A DNA stretch of 64,000 nt from Rummeliibacillus pycnus (GTDB lineage Bacteria; Bacillota; Bacilli; Bacillales_A; Planococcaceae), in NCBI RefSeq assembly GCF_002884495.1, contig NZ_KZ614145.1:1936423-2000422 (forward strand). The letters run 5' to 3'. Numbering within the stretch: position 1 is the stretch's first letter; the number at the start of each line of letters is the position of its first letter. The translations under genes were made by a program, and so were the position numbers. The notes below the pieces were generated by a model that made no database searches, was not told the origin of the DNA, and was given only the letters and a program-made list of their open reading frames with translations. This document shows, one piece after another, positions 1 through 64,000 of the stretch.

Positions 1-215
1 TTAAGAGCTTCTAGTCCATTCATCTCGGGCATTTCTACATCCATCGTTACAACGTCTGGCTTAAGCATTTGAATTTTTCTTATTGCATCTTTACCATTAC
101 GAGCTGTCCCGATCACTTTAATATATGGATGCTCCACAAAGAAATCTGAAATCATTTTTCTCATAAATGCTGAGTCATCAACTATTAATAATTTTTTGGG
201 CTGGGTAATAGACAA
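1..215 (-). CDS. cheB: CheB chemotaxis methylesterase, N-terminal receiver part (cut by window edge)
   Basis: The visible part is the first ~71 codons of a response-regulator receiver domain: an LLIVDDSAFMR start with the acidic pair, then VVTMDVEMPEMNGLEAL around the phosphorylated Asp. In the family the missing C-terminal half removes methyl groups from chemoreceptors after phosphorylation by CheA. The start is read as TTG at 215-213, preceded by GGAAGTG at good spacing and directly abutting the flhG stop at 216. Its place after flhG matches B. subtilis, where cheB follows flhG (ylxH). A different receiver protein cannot be excluded because the catalytic domain lies outside the window. Confidence 0.85.
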   Translation of the reverse strand, partial: MSITQPKKLLIVDDSAFMRKMISDFFVEHPYIKVIGTARNGKDAIRKIQMLKPDVVTMDVEMPEMNGLEAL

Positions 216-1085
216 CTAATCACTTCCTTTCGAAAAAATACTTTTTAATTTAGAAATAAACTTATTTGATTGATCTGGAACTATTACTTCATTCATATTT
301 CCTTCTATAAATCTATTCGTTATTTCTCTCAATGTCTTCGTAATTGGAGCATTAGGATAAAGTATTGAAAAAGGTACTTGTCTTTTTACTGCTTGTCGAA
401 CAAGTTTATCTTCAGGTAGTACACCCAATAGCATTACTTCCTTTGCTAAGAAACGAAACATTGTTTGTTTTAGTCTATTTAATGTATCGGTACCTTCTTC
501 ATTACTTAAAACTCTATTACAAAGTAAATAGAAATTTTTCTCACGATCTTTGTAATGAATATATTTCATCATTGAATAGGCATCCATAATAGAAGTAGGT
601 TCTGTTGTTGAAACAACAATAATATCGTCTACAGCAACTAATAAATCAAGTGACCAATTTGTTGCCCCTGCTCCCATGTCAAATAATATATAATCATAGG
701 TTCTTTGCAGATTCTCAAAAGCAGTCAATAAACGCTCAAACATAAGATCTGACCATTCCAACAAGCCTGAAAGTCCTGTACCACCTGATATATATTGCAA
801 GTTATTAGGTCCCTCTAAAATTACATCCTCTAATGAAACATCACCTTGCAAATAATCCTTTAAACTATTTCTAGAACTTTTACCTAATAGAATGTGGATA
901 TTCCCCATTCCAATATCCATATCTACGATTATCACTTTTTTGCCTTTTTCAGCTAAAGTACTAGAAAAATTGGTTATAAAATTACTTTTTCCGACTCCAC
1001 CTTTACCACTAACCACAGCAATTGATTGTCCAACGCGCATACTTTGTTGCATTTTCAATCGTAATAATTCAGCTTGATCTCTCAT
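216..1085 (-). CDS. flhG: FlhG (YlxH) MinD-like ATPase controlling flagellar number and placement
   Basis: This is a 289-residue MinD/ParA-family ATPase. The deviant Walker A SGKGGVGKS sits at residues 26-34, and a MinD-type IIVDMDIGMGN segment follows. The N-terminus carries the DQAxxLRxxM motif (DQAELLRLKM), which in this family stimulates the GTPase FlhF. In B. subtilis it works with FlhF at the C-ring/export site to set the flagellation pattern. Its ATG overlaps the flhF stop by four bases (ATGA), implying translational coupling, and it abuts cheB. Length and motifs are normal. Confidence 0.96.
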   Translation of the reverse strand: MRDQAELLRLKMQQSMRVGQSIAVVSGKGGVGKSNFITNFSSTLAEKGKKVIIVDMDIGMGNIHILLGKSSRNSLKDYLQGDVSLEDVILEGPNNLQYISGGTGLSGLLEWSDLMFERLLTAFENLQRTYDYILFDMGAGATNWSLDLLVAVDDIIVVSTTEPTSIMDAYSMMKYIHYKDREKNFYLLCNRVLSNEEGTDTLNRLKQTMFRFLAKEVMLLGVLPEDKLVRQAVKRQVPFSILYPNAPITKTLREITNRFIEGNMNEVIVPDQSNKFISKLKSIFSKGSD

Positions 1086-2203
1086 CTTTTATCACCTTGA
1101 AAGAGCAATTCTATAACATTAGTTACAGATGCTTCTTCAATATCTTCTGGTACTTCTTGACCATTAGTATAGTAAGCAAGTCCCTTCTTATATTTAACCA
1201 TTAAATTGATCATTGAGCCAATGGTATTTGTTTCATCAGTCTTTGTAAATATTAATTTTTTCACAGGAAATGCTAAAAATTGTTCAATAATTGTTGCCAT
1301 ATCGCATTCTTTTGCTGTCATAGATAAAACTAAAAAATTTTCAACATTTTTTTCAACATCAATTAATTGTTGAAGATCTTTAATATATTTTGCTTCTTTA
1401 TAATTTCGTCCAGCGGTATCGATAAAAACTAAGTCTAACTGGTCAAATTTAATTAGAGCTTTTTCATAATCTTCTCTACTATAAACAATTTCCACCTGTG
1501 CTTGTAAAAGATTTGCATATGTTTTAAGTTGTTCAATTGCTGCAATCCTGTATGTATCTGTTGTGATAAAACCTATTTTCTTTTTATCTTGTAATACTGC
1601 TCTAGCAGCCATCTTTGCAATTGTTGTCGTTTTCCCAACACCAGTTGGTCCTAAAACATTAATATATTTTTTATGATATGAAATACCACCAAAAGGGAAA
1701 TCCTTCAGTAATTCTATGAAATGTTTTTTTGCAATCAATTCAAGTTCTTTTTGTGATAAATCATTTTTGCTATTTTTTATAACCGCAAAGAGCTCATCAC
1801 CTATTTGCGTGATGAGCTCAGAACTAATCTCTTGCTGCTCTAATCTTTCAATAATAGCTGATAGTATATCCGGATATTGAACGCTAACAGATTGACGTTG
1901 CATCGATTGCATCATTATTTTTAAATCTGCAAGTTCTTTTTTGATCTCTTCTGTTTGTTCTTCAGTAGGCTCTGATTCAATAAACATTGGTTGTTGTATC
2001 ATTTTAGAAGGAATAATTGTTTTTTTAGGTTCTATACGTTCAACTCCTGCTACTACTTCAAAGCTTTTCTTTTTGAACATACCTAAAAAACCTTTTGAAT
2101 ATACAACTCTAGAATTTGCTATTATTGCATCATCACCTAAATCAGCTTGTACTTTTTTCATCGCTGCAGTCATTGATGAAGCTATATATTTTTTCATTTT
2201 CAT
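1082..2203 (-). CDS. flhF: FlhF SRP-type GTPase for flagellar assembly
   Basis: This 373-residue protein has a basic N-terminal segment, a variable linker and a C-terminal SRP-type NG GTPase. The P-loop [13 protein letters not shown] lies near residue 185, DTAGR is the G3 motif and TKTDE the G4 motif. FlhF is the third SRP GTPase beside Ffh and FtsY, both also in this window, and directs early flagellar assembly at the membrane. The ATG at 2203 overlaps the flhA stop; an in-frame ATG two codons later (2197) is an equally possible start. It is followed by its activator FlhG. Confidence 0.96.
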   Translation of the reverse strand: MKMKKYIASSMTAAMKKVQADLGDDAIIANSRVVYSKGFLGMFKKKSFEVVAGVERIEPKKTIIPSKMIQQPMFIESEPTEEQTEEIKKELADLKIMMQSMQRQSVSVQYPDILSAIIERLEQQEISSELITQIGDELFAVIKNSKNDLSQKELELIAKKHFIELLKDFPFGGISYHKKYINVLGPTGVGKTTTIAKMAARAVLQDKKKIGFITTDTYRIAAIEQLKTYANLLQAQVEIVYSREDYEKALIKFDQLDLVFIDTAGRNYKEAKYIKDLQQLIDVEKNVENFLVLSMTAKECDMATIIEQFLAFPVKKLIFTKTDETNTIGSMINLMVKYKKGLAYYTNGQEVPEDIEEASVTNVIELLFQGDKR

Positions 2204-4233
2204 TCTACATTCACCACCCCAACACTTTGAATCTCAATTGATGATTCTAATTCATTATATGAAAGAATCGGAATTTGTGGGAAGTATCTTTCTGTTAATT
2301 GTCGTAAATACATACGTACTGCTGGAGAACATAATATGACAGGTGATTGTTCAAATATTGCAATACGTTCAACTTCTTTTGCAATTGATTCTAATATTGT
2401 TTGCGAATCTGTTGGATCCATTGCTAAATAGTTGCCATGATCTGTTTGTTGAATACTATCTGCAAGTATTTTTTCGACTTTTGCTGAAACAGTCAAAACT
2501 TTTAGCTCTGTTTGTCCACCGGCATATTGTGCCGTGATTTGACGTGCTAACGATTGTCGAACGTATTCATTTAAAACATCAACATCTGAAGTTAGTTTTG
2601 AATAATCTGCTAATGTTTCAAAAATAACAGGCAAATTACGTACTGATACATTTTCTGCTAACAATTTTGCTAATACTTTTTGAATTTCACCAATCGATAG
2701 TGGTGTAGGTGTTAACTCATCTACTAAGATTGGAGCAGTTTCTCTTAAATGATCGATTAATTGTTTTGTTTCTTGACGTCCTAATAATTCAGAAGCATTT
2801 GCTCTAATAATTTCAGTAAGGTGAGTTGAAACAACACTCGGTGGATCAACAACTGTATATCCTAACATTTCGGCTTCTTCTTTTACCTGTTCGGTAATCC
2901 ATTTTGCTGGTAAGCCGAAGGAGGGTTCAACTGTATCAATCCCTTCAATTGAATCATCATCCCCTGGACTCATTGCTAAATAGTGGTCTAACAATAATTC
3001 ACCACGAGCCAACTCATTTCCCTTTATCTTTATTCGATATTCATTTGGTTGAAGTTGAATGTTATCACGAATACGTACAACCGGTATCACAATTCCTAAT
3101 TCTAGAGCTAATTGACGACGAATCATAACCACTCGGTCAAGTAAATCTCCTCCTTGTGACGCATCAACTAATGGTATTAAACCATAACCAAATTCAAATT
3201 CAATTGGATCCACATTTAGTAAATTAACAACATTTTCCGGACTTTTCATATTATCTGTCGTTTCAACTTCTTCTATTTGCTCAAGTTCTTCTATGTCTTC
3301 TTTCTTAGAATGACTCAACCTATATGCAACAATTGCTAATATTGCTGCAATGGGAAGTGTATAAATAAATTTAATGGGTGTAACAAGTCCAAGAATAAAA
3401 ATGGTTCCTGCTGCTATGTAAATTAGTGTCGGATTCTTTAAAAGCTGCCCTGTTATATCTTTACTCAAATTACCATCAGATGCAGCACGTGTTACAACAA
3501 TACCTGTAGCTGTAGAGATCAGTAATGCTGGTATTTGTGATACAAGCCCATCACCAACAGTTAGCGTGGTAAATAAATGTACAGCGTCTGAAAATCCCAT
3601 ATCCATTTGAACAATCCCGATGATTAAACCTACGATTAAGTTGATTAATACAATAATAATCGCAGCAATCGCATCACCTTTTACGAATTTCGTAGCACCA
3701 TCCATTGAGCCATAAAAATCCGCTTCATTACTTACTTTATCGCGACGCCCTCTTGCTTCTGATTCAGATATTAATCCAGCATTTAAATCAGCATCTATTG
3801 CCATTTGTTTACCTGGCATAGCATCTAATGTGAAACGTGCAGCTACTTCTGATACACGTTCAGCCCCTTTAGTGATTACGATAAATTGGATAATAACTAA
3901 AATCACAAATACAACTAAACCAACTAGGACATTCCCCCCTACTACGAAGGTACCGAAAGTTTCAACGACATTTCCTGCATCTCCACCTGTTAATATTGCT
4001 CGAGTAGTTGAAACATTTAAGCCTAATCGGAACAAAGTTAATAATAATAAAAGGGATGGGAAAATCGAAAATTCTAATGCTTCTTTCATATTCATAGCTG
4101 TTAGCAATACAAGTAATGCTAGCGTAATATTAATGATAATTAAAAAGCTTAACAACCATGGTGGTAAAGGGATAATGAGCATTGCTACAATCATTATTAC
4201 TGCAGCTAATACCCCAATGTCACTAAATTTCAT
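2200..4233 (-). CDS. flhA: FlhA flagellar type III export apparatus membrane protein
   Basis: This 677-residue protein is full length for the FHIPEP family. The N-terminal half is strongly hydrophobic with about eight predicted membrane spans. The cytoplasmic loop has the family signature around NEADFYGSMDGATKFVKGD, and a soluble C-terminal domain follows from about residue 350. FlhA forms the nonameric export-gate ring that docks chaperone-substrate complexes and uses the proton-motive force. It lies between flhB and flhF in the standard order, 23 bases after flhB. Confidence 0.98.
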   Translation of the reverse strand: MKFSDIGVLAAVIMIVAMLIIPLPPWLLSFLIIINITLALLVLLTAMNMKEALEFSIFPSLLLLLTLFRLGLNVSTTRAILTGGDAGNVVETFGTFVVGGNVLVGLVVFVILVIIQFIVITKGAERVSEVAARFTLDAMPGKQMAIDADLNAGLISESEARGRRDKVSNEADFYGSMDGATKFVKGDAIAAIIIVLINLIVGLIIGIVQMDMGFSDAVHLFTTLTVGDGLVSQIPALLISTATGIVVTRAASDGNLSKDITGQLLKNPTLIYIAAGTIFILGLVTPIKFIYTLPIAAILAIVAYRLSHSKKEDIEELEQIEEVETTDNMKSPENVVNLLNVDPIEFEFGYGLIPLVDASQGGDLLDRVVMIRRQLALELGIVIPVVRIRDNIQLQPNEYRIKIKGNELARGELLLDHYLAMSPGDDDSIEGIDTVEPSFGLPAKWITEQVKEEAEMLGYTVVDPPSVVSTHLTEIIRANASELLGRQETKQLIDHLRETAPILVDELTPTPLSIGEIQKVLAKLLAENVSVRNLPVIFETLADYSKLTSDVDVLNEYVRQSLARQITAQYAGGQTELKVLTVSAKVEKILADSIQQTDHGNYLAMDPTDSQTILESIAKEVERIAIFEQSPVILCSPAVRMYLRQLTERYFPQIPILSYNELESSIEIQSVGVVNVE

Positions 4234-4256
4234 GTTTGTCCCTCCCGTTAAAAACT

Positions 4257-5342
4257 CTATATTTTACGTTTAATACGATATACATACGCTAATACCTCAG
4301 CTACAGCTTTGAAAAATTCATCTGGAATATGTTGTCCAATTTCAACCTGATCGTACATCGCACGAGCTAGTGGTCGATTTTCCACCATCACCACATCATT
4401 TTCTTTTGCAATTAATTTTATTTTCTGTGCGATGAAATCTGTGCCCTTTGCAACTACTTTAGGCGCATCCATTGTCTCTTCATCGTACTTTAATGCAATT
4501 GCGTAGTGAGTTGGGTTTGTGATAACTACGTCTGCCTGTGGTACCTCTTGCATCATACGACGCATAGCCATTTCACGTTGACGTTGTTTTATTTTAGATT
4601 TAATGAGGGGATCCCCCTCAGAATTTTTATATTCATCTTTAATATCCTGCTTGGACATTTTCAGGTTTTTTTCATAGTCAAATTTTTGATAGAAATAATC
4701 AAGTACTGCAATAAACAACAACACAATAGATGCTGCAATCCCCATTAAAACGGTTAGCTTAGAAATAGTGACCAAAGTAGCCCATGGAGATTTAAAAGAT
4801 AAACTTAATACATCATCAATATTCATCCATAAAATAGCTGTTGTAACTGCACCAATCAAAGAGATTTTCAATACAGATTTTAGCAATTCAATAATCGATC
4901 TGAGTGAAAAAATCCTCTTCATTCCTTTAATAGGATCTAATTTGGTTAAATCGAATTTTAAGGGTTCCGTTGTGAATAATAAACCGAATTGGAGAAAGTT
5001 TCCTAAAACACCTGCAACAACAGCAACTATCATTATTGGCAATAAAACTATTGCCGCTTCAGATAATACTTCTTTATAGACTTTTATCACAAGCTTAATA
5101 GACAATGAATCAACTAACATATATTTTGAGAAAGTTTGTTTAAAAAAAGACATGACACCTTCTCTGGCGGAAGTTGCTACTACGATTAGAGCTAAAAAGA
5201 CTGATAACATGACGATTGCACTTGTTATATCTTGACTTTTTAATACTTGACCTTTTTTACGAGAATCTTGACGTTTCTTAGGTGTTGCTTTTTCTGTTTT
5301 TTCACCAGCAAAGAATTGCAAGTCTAATTGAAGCAACAACAT
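4257..5342 (-). CDS. flhB: FlhB export apparatus substrate-specificity switch
   Basis: FlhB is an export-gate protein with four hydrophobic spans in the N-terminal two thirds and a cytoplasmic domain carrying the NPTH autocleavage motif (VITNPTHYAIALKY). Cleavage between Asn and Pro in this family allows the switch from rod/hook to filament substrates, triggered by FliK. I place the start at the ATG at 5342 (361 residues, close to the 360 of B. subtilis), behind GGTGG of the fliR end, rather than at the in-frame GTG at 5354. The segment after NPTH closely resembles the stand-alone protein at 32749-33045. Confidence 0.97.
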   Translation of the reverse strand: MLLLQLDLQFFAGEKTEKATPKKRQDSRKKGQVLKSQDITSAIVMLSVFLALIVVATSAREGVMSFFKQTFSKYMLVDSLSIKLVIKVYKEVLSEAAIVLLPIMIVAVVAGVLGNFLQFGLLFTTEPLKFDLTKLDPIKGMKRIFSLRSIIELLKSVLKISLIGAVTTAILWMNIDDVLSLSFKSPWATLVTISKLTVLMGIAASIVLLFIAVLDYFYQKFDYEKNLKMSKQDIKDEYKNSEGDPLIKSKIKQRQREMAMRRMMQEVPQADVVITNPTHYAIALKYDEETMDAPKVVAKGTDFIAQKIKLIAKENDVVMVENRPLARAMYDQVEIGQHIPDEFFKAVAEVLAYVYRIKRKI

Positions 5343-5343
5343 A

Positions 5344-6120
5344 CTATCCACCACCTATTAGAACCATGAAGTCCCGCATACTAATTATCATAAAATTAAA
5401 TAGTTTTTGCATAACAACAACCATAACACCCATCATAACGATTAATACAATAAAACTAACACCAATTTTAACTGGAAATCCTACAACAAATATATTTAAT
5501 TGCGGTACAGTACGAGCTGTAATACCAAGTGCAATATCTACTAAGAACAATGTTGCGACAATTGGTACGGACATTTGAAATGCAACACCAAAAAGTGAAC
5601 CAAAAGTTTTTAAAATAAACTGTGGTAAATCACTTGATCCAAATGCCGGCCACACACTATCCATTGGAATATATTTATAGCTATAAAATATCCCATCTAA
5701 AATTAAATGGTGTCCATTTGTCCCAAGTAATACAAAAAGAGCTATTGTGTTAAAAAATTGACCTAATAAAGGACTTTGAGCACCAGTTTGTGGATCGATG
5801 ACATTTGCAATAGCAAACCCCATCTGAAAATCAATAAAACCACCTGCTATTTGTATAGCAGACATGATCATATAAGCTATAAGACCTATTGATAGTCCAA
5901 CAACAGCCTCTTTTATTATTAATAATATGTATTCGCCATTAACATCAAATGGTTTTACATTCATCGTATAATACATCATCCATGACAATACAACAGCAAG
6001 TGTAATTCTTACTTTAGCTGGAATCGTTTTATAGGAGAAAAAAGGTACAGTCATAAAAAACGCTGAAATTCGTACAAGTATTAGAAGAAAGATGGTTGTG
6101 TTCGGAACTAATTCTTCCAT
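5344..6120 (-). CDS. fliR: FliR flagellar export gate protein
   Basis: This 258-residue, very hydrophobic integral membrane protein fits the FliR family in length and context. FliR assembles with FliP and FliQ into the helical export-gate core at the centre of the basal body. The sequence shows repeated membrane segments and ends in IGGG just before flhB. It follows fliQ with only four bases between them and lies inside the FliP-Q-R-FlhB-A block that is nearly invariant in flagellated bacteria. Confidence 0.97.
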   Translation of the reverse strand: MEELVPNTTIFLLILVRISAFFMTVPFFSYKTIPAKVRITLAVVLSWMMYYTMNVKPFDVNGEYILLIIKEAVVGLSIGLIAYMIMSAIQIAGGFIDFQMGFAIANVIDPQTGAQSPLLGQFFNTIALFVLLGTNGHHLILDGIFYSYKYIPMDSVWPAFGSSDLPQFILKTFGSLFGVAFQMSVPIVATLFLVDIALGITARTVPQLNIFVVGFPVKIGVSFIVLIVMMGVMVVVMQKLFNFMIISMRDFMVLIGGG

Positions 6121-6124
6121 ATTA

Positions 6125-6394
6125 TCACCCTATAAAACGACCTAAATTTTCAAATATATCTTTTGTATATGAAGTGATTTGAGTAAGCATCCAGGGACCA
6201 AAAAATATAATAGCAACGAGTACTGCTATAATTTTTGGAACAAAGGCAAGTGTTTGCTCTTGGATTTGTGTTGTTGCTTGAAAAATACTAACTAAAAGTC
6301 CTGTTACTAATGCAACAAGTAGCAATGGACCTGATGCAAGTAATATTACTTTAATCGCATCTTCTGCAACTTTAATGACTACTTCAGCTGTCAT
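6125..6394 (-). CDS. fliQ: FliQ flagellar export gate protein
   Basis: This 89-residue protein has two long hydrophobic helices (about residues 15-40 and 50-75), the usual FliQ layout. FliQ packs several copies around the FliP5-FliR1 core of the export gate. The internal TTQIQEQTLAFVPKI segment is typical of the family. It lies between fliP and fliR with short gaps, and the ATG at 6394 is preceded by AGGGGATG. Confidence 0.97.
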   Translation of the reverse strand: MTAEVVIKVAEDAIKVILLASGPLLLVALVTGLLVSIFQATTQIQEQTLAFVPKIIAVLVAIIFFGPWMLTQITSYTKDIFENLGRFIG

Positions 6395-6407
6395 AACTAT
6401 TCATCCC

Positions 6408-7076
6408 CTAAAAGCTTTCTAATAGTGATTTCACTACAAGATACCAACCATCTACTAGTACAAACAATAGAATTTTAAATGGTAGTGATATCATTACTGG
6501 TGGTAGCATCATCATCCCCATCGACATGAGAACGCTTGCCACAATCATGTCTATTACCAAGAACGGAATGAATATCATAAAGCCCATTTGAAAAGCTGTT
6601 TTTAACTCACTAATGGCAAAAGCAGGAACCATTGTTGTAAGTGGAATAGCTTCAATTGTCTTAGGACGTTCTTTTGCACCAGAATACTTTAGAAATAAAT
6701 CTAAGTCCTTTTGTCTTGTATTCTTACTCATGAACTCTTTGAATGGCTTACTAGCCTTTGAATAGGCTTCATCCAATGAAATTTTCTCATCAAAAAGCGG
6801 CTGTAAGGCATTTTTGTTTACATCTTGAAATGTCGGAGCCATGATGAAAAAAGTTAAAAACAGGGCTAAACCTACAAGAACTTGGTTTGGCGGCATTTGT
6901 TGTGTTGCCAATGCTGTTCGAACAAAGGATAGTACAATAACAATTCTTGTAAAACAAGTCATTAGTATCAAAATACTTGGTGCTAAAGATAATACTGTAA
7001 GCAATAACATCAATTTAACAGTTGATGATACATTAGTTGGATCGCTATTGGAGAAGTAATTGACAAATTCACTCAT
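6408..7076 (-). CDS. fliP: FliP flagellar export gate protein
   Basis: This 222-residue membrane protein begins with LMLLLTVLSLAPSILILMTCFTR-type sequence, characteristic of FliP. The conserved LATQQMPPNQVLVGLALFLTFF region follows. FliP is the main component of the export-gate pore. Unlike many proteobacterial FliPs there is no separate cleaved signal sequence and the protein is short, as in B. subtilis (221 residues). Its start overlaps the fliO stop by four bases, implying coupling. Confidence 0.97.
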   Translation of the reverse strand: MSEFVNYFSNSDPTNVSSTVKLMLLLTVLSLAPSILILMTCFTRIVIVLSFVRTALATQQMPPNQVLVGLALFLTFFIMAPTFQDVNKNALQPLFDEKISLDEAYSKASKPFKEFMSKNTRQKDLDLFLKYSGAKERPKTIEAIPLTTMVPAFAISELKTAFQMGFMIFIPFLVIDMIVASVLMSMGMMMLPPVMISLPFKILLFVLVDGWYLVVKSLLESF

Positions 7077-7744
7077 TTATTTTCCCTCTCCTTCTGCTTC
7101 CATTCTTCTAAATCTTTGTTGCGATTTTGTTGTATTTCTGACAATTGCTTTTGAAACGCGTCTTTAAAATTGTCTTGCGATGAGTCTTCTACTTTTTCCG
7201 AAGAACGACTTTTTAACTTTGAAAAAACTTCTGAAATATATGGAACTTGTGCTGAAAGTTCTTGTTTTTCATTGTATATACTTAACAAATTCTCTTTTTC
7301 TATTTTATCTGTTACTTCTTTCAAGATATGTACATTATCACCTACACCAACTAAATAAAGTGAGTCTCCAACTTTTAAAAGTTGAACCGATTTTTGCTGA
7401 CCAAGAGATATACCGCCAAGATTCTGCATTAACTGGTTTTGTTGATATTGGCTATTGTGGCGATTAATAAATTTTAAAATGCCATAAAGTAAGGCGATTA
7501 CAAAAATAAGCGATAATATCATTTTAATGTAATCCCACGCAGACAAGCCAACAGCTGTCGATTGGTCCTTACTCTCGACAGCTGATTTTGAATCATCCTT
7601 ACATGAATCAGGATTTTTCATACACTCATCTACAGAATCATTTGACGCTGCATAAACGATAAATGGTTGTTCAATCACTTGACTTGTTATGACTGAAAAA
7701 AGCGATACACACAACAGCAGTTTCAATAATGTTTTATAAAGCAT
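7073..7744 (-). CDS. fliO: FliO (FliZ) flagellar export assembly protein
   Basis: This 223-residue protein has an N-terminal signal-like hydrophobic segment (residues 5-33). A short extracytoplasmic stretch contains two Cys residues (DECMKNPDSCKDD), then comes a second membrane span near residues 70-90. A basic cytoplasmic domain with the FliO-type SLYLVGVGDNVHILKEV motif follows. FliO helps the FliP ring to assemble. The gene corresponds to B. subtilis fliZ by position between cheY and fliP. The low similarity expected for this family makes context the main support. Confidence 0.9.
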   Translation of the reverse strand: MLYKTLLKLLLCVSLFSVITSQVIEQPFIVYAASNDSVDECMKNPDSCKDDSKSAVESKDQSTAVGLSAWDYIKMILSLIFVIALLYGILKFINRHNSQYQQNQLMQNLGGISLGQQKSVQLLKVGDSLYLVGVGDNVHILKEVTDKIEKENLLSIYNEKQELSAQVPYISEVFSKLKSRSSEKVEDSSQDNFKDAFQKQLSEIQQNRNKDLEEWKQKERENK

Positions 7745-7749
7745 ATGAC

Positions 7750-8112
7750 CTAACCTAACGCTTTTTGTATTGCTTCAATTACTCTATCAGCTTGGAATGG
7801 TTTTACGATGAAATCTTTTGCACCAGCCTGAATTGCATCAATAACCATTGCTTGTTGCCCCATCGCTGAACACATAATAATAATGGCACCTGGATCTTTT
7901 TGCTTAATTTCTTTTAGTGCAGCAATACCATCCATTTCAGGCATTGTAATATCCATTGTAACTAAGTCTGGCTTTAACTCACTATATTTTTCAACAGCTT
8001 GCGCACCATCTCCAGCCTCTCCAACAACTTCAAATCCATTTTTTGTTAAAATATCTTTGATCATCATACGCATGAATGCTGCGTCGTCCACAATTAAAAT
8101 ACGTTTAGACAT
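7750..8112 (-). CDS. cheY: CheY chemotaxis response regulator
   Basis: This single-domain receiver has 120 residues from the ATG at 8112. Acidic residues D9 and D10, the phosphorylation site D54 (VTMDITMPEMDG), the switch Ser in MCSAMG and the C-terminal KPF lysine are all present. CheY-P binds FliM and FliY, encoded immediately upstream, and in B. subtilis promotes counter-clockwise rotation. An upstream in-frame ATG at 8127 lies before the Shine-Dalgarno itself (GGAGGAG, then seven bases, then ATG at 8112), so the shorter form is preferred. Confidence 0.97.
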   Translation of the reverse strand: MSKRILIVDDAAFMRMMIKDILTKNGFEVVGEAGDGAQAVEKYSELKPDLVTMDITMPEMDGIAALKEIKQKDPGAIIIMCSAMGQQAMVIDAIQAGAKDFIVKPFQADRVIEAIQKALG

Positions 8113-8133
8113 GTTTAACTCCTCCAATAATTA

Positions 8134-9330
8134 CTATCTTAAATTATTTAGTCGATCCGCTTTACTCAAGATATCTGTAATTCGCACACCAAAGTTTTCA
8201 TCAATGACAACTACTTCTCCTTTAGCAATGAGTCGGCTATTTACCAGAATATCTACCGGTTCACCAGCTAATTTATCCAACTCAATAATAGAACCACTTG
8301 CTAATTCTAAAATTTCTTTTACTGAACGTTTTGTACGACCTAATTCAACAGTAACTTGCAATGGTATATCAAGTAGCATATTTAGATTTCTAGCTTCTGA
8401 CTGTTTTAAATTAGTATTTTCAAAACTTGCAAATTGTGCTTGTTGAACATTTACAGGTTGTTGTGGTGCACGTTGTTGAATTGCATTATTTGATTGTTCA
8501 AACACTGGTTGAGCTGATTGTTGCATAGTTGTCACCGGTTCTTGTGGTGCCATCTGCGTTGACGAAACGTCTTGTCCAACTATTGGTTGTACTGGGCTTT
8601 CCTGTTGTACTTCTGCTGTAACCGCTACTTCTTCTTGCTCAGGATTCATCAATTGTTGCACTAAAGATTTACTAAATTCTAAAGGTAACAACTGCATAAT
8701 ATTTGAATCGATTAAATTACCAATCTTTAATCGGAATGATACTTTAACAAGCAATTCTTCTGATGGGATGTTTTCTGTTCCTTGATTTTGTGAAAAATTC
8801 ATCAAATCAATTGTAGGGGGTGAAATATCCACTTTCTTATTAAAGATTGTTGACATAGATGTAGCTGCAGATCCCATCATTTGATTCATAGCTTCTTGCA
8901 CAGCACTTAAATGGATTTCTCCTAAATCTTCTGCTGGGGCTTCTCCATCTCCACCTAACATTAAGTCGGCTATTATAGCTGCATCAGATTGTTTAATAAC
9001 AAGTAGATTCATACCCATTAATCCTATTGTATATTCTACTTGGATCGCCACATATGGGTGTGGGAATTCTTCTTCCAATTTATCCCGATTAATCATACTA
9101 ATCGTTGGAGTAGTGATTTCCACTTTTTGACCTAGCAATGCAGATAAAGCCGTTGCAGAACTTCCAAAAGAAATATTGCCAATTTCTCCAAGTGCATCTT
9201 GAGACATAGGATCTAAATAATCTTCTACATTATATTCTGTTTGAGAAGACGTTTCATCATTTTTTTCGATAGATTCGCCTCTTAATAGGGCTTCAATTTC
9301 TTCTTGTGATAACATATCATCACTCATCAT
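8134..9330 (-). CDS. fliY: FliY C-ring protein and CheY-P phosphatase
   Basis: This 398-residue protein has a CheY-P-binding N-terminal peptide (LSQEEIEALL) and CheC-type phosphatase repeats (about 30-225). A long Gln/Pro-rich linker (about 235-310) leads to a C-terminal SpoA/FliN domain (about 315-395). It forms the C-ring with FliM and FliG and dephosphorylates CheY-P near the motor. The architecture is the Gram-positive one that replaces the short FliN of enterics. The gene overlaps the fliM end by 11 bases. Two adjacent ATG codons follow AAAGGAGG, and either may start the protein. Confidence 0.96.
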   Translation of the reverse strand: MMSDDMLSQEEIEALLRGESIEKNDETSSQTEYNVEDYLDPMSQDALGEIGNISFGSSATALSALLGQKVEITTPTISMINRDKLEEEFPHPYVAIQVEYTIGLMGMNLLVIKQSDAAIIADLMLGGDGEAPAEDLGEIHLSAVQEAMNQMMGSAATSMSTIFNKKVDISPPTIDLMNFSQNQGTENIPSEELLVKVSFRLKIGNLIDSNIMQLLPLEFSKSLVQQLMNPEQEEVAVTAEVQQESPVQPIVGQDVSSTQMAPQEPVTTMQQSAQPVFEQSNNAIQQRAPQQPVNVQQAQFASFENTNLKQSEARNLNMLLDIPLQVTVELGRTKRSVKEILELASGSIIELDKLAGEPVDILVNSRLIAKGEVVVIDENFGVRITDILSKADRLNNLR

Positions 9331-10315
9331 CGTCTCCTCCTTTCAAAGACTCTATTACTTGAACAGCCATTCTATTTTTTAACTTACCAGGTTGAACGGT
9401 AAATTTAGGTATGCCCCCAACCTTTAAGATCAGTGGCTGGCTAATTTTCTGATTTAGTTGAATCACATCACCGTATTGAAGTAATAGGAAATCTTCAATA
9501 CTAATATCAGAAATACCTAGTTCAGCAACAACTTCCAAATCAGATTGCTTTACTCGTTTTTCGATAATAGCTGTTTGTTCTGGAGAAACCTCTTTTTTAT
9601 TTGATTGCATCCAGTAACGAACAGATAAGTTTGGCACAATTGGTTCTAAAACAACATGTGGTATACAAATATTAATCATCCCACTTGTTTCACCAATGAT
9701 TGAGTTGAATGATATCACTACAACTGTTTCATTTGGAGATATCATTTGTAAGAATTGCGGATTTACCTCTAATTCAGTTAATACCGGATCAATATCCGCA
9801 ATGTTCGCCCACGCTTCTCTCAAATTATCAAAAGAGCGTTCGAATAGGTTTGTCATAATTTTTGTTTCAATTTCTGTAAGATTATCTACATTACTATGAC
9901 TTGCCCCTGTCCCTCCCATCAAACGATCTAACATGGAATATGCAATATTAGGATTGATTTCCATTAAAATATTACCATCTAAAGGAGGAACTTCAAATAC
10001 ATTGATCAAAGTCATATTAGGTATTGATCGGATAAATTCTTCAAATGGTATTTGGTCGACTGATGCGACAGTAATTTGCACATATGTTCGAAGCTGTGCA
10101 GAGAAAAACGTAGTTAGCAAGCGTGCAAAATTTTCATGTATTCTTGTTAGACTTCGAATCTGATCTTTTGAGAATCGGAGGGCACGTTTGAAGTCATAGA
10201 CTTTTACTTTTTTTGACTCCTCTTCTTTTTTAATGTCATCTGCCGTCATTTCTCCCGTTGATAACGCTGATAAAAGCGCATCAATTTCGGATTGAGATAA
10301 CACATCTCCTGCCAT
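9320..10315 (-). CDS. fliM: FliM flagellar motor switch protein
   Basis: This 331-residue FliM starts with the CheY-binding peptide VLSQSEIDALLSAL. The CheC-like middle domain contains LDRLMGGTG and the C-terminal SpoA-type domain is involved in C-ring assembly. FliM carries the CheY-P signal to FliG. The start is ATG at 10315 behind GGAGGTGG. Length and motifs are normal, and the order fliL-fliM-fliY-cheY matches B. subtilis. Confidence 0.98.
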   Translation of the reverse strand: MAGDVLSQSEIDALLSALSTGEMTADDIKKEEESKKVKVYDFKRALRFSKDQIRSLTRIHENFARLLTTFFSAQLRTYVQITVASVDQIPFEEFIRSIPNMTLINVFEVPPLDGNILMEINPNIAYSMLDRLMGGTGASHSNVDNLTEIETKIMTNLFERSFDNLREAWANIADIDPVLTELEVNPQFLQMISPNETVVVISFNSIIGETSGMINICIPHVVLEPIVPNLSVRYWMQSNKKEVSPEQTAIIEKRVKQSDLEVVAELGISDISIEDFLLLQYGDVIQLNQKISQPLILKVGGIPKFTVQPGKLKNRMAVQVIESLKGGDDDE

Positions 10316-10347
10316 TTGCCCACCTCCATTTACTATTCAATGAATGA

Positions 10348-10779
10348 TTACTGAATAATGAGAGAAGTAATATATACTTGTTGAACTTCTCCGTCTTGCA
10401 TTAGTCCATTAATCTTCGTTTTTAACGTATTTTCAAGCAATTCTTTACCTTTTTTTCCTTCCAAGTCTGCTTTTGACATTTCAGATAATTCTCCGATTAA
10501 AATACTTTTCACTTGGAAATCACGTTTTTTCAATTCTGCAGCTGCATCTTTACTTGATGTTTGAATTTTAAGTGCAATTTTAGCATAGTTATCATCTGCA
10601 ATATTAGTTGTTATTTCATCGATATCAACTGATTCTGCAACGATATCATCAATATTTTGAACTGAAGATGCTGATGTTCCCTTATTAAGTTGAGTAATAA
10701 CAACAACGGCAACAACTCCAATAAGCGTAATTGACACTAAAATAATTAACATAATGGATAGTAGCTTATTCTTCTTCAT
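10348..10779 (-). CDS. fliL: FliL basal-body-associated membrane protein
   Basis: FliL is a single-pass membrane protein of 143 residues. A Lys-rich cytoplasmic tip is followed by a hydrophobic span at about residues 7-29 and an extracellular domain. In the family it surrounds and stabilises the stator at the basal body. The ATG at 10779 is chosen because GAGGTG lies six bases upstream; the GTG at 10788 overlaps that ribosome-binding site. The start lies within the last codons of swrD (14-base overlap), suggesting coupled translation. Confidence 0.94.
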   Translation of the reverse strand: MKKNKLLSIMLIILVSITLIGVVAVVVITQLNKGTSASSVQNIDDIVAESVDIDEITTNIADDNYAKIALKIQTSSKDAAAELKKRDFQVKSILIGELSEMSKADLEGKKGKELLENTLKTKINGLMQDGEVQQVYITSLIIQ

Positions 10780-10990
10780 CCTTTTCACCTCTTACGTGCG
10801 GGTTTGATAGGAGTTGCACACTACGATAAAATTCAATAATTTTTTTTTGAACCTCATTCATAGTTTCCAATACAACATATTTTCGCCCGGTCGTTAACGT
10901 GATTGTCGTATCAGGAAACTCCTCGACCGATTCTATGTATAGTGCATTTAATGAGAACGGTTTTTTATTTAATTTTGTTAGAGTAATCAT
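10766..10990 (-). CDS. swrD: SwrD (FlbD/YlzI) flagellar torque / swarming protein
   Basis: This 74-residue FlbD-family protein starts MITLTKLNKKPFSLNALYIE, the usual N-terminus. In B. subtilis SwrD is needed for swarming and raises motor torque. The protein has a normal core and a slightly longer acidic C-terminal tail (GEKDEEE). No Shine-Dalgarno lies directly before the ATG. The nearest strong candidate is 36 bases upstream, beyond a GC-rich hairpin (see separate entry). It overlaps fliL and follows flgE. Confidence 0.94.
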   Translation of the reverse strand: MITLTKLNKKPFSLNALYIESVEEFPDTTITLTTGRKYVVLETMNEVQKKIIEFYRSVQLLSNPHVRGEKDEEE

Positions 10991-11000
10991 AGGATGTAAG

Positions 11001-11037
11001 GGCCGGGATTAAGAAGCCGGCCCAGCCCCCTTCCTTT
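11001..11037 (-). promoter_or_regulatory. GC-rich hairpin between a Shine-Dalgarno-like run and the swrD start
   Basis: On the minus strand a purine run AAGGAAGGGGG (11037-11027) is followed by a seven-base-pair, all-GC hairpin. Its arms GGGCCGG and CCGGCCC lie at 11024-11018 and 11007-11001 around a ten-base loop. Ten bases later comes the swrD ATG. Folding would bring the purine run to about 12 bases from the start. There is no U run, so it is not a Rho-independent terminator. The structure is seen in the sequence; its role in translation is inference. Confidence 0.5.
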
Positions 11038-11060
11038 TCATAAATTTAAAGACAGATCAA

Positions 11061-11843
11061 TTATCGTTTAAGATTTACTAGTTCTTGTAAGATCTCATCA
11101 GAAGTTGTGATAATACGAGAGTTTGCCTGGAAACCACGTTGAGCTACTATCATTTCAGTGAATTCTTCAGATAGGTCAACATTTGACATTTCAAGGAAAC
11201 CAGATTGAACTGATCCTCGCCCTTCTGAGTTAGGTGCGCCAATGACTGGACCACCTGAGTTATTTGATGGTTTAAAATAGTTACCACCAACTTTTGTTAA
11301 ACCACCTGGATTCGCAAAACGAGCAAGTTGAATTGTTCCAGCTGTTACTAACGTATTGTTTTGTGTGTAAGAAACTGTACCATCTTGACCAATTGTGATC
11401 TCTGTTGCATCTGTTGGTATTGCAGCTTCATTGTCCATTAATACCTTTTTACCATCTGCTGTTACAAGTGTACCGTTGCTATCCAAGTAAAAGTTACCTG
11501 CACGTGTAAAGTATTGTTCATTTCCATCTTGAACAACGAAATAACCATCACCTGAAATTGCACAGTCTAAAGTTCGGTTTGTTGTTTGCATGGAACCAGC
11601 ATCATGTATAGTATCAATTGCTGCAAGTTGTGATCCAAGACCGATTTGCTTAGGATTTGTACCACCAAGGTTTGCTCCTGGAGCTGATGCACCCTGTGTA
11701 GTTTGAGAAATTAAATCTTTGAAGATTACGCGACCTTTTTTGAAGCCATAAGTGTTGACGTTTGCAATATTGTTACCAATAACATCTAATTTTGTTTGGA
11801 AATTACGAAGACCACTAATTCCAGAATACATAGAACGTAACAT
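11061..11843 (-). CDS. flgE: FlgE hook protein (FlgG-type flagellar rod/hook protein)
   Basis: This 260-residue rod/hook-family protein has the N-terminal signature LRSMYSGISGLRNFQTKLDV followed by NNIANVNTYGFK. The conserved C-terminal coiled region is QSGFLEMSNVDLSEEFTEMI. By sequence alone it resembles short FlgG/FlgE proteins. In B. subtilis the gene between flgD and swrD encodes the hook subunit (264 residues, long annotated flgG), so the hook role is the better call. It should be exported by the FlhA/FlhB gate and polymerised under FlgD. Confidence 0.92.
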   Translation of the reverse strand: MLRSMYSGISGLRNFQTKLDVIGNNIANVNTYGFKKGRVIFKDLISQTTQGASAPGANLGGTNPKQIGLGSQLAAIDTIHDAGSMQTTNRTLDCAISGDGYFVVQDGNEQYFTRAGNFYLDSNGTLVTADGKKVLMDNEAAIPTDATEITIGQDGTVSYTQNNTLVTAGTIQLARFANPGGLTKVGGNYFKPSNNSGGPVIGAPNSEGRGSVQSGFLEMSNVDLSEEFTEMIVAQRGFQANSRIITTSDEILQELVNLKR

Positions 11844-11924
11844 AAATTATTTCTTCTCCCTTCAATTTAAAATGTATTACCTCAGTCAATCAGTAATACA
11901 AAGGCACCCTCAAAAGGTCCTGCC

Positions 11925-12305
11925 TTATCCCAACACAATTGTACCGTCAATGTTGGTAAATAATTGATCCTGTGCTTCATGACGATCCATTGCTGTAATA
12001 ACCGTAGCATTTTTAGCACTCACTATTAGAGCTGCATTGCTTGTTAAAACGAGTGAATCGTTGACACCTTTAGATTTTGCTTCAAATACTTTGTTTGTAA
12101 TGCGTTCCCATTGATGATCATCAATATGGATATTGCGCTCATGGAGTCTATTAGATGCATGCTTACTCACTTTTAACTGTTTTGTGGTCTGTTCTGCTAA
12201 TAACTCACTAAATGATTGCTGCTCTAGTTGTTTTACTTGTACTGTTTTTTGTTTAATGCCTGATTGTATAGGATATTGATGCTGAATATATTTAATTGTC
12301 GGCAT
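11925..12305 (-). CDS. Flagellar operon protein, TIGR02530 type, function unclear
   Basis: This 126-residue soluble protein has a central SKHASNRLHERNIHIDD segment and an IVSAKNATVITAMDR segment. I recognise it as the small family often placed between flgD and the hook gene in Firmicutes (TIGR02530, flagellar operon protein). No enzymatic motif or membrane segment is visible. The ATG at 12305 has GGAGGG seven bases upstream. Its fixed position suggests a role in hook assembly or its control, but this rests only on context. Confidence 0.85.
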   Translation of the reverse strand: MPTIKYIQHQYPIQSGIKQKTVQVKQLEQQSFSELLAEQTTKQLKVSKHASNRLHERNIHIDDHQWERITNKVFEAKSKGVNDSLVLTSNAALIVSAKNATVITAMDRHEAQDQLFTNIDGTIVLG

Positions 12306-12319
12306 ATGTTAACCCTCCA

Positions 12320-12553
12320 TTATTCAGAGATAGAGGATAATTGATCTGCTTGAATTTCTTTATCATTTGATAAAACTAAAACAATGTTACCATCAGCATT
12401 CTTTTTAACAGATTTCACAGTAGCACTTGTTTCTTGGTTTTCATCTGTGTATGTAATGTTTTTCCCTATTAACATACTTGCTTCCACTAGCGAATTTGAT
12501 GCACTTTTTTCTGATGTTCCATCTAATACTTCAGAAATATTCGCAGGTGTTAA
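12320..12553 (-). pseudogene. flgD: C-terminal part of flgD, out of frame with its N-terminal part
   Basis: Reading directly on from the flgD stop in the -1 frame gives [19 protein letters not shown], then a second unit LVEASMLIGKNITYTDENQE with NIVLVLSNDKEIQADQLSS and ISE before a TAA at 12322-12320. The second unit repeats the pattern of the first (NFIGKSVNW ... [10 protein letters not shown]), so this is real former or recoded coding sequence. No ribosome-binding site or start codon supports independent translation. One additional A in the A5 run at 12554-12558 would restore a single 226-codon frame. Sequencing error, mutation or slippage cannot be told apart here. Confidence 0.8.
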
Positions 12554-12999
12554 TTTTTCCCATCTGCAAGTGTAATCGTAACACTATCACCGTTATAAGA
12601 AATTTTACTTACAACACCACTTCCAGAATCTACAATTGGATTTCCTTTTTCATCCGTCTTAGATGAAACTTCATGCCAGTTTACACTTTTTCCAATAAAA
12701 TTGTTATATTGAATTAACTGTGATTGCTTCGAAATCTCTGATAATGAATCAATCGATTTTGATACATTTTGCATTTGTTCTAGAGATGAAAATTGGGCCA
12801 TTTGAGAAATGAATTCTTTATCATCCATAGGACTGGTAGGATCTTGATTTTGCAATTGCGTAACAAGTAATTGTAAAAAGGCATCTTTATTTAATGAACT
12901 ATTGCCTGTTTGTTTTGTACTCTTTTTATTTGATAAATAATAACCAGAAGTTACAGCTTTATCTGTTGTTGCATTATTTGTTACAGTAGTATCTGCCAT
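12550..12999 (-). CDS. flgD: FlgD hook-cap/scaffold protein, shortened by a frameshift
   Basis: The 149-residue reading frame has the FlgD core: [41 protein letters not shown], then the start of a beta-rich domain ending LADGKN and stop. FlgD caps the growing hook and is needed for hook polymerisation. The frame ends at 12550 after a run of five A (minus strand, 12558-12554). In the -1 frame the protein continues for about 80 residues with homologous sequence to 12320, so the gene looks like a 226-residue protein lacking one base. The truncated form is close in size to B. subtilis FlgD (about 140 residues) and could still work. Confidence 0.88.
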
Positions 13000-13003
13000 C
13001 TAC

Positions 13004-14395
13004 CTAAACCTCCAATTCCATTAAGAAATCATTAAAGTTTGACTTTTCTTCTTCTTTATCATCTTTTTGTTTTTGTTGTTCATTTGAATGTTGTCTAAAC
13101 GCTTGTTGGAACTGGTGATGTTCTTTTTCATGACGATTTGTTTCGTTTAAAGCTTGAGCAACATCAATTCGATCCAGTTGTATATTTTGATTCACTAATC
13201 CTTGTTTTAGCTGTTGCAGTTGACTTTCAAGCATTTGCTTTCCAATATTCGTAGAAGCTAAGAAACGTGCCGTCATAATTCCCTCTTTTTGCACAATCTC
13301 TACACGAATGGATCCGAGATTTTCTGGATAAAGCTTAATTAATAGCTTAGTTCCAGCTGCATTGTTCGAGAACTGACCTCGATTCATAATCGCTTGGAAC
13401 TCTTTTACAAACGCTTCTGCTTGGGACGCTTTATCTGTCGGTAGTGACAATGTAACAGTTGTATTTGCAACTCTAGTGGCTGTTTGAGTCGTGCTAACAT
13501 TCTCGTTTGCAGAAGTATCAGCTAGTTTAATATTTAATTGTTGAATATCGTTTATTTTTGTTAGTTGCGAATCACTAGTTGTCACTTTAGCTTGATCTAT
13601 ATTTGATGAAATTTTAGCGATCAATTCTTTAACTTGGTGTGATTGATATTCTTGATTCAACATTAGATCTGTTTTAGGAGCTACTAACTGTACTATCTTT
13701 AAAAACTGTAAAATTTGCGAAGCTTGTAATTTGGAAATTTTAGAAGATGCATGACCTTTAACAGAATCCATTAGATTTTGTAAAAATACCATTTGGTTTT
13801 GATCTATCCCTGCAAGTAAATCCCATACATCTTTCCCTTTAGATTGATTTCCAGTTAACTGCTGTAATGTTTTTTCAAAATCGTCTTTATTAATTCCTAA
13901 CTTTTGCAGTATTTTATCTAATGATAGGCCATCTGCAAAGTCTTGCTGTTTTATGTTTAAACCTATTAACGATCCGAGGTCTTGTAAGGATGTTACGTTT
14001 ATAATATTAGATAAATCATCCATAGATATTGTTTGTTCACCTTTGGACTCATCTACAAGCTTAGATACAGATCCAAGAAGTCCTTCTAACCCTTTTGAAA
14101 GATCAAATTTGAAGCGACTTGAGGTAGCTTTTGTATCTTTACTCTCAGTAGTATCTTTTACCATATCCGCTGTTGATTCTTGAAGCTCTTTTTTGCTTGA
14201 ATTATCTACCTCTTGCTTTGTAGCAGCCTGTTTTTCAGAACTATCACTTTTACTTACGGTAGTTTGCTCTGTTTTGGAAACTTGAGAATTTGCCTTCGTC
14301 AGTACTTCTGCAAAATCTTTGCTTTTTGAAGGATTTTTAGAAGTAGATACCTCTGGTTTAACCGATTTAGTTACTTTAAGCGACTCTATATTCAC
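13004..14395 (-). CDS. fliK: FliK hook-length control protein
   Basis: This long, Ser/Lys/Gln-rich protein (463 residues from GTG at 14395) has low-complexity N-terminal and middle regions. A conserved C-terminal hook-length domain (about residues 330-420) contains KLLIKLYPENLGSIRVEIVQKEG and QLQQLKQGLVNQNIQLDRIDV. FliK is secreted as a molecular ruler and acts on FlhB to switch export specificity. AAAGGAGGTGAAACC precedes the GTG, so the in-frame TTG at 14413, which lies upstream of that Shine-Dalgarno, is rejected. flgD follows after a few bases. Confidence 0.93.
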   Translation of the reverse strand: MNIESLKVTKSVKPEVSTSKNPSKSKDFAEVLTKANSQVSKTEQTTVSKSDSSEKQAATKQEVDNSSKKELQESTADMVKDTTESKDTKATSSRFKFDLSKGLEGLLGSVSKLVDESKGEQTISMDDLSNIINVTSLQDLGSLIGLNIKQQDFADGLSLDKILQKLGINKDDFEKTLQQLTGNQSKGKDVWDLLAGIDQNQMVFLQNLMDSVKGHASSKISKLQASQILQFLKIVQLVAPKTDLMLNQEYQSHQVKELIAKISSNIDQAKVTTSDSQLTKINDIQQLNIKLADTSANENVSTTQTATRVANTTVTLSLPTDKASQAEAFVKEFQAIMNRGQFSNNAAGTKLLIKLYPENLGSIRVEIVQKEGIMTARFLASTNIGKQMLESQLQQLKQGLVNQNIQLDRIDVAQALNETNRHEKEHHQFQQAFRQHSNEQQKQKDDKEEEKSNFNDFLMELEV

Positions 14396-14427
14396 GGTTT
14401 CACCTCCTTTCAATACAAAATAATTCG

Positions 14428-15045
14428 TTAATTTTTTGATAGCAATTCTGTATAATGTGCAGCTTTATTAGCAGGCATTTTTTCTAGAATTGCAGCTAAG
14501 GTATCTGGTTTTAAATTTGAAAGAATTTTTAATGCATCTGAATCTTTCATATTCGTAATAGCTGGTGCAGCAGCTTTTGGTGTCATTTTTTCATAAGTTG
14601 TAACAAGATCACTAAATTGTGCTTTCGTAATGCTATCGCCTTTTTCAAGTTTTTTTATTTGTACTTCTAAACGATGCTTTTCGATTTTCATTTTAGACTT
14701 TGCACTTTTTGCATCTTCAACTTCATTTTGTAATTTAGCGATTTCTGCATCTTTTTCTTGAATTTGCGCTTTCAAATCAGCAATTTGCTTCTCGTTATTT
14801 GTGTTGAATTTTGTAATATCTTTTGATTTTTCTTCTGCTGAAGAAGTTCCGGTTATTTCTTTGGCCTTTTCAAAAACATTTGTACCTGTAACCTCTGCAA
14901 CGATCAGGAGAACTGCTGAAACGAAGAGCAAAGGGATTATTACCCAAAAAAACAACTTCTGTATTAGGGTAGGTTTCTTTTCTTCTTCTACTTCTTCAAC
15001 TTGAACTTTTTGTTTGTTTACTTTTTTTCTAGGCTTCGTTGCCAT
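14428..15045 (-). CDS. ylxF: YlxF, coiled-coil flagellar operon membrane protein (MotE/MgtE_N-like)
   Basis: This 205-residue protein has a Lys-rich cytoplasmic start, a membrane span at about residues 28-52, a coiled coil (about 75-145) and a C-terminal domain. That domain (MTPKAAAPAITNMKDSDALKILSNLKP) resembles the MgtE N-terminal/MotE fold. Related MotE proteins chaperone the stator protein MotC in rhizobia; the role in Bacillales is not established. The ATG at 15045 is preferred (AGGTGAG upstream and no overlap with fliJ); the longer frame from 15093 would overlap fliJ by 44 bases. Confidence 0.9.
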   Translation of the reverse strand: MATKPRKKVNKQKVQVEEVEEEKKPTLIQKLFFWVIIPLLFVSAVLLIVAEVTGTNVFEKAKEITGTSSAEEKSKDITKFNTNNEKQIADLKAQIQEKDAEIAKLQNEVEDAKSAKSKMKIEKHRLEVQIKKLEKGDSITKAQFSDLVTTYEKMTPKAAAPAITNMKDSDALKILSNLKPDTLAAILEKMPANKAAHYTELLSKN

Positions 15046-15049
15046 GTTC

Positions 15050-15499
15050 TCACCTGATTTCTTTGTTGTAATAAGCGATGGAAGAAAGCTCATCTAGATG
15101 GATCATTTCGATACGATCTTGTTCTTTTTGATAAGTTTGATAGTCCTTTTCTTTCATCTTCTCATATTTTCGACACTCTAAAGATTTTTCTAATAATTTA
15201 TCTTTATGCCACTCCATTTTAGTACGTGCTCTGATAACCTTTTGCTGAGTATCTTCAATTGATTTTTCAACACTATCTAAAAATCTTGTATAATGATGAA
15301 TTTCATCAATTGTTGCACCTTTTTTTAATTTTTTTTCTTGAAAAACGATTAAGTCTTCTTTTTTCTTCAAAAGATTGTATAGTTTTGTAGCTACATCTTC
15401 AAAGGACTTTGTGGCATCTTTATATGCAATTTCAGTTTGATCTTTTTCTTGTTGTTTAACAATTATTACTTTATCAAAGCGATATTTATACGTTTGCAT
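15050..15499 (-). CDS. fliJ: FliJ flagellar export chaperone / central stalk
   Basis: This 149-residue, highly charged and almost entirely helical protein matches FliJ, the two-helix coiled coil inserted into the FliI hexamer. It resembles the gamma subunit of F1-ATPase. There is no membrane segment or signal. The ATG at 15499 overlaps the fliI stop (TGATG); a GTG one codon upstream is in frame but less likely. Identification rests on charge and coiled-coil pattern, length (147 in B. subtilis) and position between fliI and ylxF. Confidence 0.92.
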   Translation of the reverse strand: MQTYKYRFDKVIIVKQQEKDQTEIAYKDATKSFEDVATKLYNLLKKKEDLIVFQEKKLKKGATIDEIHHYTRFLDSVEKSIEDTQQKVIRARTKMEWHKDKLLEKSLECRKYEKMKEKDYQTYQKEQDRIEMIHLDELSSIAYYNKEIR

Positions 15500-16824
15500 C
15501 ACCTACCACCACCATTTGATAATTTCACTAATTCACTAACACTTTCTGTCATACTTACTTTATCCATAAATCCTTGTTTTAGAAATGATGTAATCAATGG
15601 TTCGTAATAGATGGCTTCATCAATTTCTTTTGATGTGCCTTTTTTATATGCACCGATATTAATCAAATCCTCTGACTTATTATAAGTATAATAAAGCTCT
15701 CTTAGATGCTCTGCTGCTTTTACATGTTCAGGCGTTGCGATGTGATTCATTAACCGACTAACACTTTTCAAAATATTGATTGCTGGATATTGACCTTTGT
15801 TGGCTAGTGTCCTGTCTAACACAATGTGCCCATCAAGGATCCCCCTTACCGTATCCGCAATAGGTTCATTCATGTCATCACCATCTACAAGAACTGTATA
15901 GAATGCTGTAATAGATCCTTTTTCATTTGTTCCAGTTCGTTCAAGTAGCTTTGGAAGAATACCAAATACTGAAGGTGTATATCCTTTTTGTGCAGGTGGT
16001 TCACCAGTTGCAAGCCCAATTTCTCTTTGAGCCATTGCAACACGTGTTACAGAGTCCATCATAAGCATGACATTTAGCCCTTTATTGCGGAAATATTCAG
16101 CAATTGCAGTTGCAGTAAAAGCACCTTTTATCCTCATTAATGCTGGTTGATCGGATGTAGCAGCTACTACGATTGATCTCTTTAAACCTTCAGACCCTAA
16201 GTCTCGTTCAATAAACTCACGAACTTCTCGGCCACGTTCACCAATTAGTGCTATTACATTTAAATCTGCAACAGTATTACGAGCAATCATTCCAAGTAGG
16301 GTTGACTTTCCAACACCAGAACCAGCAAATATACCGACACGCTGGCCCCTTCCTACTGTTAACATACCATCTATTGCTTTAACTCCTACTTCTAGGGTTT
16401 CATCTATTGGTGGCCTTGTTAAGGGATTGGGTGGATCTTCTTCGGTTTGAACTGTTGTTAAACCTTTCGGCAAACTACTACCATCAATTGGAAGACCCAA
16501 TGAATTTAAAACTTTCCCTATAAGTTCTGTTCCCACCTTCACTTCTAATGGTGTTCCAGTCCCTTCAACTAAACAACCTATTGAAATTTCACGTAGTGAT
16601 GTATATGGCATTAAAATCACTATTTCATCTTTAAATCCTACAACTTCAGCTAGAATTTCCTGATGACCATGCTTGACAGAATTCACATGAATTTTACAGA
16701 CATCACCAATTGAACTTTCAGGTCCTTGTGATTCAATCATTAAGCCTACAACTCTTGTAACCTTACCAAATTTTTTAAAGGTTTGTATTGATGATATATG
16801 TTCTATTAAATCTGCCGCTTTCAT
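15499..16824 (-). CDS. fliI: FliI flagellum-specific export ATPase
   Basis: This 441-residue F1-beta-like ATPase has Walker A GSGVGKST at residues 168-175. The family motifs LIGERGREVREF, MMDSVTRVAMAQREIGLATGEPP and the YTPSVF segment follow. FliI forms the hexameric ATPase that delivers substrates to the export gate, regulated by FliH and stimulated by FliJ, which are encoded on either side. The ATG at 16824 lies four bases after the fliH stop. All catalytic motifs are intact. Confidence 0.98.
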   Translation of the reverse strand: MKAADLIEHISSIQTFKKFGKVTRVVGLMIESQGPESSIGDVCKIHVNSVKHGHQEILAEVVGFKDEIVILMPYTSLREISIGCLVEGTGTPLEVKVGTELIGKVLNSLGLPIDGSSLPKGLTTVQTEEDPPNPLTRPPIDETLEVGVKAIDGMLTVGRGQRVGIFAGSGVGKSTLLGMIARNTVADLNVIALIGERGREVREFIERDLGSEGLKRSIVVAATSDQPALMRIKGAFTATAIAEYFRNKGLNVMLMMDSVTRVAMAQREIGLATGEPPAQKGYTPSVFGILPKLLERTGTNEKGSITAFYTVLVDGDDMNEPIADTVRGILDGHIVLDRTLANKGQYPAINILKSVSRLMNHIATPEHVKAAEHLRELYYTYNKSEDLINIGAYKKGTSKEIDEAIYYEPLITSFLKQGFMDKVSMTESVSELVKLSNGGGR

Positions 16825-16828
16825 ATAC

Positions 16829-17596
16829 TCAATCCACGCTTTCTAAAATTTCCAGAAGCTTTAATCTTAGCTCATTTAACTGTTGATCAATACTCACTAT
16901 AATTCGTCCATGATTTGTTTCAATATAACTGTCGGTGTCACCTATATCTTCATTTACAAATATCATAAGTGGAACACCAACAGGGAACATTGAACTTAGT
17001 TCTTCTCGATGTTCAGTTACCAACTGATGATAAGTTGGTGAAACATATAATTTAATTTCTTTCATTTCTCTTGCTTCTTTTAACCCTCTTCGGACAATTT
17101 CTATATAACGTTCATGATTTTCTTCTAATGTAACTCCAAGTATTCTCTCGGCAGAGCGTATGGCAAGATCCAATATGATATTTTCTTGTTCTTGTAGATA
17201 CTGATCTGCATTTGTCTTAGATTGAAGAATTGTATTATTTGCTAATTGAATGGCTTCTGACATATTAGCTTGTGCTTTTAAGCGTCCTTCTTCAAGTCCT
17301 TGCTGAAAGCCTTCTTCATATGCCTTTTGTTGTAATTCAATTTTTTCCTCTTGCCATTTATTTTTTGCTTCTTCCAGTGCTTGTTGCTCACTCAAACATT
17401 GCTGTTCAAAAGCTTCTCTTTGATTTTGAATATCAAGTTGTGCTTCTCTAATTAACTTATCTCTTTCTTCTAAAATATTAAGTTGTGTTATTTCTTCTTC
17501 CACATTTTCTGTCGGAAGAAACAATTCTTTTATTTCAATGGTGCGGAAATTTTCTTTAGATGTTTCGGGATTGTCGAATCGAATAATCTTAGACAA
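16829..17596 (-). CDS. fliH: FliH regulator of the flagellar export ATPase
   Basis: This is a FliH-type protein with a long Glu/Gln-rich coiled coil (about residues 45-130) and a C-terminal FliH/V-ATPase-E-like domain containing RSAERILGVTLEEN. It links FliI to the C-ring. Two starts compete. ATG at 17605 lies directly against GGAGGAG. The TTG at 17596 lies nine bases behind it and gives an MSKIIRF start. I prefer the TTG because of spacing. The beginning overlaps the fliG end in either case. Confidence 0.92.
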   Translation of the reverse strand: MSKIIRFDNPETSKENFRTIEIKELFLPTENVEEEITQLNILEERDKLIREAQLDIQNQREAFEQQCLSEQQALEEAKNKWQEEKIELQQKAYEEGFQQGLEEGRLKAQANMSEAIQLANNTILQSKTNADQYLQEQENIILDLAIRSAERILGVTLEENHERYIEIVRRGLKEAREMKEIKLYVSPTYHQLVTEHREELSSMFPVGVPLMIFVNEDIGDTDSYIETNHGRIIVSIDQQLNELRLKLLEILESVD

Positions 17597-18602
17597 TGAC
17601 GTCATCTCCTCCACCACGAGCAATAATTATTTCACCTGCATCCTCTAATCGACGTGTTACCGCGACAATTCTAGATTGAGCTTCTTCTACATCTCTTAGG
17701 CGAACAGGACCCATAACTTCCATTTCTTCTTTGAACGTTTCTGCCATACGTTGTGACATATTTTTGAAGATAATTTCCTTTACTTCTTCGCTTGAAACTT
17801 TCATAGCTAGTAGTAAATCTTCGTTCTCGCAATCGCGAATAACCCTTTGAATGGAACGATTGTCCAGTGTAACAATATCTTCGAAAACGAACATTCTTTT
17901 TTTGATTTCTTCTGCAAGTTCTGGATCTTGAATCTCAAGGGCATCAAGAATTGTTTTTTCAGTTTGACGATCAACCCCATTTAGAACTTCAACCACTGCA
18001 TCTACGCCACCAGTTTCTGTATAATCCTGGGTAACAGTTGATGACAATTTGCGTTCAAGCACAGATTCAATCTCACTGATGACTTCTGGTGAAGTAGAAT
18101 CCATTGTTGCAATACGTTTAGCAATATCAGCTTGAACTTCTTGTGGTAAAGATGAAAGAATTACCCCAGCTTGTTGCGGTTCTAAATACGATAATATTAA
18201 TGCAATCGTTTGTGGATGCTCATTTTGTATAAAGTTAAATATTTGCGCGGGATCTGTACGACGCGCAAAGTCAAATGGTCTTACTTGTAGTGATGATGTT
18301 AATCGATTAATAATTGCTTGTGCTTGATCATTACCAAGCGCCTTTTCTAATACTGTTTTTGCATAGCCAATACCGCCTTGCGAAATATAATCTTGCGCAA
18401 GTGCGATATTGTGAAATTCTTCAATAATTTCCTCTTTTATCTCTGGTTCTACTTTTTTAACACTTGATATTTCTAATGTTAGTCTCTCGATTTCTTCCTC
18501 ATTTAAATGTTTGTAAACAGCAGCTGAAACTTCTGGTCCTAATGAAATTAATAGGAGTGCTGCTTTTTGTTTACCAGTTAGGCCTTTTTCTTTCTTTGCC
18601 AC
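17589..18602 (-). CDS. fliG: FliG motor switch protein
   Basis: This 337-residue FliG has a central EHPQT motif (NEHPQTIALILSYL). The C-terminal torque region (MFVFEDIVTLDNRSIQRVIRDCENEDLLLAMK) carries the charged residues that face the stator. FliG joins the FliF ring to FliM/FliY and generates torque with MotA/MotB. The gene lies 15 bases after fliF and overlaps fliH. Nothing is unusual in length or composition. Confidence 0.98.
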   Translation of the reverse strand: MAKKEKGLTGKQKAALLLISLGPEVSAAVYKHLNEEEIERLTLEISSVKKVEPEIKEEIIEEFHNIALAQDYISQGGIGYAKTVLEKALGNDQAQAIINRLTSSLQVRPFDFARRTDPAQIFNFIQNEHPQTIALILSYLEPQQAGVILSSLPQEVQADIAKRIATMDSTSPEVISEIESVLERKLSSTVTQDYTETGGVDAVVEVLNGVDRQTEKTILDALEIQDPELAEEIKKRMFVFEDIVTLDNRSIQRVIRDCENEDLLLAMKVSSEEVKEIIFKNMSQRMAETFKEEMEVMGPVRLRDVEEAQSRIVAVTRRLEDAGEIIIARGGGDDVIV

Positions 18603-18617
18603 AGCTTAAACCTCCCA

Positions 18618-20222
18618 CTAATCTTCTGAAATCCAAGTTCTTAATAGTTTTGCAAACTCATCTGGTTTATCTTTTGCCATCTTTTCGAGTTGTTTACGAC
18701 GTAGTGTTGTTTCAGTTTCTTTTTCTTCAGAAATATCGTCTACTTCTATTGCATCTTCATCTTCGTATTCGTATTCGTCATCTTCATATTCATCTCGTCT
18801 TCTAGAACGCATAATAAAGAATACTAATAGAATAATGACAACTAGCAAAATACCGCCAATTACCCATACCCACCAAGGGATTGCATTTTGAGTTACTACC
18901 GGAGTGGTATTACCATTCAATTTTTCAACTCCGACTGTTACTTTTTGATTTAATTGTGCATTTGTTAACTGTCCTGCTTCATTCTTATCAATAGAAGTTC
19001 GTACAATTGAATTAAGCATATTTTTAATATCTGTTTGTGTAGCAGCTGGCAATGACGTTGGATCACTTGGTTTTGGCGGTTCGACCAATACTTGAATCCC
19101 AAGATCACGAATTCGATAAGGACTTTCTTTAATTTGACGGTGAATACGGTTTACTTCGTAGTTAACTGTATCTTGTGTTTTCTCATAATCACCGTTGCCA
19201 TTAGCTGAAGATTGATAATTAGTGAAATTATCTGTATTTGTACCCGCTTCGGGTGTACCTCCTGCAGCAGCTCCAGCTCCCGTATAAGTTTCGCTAATTT
19301 TTTGAGCACTAATTTGGATACCAGCCATATTCTTTTTGTCAACTGGTTCAACTAGATCTTCTTTTCGTTTTTCCTGCGTAAAATCAATATCAGTGGTTAC
19401 AGAAACAGCAACTTTTCCTATACCCATTAGTTGTCCTAGCATCGTTTGTACTTGTCGCTGTAAATCACGTTCAATTTGTTTTTTTATAGCTAATTGTTTA
19501 TCTGCATCTGATGAAGCTATTCCATTTCCAGCATCAGATGTACTTTGTGCATTTAAATCGTAATATTCAAAATACTGATTTGTAATAACAATATTTTCAG
19601 GTTTTAAATTAGGCACACTTTTTGATGCTAAATTATATAATGTTTTAATTTGTGCATCTGTGAATTGATAGCCGGGTTCAGTATTTAACACGATAGATGC
19701 ACTAGCTTCTTGTTGAGTATCGCTAACGAATACACCCTGTTGAGGTAATGTAAGCATTACTTTTGCATCTTGGACACCTTTTACTTCTTTCATAAGGTTT
19801 GCTAGTTCTGTTTGCATCGATGCTATCTTTAATACATTAAACTCATTATCTGTCATACCGAAGCCTGCATTTTTTGAGAAGAAAGAGTAATCAATTTGAC
19901 CAGATTGTGGGTATCCTTGTGATGCTAAATCTACTTTTAAATTATCCACTTGATCATCTGGTACTGAAATAGCAGTACCACCATTTGTAATTTGATACTT
20001 AACTCCCTTTGAATCTAATTGTTCTTTAATTTGTCCAACTTCAGCAGTCGATAAGTTTGAATATAAAGGTGCATATGTTACTCTAGTAGCAAAGTATGTA
20101 ATAAGAGAAGCAATACCAATTACAGCTAGAATTGAACCGATAATTGTACCTTTTTGTACTTTTGTTCGACTACTCCAAAACCCACCGAATTTGGTTTTGA
20201 TGTTCTTTAGTCTTTCATTCAT
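18618..20222 (-). CDS. fliF: FliF MS-ring protein
   Basis: This 534-residue protein has a membrane segment at about residues 25-46 and periplasm-side ring-building motifs (YAPLYSNLSTAEVGQIKEQL, LPQQGVFVSD). A Ser/Gly/Asn-rich loop lies near 320-350 and a second membrane span near 455-477. An acidic C-terminal tail ending LAKLLRTWISED binds FliG. FliF forms the MS ring on which the export gate and C-ring assemble. Length agrees with B. subtilis FliF (536). Confidence 0.98.
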   Translation of the reverse strand: MNERLKNIKTKFGGFWSSRTKVQKGTIIGSILAVIGIASLITYFATRVTYAPLYSNLSTAEVGQIKEQLDSKGVKYQITNGGTAISVPDDQVDNLKVDLASQGYPQSGQIDYSFFSKNAGFGMTDNEFNVLKIASMQTELANLMKEVKGVQDAKVMLTLPQQGVFVSDTQQEASASIVLNTEPGYQFTDAQIKTLYNLASKSVPNLKPENIVITNQYFEYYDLNAQSTSDAGNGIASSDADKQLAIKKQIERDLQRQVQTMLGQLMGIGKVAVSVTTDIDFTQEKRKEDLVEPVDKKNMAGIQISAQKISETYTGAGAAAGGTPEAGTNTDNFTNYQSSANGNGDYEKTQDTVNYEVNRIHRQIKESPYRIRDLGIQVLVEPPKPSDPTSLPAATQTDIKNMLNSIVRTSIDKNEAGQLTNAQLNQKVTVGVEKLNGNTTPVVTQNAIPWWVWVIGGILLVVIILLVFFIMRSRRRDEYEDDEYEYEDEDAIEVDDISEEKETETTLRRKQLEKMAKDKPDEFAKLLRTWISED

Positions 20223-20281
20223 TTTAAGCCTCCGGTCATAGTGACTGTTTCAAATTATTATAAAATCGCGATTACGTCCTA

Positions 20282-20587
20282 CTAAACTGTCATTCGCATA
20301 ATTTCTTGATAAGCCTCTACTACTTTGTTACGAACTTGCAATGCAGTATTCAGTGTAATATTAGCTTTTTGGGCAGCAATCATTACATCATGTAGCTCAA
20401 CATTATCTCCATTTACTAATTTATTTGTCATATTATCAGAAGCTACTTGACTGTCATTAACAGCCGAAATAGCATTTTTTAAAACTGTCCCAAAACTTTC
20501 CTTGTTTTGGGAAGGAATTGTTTGTGCCACAGTTTGAGTCAATGTTGGTTGAACTGGTTGTGTAATTGAAACTTGTGAAATTGCCAT
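20282..20587 (-). CDS. fliE: FliE hook-basal body complex protein
   Basis: This 101-residue FliE has the conserved C-terminal half ELHDVMIAAQKANITLNTAL followed by QVRNKVVEAYQEIMRM. FliE joins the MS ring to the proximal rod and is among the first exported proteins. The N-terminal third is variable and Thr/Gln-rich. It sits between flgC and fliF, the invariant order in Bacillales. Confidence 0.97.
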   Translation of the reverse strand: MAISQVSITQPVQPTLTQTVAQTIPSQNKESFGTVLKNAISAVNDSQVASDNMTNKLVNGDNVELHDVMIAAQKANITLNTALQVRNKVVEAYQEIMRMTV

Positions 20588-20614
20588 TTTTCTCTCATCC
20601 TTCCTGAGTTAAAA

Positions 20615-21076
20615 TTACTTACCAATTTCAAGAGCTTTAGATAGCATTGATTTATTGGCATTAAATACTGTTACATTTGCTTCATATGATCTAGTAGCAG
20701 AAATTAAATCTACCATTTCCTTTAATGGATCTACATTAGGAGTTTGCACATATCCGTCTTTATTTGCATCAGGATTTGTAGGATCATAAACTAATTTATA
20801 TGGGGTTTTTGTATCCTCATTTATACTAGTAACTTTCACACCATTTCCAACAGACGAATTACCTGCACCACTTATTGCAACATTTAGGAAATTTGAAAAA
20901 GAATTCTCTTTTGGAACTAACGTTACTGTTTTTCTTGTGTAAGGAATCCATTTACCATTCACCTTTTTTGCACGTGTTGTATCAACATTCGCCATATTAG
21001 ATGAGATAACGTCCATTCTGAGTCGTTGTGCTGTCAAAGCAGAGCCAGTAGTGTCCATACTTTGGAAAATTGTCAT
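20615..21076 (-). CDS. flgC: FlgC proximal rod protein
   Basis: This 153-residue rod protein has the N-terminal SALTAQRLRMDVISSNMANVDTTRA signature. The C-terminal motif VDPLKEMVDLISATRSYEAN and NANKSMLSKALEIGK completes the terminal helix pair used to polymerise rod proteins. It follows flgB by two bases and precedes fliE. Confidence 0.98.
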   Translation of the reverse strand: MTIFQSMDTTGSALTAQRLRMDVISSNMANVDTTRAKKVNGKWIPYTRKTVTLVPKENSFSNFLNVAISGAGNSSVGNGVKVTSINEDTKTPYKLVYDPTNPDANKDGYVQTPNVDPLKEMVDLISATRSYEANVTVFNANKSMLSKALEIGK

Positions 21077-21078
21077 AC

Positions 21079-21468
21079 TTAATTGCCTCCTTTGGCAACA
21101 ACTAATAATGAATTTAACTTACTATTCATTCGATCGATTAATGCATTATAATATATTGTATTTTTTGCTAAACTTGCCTGTTCTTTATCCATATCTACAC
21201 TATTTCCATTTTGTCTATAACTCATATTAGGATTATAGACTCCTGGTGTTTGCATATCTGTTTGAAAATCAAAATGCTTGTCATTGGTACGATATGCTTT
21301 TATGTATGAGTTTTGTGCATCGGACAACATTTTACTAAAGCTGACATCCTTCGCTTTATAGTTAGGTGTATCAACATTTGCTATATTTTGTGCGATTGTT
21401 TTTTGTTTTACGCTGGCGTATGTTAATCCATTTTCAATATTGCTAATTGTGCCTCCAAAAAAGCTCAA
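21079..21468 (-). CDS. flgB: FlgB proximal rod protein, first gene of the fla/che operon
   Basis: FlgB has 129 residues, the same as in B. subtilis. It carries the rod signature TIAQNIANVDTPNYKAKDVSF and a Met/Asn-rich C-terminal helix. I choose the TTG at 21468, giving an LSFFGGTISNIENGL start that aligns with other FlgB proteins; GAGGTG lies six bases before it. The GTG at 21477 lies inside that Shine-Dalgarno. It opens the ~21-kb operon that runs to the left window edge. Confidence 0.95.
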   Translation of the reverse strand: MSFFGGTISNIENGLTYASVKQKTIAQNIANVDTPNYKAKDVSFSKMLSDAQNSYIKAYRTNDKHFDFQTDMQTPGVYNPNMSYRQNGNSVDMDKEQASLAKNTIYYNALIDRMNSKLNSLLVVAKGGN

Positions 21469-21477
21469 TTCGTTCAC

Positions 21478-21994
21478 CTCAATTCGACTTTTATTGCCAA
21501 ATTATCTAATATTTCATCACTTAATAATTGTAATAAAGATGTTATAAAGTGTCTATCATTTATATCATCTTTTTTATGGGTAAAAAAAACTATTTTCACA
21601 CAAAAAATGGGAGTCTAATCATTTTTTATCGTTTCTCTAATACTACTTTATATTCACAACACGTTTTCACTATTTATATAGTAGAAACACTATAAAATAT
21701 AGAACGAATTATATTTTTAGAGATAAAAAGTCTCTTTTAAACTGTTTTCTAAGCAGATTATTCTTCTATCTTTCTTCCTATTATTTATTTATTACAATAA
21801 AAAAGCCATTACAAAATGTAAACATCATTTTTTTATTAATTAATTCATGTTTACTTTGAATTATAATTCAAAATGACTACAATTAATACGATTATTTTGT
21901 CATATACTAAATACAGAGGATAGAATAACGAAAATCGACAAAATTCGAGATTATGTAATAAACAATTCTATTAAATAAGATCTCTTAAAAACTA
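21478..21994. other. AT-rich region between codY and flgB holding the fla/che control region
   Basis: This ~515-base gene-free stretch is the only large gap in the left third of the window. It must hold the promoter(s) of the flagellar operon. I see a perfect 18-bp palindrome at 21855-21872. A weak SigD-like pair lies on the minus strand (TAAA at 21650-21647 and AACGATAA at 21633-21626, spacer 13 instead of about 15), as do several AT-rich -10-like hexamers without a convincing -35. No open reading frame of note lies within it. CodY represses this operon in B. subtilis, but I could not recognise a good CodY box. Confidence 0.6.
21855..21872. repeat. Perfect 18-bp palindrome upstream of flgB
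   Basis: TTTGAATTA is followed directly by its reverse complement TAATTCAAA. It lies in the flgB upstream region about 390 bases before the start codon. Size and symmetry suit a dimeric repressor site, but the sequence does not match a regulator consensus I can name with confidence. Confidence 0.6.
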
Positions 21995-22032
21995 AAAAAA
22001 CCTTTTCTGTCTTTTTACAGAAAAGGTTTTTT
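21995..22032 (-). terminator. Rho-independent terminator after codY
   Basis: A 16-bp perfect stem (arms at 21995-22010 and 22017-22032, AAAAAACCTTTTCTGT type) surrounds a six-base loop and ends in a T run on the minus strand. It starts ten bases after the codY stop and separates codY from the flagellar operon. The symmetry makes it bidirectional in principle. Confidence 0.93.
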
Positions 22033-22041
22033 CTCTATTTT

Positions 22042-22821
22042 TTAACGCATTTTGATTTCTGCTAATGCATTTAAAAATTTCCCATTCAATACTTTAATAT
22101 AAGTACCTTTCATACCTAATGAACGAGATTCAATAACACCTGCAGATTCCAGTTTACGTAAAGCATTAACAATCACGGAACGAGTGATACCAACGCGATC
22201 TGCAATTTTAGAAGCAACTAATAATCCTTCTGAGCCATCTAATTCTTCAAAGATATGTTCAATAGCTTCAAGTTCACTATAAGAAAGGGAATTAATAGCC
22301 ATTTGCACAACAGCTTTACTGCGAGCTTCTTCTTCAATTTCTTCAGCTTTTTCACGAAGAATTTCCATACCTACTACAGTTGCACCGTATTCAGCTAAGA
22401 TTAAATCATCATCTTCAAATTTACTTTCTAAACGTGCTAATACGAGTGTTCCTAAACGTTCTCCACCACCATTGATTGGAACTATTGTTGTTAAACCGGA
22501 TTTGAATACTTCTTGAGTTTCAACGGGGAAAGCACTATGTTCATCGAAGACATCTAAATTAGAAGCAGTTTCTGAGAAGTCATATAAGTTGCGAGTGTAT
22601 TCTTCTGGGAATTGACGATCTTCAAGCATTTTTTTCAAACGCTCGTTTTCAATTTGTTGAGTTGTAGCAATACCTAATAACTTTCCTTTACGACTTACGA
22701 TATATACATTACTTTCGATTACTTCACCAAGTGTTTCAGCCATTTCTTTAAAGTTAACTGGTTTACCTGCTGATGCTTGAAGCATCGAATTAATTCTTCT
22801 TGTTTTAGCTAATAAATTCAT
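22042..22821 (-). CDS. codY: CodY GTP- and branched-chain-amino-acid-sensing global repressor
   Basis: CodY has exactly 259 residues from the ATG at 22821 (GGAGG nine bases upstream), the standard length. The N-terminal GAF domain (residues 1-~155) binds Ile/Val/Leu. The C-terminal winged helix contains [24 protein letters not shown]. It represses nitrogen, amino-acid and motility genes during rich growth. It ends the xerC-hslV-hslU-codY unit and is the gene next to the fla/che operon, which it represses in B. subtilis. The longer frame from 22860 has no ribosome-binding site. Confidence 0.98.
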
Positions 22822-22904
22822 TTTATATAGCCTCCTGTAAATTTTCCTTAATTTATGCAATATTCAAAAGGTTTTAAATTTTGTGCAATATCTTAGATTA
22901 TAAA

Positions 22905-24299
22905 CTATAAAATAAACTGTGACAAATCTTTATTCTTGACAATTTCATTAAGTTTTTGGTCAACGTAACTTTCAGTAATCTCAATATGAGCAGGTGAAAT
23001 ATCTGCCGCTTCAAAAGATAGTTCTTCTAAAAGGCGTTCAAGAATAGTATGCAAACGTCTTGCTCCGATATTATCGGAATCTTGATTCACATTTGTTGCA
23101 ATTTCTGCAATACGCTCAATTGCTTCTTCTGTAAATACAATTTCAACACCTTCTGTAGCAAGTAAAGCTTGATACTGCAAGATTAGTGAATGATCCGGCT
23201 CTTTTAAAATACGTACAAAATCTTCTTTCGTCAACTTTTCCAATTCCACACGAATAGGGAATCGTCCTTGCAATTCTGGTATCAAATCAGATGGTTTTGA
23301 CATATGGAATGCTCCTGCAGCGATAAATAACATAAAGTCTGTTCTGACAGGACCATATTTTGTATTTACAGTTGAACCCTCAACAATTGGTAAAATATCA
23401 CGTTGCACACCTTCACGTGAAACATTCGCATTGTTTCCGCTGCTGCTTTTTGTTGCAATTTTATCAATTTCATCGATAAAGATAATCCCAGATTGTTCAG
23501 CACGACGAATTGCTTCTTCTGATACCTCTTCGTTATCAATCAATTTGTTTGCTTCTTCAATTGTTAAAATGCGTCTTGCGTCTTTTACTTGTAAACGACG
23601 TTTTTTCTTTTTGGGTGGCATGAGACTTGAAAGCATATCTCCCATATTCGATCCACCAAAATCCATTCCGCTTCCAGGGAAAATACTCATCATATTGGAC
23701 TGTTGTTCTGTTACTTCAACAGTTACCCATTCATTTTCTAATTTACCTTCACGTAAATTATCGGCTATTTGCGAACGTTTTAAGCGAACTTGCGCATCTT
23801 CTTCAGTATTCTCTTCTGATGTATCATTTTTTTGACCAAAAAGAGCCTCAAAAGGATTTTGCGATGTTTGCTTTTTTCGCATACTTGGCACTAGAAGCTT
23901 AACAATTTGATCATTTGCCAACCGCTCAGCTTGCTCTTTCACTTCTTCTTGTTTTTCTTCTTTTACTAACCGATTAGAGATTTCAACTAGATCACGAACC
24001 ATCGATTCTACATCACGACCAACATACCCAACTTCGGTAAACTTTGTAGCTTCTACTTTAAGAAATGGTGCTTTTACAAGACGAGCAATTCTTCGTGCGA
24101 TCTCAGTTTTACCGACACCAGTTGGACCAATCATTAAAATATTTTTTGGTATAACTTCGTTTTTCATCTCTTCTGAAAGTAATTGTCTACGATATCTATT
24201 CCGAAGTGCTACTGCAACTGCTCTCTTCGCCTGATTTTGGCCAACAATATAACGATTTAAATACTCCAACATTTCTCTAGGGGTCTTTTGTTGTGTCAT
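22905..24299 (-). CDS. hslU: HslU (ClpY) ATPase subunit of the HslUV protease
   Basis: This 464-residue AAA+ unfoldase has Walker [14 protein letters not shown] and Walker [13 protein letters not shown] charged intermediate domain (about residues 110-230, with a PPKKKKRR patch) comes between them, and a sensor-2 region [16 protein letters not shown] lies near the end. HslU unfolds substrates and feeds them to HslV. The ATG overlaps the hslV stop by four bases. Confidence 0.98.
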
Positions 24300-24841
24300 A
24301 CGTTTAGATCCTCCACAATAATATTATGGTTTGTAAATACACAAATATCTGCCGCAATCTCCAAAGATGCCTTTGCGATTTCTTTCGCCGTCATTTGATC
24401 TCCAGCATACTGTTTTAATGCTCTACCAGCTGACAATGCATAATTTCCACCAGAACCTATTGCTAAAATTCCGTCATCTGGTTCGATTACTTCGCCAGAA
24501 CCTGAAACTAGCAACAATGTCTCACTGTTCATTACAAGCAATAGTGCTTCCAGCTTTTGGAGCATTTTATCACCACGCCATTGTTTTGCTACTTCAACAG
24601 CAGCACGTTGTAAATTTCCGTTATATTCCATCAATCTACTTTCGAACATTTCAAACAATGTAAAGGCATCAGCTACAGAACCTGCAAAACCTGCAAGTAC
24701 CTTCCCGTTATATAAACGACGTACTTTTTTAGCAGTATGTTTCATCACTACAGAATTTCCTAGTGTGACTTGACCATCACCAGCCATAGCACTTTGACCA
24801 TTGTGTTGAATAGCAAATATTGTTGTTGCGTGCAAATCCAT
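24296..24841 (-). CDS. hslV: HslV (ClpQ/CodW) peptidase subunit
   Basis: This 181-residue proteasome-like peptidase begins [15 protein letters not shown]. The conserved [30 protein letters not shown] and [11 protein letters not shown] segments are intact. The ATG at 24841 follows GGAGGAGG at good spacing. B. subtilis CodW starts with Met-Ser and is reported to use an N-terminal serine. Here Asp follows Met, so the usual Thr of the TT pair would need removal of five residues, or another nucleophile is used. It lies 22 bases after xerC. Confidence 0.96.
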
Positions 24842-24863
24842 ATTTAAAACCTCCTCCAAAATA

Positions 24864-25763
24864 TTACGCTCTAGGGTGAGCATTCATATATGTGTTTCGA
24901 AGATGTTCTTTCGTTACATGCGTATAAACTTGTGTTGAAGACAAACTTGAATGACCCAATAACTCTTGAACTGTTCTTAAATCTGCTCCATTGTCTAAAA
25001 GGTGTGTTGCAAAAGTGTGTCTTAACATATGTGGATGGATTGTTGTATGCAACTCTGCTTGTTTCATCATATCATTTAATATATAACGAACACCTCTAGC
25101 TGTAAGAGCGCCTCCTCGCATATTAACAAATAGCCTAGAATGTTGTATGCCTTTTGTAAGTTTTGGACGAGACTCATCTATATAGTGTTCAATTGCATCT
25201 GCTGCATAATGCCCAAATGGGACATATCGCTCTTTTCTACCTTTCCCCATCACTCTAAGGATATTCAATGAAAAATCAATGTCCTTTAAATCAATGGATG
25301 TAAGTTCACTTACACGTATACCTGTAGCATATAAAAGTTCTAATATAGCCATATTGCGTAATGATTTTGGATCTGAGCCTTCATTGGCTTCGAAAAGTTT
25401 CGTTAGTTCTTCTTCATAAAAAAAATGTGGCAATCTTACTTCTTTTTTTGGATGATATAGTGCTTGAAATGCAGTGTCATCCAAATCATATTCCTTATTT
25501 AAAAATTTAAAAAAGGAACGAATAGAAGAGATTTTTCTTGAGATTGTTGTTCTCGCTTTTTTTTCTTCATACAATTTAGTCACATAAAGTCTAGCATGTA
25601 TGTATTCTACTTGAGCTAAATCTGCCACAACTTCTACTTGCAGAAATGCGAAAAATTCGAGTATATCCGCTCGATAGTCTCGAACTGTTAAAGGTGAAAA
25701 GTTTTTTTCTAGTTGAATATAAGTAACAAACTGTTCAAGTGCCTGTTCAAATTGTATGTTCAT
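24864..25763 (-). CDS. xerC: XerC (CodV) tyrosine recombinase
   Basis: This 299-residue tyrosine recombinase has an N-terminal SAM-like core-binding domain (about 1-90). The catalytic residues are visible as R in [11 protein letters not shown] and R in [15 protein letters not shown] in [11 protein letters not shown] and Tyr in VYTHV. It acts with a partner Xer protein at dif sites to resolve chromosome dimers. It is the first gene before hslV-hslU-codY, the B. subtilis cod order. Confidence 0.96.
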
Positions 25764-25823
25764 CGGAACACCTCATTTACTCACGTCCTCAATTCTATTT
25801 TCTCACTGTCAAACAATTAAATA

Positions 25824-25840
25824 AAGCGAGAACGCTTTCT
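25824..25840 (-). promoter_or_regulatory. cre-like inverted repeat upstream of xerC
   Basis: The repeat AAAGCG-AGAA-CGCTTT lies about 60 bases before the xerC start. Read on the minus strand (25840-25827), AGAAAGCGTTCTCG matches 12 of 14 positions of the CcpA cre pattern TGWAANCGNTNWCA. Both outer bases deviate. It could be a chance dyad; the two mismatches keep confidence low. Confidence 0.3.
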
Positions 25841-25984
25841 AACAACTTAGACTATGGCAATTTTCAGTAGATTCATGACATATTTGTGTACATTTCTGTT
25901 TACATACGTATTTTATGATAGTATACCTAATTATGGAAGTTTATAACCTAAAAATTATTTTTTAATGCAATAATAATTGCATAG

Positions 25985-26021
25985 AAAAAAGCCCTTAAAA
26001 GTATAACAACAATTAAGGACT
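25985..26021 (-). terminator. Terminator after trmFO
   Basis: A nine-base-pair stem with one G-U pair (arms 25990-25998 and 26013-26021) is followed on the minus strand by a T run. It lies nine bases after the trmFO stop and ends the dprA-topA-trmFO unit. Confidence 0.8.
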
Positions 26022-26029
26022 TTCGCAAA

Positions 26030-27343
26030 TTAAATATTTGTTAATGCTTTGAAATTACGTAAAGCATTTAATGCGCGCTCTGCCTGTTTTTCTCCGCGTT
26101 CTTGTTTTGATTTGATCTTTTCTCCTAATGAAGGAAATAATCCAAAGTTAACATTCATTGGTTGGAAATGTTTTGAATCTGCTTCAGTAATATATCGAGC
26201 CATACTTCCCAAAGCTGTTTCCGCTGGGAAAATACATAACTCCTGTTCTAATGCTAAATGAGCTGCATTTACCCCTGCAATTAATCCACTACCAGCTGAT
26301 TCAACATATCCTTCAACACCTGTCATTTGACCTGCGAAGAAAATATTCGGATGACTTTTTAATTGATATGTTGGAGCCAACACTTTCGGTGAATTAATAA
26401 AAGTATTACGATGCATAACACCATAGCGCACAATTTCAACGTTTTCCAAACCTGGGATCATTGAGAATACTCGCTTTTGTTCTCCCCATTTTAAGTGGGT
26501 TTGGAAGCCTACGATATTGTAAAGTGTACCTGCTGCATCATCCTGACGAAGTTGCACTACTGCGTACGGACGTTTATCCGTTTTCGGATCTTCTAGTCCA
26601 ACTGGTTTCATCGGACCAAACAGCATTGTTTTTTCACCACGCTCCGCCATTACTTCAATTGGCATACAACCCTCAAAATACTTTTCTTTTTCAAATTCTT
26701 TTAATGGAGCCTTTTCAGCCTCTACCAAGGCTTGGCGAAAAGCATAGAATTCTTCTTTGTTCATTGGACAGTTTAAATAAGCCGCTTCACCTTTATCATA
26801 ACGTGATTTTAAATAGACTTTATCCATATCGATGCTGTCTTTCTCAATAATTGGAGCTGCAGCATCATAGAAGTATAAATAATCTTCGCCAGTTATATTT
26901 TGAATTTTTTCTGCTAAAGCTTTGGAAGTTAAAGGACCTGTAGCAATTACAGTAATTCCGTCTTTAGGAATTTCAGTTACTTCTTCATGAATCACTTCAA
27001 CGAGTGGATGATTTTTTACTTTTTCTGTAATATACCCTGAAAATTCATGACGATCTACTGCAAGAGCACCACCTGCTGGTACAGAACAATTATCTGCAGC
27101 TTCGATTACGATGGATTCCAATTGACGCATCTCTTCTTTAATAACGCCTACTGCATTTGTTAAATTATTTGCACGAAGTGAGTTACTACAAACAAGTTCT
27201 GCAAATTTATCTGTATGGTGTGCAGGTGTTTGTTTAACGGGTCGCATTTCGTAAAGGCGTACTTTCACACCACTTTTAGCAATTTGCCATGCTGCCTCAC
27301 TTCCAGCTAAACCTGCTCCGATAACATTTACTATTGGTGTCAT
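26030..27343 (-). CDS. trmFO: TrmFO tRNA (uracil-54-C5)-methyltransferase, folate dependent
   Basis: This 437-residue flavoprotein (formerly Gid) has the FAD-binding [16 protein letters not shown] start. Conserved CSNSLRANN and the YLNCPM cysteine segment follow, with [20 protein letters not shown] near the C-terminus. It makes ribothymidine at position 54 of tRNA using methylenetetrahydrofolate and FADH2, the Gram-positive alternative to TrmA. It follows topA in the same transcription unit, as in B. subtilis. Confidence 0.98.
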
Positions 27344-27373
27344 TATACTATTTACCTGCTTTCTAAAAATACA

Positions 27374-29449
27374 TCATTGTGTCGGTTCTTCTTTATAGTC
27401 ACAACTTGTACATTGGACTTGAATACCTTTTTTTATTTTCTTTTCTACTAATAATTCATTACATTTTGGACAAGGTCGGTTAATTGGCTTATCCCAAGAT
27501 ACAAAATCACATTCTGGATAACGATTACATCCATAGAAGATACGTTTTGTCTTACTCTTTCTTTCGACAATTTCGCCCTCTTTACATTTTGGACATTTTA
27601 CACCGATTTCTTTCACAATTGCTTTTGTATTACGACATTCCGGAAAATTACTACATGCCATAAATTTTCCATAACGGCCTAGTTTAAAAACCATCGGTGA
27701 GCCACATTCTTCACAATCTTCGCCTGCCGGTTCATCCTTGATTTCTACTTTTTCCATTGCAATTTCTGCATGTTTCAATTCTTTTTCAAAGTTTTGATAA
27801 AAATTATCGATGATTTTTACCCATTTTACATTTCCATCTTCAATACTATCTAAATCTTTTTCCATTTGTGCAGTAAATTCGATATTAATAATACCAGGGA
27901 AAAATTCAAGAACTAAGGAATGAACAATTTCACCAAGTTCAGTTGGAACAAAACGTTTTGCCTCTAAGGTTACATATCCACGTTTTTGAATAGTATCTAA
28001 AGTTGGTGCATATGTGGATGGTCGCCCAATTCCTAGTTCTTCAAGTGTTTTAACAAGACGTGCTTCTGAGAATCGTGGTGGTGGTTGAGTGAAGTGCTGT
28101 TTTGGTTCAATTAGTAAACTATTCACGATATCTCCTTTCTCCATCGGAGGCAGAAGTTTATCTTTCTCTTCTTTCTGATCGTCAGATCCTTCAATGTAAA
28201 GTTTCATGAAACCAGGAAATTTCACATTTGAACCAGTGGCACGGAAAATAATATCACCATTTTGTAAATCTGCAGTTACAGTATCTAATACTGCGGGTGC
28301 CATTTGACTCGCAACAAATCGCTCCCAAATTAATCGGTATAATCTTAATTGGTCTCTGGACAATACAGATTTCAACTGATCTGGGTGACGTACCGTACTC
28401 GTAGGACGAATTGCTTCATGAGCATCTTGAGCATTTTCTGATTTTTTTGCTTGTTGCGTAACTAACGTTGTGTATTCCTGACCATAATTTTGTTCAATAT
28501 ATTCATGTGCTTCTTTTTTAGCTGTTTCAGAAATACGAGTAGAATCCGTACGCATATACGTGATTAAACCTACTGTACCTTCTTTACCAATATCAATACC
28601 TTCATATAGTTGTTGAGCAAGCATCATTGTTTTACGTGCTCGAAAGTTTAACTTACGTGCTGCTTCTTGTTGCAATGATGAAGTAGTAAAAGCAGGTGAG
28701 GCATTCCTTTTACGTTCACGTTTAACTACTTTTATTACCTCAAAATTCTCGCCTTTTAACTGGTTAAGAATCTGCTGAACTTCTTGTTCATTTGATAATT
28801 TTATCTTTTCCTTTGTATTTCCATAGAAAAATGCATCAAATGATTGCTTACCTTTTTGGAAGTTGCCATCAATAGTCCAGAATTCCTCTGGTTGAAAATC
28901 TTTGATTTCATTTTCTCGGTCAATAATTAAACGCATTGCAACTGATTGAACACGACCTGCTGATAAGCCTTTTTTGACTTTCTTCCATAGTAATGGGCTA
29001 ATATTATACCCAACAAGACGATCTAAAATCCGTCTTGCTTGTTGTGCATCTACTAAATCCATATCGATTGGTCGTGGATGCTTAAAAGATTCTTTTATCG
29101 CATCTTTTGTGATTTCATTAAACACGACTCGACAATCAGATTTAATATCAATATTAAGAGCTGTTGCTAAGTGCCAAGCAATTGCTTCTCCTTCACGGTC
29201 TGGATCGGCTGCGAGATAGATTTTTTTTGCTTTTTTAGCTGCTGTTTTTAAATCTTGCAATACAGGTCCTTTACCCCGAATAGTAATATATCTTGGCTCA
29301 TAATTATTTTCTGTATCAATACCCATTTGGCTTTTTGGAAGATCACGAACATGACCAACAGAAGCCTTTACTTTATATTTTTTTCCTAAGTATCGCTCGA
29401 TTGTTTTTGCTTTTGCAGGCGACTCCACTATAACTAAATAATCCGACAT
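27374..29449 (-). CDS. topA: DNA topoisomerase I
   Basis: This 691-residue type IA topoisomerase has an N-terminal Toprim domain ([17 protein letters not shown], acidic [13 protein letters not shown]). The active-site Tyr lies in [11 protein letters not shown]. Three C-terminal zinc-ribbon modules each have paired cysteines (CEECGS, CPKCKE, CPKCNE). It relaxes negative supercoils. A strong Shine-Dalgarno (AAGGGGG) lies upstream, 93 bases from dprA. Confidence 0.98.
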
Positions 29450-29499
29450 TTATATTCCCCCTTATAGAGGTGAAGTTTCAATTTCCAAAAGAAATACCT

Positions 29500-29536
29500 G
29501 TTGCAAAATGTATAACAGAAATCCGATTTTTGCAAC
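29500..29536. repeat. Inverted repeat in the dprA-topA gap
   Basis: GTTGCAAAA (29500-29508) and TTTTGCAAC (29528-29536) form a perfect nine-base inverted repeat around a 19-base spacer, six bases after the dprA stop. It lacks a proper T run on the minus strand, so it is a weak terminator candidate at best. It could instead be an operator or an mRNA hairpin in the topA leader. Confidence 0.45.
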
Positions 29537-29542
29537 CCTTTT

Positions 29543-30439
29543 TCATTTAGAAAGTAAAAATCCTTCTATTTCTTCTATAATTTGATAGCCATTCCATACT
29601 GGCATTGCACCTTCTAAAAGTAACTTATTTGGGCCTTTAGAAAGCGGTTTCGTTATATCACCAGGTACAACAAATATATGCTTACCATTTTCCAAACCAT
29701 GTTCTATTGTACTTAAAGTTCCACTTTTTTCTGCAGCCTCTGTAACAAGTATTCCTTCAGAGAGTCCGCTAATAATACGGTTTCGCATTGGAAAATACCA
29801 TTTTTGAGGTTTTACATATGGTGGATATTCACTAATCAGTAAATGTTCTTGCGCCATAATCTCCGCAAGTTTTTGGTTTTCTTTTGGATACAAGTGAAAT
29901 AAACCATGGCCAAGTACTGCGATTGTTTTCCCAGCAAAATGAATGGCTGATTCATGAGCCATTCGGTCAGCACCTTTTGCTAAGCCACTAACAATAACAT
30001 AATCATGATCTATTAACGGTGGTACTATATAGTTTAATATTTTCTCAGAATAACTTGTAGCCTGTCTTGATCCGACTATAGCAATTCTACGCCAATTCTT
30101 TAAAATATCAAATAATCCTTTTGTATAAAGTACAACTGGAGGGTCATATAATGCAAGTAATTTGTTGGGATACATTGGATGGTTAAAAGGTATGGGGAAG
30201 ATATTATGAGCCTCATAAGCTTGTTTTAAAGGGGATATGAGTGTATTGACATAGTTTTCTTGTAAGTGTTTTGATTTTTCAACAGATAGTTTCAAATATC
30301 TAGCAATCTCTTGAACAGTCATCTTCTCTAGTCTTTGTAAATCCGGATCTACGTCAATCAATGCTTGTAACCTGTTTAGGGGAACAGGAAAAACGTAATG
30401 TAATGCTAGTAATCTTTCTGTAAAATTATCATCTAACAT
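29543..30439 (-). CDS. dprA: DprA (Smf) DNA-processing protein
   Basis: This 298-residue DprA has an N-terminal helical domain and a Rossmann-like ssDNA-binding domain with IAIVGSRQATSYS, VSGLAKGADRMAHESAIHF and the GLSEGILVTEAAEKSGTLST segment. It loads RecA onto incoming single strands during transformation. It sits between sucD and topA, as in B. subtilis (smf). Presence of dprA alone does not prove competence. Confidence 0.97.
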   Translation of the reverse strand: MLDDNFTERLLALHYVFPVPLNRLQALIDVDPDLQRLEKMTVQEIARYLKLSVEKSKHLQENYVNTLISPLKQAYEAHNIFPIPFNHPMYPNKLLALYDPPVVLYTKGLFDILKNWRRIAIVGSRQATSYSEKILNYIVPPLIDHDYVIVSGLAKGADRMAHESAIHFAGKTIAVLGHGLFHLYPKENQKLAEIMAQEHLLISEYPPYVKPQKWYFPMRNRIISGLSEGILVTEAAEKSGTLSTIEHGLENGKHIFVVPGDITKPLSKGPNKLLLEGAMPVWNGYQIIEEIEGFLLSK

Positions 30440-30469
30440 GACTTCCCTCCATTATATTGGTTTATGAAA

Positions 30470-30507
30470 AGAAAAAAGTGCAGTACTAGAAAATAGTACC
30501 ACACTTT
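30470..30507 (-). terminator. Terminator after sucD
   Basis: Arms AAAGTGCAGTACTA (30475-30488) and TAGTACCACACTTT (30494-30507) pair except for one internal mismatch, and a T-rich tail follows on the minus strand. It separates sucCD from dprA. Confidence 0.85.
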
Positions 30508-30511
30508 CATT

Positions 30512-31414
30512 TTAAAGGGTTTTACACTTTTCGTACAAGCCTTTTTCTTTAATGACGCGAATAAATGTCTCACCAATTACCGCAGGTGTTTCAGCAACTT
30601 CAATCCCGCATGCATTCATTACTTTAATCTTTTCTGCTGCAGTACCTGTACCGCCCGATATAATAGCCCCAGCATGCCCCATACGTTTTCCTGGAGGCGC
30701 AGTTTGACCTCCAATGAATCCAACTACAGGTTTTGTCATATTAGCTTTAATCCATTCAGCAGCTTCTTCCTCTGCTGTACCACCAATCTCACCAATCATA
30801 ATGACACCATAAGTGTCAGGATCTGCTTCAAACTCTTTTAATACATCGATAAAGTTTGTACCGTTAACAGGGTCCCCACCAATCCCAACAGCTGTTGACT
30901 GGCCAATTCCCTCTACTGTTAATTGATGTACTGCTTCATAAGTTAAAGTTCCAGAACGAGAAACAACACCTACATGTCCTTTTGTGTGAATATATCCTGG
31001 CATAATACCGATTTTACATTCATCTGCAGTAATTACACCTGGACAGTTAGGACCTATTAGACGTGTTTTTTTACCTTCCATATAACGTTTTACTTTTACC
31101 ATATCAAGAACAGGAATATGTTCTGTAATACAAATAACCATATCTAAATCTGCATCAACTGCTTCAAGGATTGCATCTGCTGCAAATGGTGCTGGAACAT
31201 AAATAACAGAAACATTTGCTCCTGTTGTATTAACTGCTTCACGAACTGTATTAAATACCGGTACACCTTCAACAGATGTTCCAGCCTTTCCTGGAGTGAC
31301 ACCTGCTACGATTTTAGTACCATAGTCAAGCATTTGTTTTGTATGGAAAAGAGCTGTCGAACCTGTAATACCTTGCACCATTACTTTTGTATCTTTGTTG
31401 ATATAAATACTCAT
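30512..31414 (-). CDS. sucD: Succinyl-CoA synthetase alpha subunit
   Basis: This 300-residue SucD has an N-terminal CoA-binding Rossmann domain ([17 protein letters not shown]). The phosphorylated His lies in [18 protein letters not shown]. With SucC it interconverts succinyl-CoA and succinate with substrate-level phosphorylation in the TCA cycle. It follows sucC by 16 bases and ends with a terminator, so sucCD form a two-gene unit. Confidence 0.98.
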
Positions 31415-31430
31415 TCCGATTCCGCCTTTC

Positions 31431-32591
31431 TTAACCTACAAGTTCCACAATTTTTTGAGCACCATCAGCCATTGAATCTGCAGCAATGATGTTTAATCCT
31501 GAATCATTTAACAATTTTTTACCTAAATTTACATTCGTACCTTCAAGTCGAACAACTAATGGTACATTTAAACCGACTTCTTTCGCTGCTACGATTACAC
31601 CTTCTGCAATCACATCACATTTCATAATACCACCAAAAATGTTAACAAAAATGCCCTTAACATTTGGATCTGATAGTATTATTTTAAAAGCTTCTGTTAC
31701 TTTTTCTGCAGTAGCGCCACCGCCAACATCAAGGAAGTTAGCCGGACTACCACCATAGAAACTAATTGTATCCATTGTAGACATAGCAAGACCGGCGCCA
31801 TTTACCATACAACCAATACTACCATCCAAAGTCACATAGTTTAAATCATATTTTGAAGCTTCAATTTCCTTTTGATCTTCTTCATCAAAATCTCGAAGTT
31901 CAACTATATCTTTATGGCGATATAATGCATTGCTATCAAAATTAAACTTTGCATCTAATGCTTGGACTTCTCCATCTCCTGTTATAGCAAGTGGATTAAT
32001 TTCAAGAACTGATGCATCTTTTTCTGTAAACGCTTTATATAAACCTAGCATTAGATTAGCAGTTTTATTAATCAAATTATCAGGAATATTCATATTAAAA
32101 GCAAGGCGTCTTGCTTGGAATCCAGTCAAACCTAATACTGGGTCCACAACTTCTTTAAAAATTTTCTCAGGCGTTTCTGCTGCTACCTCTTCAATATCCA
32201 TGCCGCCTTCTTCTGAGCCCATTACAGTTACTCTTGAAGTTGCACGGTCTACTAAAAAACTAAGATAGTATTCTTTCTTGATGTCTGAACCAGCCTCTAT
32301 GTATAGGCGTTTGACTTCTTTCCCTTCAGGACCTGTTTGGTGTGTGACAAGCACTTTACCTAGTAATTCTTTTGCATAAGATCTTACTTCATCTAAATTT
32401 TTGGCGATTTTAACACCGCCTGCTTTCCCACGACCACCTGCATGGATTTGTGCCTTTACTACTATAACTTTGGAATCTAATTCTTTCGCAACTTTAACTG
32501 CTTCTTCTGGTGAGAAAGCAACTCGACCAGTAGGAACCGATACCCCATATTGACGAAGAATTTCCTTTCCTTGATATTCATGGATATTCAT
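31431..32591 (-). CDS. sucC: Succinyl-CoA synthetase beta subunit
   Basis: This 386-residue SucC begins [20 protein letters not shown]. An ATP-grasp fold follows ([30 protein letters not shown]), and the C-terminal CoA-ligase domain contains [15 protein letters not shown]. The ATG at 32591 is chosen with GGGAGG nine bases upstream; a longer frame from 32606 would start before that site. Its leader carries a clear promoter and a 20-bp palindrome. Confidence 0.98.
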
Positions 32592-32610
32592 CCTTGTTCC
32601 TCCCATCTTA

Positions 32611-32630
32611 ATTTCATAATATTATGAAAT
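32611..32630. promoter_or_regulatory. Perfect 20-bp palindrome in the sucC leader
   Basis: ATTTCATAAT is followed directly by its reverse complement ATTATGAAAT. It lies just downstream of the predicted sucC -10 (32639-32644) and upstream of the Shine-Dalgarno, so it covers roughly the first 20-odd transcribed bases. That is a typical place for a repressor operator, or for a hairpin that shields or stabilises the mRNA. I cannot assign a regulator. Confidence 0.65.
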
Positions 32631-32638
32631 ACAAATAT

Positions 32639-32667
32639 ATTGTATATAATCTAAACAATATTGTCCA
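32639..32667 (-). promoter_or_regulatory. Predicted SigA promoter of sucCD
   Basis: TGGACA (32667-32662), a 17-base spacer and TACAAT (32644-32639); each box matches five of six consensus positions. It lies 48 bases before the sucC start. Confidence 0.65.
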
Positions 32668-32720
32668 TAGCGTACTTTACACCATATCCCCAGTAGTAAA
32701 TAACAAATTATTCCAAAATA

Positions 32721-32760
32721 AAAAAACACTAATTTTCTGAAAGAAAGATTAGTGTTTTTT
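32721..32760 (-). terminator. Terminator after fhlB
   Basis: Arms AAAAAACACTAAT (32721-32733) and ATTAGTGTTTTTT (32748-32760) pair perfectly around 14 bases, with a T run on the minus strand. The right arm contains the fhlB stop codon, so the hairpin begins within the coding region. Confidence 0.9.
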
Positions 32761-33045
32761 ATTTGGAAATTTTTCATGTAATTGATCCAGACGATAGACG
32801 AAAGCAAATACCTCTGCTACCGCTTGATATAGCTCTTCAGGAATTGATTCATTTAAATCTAGTTGTCCTAATAATTGCACTAAGCTAGCGTCCTCTTGTA
32901 TTGGTATGTTATGAATCTCTGCTTGTTCCAAAATATTTTCAGCAATACGCCCTTTTCCTTTTGCAATAACTTGTGGAGCATCTGAATTTGCTGGATTAAA
33001 CGATAGCGCAACGGCTTCTTTTCGTATTTTCTTTTCATTGGTCAT
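32749..33045 (-). CDS. fhlB: FhlB (YlqH), stand-alone FlhB C-terminal-domain-like protein
   Basis: This 98-residue protein aligns with the cytoplasmic part of FlhB just after the NPTH cleavage site. AVALSFNPANSDAPQVIAKG here matches AIALKYDEETMDAPKVVAKG of FlhB (5342-4257), and SIPEELYQAVAEVFAFVYRL matches HIPDEFFKAVAEVLAYVYRI. It has no NPTH motif and no membrane segment, so it resembles the pre-cleaved FlhB-CC fragment. Its start overlaps the upstream FliK-like gene by four bases. In other bacteria such proteins (FhlB) can partly stand in for the FlhB C-terminal domain; the function here is inferred. Confidence 0.92.
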   Translation of the reverse strand: MTNEKKIRKEAVALSFNPANSDAPQVIAKGKGRIAENILEQAEIHNIPIQEDASLVQLLGQLDLNESIPEELYQAVAEVFAFVYRLDQLHEKFPNKKH

Positions 33046-35150
33046 ATACGAATATCGACCCCTTTATTTTGATCCGCAGATGTAGAATACGTATCTGTTT
33101 TTAACGACGTTGGTTGTTTTGAGTAATTTTTTATAAATAGTCCAGAAAGTTGATAATTATTTTGCGATAATCCATTTTTAAGCGCTTCTTTTAAAGGTTC
33201 CACCAATGCTGTTAGTCCTGTAGTTTCGTTATACAAAGTAACAGTAACAACTCGACTTTGTACCTGCATATCAATAACGGTTTCCTTCAATGAATTCAGC
33301 TGCAAATAGAATAATATACGTGCATAATCTGCATCAATTTTACCATTTTCCTTCATCCGACCATTCCACTGCAATGTTGCCTCTGTTTTTTTTCCGAAGA
33401 ATTCTAATGGTACTTGCATAATAAGCTGATGTTGCGGTCCATTTTCTACTGATAAATACTGCATACCATTCATACGAGCTACCACTTGTTCTGCTACGCT
33501 TTTTGTTGAACTTGAAACAGAATGATCCTGTAATAATTCTAGAAGCTGTGGTTTTAGTTGCTGTGCGATTTGTTGAATATCTGTGGATTTGTCCAGTAAT
33601 TTTGCTTCATAACTAATTCCTAAGCTTTGCAATGTATGTTTAATTGCTGATTCAAATGCTTTACTATCGAGTTGCTGAGCTAGTTGCTGTTCTGTTGCTT
33701 CAAAAATTTGCTGAGCAACAGATGCACTTGAATTCATCGTTAATTGAGTAAGTTTGCTAAACAGCTGGTCATTCCCTGATTGACCTGCAGCATTTACCAA
33801 AAACAATAACTGTTGTTTTGCAGATATCCCTTGCGAATCTGTCTGGAAAGGTTGTAATTGTGTTGATTCGCTATAAGCTTTCAATAATTGGTTTTGTAAG
33901 ATTTTTGACAATGTTTGAATGGACTGTGGTGTACTATTTGTCACATTAAATTTTTCCAATGTTTGGAATAGAACATCTTTTTGCTTTGTTGATAATAAGG
34001 ATTGAGACTCAATTGCTGATTTTAGTTGCTGGAATAACGAACTCATATCTTTTACGGGTGTTGATTGTAGTCTATTCAATAACTCTGCTGGTGAATTACT
34101 TGTTTGCTGTAGCATTTTAATATTTTGATTTATTTCTTGGTAATTTTGTGTATTTGGCTGCCCAATTGATTTAGAGATTACTTGTTGCAGTGATATTTTT
34201 TGTGCATTTGATAATAACGTACTTTGTTGCAATGATTCGAGTACTTTTGGTAGTACTAATCCAACTTCCTTTGAATTTCCTGCTTGAATTTGAGAGGAAA
34301 GTTGTTGCAATAAGCTATTTACGTTCGTATTTTTTATTTGTAACGCACCAGTATTCCAGTTAAATAAATTGGCACTCTTTTGTAAAATACCTGCTTCTTT
34401 CAAAAGCTGTAATATCGCTAATTTATCCGCTGGTAATGATGATGAAGCCGATAAAATATCCAGCATTTTCGCCAATAATACACCGCCTGTTTCAATAGCT
34501 AAAGGCTTACTCACTAATTGTAGCTGATTTAGCAATTGTTCACGCATAGTCTGTGGAATCGATGTATCTTGTTGCAAAAGTTGCTGCAGCTTCTCTAAAG
34601 TCTCTGTAAACCCTTGTTTCATACCACCTTGTAAAATAGCCTGGAAAGTATTTTGCTGTATTGGTAATTTTAGCTCAATTAACTTTTGTAATACATTTAA
34701 CGCATCTTTTGAAGTAACATTTTCTGGTAGCGCCTTAAAGATTTGCTCCGCTTGTTGCAATTGTTCCTTAGAGATTGGTAAATTATTTTTTAAAAAATAG
34801 GTTGCTACTTGTTTCATATCGTTTGTTTGCGGTAATTTCATCGAGTCGAGTAATTGATTTACTTGCTGAGACATAGATGCTGATGGTGCCATAGGGCCAG
34901 AAACGACCTTTAATTGTAAATCTGGTTCTACTCCTGATACTTGGAAATAATGCGAATTTCCAGCTTGAAGGGGTACTTCCAGTTTTGCCATTAATCGTTG
35001 CCCACCCATTTGTACTTCTGCCATTTGATCTGGATATAGTTGTTTAATGGTGCCATGTATAACTTGCCCTTGTTTTAAGGCTAGTGGTTGCTGATTCGTT
35101 GCTCCACTTGATGTTTGAAGCTGAATTGATGACACTGTAGGATAATTCAA
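33042..35150 (-). CDS. ylqG: YlqG, large FliK-like protein paired with FhlB
   Basis: This 702-residue, Gln/Leu/Ser-rich, largely helical low-complexity protein has a C-terminal domain (about residues 575-680) of the hook-length-control type: HQLIMQVPLEFFGKKTEATL, then LNSLKETVIDMQVQSR and VTLYNETTGLTALVEPLKEAL. It corresponds by position to B. subtilis YlqG but is longer. The start is TTG at 35150 with AAAGGA nine bases upstream, directly after rnhB. No membrane segment or enzyme motif is visible. I infer a second FliK-type partner for FhlB or FlhB; it is separate from the true fliK at 13004-14395. Confidence 0.82.
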   Translation of the reverse strand: MNYPTVSSIQLQTSSGATNQQPLALKQGQVIHGTIKQLYPDQMAEVQMGGQRLMAKLEVPLQAGNSHYFQVSGVEPDLQLKVVSGPMAPSASMSQQVNQLLDSMKLPQTNDMKQVATYFLKNNLPISKEQLQQAEQIFKALPENVTSKDALNVLQKLIELKLPIQQNTFQAILQGGMKQGFTETLEKLQQLLQQDTSIPQTMREQLLNQLQLVSKPLAIETGGVLLAKMLDILSASSSLPADKLAILQLLKEAGILQKSANLFNWNTGALQIKNTNVNSLLQQLSSQIQAGNSKEVGLVLPKVLESLQQSTLLSNAQKISLQQVISKSIGQPNTQNYQEINQNIKMLQQTSNSPAELLNRLQSTPVKDMSSLFQQLKSAIESQSLLSTKQKDVLFQTLEKFNVTNSTPQSIQTLSKILQNQLLKAYSESTQLQPFQTDSQGISAKQQLLFLVNAAGQSGNDQLFSKLTQLTMNSSASVAQQIFEATEQQLAQQLDSKAFESAIKHTLQSLGISYEAKLLDKSTDIQQIAQQLKPQLLELLQDHSVSSSTKSVAEQVVARMNGMQYLSVENGPQHQLIMQVPLEFFGKKTEATLQWNGRMKENGKIDADYARILFYLQLNSLKETVIDMQVQSRVVTVTLYNETTGLTALVEPLKEALKNGLSQNNYQLSGLFIKNYSKQPTSLKTDTYSTSADQNKGVDIRI

Positions 35151-35156
35151 CTGTTT

Positions 35157-35930
35157 TCATCCTTTCTGAAGAATCATTGATTTGATTGGTTCAAATGATT
35201 TGCGATGTATTTCTGTAGGACCATATTGATTAAGTGCCTCTATATGTTGTTTTGTTCCATATCCTGCATGTTTTTCAAAACCATATTCAGGATACTTTTT
35301 CGCTATTTCTTCCATATAATGATCTCTCGCTGTTTTTGCTAGAATAGATGCTGCAGCGATTGCTAAACTTTTGGCGTCGCCTTTGATAACAGATTGCTGT
35401 GGTAGATCAATTGGTAGTGTCATAGCATCTGCTATCACAAAATCTGGTTTCTTAGCTAATGATTCAATACATGCTTTCATCGATTGTTTTGTTGCTTCAT
35501 AAATATTGATCTCATCTATTACACTTGCAGGTTGAAAATGAATAGAAGTTGCAATTGCACATTGTTCAATCTTTTCGATAAAACTTTCTCTAACCTCTTT
35601 CGATAATTGTTTAGAATCATTTAAACCGATTAATGTAGGACAATCCTCCGGTAAAATAACAGCTGCTGTAACAACTGGTCCGGCTAATGGTCCCCTTCCT
35701 GCCTCATCTGTACCTGCGATAAGCGCATGTGGATACGCTCTAAATGATTCATCAAATGCTAGTTTTTTCTTATGTTCTGATACTAGTTGGTCATATTTTT
35801 CTTTTCGATGATGCCATTGTTTTAATGCATTTTTAATCCCTTGTCGATTATCTTTTTCAAGCTCTTCCATCCAAGGTTTCCATTCGGTTTCTTTTAATAA
35901 AGCTTCTTTCACTTCTTTGATCGTGCTCAC
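35157..35930 (-). CDS. rnhB: Ribonuclease HII
   Basis: This 257-residue RNase HII has the usual extra N-terminal domain (residues 1-70) of Bacillus RnhB. The catalytic acidic residues lie in AGTDEAGRGPLAGPVV, FVIADAMTL and SILAKTARDHYM. It removes ribonucleotides from DNA and RNA-DNA hybrids. The start is GTG at 35930, with AAAGGAGA upstream. It is followed within seven bases by the ylqG TTG start, so these genes are co-transcribed. Confidence 0.97.
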   Translation of the reverse strand: MSTIKEVKEALLKETEWKPWMEELEKDNRQGIKNALKQWHHRKEKYDQLVSEHKKKLAFDESFRAYPHALIAGTDEAGRGPLAGPVVTAAVILPEDCPTLIGLNDSKQLSKEVRESFIEKIEQCAIATSIHFQPASVIDEINIYEATKQSMKACIESLAKKPDFVIADAMTLPIDLPQQSVIKGDAKSLAIAAASILAKTARDHYMEEIAKKYPEYGFEKHAGYGTKQHIEALNQYGPTEIHRKSFEPIKSMILQKG

Positions 35931-35983
35931 TTTAATTCTCCTTTTTCAATATTCTTTTTATCGGCATTATTTTTTTAAACTCC

Positions 35984-36020
35984 AGAAAAAAACCTTTTTT
36001 ACCGGATGGTAAAAAAGGTT
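35984..36020 (-). terminator. Terminator after rbgA
   Basis: Arms AACCTTTTTTACC (35991-36003) and GGTAAAAAAGGTT (36008-36020) pair perfectly around a GGAT loop, followed on the minus strand by a T run. It starts seven bases after the rbgA stop. Confidence 0.93.
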
Positions 36021-36026
36021 GGTTTT

Positions 36027-36884
36027 TTAAGAGGAAAAATCTTCTACGAAATCAAATGTTAACTTACCGAGTTGTTGTCCTCTTATATCTCTTACGATTA
36101 ATTCGGCGACTTGGTCATAATCTATTTCTCCTCCGGAAATATATACACGGCGTAATTTCCCAATATGATCAAATGTCTCTACAATTTCTTCACTTAAACG
36201 AGATATTTGATAGCGCTCTTCCATTCGGCCAGGATAATGCTTACTTAAAAATTTTAAACCATAAATAGCTAAGTCGTCCATGTTTGTAATTGTATCTTTT
36301 ATAGCACCTGTTAGCGCTAATTTATAACCAACTTCTTGGTCTTCAAACTTCGGCCATAGAATTCCAGGTGTATCAAGCAACTCTAATTCTTTACCTACTT
36401 TAATCCATTGCTGAGATTTGGTAACACCTGGTGTGTTACCTGTTTTTGCAATATTTTTCTTTGCTAAGCGATTAATAAGCGTCGATTTCCCCACGTTAGG
36501 AATACCAACAATCATCGCTCGAATTGCACGTGTTTTTAAGCCTTTAGCTTTCATACGTGCCCATTTATCTGCCAGTAACTCCTGCGCTGCTTTTGTTACT
36601 TGTTTTAATCCTCTATTGTCTAAGGAATTGATCGCAATTGCTTTATGACCCTGCTGTTCAAAATAAGTAAGCCACTTTTTTGTTTGTGCTTCATCTGCCA
36701 TATCGGCCTTATTCAATATTAATAATCTTGTTTTTTGATGAATTACTTCGTCAAGCATAGGATTTCTGGATGACATAGGCAAGCGCGCATCAATCAGTTC
36801 AAAAATTATATCAACAAGCTTTAAATTTTCTGTAACTTGGCGACGTGCTTTAGCCATATGCCCTGGAAACCATTGAATCGTCAT
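36027..36884 (-). CDS. rbgA: RbgA (YlqF) circularly permuted GTPase for 50S assembly
   Basis: This 285-residue GTPase has permuted motif order: G4 LNKADM near residue 60, then G1 [12 protein letters not shown] near 122, then G3 DTPG. An ANTAR-like C-terminal domain follows. The start is [12 protein letters not shown]-type, typical of YlqF/YlbA GTPases. It is needed for late assembly of the large ribosomal subunit. The ATG at 36884 has TAGGAG eight bases upstream and is preferred over the GTG at 36893. It follows lepB. Confidence 0.97.
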
Positions 36885-36902
36885 TTTGTTCACTCCTACT
36901 TG

Positions 36903-37472
36903 TTAATTCACTTTGCCCATTTGATCGAGTGGCCAAAAGACAACATTAGTTTTACCTATAATTTTATCTATGGATACAATCCCTATATGGCGGCTATCTT
37001 TACTATATCGACGATTATCTCCCATAACAAAAACATAACCTTTAGGGATTGTATCACCATGCACACTCGGGATATCTTTTAATGAAAAGTCTTCTGTTAA
37101 CGTACCACCATCAGTAATTTCCTCTTTATATTTTTGTAAATATGGTTCAGCAATTGCTTTGCCATTTATATATAATTGATCGTTTTTATAAACTAGTTTA
37201 TCACCAGGTAAACCGATTACTCGTTTAATATAATCCTTTTTTTCTGGAGCATGGAATACAACAATATCAAATCGATGAATATCACCGATACGGTAACCAA
37301 GCTTATTTACAATCATACGATCTCCATTTTCAAGTGTAGGCATCATCGATTCACCATCTACCACAATTGGTGTAAATAATAAGTATCGAATACCAGCGGC
37401 AAGTGCAAATGCAATGATTAAAGCTTTTGTCCACTCCCACAACTCATTCTTTTCCTTTTTTGCTTTTTCCAT
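36903..37472 (-). CDS. lepB: Type I signal peptidase (SipS-like)
   Basis: This 189-residue protein has a short cytoplasmic Lys/Glu-rich start and a single membrane span at about residues 15-34. The catalytic Ser lies in VDGESMMPTL, the general-base Lys in DYIKRVIGLPGD, and the VMGDNRRYSKDSRHIG box is present. It removes signal peptides of exported proteins. The length fits the prokaryotic-type Bacillus Sip proteases. It lies between rplS and rbgA. Confidence 0.97.
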   Translation of the reverse strand: MEKAKKEKNELWEWTKALIIAFALAAGIRYLLFTPIVVDGESMMPTLENGDRMIVNKLGYRIGDIHRFDIVVFHAPEKKDYIKRVIGLPGDKLVYKNDQLYINGKAIAEPYLQKYKEEITDGGTLTEDFSLKDIPSVHGDTIPKGYVFVMGDNRRYSKDSRHIGIVSIDKIIGKTNVVFWPLDQMGKVN

Positions 37473-37503
37473 ATTCGATGTCCCCCTTGACTTTTCTACT
37501 TAC

Positions 37504-37532
37504 ATTGTACAAGGATTTAACGTTTCAAGCAA
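37504..37532 (-). promoter_or_regulatory. Possible promoter of lepB-rbgA overlapping the rplS terminator tail
   Basis: TTGCTT (37532-37527), a 17-base spacer and TACAAT (37509-37504) lie 32 bases before the lepB start. The -10 matches five of six consensus bases; the -35 is weak and lies in the T-rich tail of the rplS terminator. Confidence 0.4.
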
Positions 37533-37562
37533 AAAGAAAGAGAGCTTGAATGCAAGCTCTCT
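37530..37562 (-). terminator. Terminator after rplS
   Basis: Perfect ten-base arms AGAGAGCTTG (37539-37548) and CAAGCTCTCT (37553-37562) surround a four-base loop, followed on the minus strand by TTCTTTTT. It lies 17 bases after the rplS stop. Confidence 0.93.
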
Positions 37563-37579
37563 GTTCTTCAAAAATAAGC

Positions 37580-37924
37580 TTATCGAATTTCTTTAATACG
37601 AGCAGCTTTACCACGTAAGTTACGTAGGTAGTATAATTTAGCACGACGTACTTTACCACGACGAGTAACTTCTAATTTAGCGATTTTTGGAGTGTGTAAT
37701 GGGAATGTACGTTCAACTCCAACACCATAAGAAATTTTACGAACTGTGAAAGTTTCGCTAATACCGCCACCACGACGTTTAATAACTACACCTTCGTATA
37801 CTTGGATACGTTCGCGAGTACCTTCGACAACTTTAACGTCGATTTTTACTGTATCACCAGCACGGAATGCAGGGATGTCAGTACGAAGTTGTTCTTTAGT
37901 AATTTCTGAAATAATGTTTGACAT
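37580..37924 (-). CDS. rplS: 50S ribosomal protein L19
   Basis: This 114-residue L19 has the typical [32 protein letters not shown] sequence and a C-terminal [19 protein letters not shown] end. It is located at the 30S-50S interface. It has its own promoter and a probable autoregulatory leader between trmD and its start, plus a terminator, so it is a single-gene unit here. Confidence 0.99.
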
Positions 37925-37939
37925 TTTTTTCTCTCCTTA

Positions 37940-38013
37940 GACAGATGCTCTTGCAGGTCACTATGGTTGCTACAGCGGAACACCGTAATACGGCATCTCA
38001 TAGAAATGCATCT
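37940..38013 (-). ncRNA. Probable L19 leader RNA upstream of rplS
   Basis: The 132-base gap before rplS is unusually structured and GC-richer than other gaps. On the minus strand AGATGC (37998-37993) can pair with GCATCT (37948-37943) to close a multi-branched element. Inside it the palindrome CCGTATTACGG is visible. A second AGATGC copy (38013-38008) could compete for the same partner. Position and layout fit the L19 leader known upstream of rplS in low-GC Gram-positives. The call rests on layout, not on a covariance match. Confidence 0.55.
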
Positions 38014-38016
38014 CAA

Positions 38017-38045
38017 ATATTAGCATAGATTTAAAGCTGTTGCAA
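38017..38045 (-). promoter_or_regulatory. Predicted promoter of rplS (extended -10)
   Basis: TTGCAA (38045-38040), a 17-base spacer ending in TGC, and TAATAT (38022-38017) form an extended -10 promoter just after the trmD stop. Transcription would start near 38010, placing the leader element at the 5' end of the mRNA. Confidence 0.6.
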
Positions 38046-38056
38046 GTGTTTATACT

Positions 38057-38788
38057 TTACAGCTTTTTAAGTTTATTTAAATATTTTTGTTGTTCTGATG
38101 TTAATTCAATATGTTCTAGTAAATCAGGTCTACGTTCAAAAGTACGTTTTAGCGATTGTTCCATACGCCATTGATCGATTTTGGCATGATTGCCTGACAT
38201 TAATACATCAGGAACTTTCATACCACGAAAGTCTGCAGGACGTGTGTAATGTGGATGTTCTAGTAATCCAGTTGAGAAAGAATCTAACACTGGAGAGTCA
38301 TCATTTCCTAGAACGCCAGGCAACAATCGCACTACACTATCAATAATCGTCATAGCTGCTAATTCGCCACCTGTTAATACAAAGTCTCCAATTGATAACT
38401 CATCAGTTACAAGGAATTCTCGTATACGTTCATCATAACCTTCATAATGACCGCAAATAAATACTAAGTCTTCTTCTTTTGCTAATTCTTCTGCTTTTGC
38501 TTGTGTATAACGTTCCCCTTGTGGACACATAAGAATGATTCGGGGTTTCTTCCCATCCGCTACAAGCGATTCTACAGCGTTAAATAAGGGTTCAGGTTTC
38601 AATACCATCCCTGCCCCTCCACCGTATGGATAATCATCCACTTGAGCATGTTTATTATTTGAAAATTGTCTGAAATCAGTAACAGATAGCTTTACCGCTT
38701 CTTTTTCTTGCGCCTTTTTTAAAATAGAAGAACCAAAAACACCTGAAAACATCTCAGGAAATAAAGATAATACGTGAATATTCATCAT
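38057..38788 (-). CDS. trmD: TrmD tRNA (guanine-37-N1)-methyltransferase
   Basis: This 243-residue SPOUT methyltransferase has the knot region [33 protein letters not shown] and [14 protein letters not shown]-like sequence (here [16 protein letters not shown]). It methylates G37 of tRNAs to prevent frameshifting. The start ATG at 38788 overlaps the rimM stop by four bases; a second ATG follows directly. It is paired with rimM. Confidence 0.98.
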
Positions 38789-39306
38789 GATAGTAACCCT
38801 TCTATTACTTCTATTACGATTTTCTTTTCATCGATATCAATTTCTTTGATAAATTCATCTACAACTGGAATATAATGATCTTTACCATCTAATCCTTTCA
38901 CAGTCCACACATCGTTTGCTGCTGTTTCAAAGATTTCCTTTACTTGGCCAATTTCATTACCAGCTTGGTCATATACAGTACAACCAACGATTTCATGATA
39001 ATAGAACTCATTATCTTGTAATTCATCTTCTTCGAGTTGTTGTTCATTTACTTTTAGTATTCCATCGCGAAATGATTCTACATCATTAATATTAGGATAA
39101 CCTTCAAACGATAGAAGAATAAAGTTTTTATGTTTACGTGAAGAAGCGATTGTAAGTAGCAAAGGTTTTTTCTCACCTTTTTTAAACAGACCAAGTTGTT
39201 GACCAACCGCATATCGTTCTTCTGGAAAATCTGTTTGAGATATAACTCTTACTTCTCCACGAATTCCGTGAGTATTGACAATTTTACCTACGTTAAACCA
39301 TTCCAT
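38785..39306 (-). CDS. rimM: RimM 16S rRNA processing / 30S maturation factor
   Basis: This 173-residue RimM has an N-terminal barrel ([20 protein letters not shown]). The C-terminal PRC barrel contains [21 protein letters not shown] and [14 protein letters not shown]. It binds ribosomal protein S19 and helps mature the 30S head. The ATG at 39306 has GAGGTG six bases upstream; the GTG at 39315 lies in that site. Unlike B. subtilis, no ylqD gene lies between khpA and rimM. Confidence 0.97.
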
Positions 39307-39315
39307 TTTATTCAC

Positions 39316-39489
39316 CTCTTTAATAAATGGATTATTTCTAATCCTGGCTATATTTTTCTATATATTTGATTACGTTTCTAGGTAAACCTTTTACTTTCCA
39401 TTGTACCTATTCTATAAAAAACATTAGACTGAAGAATTACCGATATAATTTGATCGTTATCATATTATGTTGTGTTTTTTTGTATAGTT
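39316..39489. other. Gap between khpA and rimM where ylqD would be expected
   Basis: About 175 AT-rich bases lie between the khpA terminator and rimM. No coding frame or recognisable YlqD remnant is seen on the minus strand. The rimM-trmD promoter should lie here; the best -10-like box is TACAAT on the minus strand near 39402-39407, without a good -35. Confidence 0.5.
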
Positions 39490-39524
39490 GAATACAAAAA
39501 AGGAAGGAACGTTTGCTCCTTCCT
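39490..39524 (-). terminator. Terminator after khpA
   Basis: Arms AGGAAGGA (39501-39508) and TCCTTCCT (39517-39524) pair around an eight-base loop, followed on the minus strand by TTTTTTG. It lies eight bases after the khpA stop. Together with the gap to 39306 it separates rpsP-khpA from rimM-trmD. Confidence 0.9.
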
Positions 39525-39531
39525 AGTTTTT

Positions 39532-39765
39532 CTAATCTAGAATATCGATATAAGTCTTTTTCTTATGATGGCTGCCTGCTGCTGAGTAAACAATTGTACG
39601 AATTGCTTTTGCAACACGTCCCTGCTTGCCAATGATCTTTCCGATATCACTAGGATGTACAGAAAGTTTATAAACAATACGATTGTTGTTTTCATCAGTA
39701 ATAATCTTTACTTCATCTGGATAATCGACTAAAGGTTTTACGATCGTTTCAATCAGCTGCTGCAT
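39532..39765 (-). CDS. khpA: KhpA (YlqC) KH-domain RNA-binding protein
   Basis: This 77-residue protein is almost entirely one KH domain with the GxxG loop in IGKIIGKQGRVAKAIRTIV. In other Gram-positives KhpA pairs with KhpB (Jag/EloR) as a small RNA-binding complex linked to cell elongation. It lies 14 bases after rpsP, the standard arrangement. Confidence 0.96.
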   Translation of the reverse strand: MQQLIETIVKPLVDYPDEVKIITDENNNRIVYKLSVHPSDIGKIIGKQGRVAKAIRTIVYSAAGSHHKKKTYIDILD

Positions 39766-39779
39766 ACGGCCACCTCCGA

Positions 39780-40052
39780 TTATTTACCGATTTTAGAGTT
39801 ATGGAATTTTTCCATGATTCCTTGTTCTGAGAACAAGTTACGAACAGTATCAGATGGTTTCGCACCGTTTGCTAACCAAGCTAATGCTTTAGCTTCGTCG
39901 ATTTTAACTTCTTCTGGAGAAGTTAGTGGATTGAAAGTACCGATAGTTTCGATTGAACGACCATCACGTGGTGAACGTGAGTCAGCTACTACGATACGAT
40001 AGAAAGGAGATTTTTTAGCTCCCATACGTTTTAAACGAATTTTTACTGCCAT
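39780..40052 (-). CDS. rpsP: 30S ribosomal protein S16
   Basis: This 90-residue S16 begins [20 protein letters not shown] and continues [20 protein letters not shown], the family signature. It stabilises the 5' domain of 16S rRNA. A promoter lies 40 bases upstream and a good Shine-Dalgarno (GGAGGTG) precedes the ATG. It is co-transcribed with khpA. Confidence 0.99.
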
Positions 40053-40091
40053 TGTTTAATTGCACCTCCGAATAGTTTCACACAAGATAGT

Positions 40092-40120
40092 ATGATAGCA
40101 AGCTTTAGATTGTTTGTAAA
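40092..40120 (-). promoter_or_regulatory. Predicted SigA promoter of rpsP-khpA
   Basis: TTTACA (40120-40115), a 17-base spacer and TATCAT (40097-40092), both five of six, lie between the ffh stop and rpsP. Confidence 0.65.
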
Positions 40121-40159
40121 GTGTTTTTTCTTAACACACTATATTTTAGCGTATTTTTT

Positions 40160-41515
40160 TTATTTAAACAAGGAATCTAAGCCAGGAAGTTTCATTTTTT
40201 TCTTCCCTTTTTGCGCCATACCTGTCATTTGTTTCATCATTTTCTTCATATCTTCAAATTGTTTAATTAGACGGTTTACATCTTGAACAGATGATCCAGA
40301 TCCTTTTGCAATACGTTTTCTTCTACTTGCATTAATAATTTCAGGATTTGTTTTTTCAGCTGGTGTCATTGATAAAATAATTGCCTCGATATGACTAATT
40401 TGTTTATCATCGATTTTAGCATTTTCTAATCCTTTAATTTTATTTGCACCTGGTAACATTTTCAAGATTTCATCTAATGGTCCTAGTTTTTTCACTTGGG
40501 CCATTTGCTCAAGGAAATCATCTAATGTGAAGCTTTGTGTTTTGAATTTTTCTTCTAATTCTTTCGCTTTTTCGGCATCAACTGTATCTTGGGCTTTTTC
40601 GATCAACGACATGACATCGCCCATGCCAAGGATTCGTGAAGCCATACGTTCTGGATGAAATGGCTCAAGAGCATCCATTTTTTCACCCATACCAACAAAT
40701 TTGATGGGTTTTTGAGTAACAGATCGTATAGATAGTGCAGCACCACCACGTGTATCACCATCAAGTTTTGTTAATACGACACCTGTAATCCCCACTGCTT
40801 CATCAAAGCTTTCAGCTACATTTACAGCGTCTTGCCCTGTCATTGCATCGACAACTAAAAATACTTCGTCTGGGTTTTTTAATGCGCGGATATCTTTTAA
40901 CTCTTGCATTAATTTCTCGTCAATATGAAGTCGACCAGCGGTATCGATTAAAACCACATCATGGTGTTCTTCTTTGGCATGTTCAAGAGCTTGACGTACA
41001 ATTTCAACTGGTGAAATATCTGTACCTAATGAAAATACTGGTAATGATAGTTGTTTGCCAAGAGTTTGTAATTGTTGTACCGCTGCAGGACGATATATAT
41101 CTGCTGCTACTAGTAACGGTTTACGATTATACTTTTTTCGTAATACATTCGCCAATTTACCAGTAGTTGTTGTTTTACCAGCACCTTGTAAACCAACCAT
41201 CATAATAATAGTAGGTGGTTTAGTCGCAAATTTAATAGGACTTTGTTCGCCACCCATTAGTTCTGTTAATTCGTCTTTTACAATTTTAATAACTTGTTGA
41301 CCAGGTGTTAAGCTTTTCATAACATCCTGACCTACAGCGCGTTCGCTAACTTTTTTTATAAAGCTTTTTACGACTTTCAAGTTAACATCAGCTTCGATTA
41401 AAGCAAATCGAACTTCACGCATCATTTCTTTTACGTCTTGTTCACTTACTTTTCCTTTGCCTTTAATCTTGTTAATTGTTCCTTGGAGTCGCTCCGCTAA
41501 ACCTTCAAATGCCAT
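40160..41515 (-). CDS. ffh: Ffh signal recognition particle protein
   Basis: This 451-residue SRP54 has an N domain, a G domain (P-loop GLQGAGKTTTTGKLA, DTAGRLHIDEKLMQEL, TKLDGDTRGGAA) and a Met-rich C-terminal M domain (ILGMGDVMSLIEKAQ; FEDMKKMMKQMTGMAQ). With 4.5S/scRNA it delivers nascent membrane proteins to FtsY, encoded about 0.5 kb away. It is preceded by its partner gene ylxM. Confidence 0.99.
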   Translation of the reverse strand: MAFEGLAERLQGTINKIKGKGKVSEQDVKEMMREVRFALIEADVNLKVVKSFIKKVSERAVGQDVMKSLTPGQQVIKIVKDELTELMGGEQSPIKFATKPPTIIMMVGLQGAGKTTTTGKLANVLRKKYNRKPLLVAADIYRPAAVQQLQTLGKQLSLPVFSLGTDISPVEIVRQALEHAKEEHHDVVLIDTAGRLHIDEKLMQELKDIRALKNPDEVFLVVDAMTGQDAVNVAESFDEAVGITGVVLTKLDGDTRGGAALSIRSVTQKPIKFVGMGEKMDALEPFHPERMASRILGMGDVMSLIEKAQDTVDAEKAKELEEKFKTQSFTLDDFLEQMAQVKKLGPLDEILKMLPGANKIKGLENAKIDDKQISHIEAIILSMTPAEKTNPEIINASRRKRIAKGSGSSVQDVNRLIKQFEDMKKMMKQMTGMAQKGKKKMKLPGLDSLFK

Positions 41516-41527
41516 GCATGTCGCCTC

Positions 41528-41863
41528 CTAATCACATTGCTTTAACTGTTCAATAAGTGCCAACTGATCAGCTTTGTCTGACGGAACATTCGTTACACTT
41601 TCTGTAAGTTTTGCAAGTATTTGTTGTCTTTTTTGGAATTTTTCAAAAAGTTGAAGTTTTTCCTCGTATTCTTCAAGCATTGTTTCAGTTCTACGAATGT
41701 TGTCATAGACTGCTTGACGAGATACATCATAGGATTCAGCAATTTCACCTAATGAATGATCATCTAAGTAATATAGTTGCATATAACTACGTTGTTTATC
41801 TGTCAATAATGCTTGATAAAAGTCGAAGAGAAAGTTCATGCGCGTTGTTTTTTCAAGTAGCAT
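41528..41863 (-). CDS. ylxM: YlxM, putative helix-turn-helix SRP-associated protein
   Basis: This 111-residue helical protein has a sigma-like helix-turn-helix ([23 protein letters not shown]). It corresponds to YlxM/p13 of the UPF0122 family, always found before ffh. In streptococci YlxM modulates SRP-FtsY activity. A strong promoter lies about 40 bases upstream, so ylxM-ffh is a unit. Confidence 0.95.
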
Positions 41864-41900
41864 ATCGAAACCTCTCCTCTTTTTTTACATATTCTTCTGT

Positions 41901-41929
41901 ATCATAAATATAAATAGTATTTCTGTCAA
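41901..41929 (-). promoter_or_regulatory. Predicted SigA promoter of ylxM-ffh
   Basis: A perfect -35 TTGACA (41929-41924), 17-base spacer and TATGAT (41906-41901) make this the strongest promoter I see in the window. An inverted repeat CAAGTA-AAAA-TACTTG (41927-41942) overlaps the -35 box. Confidence 0.78.
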
Positions 41930-41969
41930 GTAAAAATACTTGTCTATTTTACTGAATCCTCTTTGGAAA

Positions 41970-42012
41970 ATATTATAAAAGGAGTTACCAAAACCTTCTT
42001 TTGGTAGCTCCT
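41970..42012 (-). terminator. Terminator after ftsY
   Basis: A 14-bp stem with one G-U pair (arms 41980-41993 and 41999-42012, AGGAGTTACCAAAA type), followed on the minus strand by TTTTATAAT. It lies 12 bases after the ftsY stop. Confidence 0.92.
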
Positions 42013-42024
42013 TTTATTAGTATA

Positions 42025-43266
42025 TTAATCTTCGGTTTTAGCTAATTGTTGATCTAATGCGTCAGCAAATAAGCCATATACATAGCGTTCGGAGTCAAAT
42101 GGTTGTAAATCGTCCATTTGTTCACCAAGACCAACAAATTTCACAGGTATGTGTAACTTATTGCGGATTGCAAGCACAATACCACCTTTTGCAGTACCGT
42201 CTAATTTTGTTAACACAATACCAGTTACATTTGTCGCTTCTTTGAAGATTTGCGCTTGTTGTAGCGCATTTTGTCCTGTTGTCGCATCTAGTGCAAGTAA
42301 AACTTCATGCGGAGCCGACGGAATTTCCCGGGAAATGACACGATGGATTTTTTCAAGTTCATTCATCAAATTGACTTTGTTTTGTAAACGACCAGCTGTG
42401 TCGCATATTAGAATGTCCGCATTACGATTTTTAGCTGCACGAATAGCATCGTACATTACTGCAGCAGGATCTGAACCTTCTGATTGTTTAATTACTTCGA
42501 CACCAACACGATCTCCCCATACTTGTAATTGATCTATAGCACCAGCACGGAAAGTATCCCCAGCTGCAAGTAAAACATTTTTACCTTGTTGTTTAAAACG
42601 ATGCGCTAGTTTTCCAATTGTAGTTGTTTTACCAACACCATTTACACCAACAAATAATATTACAGTTAGTTCTCCTTCTTGAATATTCAACTCTGTAATA
42701 TCTTCTTCGCCTTGTTCATAAATTTCTACTAGTTTTTCAGAGATTAATGCTTGAATCCCCTCTGTATCTTTAATATTTTTACGTTGTACTTCAAAGCGTA
42801 ACTTATCTGTTAACTCCATAACGGTTTCTATACCTACGTCAGCTTGCAACAATAAATCTTCTAGTTCTTCGAAGAATTCTTCGTCTACATGGCGATAACG
42901 AGCGACTAAATCGTTCACTTTTGAAGTAAATGATTTACGCGTTTTTGCTAAACCGGACTTGAATTTCTCTGTGATTGAAAAAGCAGAAAATCCGCGTTTT
43001 GGCTTTTCTTCTTTTTCTGCCTCAATCTGTACTCCAACAACTTCTGGAAGAGATTCTTCAATCTTTTCTTGTTTATCTAGTTGTGTAGAATCAGTTGTTG
43101 TTTCTAGTTTGGCATCTTGTGTTTCATGGACTACATCTTTACTAGAAGTTTCAGGTGTTGATCCTTCAGCTATAGCTTCGTTTAATTCTTCTTGTCCCTC
43201 TATTTTATCTTTTTCAGGCTTGGGGCCACCCATTAACTTTTCTTTCATACGCTTTAAAAAGCTCAT
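42025..43266 (-). CDS. ftsY: FtsY signal recognition particle receptor
   Basis: This 413-residue SRP receptor has an acidic, Glu/Lys/Thr-rich A domain (about residues 1-95) and an NG GTPase domain (P-loop GVNGVGKTTTIGKLA, DTAGRLQNKVNLM, TKLDGTAKGGI). It docks ribosome-SRP complexes at the membrane. The A domain is longer than in B. subtilis FtsY (329 residues in total). It follows smc by 18 bases. Confidence 0.98.
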   Translation of the reverse strand: MSFLKRMKEKLMGGPKPEKDKIEGQEELNEAIAEGSTPETSSKDVVHETQDAKLETTTDSTQLDKQEKIEESLPEVVGVQIEAEKEEKPKRGFSAFSITEKFKSGLAKTRKSFTSKVNDLVARYRHVDEEFFEELEDLLLQADVGIETVMELTDKLRFEVQRKNIKDTEGIQALISEKLVEIYEQGEEDITELNIQEGELTVILFVGVNGVGKTTTIGKLAHRFKQQGKNVLLAAGDTFRAGAIDQLQVWGDRVGVEVIKQSEGSDPAAVMYDAIRAAKNRNADILICDTAGRLQNKVNLMNELEKIHRVISREIPSAPHEVLLALDATTGQNALQQAQIFKEATNVTGIVLTKLDGTAKGGIVLAIRNKLHIPVKFVGLGEQMDDLQPFDSERYVYGLFADALDQQLAKTED

Positions 43267-43284
43267 GTTATTTCGCTCCTTGTC

Positions 43285-46200
43285 CTATGATGGAACAGGT
43301 TCTTCCTGTTCTAATTTAACGGATACTAATTTAGAGACACCTGATTCTTGCATAGTAATACCATATAAGACATCAGCACCCTCCATTGTTCCTTTACGGT
43401 GAGTAATAACGATGAATTGTGTTTCTGCACTAAACTTTTTCAAATACTGACTATAACGAGCAACATTTGATTCGTCAAGAGCTGCTTCCACTTCATCCAA
43501 AATACAGAATGGGACTGGGCGTGTTTTCAAAATAGCAAACAACAAAGCAATTGCTGTTAACGCTCTTTCTCCACCTGACAATAGACTAAGTCGTTGAAGT
43601 TTTTTACCTGGTGGCTGTGCCACAATTTCAATTCCTGTTTCAAGCAGATTATTTGGATCAAGTAATTCTAAATCCGCATGACCACCACCAAATAATTCGC
43701 GGAAAACGGTTTGGAAGTGTTTACGTATCTCAAAAAATGTCTCACTAAAACGATTCGTCATCTCTTCATCCATTTCCCGAATGACTTCATGTAGAGTTTC
43801 TTGAGCTTCCATTAAATCACTACGTTGATTAGATAAAAATTCATGACGTTCTGAAACAGTAGCATATTCTTCAATTGCACCAATATTGACTGTTCCTAAC
43901 TCTGATATAGATTGTTTTAACAATTTCACTTTTCGTCTTGCTGTCTCAACATCTATATCAAGAGAGGGTTCAAGTAAAGCTTCTTCAAATGTAAGTTCAT
44001 AATCTTTTTCAAGTTGTTTTGCTAAATTTTCATGTTCTACATCTAGACGACTTAATTTCACTTCATAATTTCGTAATCCATCAAGTAGACCTTGATGTAC
44101 TCGCTGTAATTCCTTTAGTTCTTCATCTGATTTATCAACTATTTGTTGGACTTCTGTACGTTTTTGTTTTGTCTTTTCAACAGTTTTAATAAGTTCTTCC
44201 CGTTTACTATGCAATTCTATAATTTTTGCAGTAAGTTCTTCCTCTGTCGGTCCATTTAGATCACCATCACTGGTCAACCATTCAATTTCTTTCGTAATGT
44301 TAGAAACTTCTTGAGTTGCTTGGTCAAATTGGGAATTGGCATCTAATACGGCTACTCTAAGTTGGGAAACTTGTTCATTAAGAACAGCTAAATCAGAACG
44401 TTTCAGAGCATATTGTTCTTGTAAAACATCTCTTTCTGATTCACTTTGCTGTTTTAAAACATTTAACTGTTCAACCGTTTGATTAATTTCTACCAACTCT
44501 TTAGCAAGTTCTGCTTTGCGATAATTGAAATCTGCTAATTGAGTTTCCAAATTTGTTTTACGTCCAGAAGCATCTTGTTGTTCGTCACTAAACATGGAAA
44601 CACGTAATGATAGACGTTTTGTTGTTGCTTCTAACTCACGATGTCGCGCACTTAGTTCTACTTCTTCTGCACGGATTTCTTCACCTTGTACGCGTAATTG
44701 TTCAAGTAACGTCGATTTTTCAGTAACTTTATCTTTCCATTCAGCTACTACTTTTTCTGCTTTCTCGATAGAAGATTGCATTTGGGATAGTTGAGCAGTT
44801 AAATCTTCAAGTTCTGCTTTGCGACTAAATAATGATGCCTGTTGTTTTACAGATCCCCCTGTCAACGAACCGCCTGTATTCACAACATCACCATCTAAAG
44901 TAACGACACGAAAGCGATAGTTAATAGCTTTAGCGATTTGTGATGCTCCTTGCAAATCTTTTGAAACGAGAACATGACCAAGTAAGTTTTCAGCGATTGT
45001 ACGGTAAGTTGGATCAAATGTTGCCAGTTCATCTGCTGTATTGATAAAAGATGGATGATTTGCAACAGCTTGCAATACATCAGTAGGTATTTTACGTGAT
45101 TTCATTACATTCTTTGGCAAGAATGTTGCTCTACCTGCTCGTTGTTGTTTCAGCCACGCTATCGCTTTACGTGCATCCGAATCTGTTTCAGTAACTACAT
45201 GTTGCATTGCAGCACCAAGAGCTGTCTCAACAGCTCTTGCAAACTCACCATCAACATGAATTAGTTCTGCTACTGCCCCATGAATACCATGTAATTGTTG
45301 ATTTTCTCGTGCAACAAGGACAGCCTTTACTCCTTGATAAAATCCAGAGAAATCTGCTTCAAGTTCAGCTAGTGTTTCTCTACGCGACTTCATCTGTTGT
45401 AAATGTTGATAACCTTTGAAAAGCATTGCTTGTTGATCATCATATTGTTTTCTAGCATGTTGAAGATCTTGTTGACACTTTTTATATTCTTCAAGTTTAT
45501 GTGTAACCTGTAATTCGACTTTTTTTAACTTTTCAGCTACAAGTTGTTGTTCGCGTTGTAATTCTTTTAGTTCAGTCAACATTTCAGAAGATTGATTTGA
45601 AATTTTAACGGAATTTTCGGCTTGTTCAGCTAATTGCTTTGATATATTTTTTACTTCATTCTTAACTGTAGCTTCTTCATTTAATCGGTCAATATAAGTA
45701 TCTTTCCATTTATCAATTTCTGCTTCAATTTCAGAAGTTGAGCGGTTTAAGTTATCTTCTAATTGTTTAACAATTTTTTTAAAATTTTGTAGTTCTTGCT
45801 GACGTTCTGATAATTGCTCTGCTTTCTCTTCTTGGATTTTTTGCCAATTATCACGTGAAGCAATTGCTTTATCAAGTGATTGTTGAAGTTTTGTAAGTTG
45901 TGTTGTTGCATTCATTCGTTTTTCAGCCATTAACACTTTTCGACCTTCAAATCGTTCAACTTCGGCACTTACATCTACCAATTGATTTTGAGATTCATCA
46001 AGTAAGTTATCTAATTCACTTAAATTCTTTCGAAGTTCAGTAATAGTGGTTTCTTTTTCAGAAATTTGAGATGCATGCACTTGTTCTTTCGAAAGAAGTT
46101 CTTGTTTTTCTTTAATTACTTGCCCTATAGAATGGTCTAGATTTTCTATATCATGAACTAACAAAGCAATATCAATACCCTTTAATTCATTGGTCATTTT

Positions 46201-46848
46201 CAAGTAATCTTCAGCAGCAGATGCTTGGATATGTAATGGTTCGATACGTTTATCTAACTCATGTAAAATATCAAGCACACGATGTAAATTATCATCTGTT
46301 TCAAATAATTTATGTTCTGCTTTTTTACGACGCTGTTTATATTTTAAAACACCTGCAGCTTCTTCAAATATTGTACGTCGATCATCTGGACGACTATTTA
46401 GTATTTCATCGACTCGTCCTTGAGAAATAATCGAGAATGCTTCTTTTCCTAAACCAGAGTCTAAGAATAAATCTGTAATATCTTTCAATCTGCATTGTTG
46501 TTTATTGAGCAAATACTCACTATCCCCAGAACGATAGACACGACGAGTAACGCTTACCTCATTGTATGGAATCGGCAAGCGTTCGTCCTCATTGTCTAAA
46601 ATTAACGATACTTCTGCAAAGTTAAGCGGTTTGCGCGAATCACTTCCGGCAAAAATGATATCTTCCATCTTTGCACCACGAAGGGACTTAGCGGATTGTT
46701 CTCCGAGTACCCATCGAATCGCATCTGTTACGTTACTTTTGCCACTACCGTTTGGGCCAACAACTGCTGTAACGCCTGGTACGAAGTCTATACCTATTCG
46801 ATCGGCGAAAGATTTAAAACCAATCACTTCAAGCCGTTTAAGAAACAA
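43285..46848 (-). CDS. smc: SMC chromosome condensation protein
   Basis: This 1187-residue SMC has an N-terminal ATPase half (Walker A GPNGSGKSNVTDAIRWVLGE), coiled coil and hinge (about 500-660). A second coiled coil leads to the C-terminal signature LSGGERALTAIALLFA with Walker B CILDEVEAALDE. With ScpA and ScpB it condenses and segregates the chromosome. The start is TTG at 46848 (AGGAGGG six to seven bases upstream), giving an LFLKRLEVIGFKSFAD start and no overlap with rnc. The longer frame from 46902 would overlap rnc. Confidence 0.97.
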   Translation of the reverse strand: MFLKRLEVIGFKSFADRIGIDFVPGVTAVVGPNGSGKSNVTDAIRWVLGEQSAKSLRGAKMEDIIFAGSDSRKPLNFAEVSLILDNEDERLPIPYNEVSVTRRVYRSGDSEYLLNKQQCRLKDITDLFLDSGLGKEAFSIISQGRVDEILNSRPDDRRTIFEEAAGVLKYKQRRKKAEHKLFETDDNLHRVLDILHELDKRIEPLHIQASAAEDYLKMTNELKGIDIALLVHDIENLDHSIGQVIKEKQELLSKEQVHASQISEKETTITELRKNLSELDNLLDESQNQLVDVSAEVERFEGRKVLMAEKRMNATTQLTKLQQSLDKAIASRDNWQKIQEEKAEQLSERQQELQNFKKIVKQLEDNLNRSTSEIEAEIDKWKDTYIDRLNEEATVKNEVKNISKQLAEQAENSVKISNQSSEMLTELKELQREQQLVAEKLKKVELQVTHKLEEYKKCQQDLQHARKQYDDQQAMLFKGYQHLQQMKSRRETLAELEADFSGFYQGVKAVLVARENQQLHGIHGAVAELIHVDGEFARAVETALGAAMQHVVTETDSDARKAIAWLKQQRAGRATFLPKNVMKSRKIPTDVLQAVANHPSFINTADELATFDPTYRTIAENLLGHVLVSKDLQGASQIAKAINYRFRVVTLDGDVVNTGGSLTGGSVKQQASLFSRKAELEDLTAQLSQMQSSIEKAEKVVAEWKDKVTEKSTLLEQLRVQGEEIRAEEVELSARHRELEATTKRLSLRVSMFSDEQQDASGRKTNLETQLADFNYRKAELAKELVEINQTVEQLNVLKQQSESERDVLQEQYALKRSDLAVLNEQVSQLRVAVLDANSQFDQATQEVSNITKEIEWLTSDGDLNGPTEEELTAKIIELHSKREELIKTVEKTKQKRTEVQQIVDKSDEELKELQRVHQGLLDGLRNYEVKLSRLDVEHENLAKQLEKDYELTFEEALLEPSLDIDVETARRKVKLLKQSISELGTVNIGAIEEYATVSERHEFLSNQRSDLMEAQETLHEVIREMDEEMTNRFSETFFEIRKHFQTVFRELFGGGHADLELLDPNNLLETGIEIVAQPPGKKLQRLSLLSGGERALTAIALLFAILKTRPVPFCILDEVEAALDESNVARYSQYLKKFSAETQFIVITHRKGTMEGADVLYGITMQESGVSKLVSVKLEQEEPVPS

Positions 46849-46850
46849 AA

Positions 46851-47612
46851 TTAACCCTCCTGCTCGTTCGCTAATTGTACTTTTAATGCACGCATAGCGC
46901 ATTGTGCTGCTTTTTGTTCTGCTTCTTTTTTAGATTTCCCGTTACCTACTCCAAGCTCCTTATTATTTAGCAACACTTGAGAGACAAATGTACGGTTATG
47001 TGCTGGACCATTCTCTTTAATAATTTCATATTGTAATGTTCCTGAATTATTTTGTTGTACAATTTCTTGTAATTGACTCTTAAAGTCCATAACATGTGAA
47101 AAAGTACCGAGCTCAACTTTGGGAAATACAACCTTTTCCAAAAAGCCAACAACTGTTTCTAAACCTTGGTCTAAATATAAAGCACCAATAAATGCTTCAA
47201 AACAATCCGCTAGTAATGCTGGACGTTCACGACCACCTGTAATTTCTTCCCCTTTACCTAGTAATACATATTGACCAAAGTTTAATTCGTTGGCAAAAAT
47301 CACTAGAGATGGCTCACAAACCATTGCTGCACGCAATTTTGTAAGTTCACCTTCACTCATTTTAGGGAATTTTAGGAATAAAAACTTAGAAACAGTTAGC
47401 TCAAGTACAGCGTCTCCTAAAAATTCAAGACGTTCATTATCTTCAAATAGTTTTCGACGATGCTCATTCACAAATGAAGAATGTGTAAAAGCATTATATA
47501 ACAAATTGGCATTGTTAAAATGCAAACCTAAGCGATCCTGTAATTCAGCAAATTTAAGACGTGCTTGTTCTGAAATCGCGCCATTTTTTTGTGAGAGTCC
47601 TTGTATTCTCAT
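46851..47612 (-). CDS. rnc: Ribonuclease III
   Basis: This 253-residue RNase III has the catalytic signature [20 protein letters not shown], the second acidic cluster [18 protein letters not shown] and a C-terminal double-stranded RNA-binding domain ([15 protein letters not shown]). It processes rRNA precursors and scRNA. The ATG at 47612 has GAAGG nine bases upstream; the TTG at 47621 is less likely. It is followed by smc and ftsY as in B. subtilis. Confidence 0.98.
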
Positions 47613-47684
47613 CTTTATCAACCTTCTTATTTTCCATTTGGTACATCCTCTAGTTTACCTTTTTCTTTCACATTGTGCAAAAAT

Positions 47685-47723
47685 AAAAAGATAACTTCCC
47701 CCACAATCATTGCAGGGGAAGTT
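47685..47723 (-). terminator. Terminator after acpP
   Basis: Arms AACTTCCCC (47693-47701) and GGGGAAGTT (47715-47723) pair perfectly, followed on the minus strand by TATCTTTTTATTTTT. It ends the lipid operon before rnc. Confidence 0.9.
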
Positions 47724-47748
47724 TAAGTATTGTATATTATACGCTAAA

Positions 47749-47994
47749 TTATTCGACTTTACTTGAAATAAAGTTAACTGCATCACCTACAGTTGCAATT
47801 TTTTCTGCATCCTCGTCGTCAATTTGCATATCAAATTCTTCTTCTAATTCCATTACTAATTCTACTACGTCTAATGAATCCGCACCTAGATCATCACGGA
47901 AAGAAGCTTCTAGTTTCACTTCGCTTTCGTCAACACCTAAACGGTCAACGACAACTTTAGTTACACGTTCGATTACTGTTGCCAAATTGTTCAC
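47749..47994 (-). CDS. acpP: Acyl carrier protein
   Basis: This 81-residue acidic protein has the phosphopantetheine attachment Ser in [18 protein letters not shown]. It carries growing fatty acyl chains for FabD, FabG and PlsX, all encoded immediately upstream. It is slightly longer than B. subtilis AcpA (77). It ends the fapR operon. Confidence 0.98.
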
Positions 47995-48043
47995 CTCCCC
48001 TCAATGATTATACAAGAATCAGTTATACAATAATAGTATAAAA

Positions 48044-48790
48044 CTACATTACCATTCCGCCATCTACATGCAATGTTTGTCCTGTCATATAACTTGCATC
48101 ATCAGAGGCTAAGAATGCAACTACTTTTGCAACATCCTCTGGTTCACCTAATTTTGCTAAAGGTATTTGACTAAGCATTTGAGCTTTAATATCTTCTGGT
48201 AATTCTTCTGTCATGTCAGTATCAATAAAGCCTGGAGCTACAGCATTAACGAAAATATTACGTGCAGCCAACTCTTTGGCAGCTGTTTTTGTAAGACCGA
48301 TGACACCTGCTTTTGCAGCAACATAGTTAGCTTGACCTGCATTACCTGCTACCCCTACAATTGAAGCAATATTAACAATACGACCTGCACGTTGCTTCAT
48401 CATTTGTCGTGTCACTGCTTTCGTACAAAGGAAGACGCCTTTTAGATTGGTATTCATAACGGCATCCCAATCTTCTTCTTTCATACGCATCAATAAATTA
48501 TCTCGTGTGATTCCTGCATTATTTACGAGAATATCAAGAGAGCCATATGTTTCAACTGCTTTCTTCATAAGCATTGAAACCTCATCTGAATCAGATACAT
48601 TCGCTTGAACAGCAATAGCCGCTCCTCCATTTGCTTCAATCTCAGCTACAACGGCTTCAGCTTTTGCTTGATTGCCACTATAATTTACAACTATTTTTGC
48701 ACCTAGATTGGCTAAATGTAGTGCAATTGCTCTTCCAATGCCTCTAGATGCACCTGTAACAACTGCTACTTTACCTATTAAATCTGCCAT
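48044..48790 (-). CDS. fabG: FabG 3-oxoacyl-ACP reductase
   Basis: This 248-residue short-chain dehydrogenase has the NADPH-binding [13 protein letters not shown], the NNAG motif ([12 protein letters not shown]), and catalytic Ser, Tyr and Lys in [23 protein letters not shown]. It reduces 3-oxoacyl-ACP in fatty acid elongation. It starts one base after fabD. Confidence 0.98.
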
Positions 48791-49735
48791 TTAAGCCCAC
48801 TCCTTTGCTGCTTCTAATACTTGCTCAAATGTTGCTTCATCATATACACAATACGTTTTGACTTTACGATCTACTTTTTTCACTAAACCGCTTAAAACTT
48901 TCCCAGGACCACATTCAATGAAGACATCTACACCTTCAGATAGTAATGTGCGAACTGAATCTTCCCATAATACTGGTGAATATAATTGTTCAACAAGTAG
49001 ATTTGGAATAACCTCTTTTGAAGTAACAGGTTGTGCATTTACATTTGCAATTACTGGTACATCAGCATCCTGCATGTCAATTTTATCTAACATTTCTTGA
49101 AGTTTACTTGCAGCTGGACGCATTAATTCTGAATGAAAAGGACCACTAACAACTAAAGGAATAGCACGTTTTGCACCCGCTTCTTTTGCTTTTGCAGAAG
49201 CTTCTTCTACACCTTTAGCTGTACCCGAAATCACAATTTGGCCAGGGCAATTTAAGTTGGCAAGTTGTACCACTTCTCCAGTAGCTGATACTTCATCTGT
49301 TACTTGCTTTAAAGCATCTCGGTCTAAACCTAAAATAGCAGCCATTGCACCAAGTCCTGCTGGTACGGCTTCGTTCATATAAATCCCACGATTATGTACA
49401 GCACGTACACCATCAGCAAAAGACATGACGCCTGAAGCAACAAGTGCAGCATACTCACCCAAACTGTGCCCTGCAGTAAAATCTGGTGTTATACCTGCTT
49501 GTTTTAATTTTTCAGCAATCATTACTCCTGTCGTTAATAATGCTGGTTGTGCATGATAAGTTAATGTTAGTTCTTCTTGAGGACCTTCTAACATTAATTT
49601 TGATAATTCAATACCTAATAATTTGTCAGCTTCATCATAGTATTTTTTACATGCAGATTCACTTGAAACAAATTCTTGTCCCATTCCTACAGTTTGTGAG
49701 CCTTGCCCTGGAAATACAAAAGCAATTTTCGTCAT
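48791..49735 (-). CDS. fabD: FabD malonyl-CoA:ACP transacylase
   Basis: This 314-residue transacylase has FPGQGSQTVGMG near the start, the active Ser in AGHSLGEYAAL, and the catalytic His in SGPFHSELM. It charges ACP with malonyl groups. Length and motifs are standard. It lies between plsX and fabG. Confidence 0.98.
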   Translation of the reverse strand: MTKIAFVFPGQGSQTVGMGQEFVSSESACKKYYDEADKLLGIELSKLMLEGPQEELTLTYHAQPALLTTGVMIAEKLKQAGITPDFTAGHSLGEYAALVASGVMSFADGVRAVHNRGIYMNEAVPAGLGAMAAILGLDRDALKQVTDEVSATGEVVQLANLNCPGQIVISGTAKGVEEASAKAKEAGAKRAIPLVVSGPFHSELMRPAASKLQEMLDKIDMQDADVPVIANVNAQPVTSKEVIPNLLVEQLYSPVLWEDSVRTLLSEGVDVFIECGPGKVLSGLVKKVDRKVKTYCVYDEATFEQVLEAAKEWA

Positions 49736-49786
49736 TTTTTATTCCCCTTTGTCTCATACATTTAAAGTTCTTTGGAATATTGTATT

Positions 49787-50773
49787 CTAACTTTCTTTGC
49801 TAATAGTCGCATCGATTGTTGGAATTACATTATGTTCTACCATTTTACGTGCTTGGCGGATTGCACTAGCAAATGCATTTGCATTGGATGAGCCATGTGC
49901 CTTAATAACTGGTGCCTTTAAACCAAATAAGGCTGCACCACCATACTCTGTATAATCCATTTTATTTTTTAATTCTTTTAAGTTGTTTTTCATTAGAAGT
50001 GCAGCTACTTTTGTTTTGGTAGAAGCAAAAAATGCTTCTTTTAACATTTTAAAAACACTACCAGCAGTACCTTCGATTGTCTTTAATACCATATTCCCTG
50101 TAAAGCCATCTGTTACAACTACATCAGCAACATGATTTAAGAGTTCACGTGACTCAACATTACCGATAAAGTTGATAGGTGCTTCTTTTAATAGTGTAAA
50201 TGCATGTTTTGCAAGTTCGTTTCCTTTTTTATCCTCTGTTCCTATATTTAATAGACCAACTGAAGGATTTTTAATACCACGAACTTGTTGTGCATAGACA
50301 CTTCCCATAATAGCGTACTGTACTAAATTTTCAGGTTTTGCATCTGCATTAGATCCTAAATCTAGCATATCAAAACCACTTCCATTCAAAGTAGGCAATG
50401 TTGTGGATAGTGCTGGACGATCAATTCCTTCAATACGGTGAACAATAAATAATCCTGTCGCCATTAAAGCACCTGTATTTCCTGCTGAAATACAAGCATC
50501 TGCTTCACCATTTGCAACAGCTTCTGCCATTTTAACCATTGAAGCGTCTTTTTTACGTCGAACAGCGCGTACAGGTTCATCCGTACCTTCAATTACTTCT
50601 TGACAATCAATAACAGTAATATGACTTAGATCTTTTAAATAAGGTTGCATTTTCTCTTTGTTACCATATAGTAAAATGTCTAAGTCACTAGATATTTCTA
50701 ATGCTTGATAAATTCCTTCGATAATGGCTTGTGGGGCATTGTCTCCGCCCATACCATCAACTGCTAATTTCAT
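49787..50773 (-). CDS. plsX: PlsX phosphate acyltransferase
   Basis: This 328-residue PlsX begins [20 protein letters not shown], with [13 protein letters not shown] and [14 protein letters not shown] further on. It converts acyl-ACP to acyl-phosphate for PlsY in phospholipid synthesis, linking fatty acid and membrane synthesis. It starts directly after the fapR stop. Confidence 0.98.
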
Positions 50774-51358
50774 TTATTTTTCACCTTTACCTTTCGTTCG
50801 ATACATTTCAAATTGCCCTGTAAAAACAGTATTACCCTCAACAGTTGAGGTAACTGTGACGAACGTTCGATTCCGATCATTATCTTTACCCGTAACAACA
50901 GCTTTTGATACGACACGGTTTCCTGCTCTTACTGGTTTCAAAAAGTGAATATCAGAATGGACAGTTAAAGCTAATTGATCATTGATAACAGCAACTGCTA
51001 AAGAATTCGCTTGCGCAAACAAGTGATGTCCCCTTGCAATGCCGTTTCGTTGGAAAACATGTTCTTCTCCAACATCAAAGATTGATAAAGCACGTTCATC
51101 CAATTCTATATCAATAATTTCACCAATGACTTCATCTATAGGTAAAGTTTTCACTTCATTTTCGAAATTATTAGCGGCAACGTCCTTTATTCGCTCACGT
51201 AATTCTGGGATGGACAATTCCATACGATCAAGTCTAATTGTTTGAACACTTACATGAAACTTTGTAGCAAGCTGTTCATCCGTGACGAATGGGTTTTCTT
51301 GAATCGTTTGCTGCAATAATAGTTGTCGTTCTTTTTTAGAGTACTTCATATTATTCAT
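50774..51358 (-). CDS. fapR: FapR repressor of fatty acid and phospholipid synthesis
   Basis: This 194-residue repressor has an N-terminal helix-turn-helix ([24 protein letters not shown]) and a C-terminal hot-dog domain that binds malonyl-CoA ([20 protein letters not shown]). It represses its own operon and other lipid genes until malonyl-CoA accumulates. The start is ATG at 51358 behind AAGGGG. A matching operator overlaps its promoter. Confidence 0.97.
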
Positions 51359-51373
51359 CGTCGCCCCTTAATA

Positions 51374-51390
51374 TTAGCACTTGGTACTAA
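51374..51390 (-). promoter_or_regulatory. FapR operator
   Basis: On the minus strand TTAGTACCAAGTGCTAA is a 17-bp partial palindrome of the known FapR-box type (TTAGTACC ... CTAA). It begins four bases after the -10 box and covers the likely transcription start of fapR, consistent with autorepression. Confidence 0.8.
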
Positions 51391-51394
51391 TATC

Positions 51395-51423
51395 AGTATA
51401 TAAATATAAAAAAAAGAATGCAA
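51395..51423 (-). promoter_or_regulatory. Predicted promoter of fapR-plsX-fabD-fabG-acpP
   Basis: TATACT (51400-51395, five of six) stands 17 bases after a weak -35 TTGCAT (51423-51418). The -35 lies inside the terminator stem of recG. The adjoining FapR operator supports this placement. Confidence 0.55.
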
Positions 51424-51456
51424 GTGTTGTTTTTATTAGAACACTTGCATTCTTTT
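51412..51456 (-). terminator. Terminator after recG, overlapping the fapR promoter
   Basis: A perfect 14-bp stem (AGAATGCAAGTGTT at 51415-51428 with AACACTTGCATTCT at 51440-51453), extended by A-T pairs, is followed on the minus strand by eight T. It begins just after the recG stop. Confidence 0.93.
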
Positions 51457-51458
51457 GC

Positions 51459-53504
51459 TTAATCAATTCTTTCTCCATCAAGTGCACCTGATGACTGTAG
51501 ATTTTGGCGTAATACTTTATAGTCTTCATCATGCCAAAATGCTTCAGACTGTATGAGCCTAACTGCATCTTGTCTAGCCACTTCCAATGCTCGATAGTCA
51601 TGAACAAGATCTGCCATTTTAAATTCTGGTAAGCCACTTTGTTTTTTCCCAAAGAAATCACCAGGCCCGCGAAGTTCTAAATCTTTTTCTGCCAATCGAA
51701 AGCCATCGTTTGTTTCAGTCATTGAAATCATTCTTTCTTTGCCTTCTTCACTTTTTGGATCTGCTATTAACACACAATAGGATTGATATTCACCACGTCC
51801 GACACGGCCACGCAATTGATGAAGTTGGGCTAATCCAAAACGTTCAGCATCATAAATAACCATGAATGTTGCATTTGGGACATTCACGCCTACTTCAACA
51901 ACTGTTGTAGAAACCAACACATCTAGCTTTCCTTCACTATATGCACGCATTACTTCATCTTTTTCAACGGCAGATAATCGACCATGCATAAGTCCTACTT
52001 TGAATTTTCCTTTAAATACAGTAGCTAACTGTTGATAAACGTCTACAGCATTTTGGACATCAAGTTTATCCGACTCTTCAATTAATGGACAAATCACATA
52101 TGCCTGACGACCAGCTATAAGCTCTTTTTCCATCCGAGAAAGAACCTGATTAAATTGTTCATGTTTGACCCAAAGCGTTTGGATTTTTTTTCGTCCTGCT
52201 GGCATTTCATCGATGATTGAAACATCCATTTCACCAAATGCTGTTATAGATAAAGTTCTAGGAATGGGTGTAGCAGTCATAAAAAGCACATCTGGACTTT
52301 CACCTTTTTCACGCAATATTCTACGTTGTTCAACCCCAAAACGATGTTGTTCATCCGTTATAACAAATCCCAATTTACGGAAGGTTACATCTGGTTGAAT
52401 CAACGCATGTGTCCCAACCACTACATCTATTTCTCCATTAGCTAATCTTTCAATTAATTCTCGTCTTGCTTTTGCTTTAATCGAACCAGAAAGTAGTGCT
52501 ACTTCAACCCCAAATGGTCTTAGCCATTCATCAAGTGATGCGGCATGTTGCTCAGCCAAAATTTCAGTAGGAGCCATAAGAGCACCTTGAAAGCCAGCTG
52601 TTACAGCGGAATACAATCCAATTGCTGCCACTACTGTTTTACCTGAACCTACATCGCCTTGCAGTAATCTATTCATACGATGAGGAACTAATAAATCCTT
52701 AGATATCTCATTCACTACACGTTTTTGTGCATTTGTTAATTCATAAGGTAAAGAAGAAATGAATTCTCGAACTTTTTGTAGATTATAGTGAATGGCAATT
52801 CCACGATCCTCTTCGCGACGTATTTTTCTTAACGCTTGGATTTTCAATTGAAATTGTAATAATTCTTCATATACAAAACGACGTCTAGCCTGTTTTACAT
52901 GATGAGCATCCTTTGGAAAATGAATACCTTCTAACGCTTCTTGTATAGATAATAATTGATAGTCTGTTCTAAGCGGATTTGGCAAAGACTCTGGGAGTAT
53001 TTCTTTCACTTCATCTAACGCTTGTCTCATAAATTGACGGAATTTCTTTTGTGTTAGCTTTCCCTTTAGACTATAAACTGGTTCAAAATCAGCTTGATCT
53101 GTTTTAGGTCCAAATACGACATTACTTCCATTAATCACCTGACGGCCTTTATCCCATTTTCCAGTTACTGTTACTATTGCACCAGGGATAAGCTTATTCC
53201 GTAAGTATCCTTGGTTAAAAAATACAAGTTTTATGAGATGTCGTCCTGCTAACATTTGAACTTGTAAACGTGATTTATTTCTACCTAGATATAAGACAAC
53301 CGGTTCACTTTCAATTCGTCCTTCTACTGTCACTCTTTCGTTATGTGGGGTTTCTGCCAAATCTTTTAAACGAAAATCTTCATGACGATAGGGGAAGGTC
53401 CAAATTAAGTCATTTAGTGTTTCGATGCCCATTAAACGCATTACTTCAGCAGAAGATTTTCCAACTCCCTTTAAATCAGTTACTTTTTGCAATATATCAG
53501 TCAC
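51459..53504 (-). CDS. recG: RecG ATP-dependent DNA helicase
   Basis: This ~681-residue helicase has an N-terminal wedge/OB domain and helicase motifs GDVGSGKTVVA (I), MAPTEILAEQH (Ia), VITDEQHRFGVEQR (II) and MTATPIPRTL (III), followed by QLRGRVGRG. It remodels stalled replication forks. The likely start is GTG at 53504, eight bases inside the end of sdaAA, giving a length close to B. subtilis RecG. The ribosome-binding site there is poor (GGCGGGG is 12 bases away), so translation may depend on sdaAA. Confidence 0.95.
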   Translation of the reverse strand: MTDILQKVTDLKGVGKSSAEVMRLMGIETLNDLIWTFPYRHEDFRLKDLAETPHNERVTVEGRIESEPVVLYLGRNKSRLQVQMLAGRHLIKLVFFNQGYLRNKLIPGAIVTVTGKWDKGRQVINGSNVVFGPKTDQADFEPVYSLKGKLTQKKFRQFMRQALDEVKEILPESLPNPLRTDYQLLSIQEALEGIHFPKDAHHVKQARRRFVYEELLQFQLKIQALRKIRREEDRGIAIHYNLQKVREFISSLPYELTNAQKRVVNEISKDLLVPHRMNRLLQGDVGSGKTVVAAIGLYSAVTAGFQGALMAPTEILAEQHAASLDEWLRPFGVEVALLSGSIKAKARRELIERLANGEIDVVVGTHALIQPDVTFRKLGFVITDEQHRFGVEQRRILREKGESPDVLFMTATPIPRTLSITAFGEMDVSIIDEMPAGRKKIQTLWVKHEQFNQVLSRMEKELIAGRQAYVICPLIEESDKLDVQNAVDVYQQLATVFKGKFKVGLMHGRLSAVEKDEVMRAYSEGKLDVLVSTTVVEVGVNVPNATFMVIYDAERFGLAQLHQLRGRVGRGEYQSYCVLIADPKSEEGKERMISMTETNDGFRLAEKDLELRGPGDFFGKKQSGLPEFKMADLVHDYRALEVARQDAVRLIQSEAFWHDEDYKVLRQNLQSSGALDGERID

Positions 53505-54393
53505 GATGTAACACGGCCCCGCCGAAGATTTTCGCTTCAAGTGCCTTTCCTGTTGGTGTTGCTGCTAAACCACCTTGAGCAGTTTCTTTTAAAGCTACTG
53601 GCATTGTTTGTCCGATACGGAACATAGCACCAATTACTTCATCTGTTGGTATACGACTTTTAACACCAGCTAACGCCATATCTGCGGCCACCATTGCATT
53701 AGCAGCTCCCATTGCATTACGTTTTACACATGGTACCTCTACTAAACCAGCTACTGGATCGCATACAAGTCCCAACATATTTTTTAAAGAGATTGCAAAA
53801 GCATGAGAACTTTGTTCTGGTGTTCCTCCAGCCATTTCAACGATTGAAGCTGCAGCCATCGCAGCAGCAGAACCGACCTCTGCCTGACAACCACCTGCTG
53901 CACCTGAGATTGATGCATTATTTGCTACTACAAATCCAAATGCTCCGGCTGTAAATAGATAACGGATCATTTGTTCTTTTGTTGGGTTTAATTTATTTTT
54001 GACTGCAAAAAGCGTACCAGGTACAACTCCTGCTGAACCTGCTGTAGGGGTTGCACAAATAGTCCCCATTGCAGCATTTACTTCGTTCGTTGCAACAGCT
54101 TTACTGACAGCATCTAGCAAAAGGTTTCCAGATAACCCTTTACCTGATTGTATATATTTTTGGAGCAACACAGCATCTCCACCCGTTAAACCAGTAACGG
54201 ATTGTACACCTTTCAAACCTCTTTCTACAGCTTCTTCCATTACTTTGAGGTTACGTGACATTTGATCCATAATTTCTTCTCTGCTACGTTCTGACATTAA
54301 AATTTCTTGTTCTATCATCACTTCAGAGATTAGTTTATTTTCTCGTTCTGCACGTTCTACCAATTCTCTAACATTACGAAATAATACTTCCAT
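53497..54393 (-). CDS. sdaAA: L-serine dehydratase, alpha subunit
   Basis: This 298-residue SdaAA has the conserved cysteine-containing segments ICATPTAGSAGVVPGTL, GGCQAEVGSAAAM and CDPVAGLVEVPCVKRNA that ligate the 4Fe-4S cluster. With SdaAB, encoded 12 bases upstream, it deaminates serine to pyruvate and ammonia. The coding end overlaps recG. Confidence 0.97.
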   Translation of the reverse strand: MEVLFRNVRELVERAERENKLISEVMIEQEILMSERSREEIMDQMSRNLKVMEEAVERGLKGVQSVTGLTGGDAVLLQKYIQSGKGLSGNLLLDAVSKAVATNEVNAAMGTICATPTAGSAGVVPGTLFAVKNKLNPTKEQMIRYLFTAGAFGFVVANNASISGAAGGCQAEVGSAAAMAAASIVEMAGGTPEQSSHAFAISLKNMLGLVCDPVAGLVEVPCVKRNAMGAANAMVAADMALAGVKSRIPTDEVIGAMFRIGQTMPVALKETAQGGLAATPTGKALEAKIFGGAVLHRD

Positions 54394-54405
54394 CTGCTAT
54401 ACCTC

Positions 54406-55068
54406 CTAGTTTTTAATACGTGTGACCTTCGTAATATTTGGTAGACGCTCAATTTCTTCTAAAATTAATTGATCAATATTTTGATCAACCTCTATTACCA
54501 TTAAAGCCATATTACCACGCTCTTTACGAGAAACTTCCATATGACCAATATTTATATTATGCTTAGCAAGACAATTGGCAACGTTTGCAATGCAACCTGC
54601 TCGGTCATCATGAACAACTAAAATTGCTGGCATTCCTCCTGATAAGCGAAGTGGGAACCCATTAAGCTCTGTTATTTCAATTGCTCCCCCTCCAATTGAA
54701 ATACCAACCATTGACATTTCTGTATTCTCATCACCAATTACAATTCTTGCAGTATTAGGGTGTTCTGTATGATCTGTTTCTGTGATAAATTCAAATGTTA
54801 AGCCTGCATCTGCAGCATCTTTAAAAGCAGTTTTAATTCTTTCATCAAAAGTATCATAATCTAGTAAGCCTCCGATTATAGCTACATCAGTTCCATGTCC
54901 TTTATACGTTTCAGCAAAAGAACCATATAAGTAGATTTTAGCCCATTTAGGTTGTCTTCCAAACAAATCTCTAGCAACACGACCAATTCGAGCAGCACCG
55001 GCAGTATGGGACGAAGAGGGGCCAATCATAACTGGACCAATAATATCAAAGACAGATGTAAATTTCAT
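54406..55068 (-). CDS. sdaAB: L-serine dehydratase, beta subunit
   Basis: This 220-residue subunit has GPVMIGPSSSHTAGAARIGR near the start and a C-terminal ACT domain (ILVVHDDRAGCIANVANCLA) likely to sense serine. The ATG at 55068 is preceded by GGGGAG and gives the same length as in B. subtilis; the frame from 55089 is longer by seven residues without support. It is the first gene of sdaAB-sdaAA-recG. Confidence 0.97.
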   Translation of the reverse strand: MKFTSVFDIIGPVMIGPSSSHTAGAARIGRVARDLFGRQPKWAKIYLYGSFAETYKGHGTDVAIIGGLLDYDTFDERIKTAFKDAADAGLTFEFITETDHTEHPNTARIVIGDENTEMSMVGISIGGGAIEITELNGFPLRLSGGMPAILVVHDDRAGCIANVANCLAKHNINIGHMEVSRKERGNMALMVIEVDQNIDQLILEEIERLPNITKVTRIKN

Positions 55069-55125
55069 AATTTCTCCCCACGTTTTCAAAGTTAATATTC
55101 AAACCTAATATTACACGAATCAATT

Positions 55126-55154
55126 CATATAACCAAATATTTTAGTTTTGTCTA
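55126..55154 (-). promoter_or_regulatory. Possible promoter of sdaAB
   Basis: TAGACA (55154-55149), a 17-base spacer and TATATG (55131-55126) lie about 60 bases before the sdaAB start. The -10 matches four of six, so this is a weak call. Confidence 0.32.
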
Positions 55155-55204
55155 AAGTTTCTCTATATCTAGCTCTTTATATAAAATCAAATTCCACAAC
55201 AACT

Positions 55205-55246
55205 TCACAGAAAAACGGCTGAGAAGTAACCTTCTCAGCCGTTTTT
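55205..55246 (-). terminator. Terminator after fakA
   Basis: A perfect 16-bp stem (AAAAACGGCTGAGAAG at 55211-55226 with CTTCTCAGCCGTTTTT at 55231-55246) with a four-base loop and a T run on the minus strand. It separates yloU-fakA from sdaAB. Confidence 0.95.
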
Positions 55247-55263
55247 CTTTCAATTACTAAAAA

Positions 55264-56928
55264 TTATTCAACAGAAATGATGTAAGGGTAAAGTGGTTGT
55301 TGACCATCATGAACTTCTACTTCAACTTCTGGATATTTTTCTTCGATGAATTCAATATACTCATCTACTGTTTCTTTTTCTACGTCTTTTCCATATAATA
55401 CTGTGACAATTTCTGAATCTTCATCAATCATGTCACTAACTAAAAGTTCAGATGCTACTTTTAAAGAAGGAGTAGCTTGAATGATGCTACCGTCTTTAAT
55501 AGCCATGTAATCGTCTTTATGAATTTCCACTCCATCAATTGAAGTATCACGTACTGCAAAAGTAATTTGCCCTGATTTCACATTGACAAATGCCTCTGTC
55601 ATATGTTTTTGATTGTCTTCAACTGAAAGTTCAGGATTGAATGCAAGAATTGCAGACATACCTTGTGGGATAGATTTAGTTGGCACAACAGCTGCATCGA
55701 TATCTACTAATTCAGTTGCTTGTTCTGCAGCCATTACAATGTTTTTGTTATTTGGTAGAATTAAAACCTTTTCGGCTCCTACTTCTTTAATAGCATTGAC
55801 AATGTCTTCAGTAGAAGGATTCATTGTTTGACCGCCTTCAATAACGTATGAAGCACCAACACTTTCTAGAAGTTTTGCAACGCCTTCACCCATTGCAACT
55901 GTGACAATTGCATATGGTTGCTTTTTCACTTCTTTTTTCATAGGGCTTTTAGATTCTTCTTTATTAGAATCCTCACCAACGATTGCTGAGTGTTGTAAAC
56001 GCATATTGTCTACTTTTACTTTTACTAAGCTACCATATTGATGACCATATGAGATAACGGCTCCTGGCGTTTCAGTATGGACATGAATTTTCACAACCTC
56101 ATCATCAGAAATAACAAGTAATGAATCGCCAAATCTGCTCATATCTTCTCTGAATTCTACTTCATTAAATGGTTTTTTGTCTGCTTCAAAACGAACCATA
56201 AATTCTGTACAATAACCGTACACAATTTCAGAAGTATCCATAAACTCTTGCGCTTTATGGTGTTCTGCGTTTACTAAATCTTCAATTGAATTGACTTTTG
56301 TAGCAGTTGGTATTTCTTCGCCTTTTAATGCAGCCGTAAATCCTTCATATACAAATACTAAACCTTGACCACCACTATCAACGACACCCACTTCTTTCAA
56401 TACTGGTAATAATTCTGGTGTTTTTGCAAGCGCTTCTTTCGCAGCAGCTAAAATTTCTTCCATGATTACAACAATATCTTGTTCTGTTTTTGCAACTTCT
56501 ACTGCCTTTTCGGAAGCTTCACGTGCAACCGTAAGAATTGTACCTTCAACAGGCTTCATAACCGCTTTATAAGCCGTTTCAACACCATATTGGAATGCTT
56601 GTGCAAATTTCACCGCATCTAATTCTTTTTCTTTTTCTACAGCTTTAGCGAATCCTCGGAATAATTGTGATAAGATAACACCAGAGTTACCACGAGCCCC
56701 CATCAATAAACCTTTTGATAACGCTTGAGCTGTTTTACCGATACTTTCCTGTTTGTTGATAGCGGTTTCTTTTGCGCCCGATGTCATTGATAAATTCATA
56801 TTCGTACCTGTATCACCATCTGGTACAGGGAATACGTTTAACGAATCGACATATTCTGCATTTTGAGATAAATGGTTCGATCCAGCTTGTACCATTTCCG
56901 CGAATTTAATCCCGTCTAGCGACTTCAT
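55264..56928 (-). CDS. fakA: FakA (YloV) fatty acid kinase subunit
   Basis: This 554-residue protein has an N-terminal DhaL-type kinase domain (VFPVPDGDTGTNMNLSMTSG; GLLMGARGNSGVILSQLFRG) and a C-terminal FakA-specific region. FakA phosphorylates exogenous fatty acids bound to FakB proteins for PlsY. No FakB gene is present in the window. It lies 18 bases after yloU and ends at a strong terminator. The role is well supported in S. aureus; for Bacillales it is by homology. Confidence 0.95.
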   Translation of the reverse strand: MKSLDGIKFAEMVQAGSNHLSQNAEYVDSLNVFPVPDGDTGTNMNLSMTSGAKETAINKQESIGKTAQALSKGLLMGARGNSGVILSQLFRGFAKAVEKEKELDAVKFAQAFQYGVETAYKAVMKPVEGTILTVAREASEKAVEVAKTEQDIVVIMEEILAAAKEALAKTPELLPVLKEVGVVDSGGQGLVFVYEGFTAALKGEEIPTATKVNSIEDLVNAEHHKAQEFMDTSEIVYGYCTEFMVRFEADKKPFNEVEFREDMSRFGDSLLVISDDEVVKIHVHTETPGAVISYGHQYGSLVKVKVDNMRLQHSAIVGEDSNKEESKSPMKKEVKKQPYAIVTVAMGEGVAKLLESVGASYVIEGGQTMNPSTEDIVNAIKEVGAEKVLILPNNKNIVMAAEQATELVDIDAAVVPTKSIPQGMSAILAFNPELSVEDNQKHMTEAFVNVKSGQITFAVRDTSIDGVEIHKDDYMAIKDGSIIQATPSLKVASELLVSDMIDEDSEIVTVLYGKDVEKETVDEYIEFIEEKYPEVEVEVHDGQQPLYPYIISVE

Positions 56929-56946
56929 TTGAATAAGTTCCTCCTC

Positions 56947-57309
56947 TTACACGTTCGCTACGCGAACACCTTGCACATAGATATTAACTGAATTGACAGC
57001 CATTCCTAGTGTTTTATCTAATGTATATTTTACTTTTGATTGGACTTGATAAGCTACTTCAGAAATTTTAGTACCGTAACTTATAATTACATACATATCG
57101 ATATGTAAATCTTCGCCTTCTTGACGTACAATTACTCCCTTTGCAAAATTCTCTTTGCGAAGAATATCTGTTAAACCGTCACGAATTTGATGTTTGCTAG
57201 CCATTCCTACGATACCATAACATTCAATAGCAGCCCCGCCCGCAATTTGTGCAACAACATCATTAGAGATATCAATACGACCGAATTCGTTTTTCAATTC
57301 TACTGACAT
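56947..57309 (-). CDS. yloU: YloU, Asp23/Gls24 family protein
   Basis: This 120-residue Asp23/Gls24 protein (AGGAAIECYGIVGMASKHQ; YVIISYGTKISEVAYQVQ) belongs to a family of membrane-associated stress or envelope proteins of uncertain function. The ATG at 57309 follows AGGAGG by seven bases and gives the same length as in B. subtilis; the frame from 57357 lies upstream of this site. It is always next to fakA. Confidence 0.94.
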   Translation of the reverse strand: MSVELKNEFGRIDISNDVVAQIAGGAAIECYGIVGMASKHQIRDGLTDILRKENFAKGVIVRQEGEDLHIDMYVIISYGTKISEVAYQVQSKVKYTLDKTLGMAVNSVNIYVQGVRVANV

Positions 57310-57439
57310 AAGAATGCCTCCTGATTTCTTTTGACTATCTCCTATTGTACTATACAAATTTTGATTATAAAAGAAAACCTATCATTTCGTCTAGTTGTAT
57401 ACTGTAAAGGTTTTTTTCTTGAAAGTCTATCGAAATCAG

Positions 57440-57468
57440 TTGCAATGACGAATAGTGTGTGTTAAATT
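57440..57468 (+). promoter_or_regulatory. Predicted promoter of rpmB (extended -10)
   Basis: TTGCAA (57440-57445), a 17-base spacer ending in TGT, and TAAATT (57463-57468) lie 66 bases before rpmB. Each box matches four of six and the TGn helps. The yloU promoter on the other strand must also lie in this 225-base divergent gap, but I found no convincing pair. Confidence 0.42.
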
Positions 57469-57534
57469 ATTAAAGTATGTGAAATACTACCGAAGTGATG
57501 AATCTTTCAACTTCTTTATGAGGAGGGAATTAAT

Positions 57535-57723
57535 ATGCCAAAAAAATGTGTCATTACTGGACGTAAAGCTGTGTCTGGTAACAACCGTTCTCACGCAATG
57601 AATGCTAATAAACGTACTTGGGGCGCAAACCTTCAAAAAGTTCGTATCTTAGTAAACGGCAAACCTAAACGTGTATGGGTTTCTGCTCGTGCATTAAAAT
57701 CAGGTAAAGTTGAACGCGTTTAA
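57535..57723 (+). CDS. rpmB: 50S ribosomal protein L28
   Basis: This 62-residue L28 ([40 protein letters not shown]) is the only plus-strand gene in the window. The ATG follows GAGGAGGG. It has a single Cys, so it is of the type without a full zinc-binding Cys set. It faces spoVM and shares a terminator with it, exactly as in B. subtilis. Confidence 0.98.
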
Positions 57724-57737
57724 TCCGTTCACTAAAT

Positions 57738-57776
57738 AAAACGACAGGTTGACTTTGTCAACCTGTCGTTTTTTCT
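57738..57776 (+). terminator. Shared bidirectional terminator of rpmB and the spoVM operon
   Basis: Arms AAAACGACAGGTTGAC (57738-57753) and GTCAACCTGTCGTTTT (57757-57772) pair perfectly around three bases. The plus strand continues with T and the minus strand ends in TTTTATTT. The stem also contains the stop codon of the spoVM-like frame. Confidence 0.92.
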
Positions 57777-57898
57777 TTTCCCTTTTTCTTTTTTGCGGTG
57801 GCACTTTTTGAATCTGAAGGATCATTAGAAACCATTTGTAAACAAAAACGAGCAAAACTGCTAACTACTTTTGGTAACTGAAATGTGTATACTTTCAC
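57758..57898 (-). CDS. spoVM: SpoVM-like sporulation membrane peptide with Lys-rich tail
   Basis: This 46-codon frame starts with GTG at 57898, with AAGGAG seven bases upstream inside the end of thiN. The first 26 residues (MKVYTFQLPKVVSSFARFCL then QMVSND) follow the pattern of B. subtilis SpoVM (MKFYTIKLPKFLGGIVRAML then GSFRKD), including the conserved Pro9. SpoVM is an amphipathic helix that recognises the curved forespore membrane and anchors the SpoIVA coat basement. A 20-residue Ser/Lys-rich tail follows that B. subtilis lacks. Position between thiN and rpmB is the same. The frame ends inside the shared terminator. Confidence 0.82.
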   Translation of the reverse strand: MKVYTFQLPKVVSSFARFCLQMVSNDPSDSKSATAKKKKGKEKTTG

Positions 57899-57902
57899 CT
57901 AG

Positions 57903-58565
57903 TCACTCCTTGTCATCGATACTTCTTATCATTAAACATATGCCATGAGAAAATGAAATAGACGCATATTCACCCAATATTTCATTGCTTGTAAAACGAG
58001 TAGTCCCTATATCAATTATTTCATCTGTTGTTTCATATTTTACATTCCGTAATGTTACTTTTTTCACCACATCACCAAATGCAAAAAAAGATAAATATTT
58101 GAAATAGTGATCTGCTACTATCTTATGTCTTCCTGGCCATAAAAATTGCAAACAATTAAAATTATTTATCATTTTTATTTCAATAGACGGATACATTTTT
58201 TGTATACGATATAAAATGTGTAAATTTGCTTCGTAATGATCCAGCCTGCCTCCAGTAACACCCGTTAATATAATTTCGGTAGGTTTATAATCTAAGGCTT
58301 TTAATAATGCTAATTCTGTATCTGTTTCATCCTTCTCTGGGATATGGCGTTCAATTTTTGGTACGCGCTCTTGTACCAATCGCCAGTCTTCTATCGTGAG
58401 TGAATCGAAATCACCTACAGCTAAATCTGGTGTAATTCCTCTTTTTAATAAGTATATTGTACCGAGATCTGCACCAATAAATTTAGCATCATTGAAAGAA
58501 AGGAGGAAATCGCTTGAAACGACTTCCTCCTGTGGACCTCCTGCACAAACAACAACGACGGTCAT
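57903..58565 (-). CDS. thiN: Thiamine pyrophosphokinase
   Basis: This 220-residue protein has GADLGTIYLLKRGITPDLAVGDFDS, KDETDTELALLKAL and TGVTGGRLDHYEANLHIL, the motifs of thiamine pyrophosphokinase. It transfers pyrophosphate from ATP to thiamine to make the cofactor ThDP. It overlaps rpe by four bases and is followed by spoVM. Confidence 0.96.
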   Translation of the reverse strand: MTVVVVCAGGPQEEVVSSDFLLSFNDAKFIGADLGTIYLLKRGITPDLAVGDFDSLTIEDWRLVQERVPKIERHIPEKDETDTELALLKALDYKPTEIILTGVTGGRLDHYEANLHILYRIQKMYPSIEIKMINNFNCLQFLWPGRHKIVADHYFKYLSFFAFGDVVKKVTLRNVKYETTDEIIDIGTTRFTSNEILGEYASISFSHGICLMIRSIDDKE

Positions 58566-59227
58566 CGAATTGCTTGCTCTCCGGCTGTTAGAATACTTTG
58601 TAATGCTTCTGTGCGATTTTCCTTACCATAAACAGCAGAACCAGCTACAAAAATTGTAGCACCTGCTTGAGCGCATGGTACAATCGTTTCCGAATTAATG
58701 CCACCATCAATTTCTATTTCAACGTTTAAATTCTTTTCTTTTATTAAAGTGGAAAGTTCTGCAATTTTTGGTATAACTGAATGAATGAACTTTTGACCAC
58801 CAAAGCCAGGATTTACTGTCATTAATAATACTAAATCTACATCTTCAAGAATATGCTTAATGGATTCAATTGGTGTATGTGGATTTAATACTACACCTGG
58901 CTTTACACCAAAAGAACGTATAAGTTGAATTGTACGATGCAAATGACGACAAGCTTCTACATGTACTGTAATGTAGTTAGCACCTGCTTTTGCAAAATCT
59001 TCAATATATTGATCTGGGTTTTCAATCATTAAATGGACATCCAAAGGTAATGTTGTTACAGGGCGTAATGCTTCTACAACAATTGGCCCCATTGTAATAT
59101 TTGGTACGAAATGTCCATCCATTACATCAATGTGAATTAGTTTTGCTCCCGCCTCTTCTACTTCTTTTACTTCATCTGCTAATTTTGAAAAATTAGCGGC
59201 TAAAATAGATGGTGCAATTTGAATCAT
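58562..59227 (-). CDS. rpe: Ribulose-phosphate 3-epimerase
   Basis: This 221-residue TIM-barrel epimerase has KLIHIDVMDGHFVPNITMGP, LDVHLMIENP, MTVNPGFGGQKFI and EIDGGIN motifs with the metal-binding His and Asp residues. It interconverts ribulose-5-P and xylulose-5-P in the pentose phosphate pathway. It lies two bases after rsgA and overlaps thiN. Confidence 0.98.
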   Translation of the reverse strand: MIQIAPSILAANFSKLADEVKEVEEAGAKLIHIDVMDGHFVPNITMGPIVVEALRPVTTLPLDVHLMIENPDQYIEDFAKAGANYITVHVEACRHLHRTIQLIRSFGVKPGVVLNPHTPIESIKHILEDVDLVLLMTVNPGFGGQKFIHSVIPKIAELSTLIKEKNLNVEIEIDGGINSETIVPCAQAGATIFVAGSAVYGKENRTEALQSILTAGEQAIR

Positions 59228-59229
59228 GA

Positions 59230-60111
59230 TTAATACCTCGGCTTTCTATCAGTAATTTCTTGTAAGAATTGCAAATAATGATCATATCGATATTGTTTCA
59301 CAGTTCCCTCTTCGACAGCTTTTTTTACTGCACATTTGGGTTCTTTAAGATGCAGACATCCTCGAAATTTACATCCTTCTGATAACGATAAGAATTCAGG
59401 GAAACATTGTGTCAATTCTTCCTTTTCTATCGTATCAAAATCAAATGAACTAAATCCAGGTGTATCAGCAATTAAACCACCTGCTAACTCAATAAGCTCT
59501 ACATGACGAGTTGTATGTTTCCCGCGTCCAAGCGCTTCAGAAATATTCCCGGTTTTTAAAGCTAATGACGGCATGATCCTATTGAGCAAAGAAGATTTTC
59601 CTACACCCGACTGTCCAGCTAAAACAGTAGTTTTCCCTTTTAAAAGGGGAACCATTTTTTTTATCAAATTTGGATCTTCTTTAAACGTTTCAATAATTGT
59701 ATAGCCAATTGTTTCATATTCAGTTTTATATTTTTCAATAGTTCGTTTTTCTTCATCCGTCAGCAAATCTGATTTTGTCAAGCAAATAATTGGATGGACT
59801 TGAAATGACTCCAAAACCACCAAAAAACGATCCAGTAAAATTGTATTAAATGCTGGCTCTTTTGTTGAAAATACAAGAACTGCTTGATCAATATTTGCTA
59901 CTGGTGGGCGCACTAGTTCATTTTGGCGTGCAAAAATAGAGGTAATTGTACCATCATTATTTCCTTCAACTTCGTATTCCACATAATCTCCTACAAGAGG
60001 TGTTATTCCTTTATTACGGAAGACGCCACGACCACGACATTGGATAAGGTGATCACCGTCTTGGACATAATAAAAGCCACTTAATGCTTTACGAATTTGG
60101 CCTTTTGCCAT
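59230..60111 (-). CDS. rsgA: RsgA (CpgA) ribosome small-subunit GTPase
   Basis: This 293-residue protein has an N-terminal OB fold, a circularly permuted GTPase (G4 LTKSDL, then G1 AGQSGVGKSSLLNR, then G3 DTPGFS) and a C-terminal zinc site (CKFRGCLHLKEPKCAVK). It checks late 30S maturation. Co-occurrence with prkC is common and B. subtilis PrkC phosphorylates it. Confidence 0.98.
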   Translation of the reverse strand: MAKGQIRKALSGFYYVQDGDHLIQCRGRGVFRNKGITPLVGDYVEYEVEGNNDGTITSIFARQNELVRPPVANIDQAVLVFSTKEPAFNTILLDRFLVVLESFQVHPIICLTKSDLLTDEEKRTIEKYKTEYETIGYTIIETFKEDPNLIKKMVPLLKGKTTVLAGQSGVGKSSLLNRIMPSLALKTGNISEALGRGKHTTRHVELIELAGGLIADTPGFSSFDFDTIEKEELTQCFPEFLSLSEGCKFRGCLHLKEPKCAVKKAVEEGTVKQYRYDHYLQFLQEITDRKPRY

Positions 60112-60122
60112 GCCCTTCCTCC

Positions 60123-62093
60123 TTAATTTAAGTCGTCATATGATATAGTTTCATCAATAATAATTTTATCGTCTCGAACAACTCGGTAAATAGCCCTTTG
60201 TCCCTTTTCTATCTCAAATTGCAATCGTTTTACTTGTGTTGAAAACAATTGGAATTCTTGTTCAACATCAGCAATTGAATGGGTTCGATCTTGAATATAA
60301 ATACGGACTTGTTGAGGTTCACCATCTACTTCTGGTTCATATGGTATTTTAACTGATTTGACATATGTTTTAACTGGTTTTTCTTGTACACCTTTAGACG
60401 TGACAACTTCAATTGTGCTACCTACATTTACTGTTGTACCGGCTTTTGGAGATTGAGAAATAACTTGTCCTTTTGGCACTGTATCTGAATATTTTTCACT
60501 ACTAATACGGATATTAAACCCTGAAGTTTTCGCATACGTATTTAACGCATTTTCATTATAACCAAGTAAATTAACAACAGTAGCTTGTTCTACACCCTTA
60601 CTAACAGTAAAAGAAATTGTTGTATCTTTTGGTATAACTTTTTCGCCTTCTTCTGGAGATTGTTTGAGAATCGTCCCCTCATTCTTTTCAGAAAAAGTCT
60701 CATCTATGTTAATGTCTTTGAAACCTTGCTTAGTAAGAATTGTCTTGACCTGATCAATATTTTGACCTACATAATTCGGAAACTCTACCTTTTTAGGACC
60801 TTCACTGATCAGTAAATCAATCTCCGTTCCCTTTTTTCGCTCTTTACCAGGGTCAGGTGTAGTTCCAATAACATGGTTTTCTTCTACATCTTCGGACTCT
60901 TGTTTTGTTTGTTTGCCAATTTCAAAACCGGCATTTTCCAATGTACTAATTGCCTTTGATACTTCCTGATTCGTCACATCAGGTACGACCAATTTCTTTT
61001 CATCAAATAAATCTGGAAATAAAAACAAAACAATTAAAAAGATAAACAATAAACTTATGATAATCCCTACAAAAATAAGTAATTTATTTTTCTTTTTTCC
61101 TTTTTTCTTATTGGTTTTCCCTTCAAATTGTTCTTTTCCTTTTTCCTTTATTGGCATTGTTTTCGTTTTCTGTAAATCCTGTTCATCTTCTATTTCATGT
61201 TCTTTTATAACTGGAATTACTTTTGTTATATCTTCGTCAACTGGTGGGCGAAATTTAGATTCTTGACTTCTTTCTACAGACAAAACCGTCTCTAAGTCTT
61301 CTGCCATCTCTTCTACTGATTTATAACGATGAACAGGATCTTTTGCCGTAGCTTTTAAAACAACATTTTCTAAACTTTGTGGTATGGATGGAACAATTGC
61401 ACGGACAGATGGTGTTTCTGATTGCAAATGTTTTAAAGCAATAGCAACTGCTGATTCTCCTGAAAATGGTAGTTCACCAGTCAATAACTCATACAGCACA
61501 ATACCTAACGAATAGATATCTGATTTTTTTGTAGCTGTGCCACCACGAGCTTGTTCGGGTGATAGATAGTGTACTGTACCGAGTACAGAATTAGTCCGTG
61601 TAAAGGAAGTATCCTCCAATGCCATAGCAATTCCGAAATCAGTTATTTTTACATTGTCGTCTTCATCCATTAAAATATTTTGAGGTTTTATATCTCTATG
61701 AATAATTTGATTTTGATGAGCATGGGCAATTGCAGAGGTCAACTGTTTCATAATATTGACACATTTTGTAGGTGCTAGCGGGGCATATTTTTGTATGTAT
61801 TGTTTTAACGTTTGCCCTTTTACATATTCCATCACTAAATAATGCATATCACCATCTTCACCAACATCATAAATACTAACAATATTCGGATGTGTAAGGC
61901 TAGTAGCTGACAAAGCCTCTCGCTGAAAACGACGATGCATCTCTTGTTCGTTTGAAAAATTATAATGTAAAATTTTTATCGCTACATCACGATCTAAAAT
62001 CATATCATGAGCTAAGTAGACATTAGACATACCACCGCCACCAATGACGTCGAGAATTTTATAGCGTCCACTGATTCTTTTTCCAACGAGCAT
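60123..62093 (-). CDS. prkC: PrkC membrane Ser/Thr kinase with PASTA repeats
   Basis: This 656-residue protein has a kinase domain (about 1-270; GGGGMSNVYLA, HRDIKPQNIL, DFGIAMAL), a juxtamembrane charged linker, and a transmembrane helix near residue 340-362. Three PASTA repeats follow (VPDVTN..., FPNYVG..., VVNLLG...) and an extra C-terminal domain of ~80 residues. PASTA domains bind muropeptides, which trigger germination in B. subtilis spores. It lies two bases after its cognate phosphatase prpC. Confidence 0.98.
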   Translation of the reverse strand: MLVGKRISGRYKILDVIGGGGMSNVYLAHDMILDRDVAIKILHYNFSNEQEMHRRFQREALSATSLTHPNIVSIYDVGEDGDMHYLVMEYVKGQTLKQYIQKYAPLAPTKCVNIMKQLTSAIAHAHQNQIIHRDIKPQNILMDEDDNVKITDFGIAMALEDTSFTRTNSVLGTVHYLSPEQARGGTATKKSDIYSLGIVLYELLTGELPFSGESAVAIALKHLQSETPSVRAIVPSIPQSLENVVLKATAKDPVHRYKSVEEMAEDLETVLSVERSQESKFRPPVDEDITKVIPVIKEHEIEDEQDLQKTKTMPIKEKGKEQFEGKTNKKKGKKKNKLLIFVGIIISLLFIFLIVLFLFPDLFDEKKLVVPDVTNQEVSKAISTLENAGFEIGKQTKQESEDVEENHVIGTTPDPGKERKKGTEIDLLISEGPKKVEFPNYVGQNIDQVKTILTKQGFKDINIDETFSEKNEGTILKQSPEEGEKVIPKDTTISFTVSKGVEQATVVNLLGYNENALNTYAKTSGFNIRISSEKYSDTVPKGQVISQSPKAGTTVNVGSTIEVVTSKGVQEKPVKTYVKSVKIPYEPEVDGEPQQVRIYIQDRTHSIADVEQEFQLFSTQVKRLQFEIEKGQRAIYRVVRDDKIIIDETISYDDLN

Positions 62094-62095
62094 TC

Positions 62096-62845
62096 TTACA
62101 CCTCCTCAGAATCTTTTGATATTAAGATGAGAGTAATATTATCTTCTCCACCATGATCATTTGCTAATTGCACAAGTTGATTACCTTTTTCTTCTATAGT
62201 GGTTTCCAATTTAATAATGTTAAGCATTTCATTTGTAGAAATTTTATTACTTAAGCCATCTGAACAAATTAGCATATATGATCCATCTACTAGTTCAACT
62301 TTGTAGCTATCAGGTTCAATAGTAGATTCCGTTCCTAATGATTTAATAATATAGTTTTTCTTTGGATGACTTTCAGCTTCTTCCTCACTAATTTCACCAT
62401 TATCTACGAGAATATTGACATACGAGTGATCTCTTGTCACTAATCGAATTTCTTCATCAGTAACAAAATACACACGACTATCACCCACATGGCAAATTGT
62501 TGCATGATTCTCTTTAAAAAGAACTGCAATAAGCGTTGTCCCCATGCCATGGCAATCTTCATGCGTTAATGAATAATGATAAAGCGTTTTGTTGAGTTCT
62601 TTTACTGTTTCAACTAACCATTCTTCGATTAGTTCACTAGATGTAAAATGGACAACATCCGCTTGCAAAAACAACTCTTCAAAATGTGTAACTGCCATTC
62701 GACTTGCAACATCTCCCGCATTATGACCACCCATACCATCTGCTACAATAGCCAGCTGGTATGAATCATCACGGGAGATAAAAGTTGCCGAATCTTCATT
62801 TACTGCTCTTTTCTTTCCAATATCACTTACAACTGTATATCTCAC
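62096..62845 (-). CDS. prpC: PrpC PP2C-type protein phosphatase
   Basis: This 249-residue PP2C phosphatase has the metal-binding motifs VADGMGGHNAGDVAS, GMGTTLIAVL, CHVGDSRVYF and LICSDGLSNK. It dephosphorylates PrkC and PrkC targets such as RsgA and elongation factors. It is encoded between rlmN and prkC, standard in Firmicutes. Confidence 0.98.
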   Translation of the reverse strand: MRYTVVSDIGKKRAVNEDSATFISRDDSYQLAIVADGMGGHNAGDVASRMAVTHFEELFLQADVVHFTSSELIEEWLVETVKELNKTLYHYSLTHEDCHGMGTTLIAVLFKENHATICHVGDSRVYFVTDEEIRLVTRDHSYVNILVDNGEISEEEAESHPKKNYIIKSLGTESTIEPDSYKVELVDGSYMLICSDGLSNKISTNEMLNIIKLETTIEEKGNQLVQLANDHGGEDNITLILISKDSEEV

Positions 62846-62859
62846 AACGTATCACCTCA

Positions 62860-63960
62860 TTAGTGGGTTGTCTCTTCTTTTCTCTCCTTCGCACGTAACT
62901 GACCACAAGCTGCATCAATATCAGAACCGTGCTCACGACGGATTGTAGCGTTGACACCATGTTTTTTTAATGTTCTTTCGAAATCGAAAATCTTATTTCT
63001 TGGTGTTCGAACATAATCACGTTCTGGTACATAGTTTACTGGTATTAAATTGACGTGGCATTTAATACCTTTTACAAGCTGTGCTAATTCTTCTGCATGA
63101 GCAACTGAGTCATTGACACCTCCAAATAATCCATATTCAAAGCTTATTCGACGACCTGTTTTTTCGGTATAATATTTTACCGCTTCTATTAATTCCGGTA
63201 ATTTGTATGCTTTTGCAATTGGCATTAATTGTTGACGTAATTCCTGATTTGGTGCATGTAGTGACAATGCAAAATTAATTTGTAACTGTTCATCAGCAAA
63301 TTTATAGATTTTCGGAATAATCCCACTTGTTGAGACTGTAATATGGCGAGCACCAATGTTTAATCCTTTTTCGTGATTAATGACTTTTAAGAATTGCATC
63401 ATAGAATCGTAGTTATCAAATGGTTCACCTATACCCATAATGACAACTGAGCTTACACGTTGATCTTTTTCATCTAAAGCTTGTTGTACCTTTACAACTT
63501 GTTCAACAATTTCACCTGGTAAAAGATGGCGTTTCAAACCACCTAATGTAGATGCACAGAAAGTACATCCAATTCGGCATCCAACTTGGGTCGTTACACA
63601 TACAGAATTACCATAATCATGTGCCATTAATACAGTTTCAATTGAAAATCCATCTTGTAATTGGAATAAAAACTTGATAGTCCCATCTTTTGACTCTTGT
63701 TTGACCAAAGTATTTAATGTGCTGAATGCAAATTCTTGTTGTAATTTATCGCGTAAACCTTTTGAAAGATTGGACATTTCATCAAAGCTAGTCACGCGTT
63801 TATTATATAGCCAATCAAATATTTGAGCAGCTCTGAATGGTTTTTCATTGTGCTCTTTTAACCACTCTTGTAATTGATCGGGTAATAGTGAATAGATAGA
63901 TTCACGAAGCTGTGGTTTGTCTTTTTTTACTTTTGCTGTTTTGTTTATTTCTTGATCCAT
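62860..63960 (-). CDS. rlmN: RlmN 23S rRNA A2503 / tRNA A37 C2-methyltransferase
   Basis: This 366-residue radical-SAM enzyme has the 4Fe-4S motif [15 protein letters not shown]. The Cys needed for methyl transfer lies in DAACGQL near the C-terminus. It methylates A2503 of 23S rRNA and A37 of some tRNAs. The ATG at 63960 is 12 bases behind AAAGGAGG. It overlaps the upstream rsmB stop by one base. Confidence 0.98.
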
Positions 63961-64000
63961 TAGTGTGTGGATCCTCCTTTTTTTCTGAAAGTAGCAACAA
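63960..64000 (-). CDS. rsmB: RsmB 16S rRNA methyltransferase, last codons only
   Basis: Only 13 codons are visible: [12 protein letters not shown] and a TAA at 63962-63960. The position before rlmN and the VATFRKK end, as expected after the DGFF motif of RsmB proteins, support the call. It rests mainly on conserved gene order. Confidence 0.55.

Follow-up and report, generated by a model that had tools for sequence, protein, structure and literature searches.

A frame break in the hook-cap gene flgD of Rummeliibacillus pycnus: recent single-base loss or sequencing error?

The flgD gene is a member of a long minus-strand flagellar operon in the window analyzed here (the whole 64,000-nt stretch, positions 1936423-2000422 of a genome of 3.85 Mb assembled as one contig), where its reading frame stops early and what looks like its remainder lies in the -1 frame. 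Has the cell lost its hook cap, is the consensus wrong by one base, or does the shorter protein, alone or together with a product of frame switching, do the work? The features concerned are the following.

12550..12999, minus strand: flgD as read, encoding the N-terminal FlgD domain and part of the first Tudor-like barrel (open reading frame list, PF03963, alignment of relatives)
12554..12558, minus strand: run of five A adjoining the break (sequence)
12320..12553, minus strand: remainder of flgD in the -1 frame, encoding the end of barrel 1 and the whole of barrel 2 (tblastn, NF007197, PF13861, absence of decay)
11925..12305, minus strand: next operon gene, an intact flagellar protein gene of the TIGR02530 family (open reading frame list; NCBIfam E 8e-36)

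The 0 frame in the open reading frame list comprises 149 codons and a stop, and the break site reads GAT GGG AAA AAT TAA on the minus strand, the stop occupying 12552-12550. From 12553 to 12323 the -1 frame is open for 77 codons, up to a stop at 12322-12320; base shuffles of this stretch stay open with a probability of 0.0008. An earlier note had proposed that one extra base would restore a flgD of 226 codons, and both the codon count and the coordinates prove right against the sequence and the open reading frame list. The same note placed the lost base in the A run. Five A do stand at 12554-12558, but the relatives' codons vary at this site (Lys-Lys, Lys-Glu and Lys-Thr), so that it is uncertain whether the lost base belonged to the run. 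Runs of this length are ordinary in the window, which holds 312 five-base runs of A or T. Judged by eye, any start of its own for the 3' part is weak.

Comparison with relatives identified the -1 frame as the rest of the gene. The source genome, a fourth species of the genus, is most closely related to R. suwonensis, R. stabekisii and Rummeliibacillus sp. POC4, and the genus comparison covered four Rummeliibacillus genomes, one per species. When R. suwonensis FlgD (221 aa) was used as a tblastn query, residues 1-142 matched before the break with 75% identity and residues 142-220 after it with 65% identity, the two pieces abutting. FlgD is unbroken at this position in the three other Rummeliibacillus genomes and in all close relatives aligned, which, across genus and family, carry one continuous FlgD of about 210-245 residues. 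A search for the FlgD family in 61 genomes found it in 53, one copy each, and none of these 53 has a stop inside the matched domain. The observation is thus confirmed: the flgD frame is cut, and the -1 frame carries the remainder of a normal FlgD.

The surroundings of the gene are sound. It lies between a gene for a 469-aa protein upstream and the TIGR02530 gene downstream, and no promoters or terminators beyond chance expectation were found in the gap. All other genes in the window align near full length with their R. suwonensis counterparts, and the flagellin, FliD and rod, hook and FlgK-type genes elsewhere in the genome have open frames; the earlier claim that all other flagellar genes are intact is accordingly borne out within the window and for the genes of these types that were checked outside it. 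The flgD gene is present in a single copy, and no second copy able to compensate was found in the genome.

The FlgD of congeners has two Tudor-like barrels in tandem behind its N-terminal FlgD region. R. stabekisii FlgD is matched in two stretches by the Tudor model and likewise by the short-FlgD model, which bears out the earlier remark that the sequence past the stop repeats the preceding domain, and the two-barrel form probably arose by internal duplication. Two tandem barrels occur in the FlgD of the genus and of many related Bacilli, as against one in short FlgDs. The 149-aa product matches PF03963 at residues 17-85 (E 1.3e-26) and so contains the N-terminal FlgD domain, with no match to the FlgD Tudor domain (PF13861) that a complete C-terminal barrel should give. 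The -1-frame segment does match PF13861 (E 2e-4, below the curated cut-off) and the FlgD model NF007197 (E 7e-10, below the cut-off for the whole protein). A structure predicted for R. stabekisii FlgD (mean pLDDT 72, pTM 0.34), in which confidence is low for the N-terminus and the overall arrangement and mostly 85-95 in the barrels, places a helix at residues 56-95, the strands of barrel 1 between 101 and 155, and those of barrel 2 between 180 and 226. By alignment, the 149-aa product ends at the equivalent of residue 145, so that barrel 1 is without its last strands and barrel 2 is absent altogether.

These boundaries bear on whether the 149-residue protein could by itself serve as the hook cap, its remainder being dispensable, as the earlier note had considered in view of the length of B. 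subtilis FlgD. The product has a complete N-terminal domain, one-barrel FlgDs of about 143-157 residues exist in other Bacilli, and in Salmonella the N-terminal region of FlgD is essential and alone complements weakly, the C-terminal region making hook assembly efficient (PMC8595650). However, the short FlgDs of other Bacilli and of Thermoanaerobacterium run beyond the break position and have a complete Tudor domain, so that the agreement in length is a coincidence and not a shared architecture. On the short-FlgD model NF007197 the product covers positions 6-106 of 138, short of the end that a short-type FlgD reaches, whereas congeners cover 2-136; its score of 129.9 bits is just above the model cut-off of 129. 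A protein length matching that of B. subtilis FlgD can therefore mislead. The supposedly dispensable part moreover shows no decay, and we regard a functional truncation, an idea weakened by the unfinished first barrel, as improbable.

The state of the 3' part also dates the break. Its nonsynonymous distance (pN) is 0.186 between the window and R. suwonensis, 0.240 between the window and R. stabekisii, and 0.266 between R. stabekisii and R. suwonensis; measured to Viridibacillus arvi, the window copy is at 0.306, the lowest of the four congeners, the others lying at 0.332-0.389. The 3' part is thus no more diverged than in congeners with an intact gene, which leaves no time for it to have decayed. 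Because this orphaned sequence has not drifted, either the event is very recent, the consensus is in error, or the 3' part is still used.

A 226-residue protein might be made if the five-A run were a site of programmed -1 frameshifting, of transcript slippage or of phase variation. The open, conserved -1 frame and the fall of the switch at an A run speak for such a mechanism. A -1 switch is possible only within the 37 bases from the last -1-frame stop to the 0-frame stop (12550-12586, minus strand), and this stretch contains no slippery heptamer of the form X XXY YYZ. Nor is there notable RNA structure downstream (fold z = -0.73, with 51 of 200 shuffles doing no worse; pseudoknots being outside the model). 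No conserved frameshift site was found in the relatives, which read one continuous frame with varied codons at the break and have no need of such a site, and five A fall far short of the length of known hypermutable tracts (eight bases in swrA; PMC13228054). The slippage recoding raised in the earlier note consequently finds no backing here, and recoding or phase variation at this site seems to us very improbable. Least credible is a variant in which the run would undergo non-canonical -1 shifting or slippage of the transcript and give 149- and 226-residue FlgD side by side, the mixture tuning hook assembly.

Recent mutation and sequencing error, the other two options that had been listed, both stay live. 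If the consensus has dropped one base from a short A run and flgD is unbroken in the cell, the undamaged, conserved 3' part, the unbroken gene in all relatives and the soundness of every other flagellar gene checked would follow naturally. To see how often such breaks occur, we compared 1.2 Mb of the source genome with 1.2 Mb of the largely collinear R. suwonensis genome; 668 R. suwonensis genes were well matched, and this survey misses breaks close to gene ends and genes without relatives. Most raw candidates were dropped on inspection as antisense or over-extended open reading frames or as remnants (such as a chemoreceptor fragment and repeats). At 2283200-2283700 on the plus strand of the source genome lies what is left of a methyl-accepting chemoreceptor signalling domain, with nothing intact upstream of it.

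Among the 668 genes, only flgD and one short-chain dehydrogenase gene are clear frameshifts of otherwise sound genes. The dehydrogenase gene (about 1474680, minus strand, outside the window) appears to be split by the loss of one base in a short stretch rich in A. In the reverse comparison (655 genes), R. suwonensis showed a split hypB and one decayed ABC-type gene; the hypB-like gene (hydrogenase nickel incorporation; about 2923770) is split by a frameshift in that assembly. Frameshifts are therefore similarly rare in both genomes, and the assembly is not generally poor, which speaks against an error, as does the shortness of a five-base run for homopolymer miscounting. The second single-base loss in an A-rich context in the same assembly points the other way: it could hint at a residual deletion bias and so counts against a real loss. 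Weighing these points, we give appreciable but not leading weight to a sequencing or assembly error, and slightly favor a real recent loss over an isolated error of this kind; the division between them is a judgement and not a computation.

We accordingly lean, with modest confidence, towards a flgD that was until very recently a normal hook-cap gene of 226 codons and has undergone a genuine recent single-base loss. On this reading the ancestral gene encoded two Tudor-like barrels behind an N-terminal helix domain. Comparison with relatives shows that one base is missing at or beside the A run, which places a stop after codon 149; the mutation was presumably fixed in the sequenced culture. The predicted product would keep its N-terminal part, including the long helix from which the cap stalk is built, and lose the end of barrel 1 and the whole of barrel 2. 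In B. subtilis, loss of flgD leaves the hook unpolymerized and the hook protein FlgE is secreted (PMC4526659); from this and the Salmonella work, hook assembly would be expected to be absent or weak and unpolymerized FlgE to be released. As the truncated protein retains the N-terminal region, weak motility is possible.

If the loss is real, the strain probably swims poorly or not at all although its flagellar genes are otherwise sound, and this bears on any use of the genome as a motility reference for the species; if it is an error, a single gene call of the assembly has to be corrected. Motility has been reported for R. stabekisii PP9 (PMC4882941), and our literature search found no paper that names the source strain or records its motility. 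The break has an ordinary explanation in either case, and neither mutation nor error raises a new question.

Among known systems, the window gene shares with the FlgD hook cap (PF03963 and PF13861; NF007197) the N-terminal domain, the operon setting and the single copy, and differs from it in ending inside the first Tudor-like barrel, where intact congeners have two in tandem. The outcome predicted for a real loss is the same as that of the B. subtilis flgD deletion mutant described above, except that the N-terminal region remains in the window strain and residual function is possible. The closest precedent for frameshift loss of a motility gene in cultured Bacillus is swrA of B. subtilis laboratory strains, in which a single-base change in homopolymer length likewise inactivates a motility gene of a cultured member of the Bacillales (PMC13228054); swrA, however, encodes a regulator and its eight-base tract is known to revert, whereas flgD is a structural gene, its run has five bases, and nothing points to reversal.
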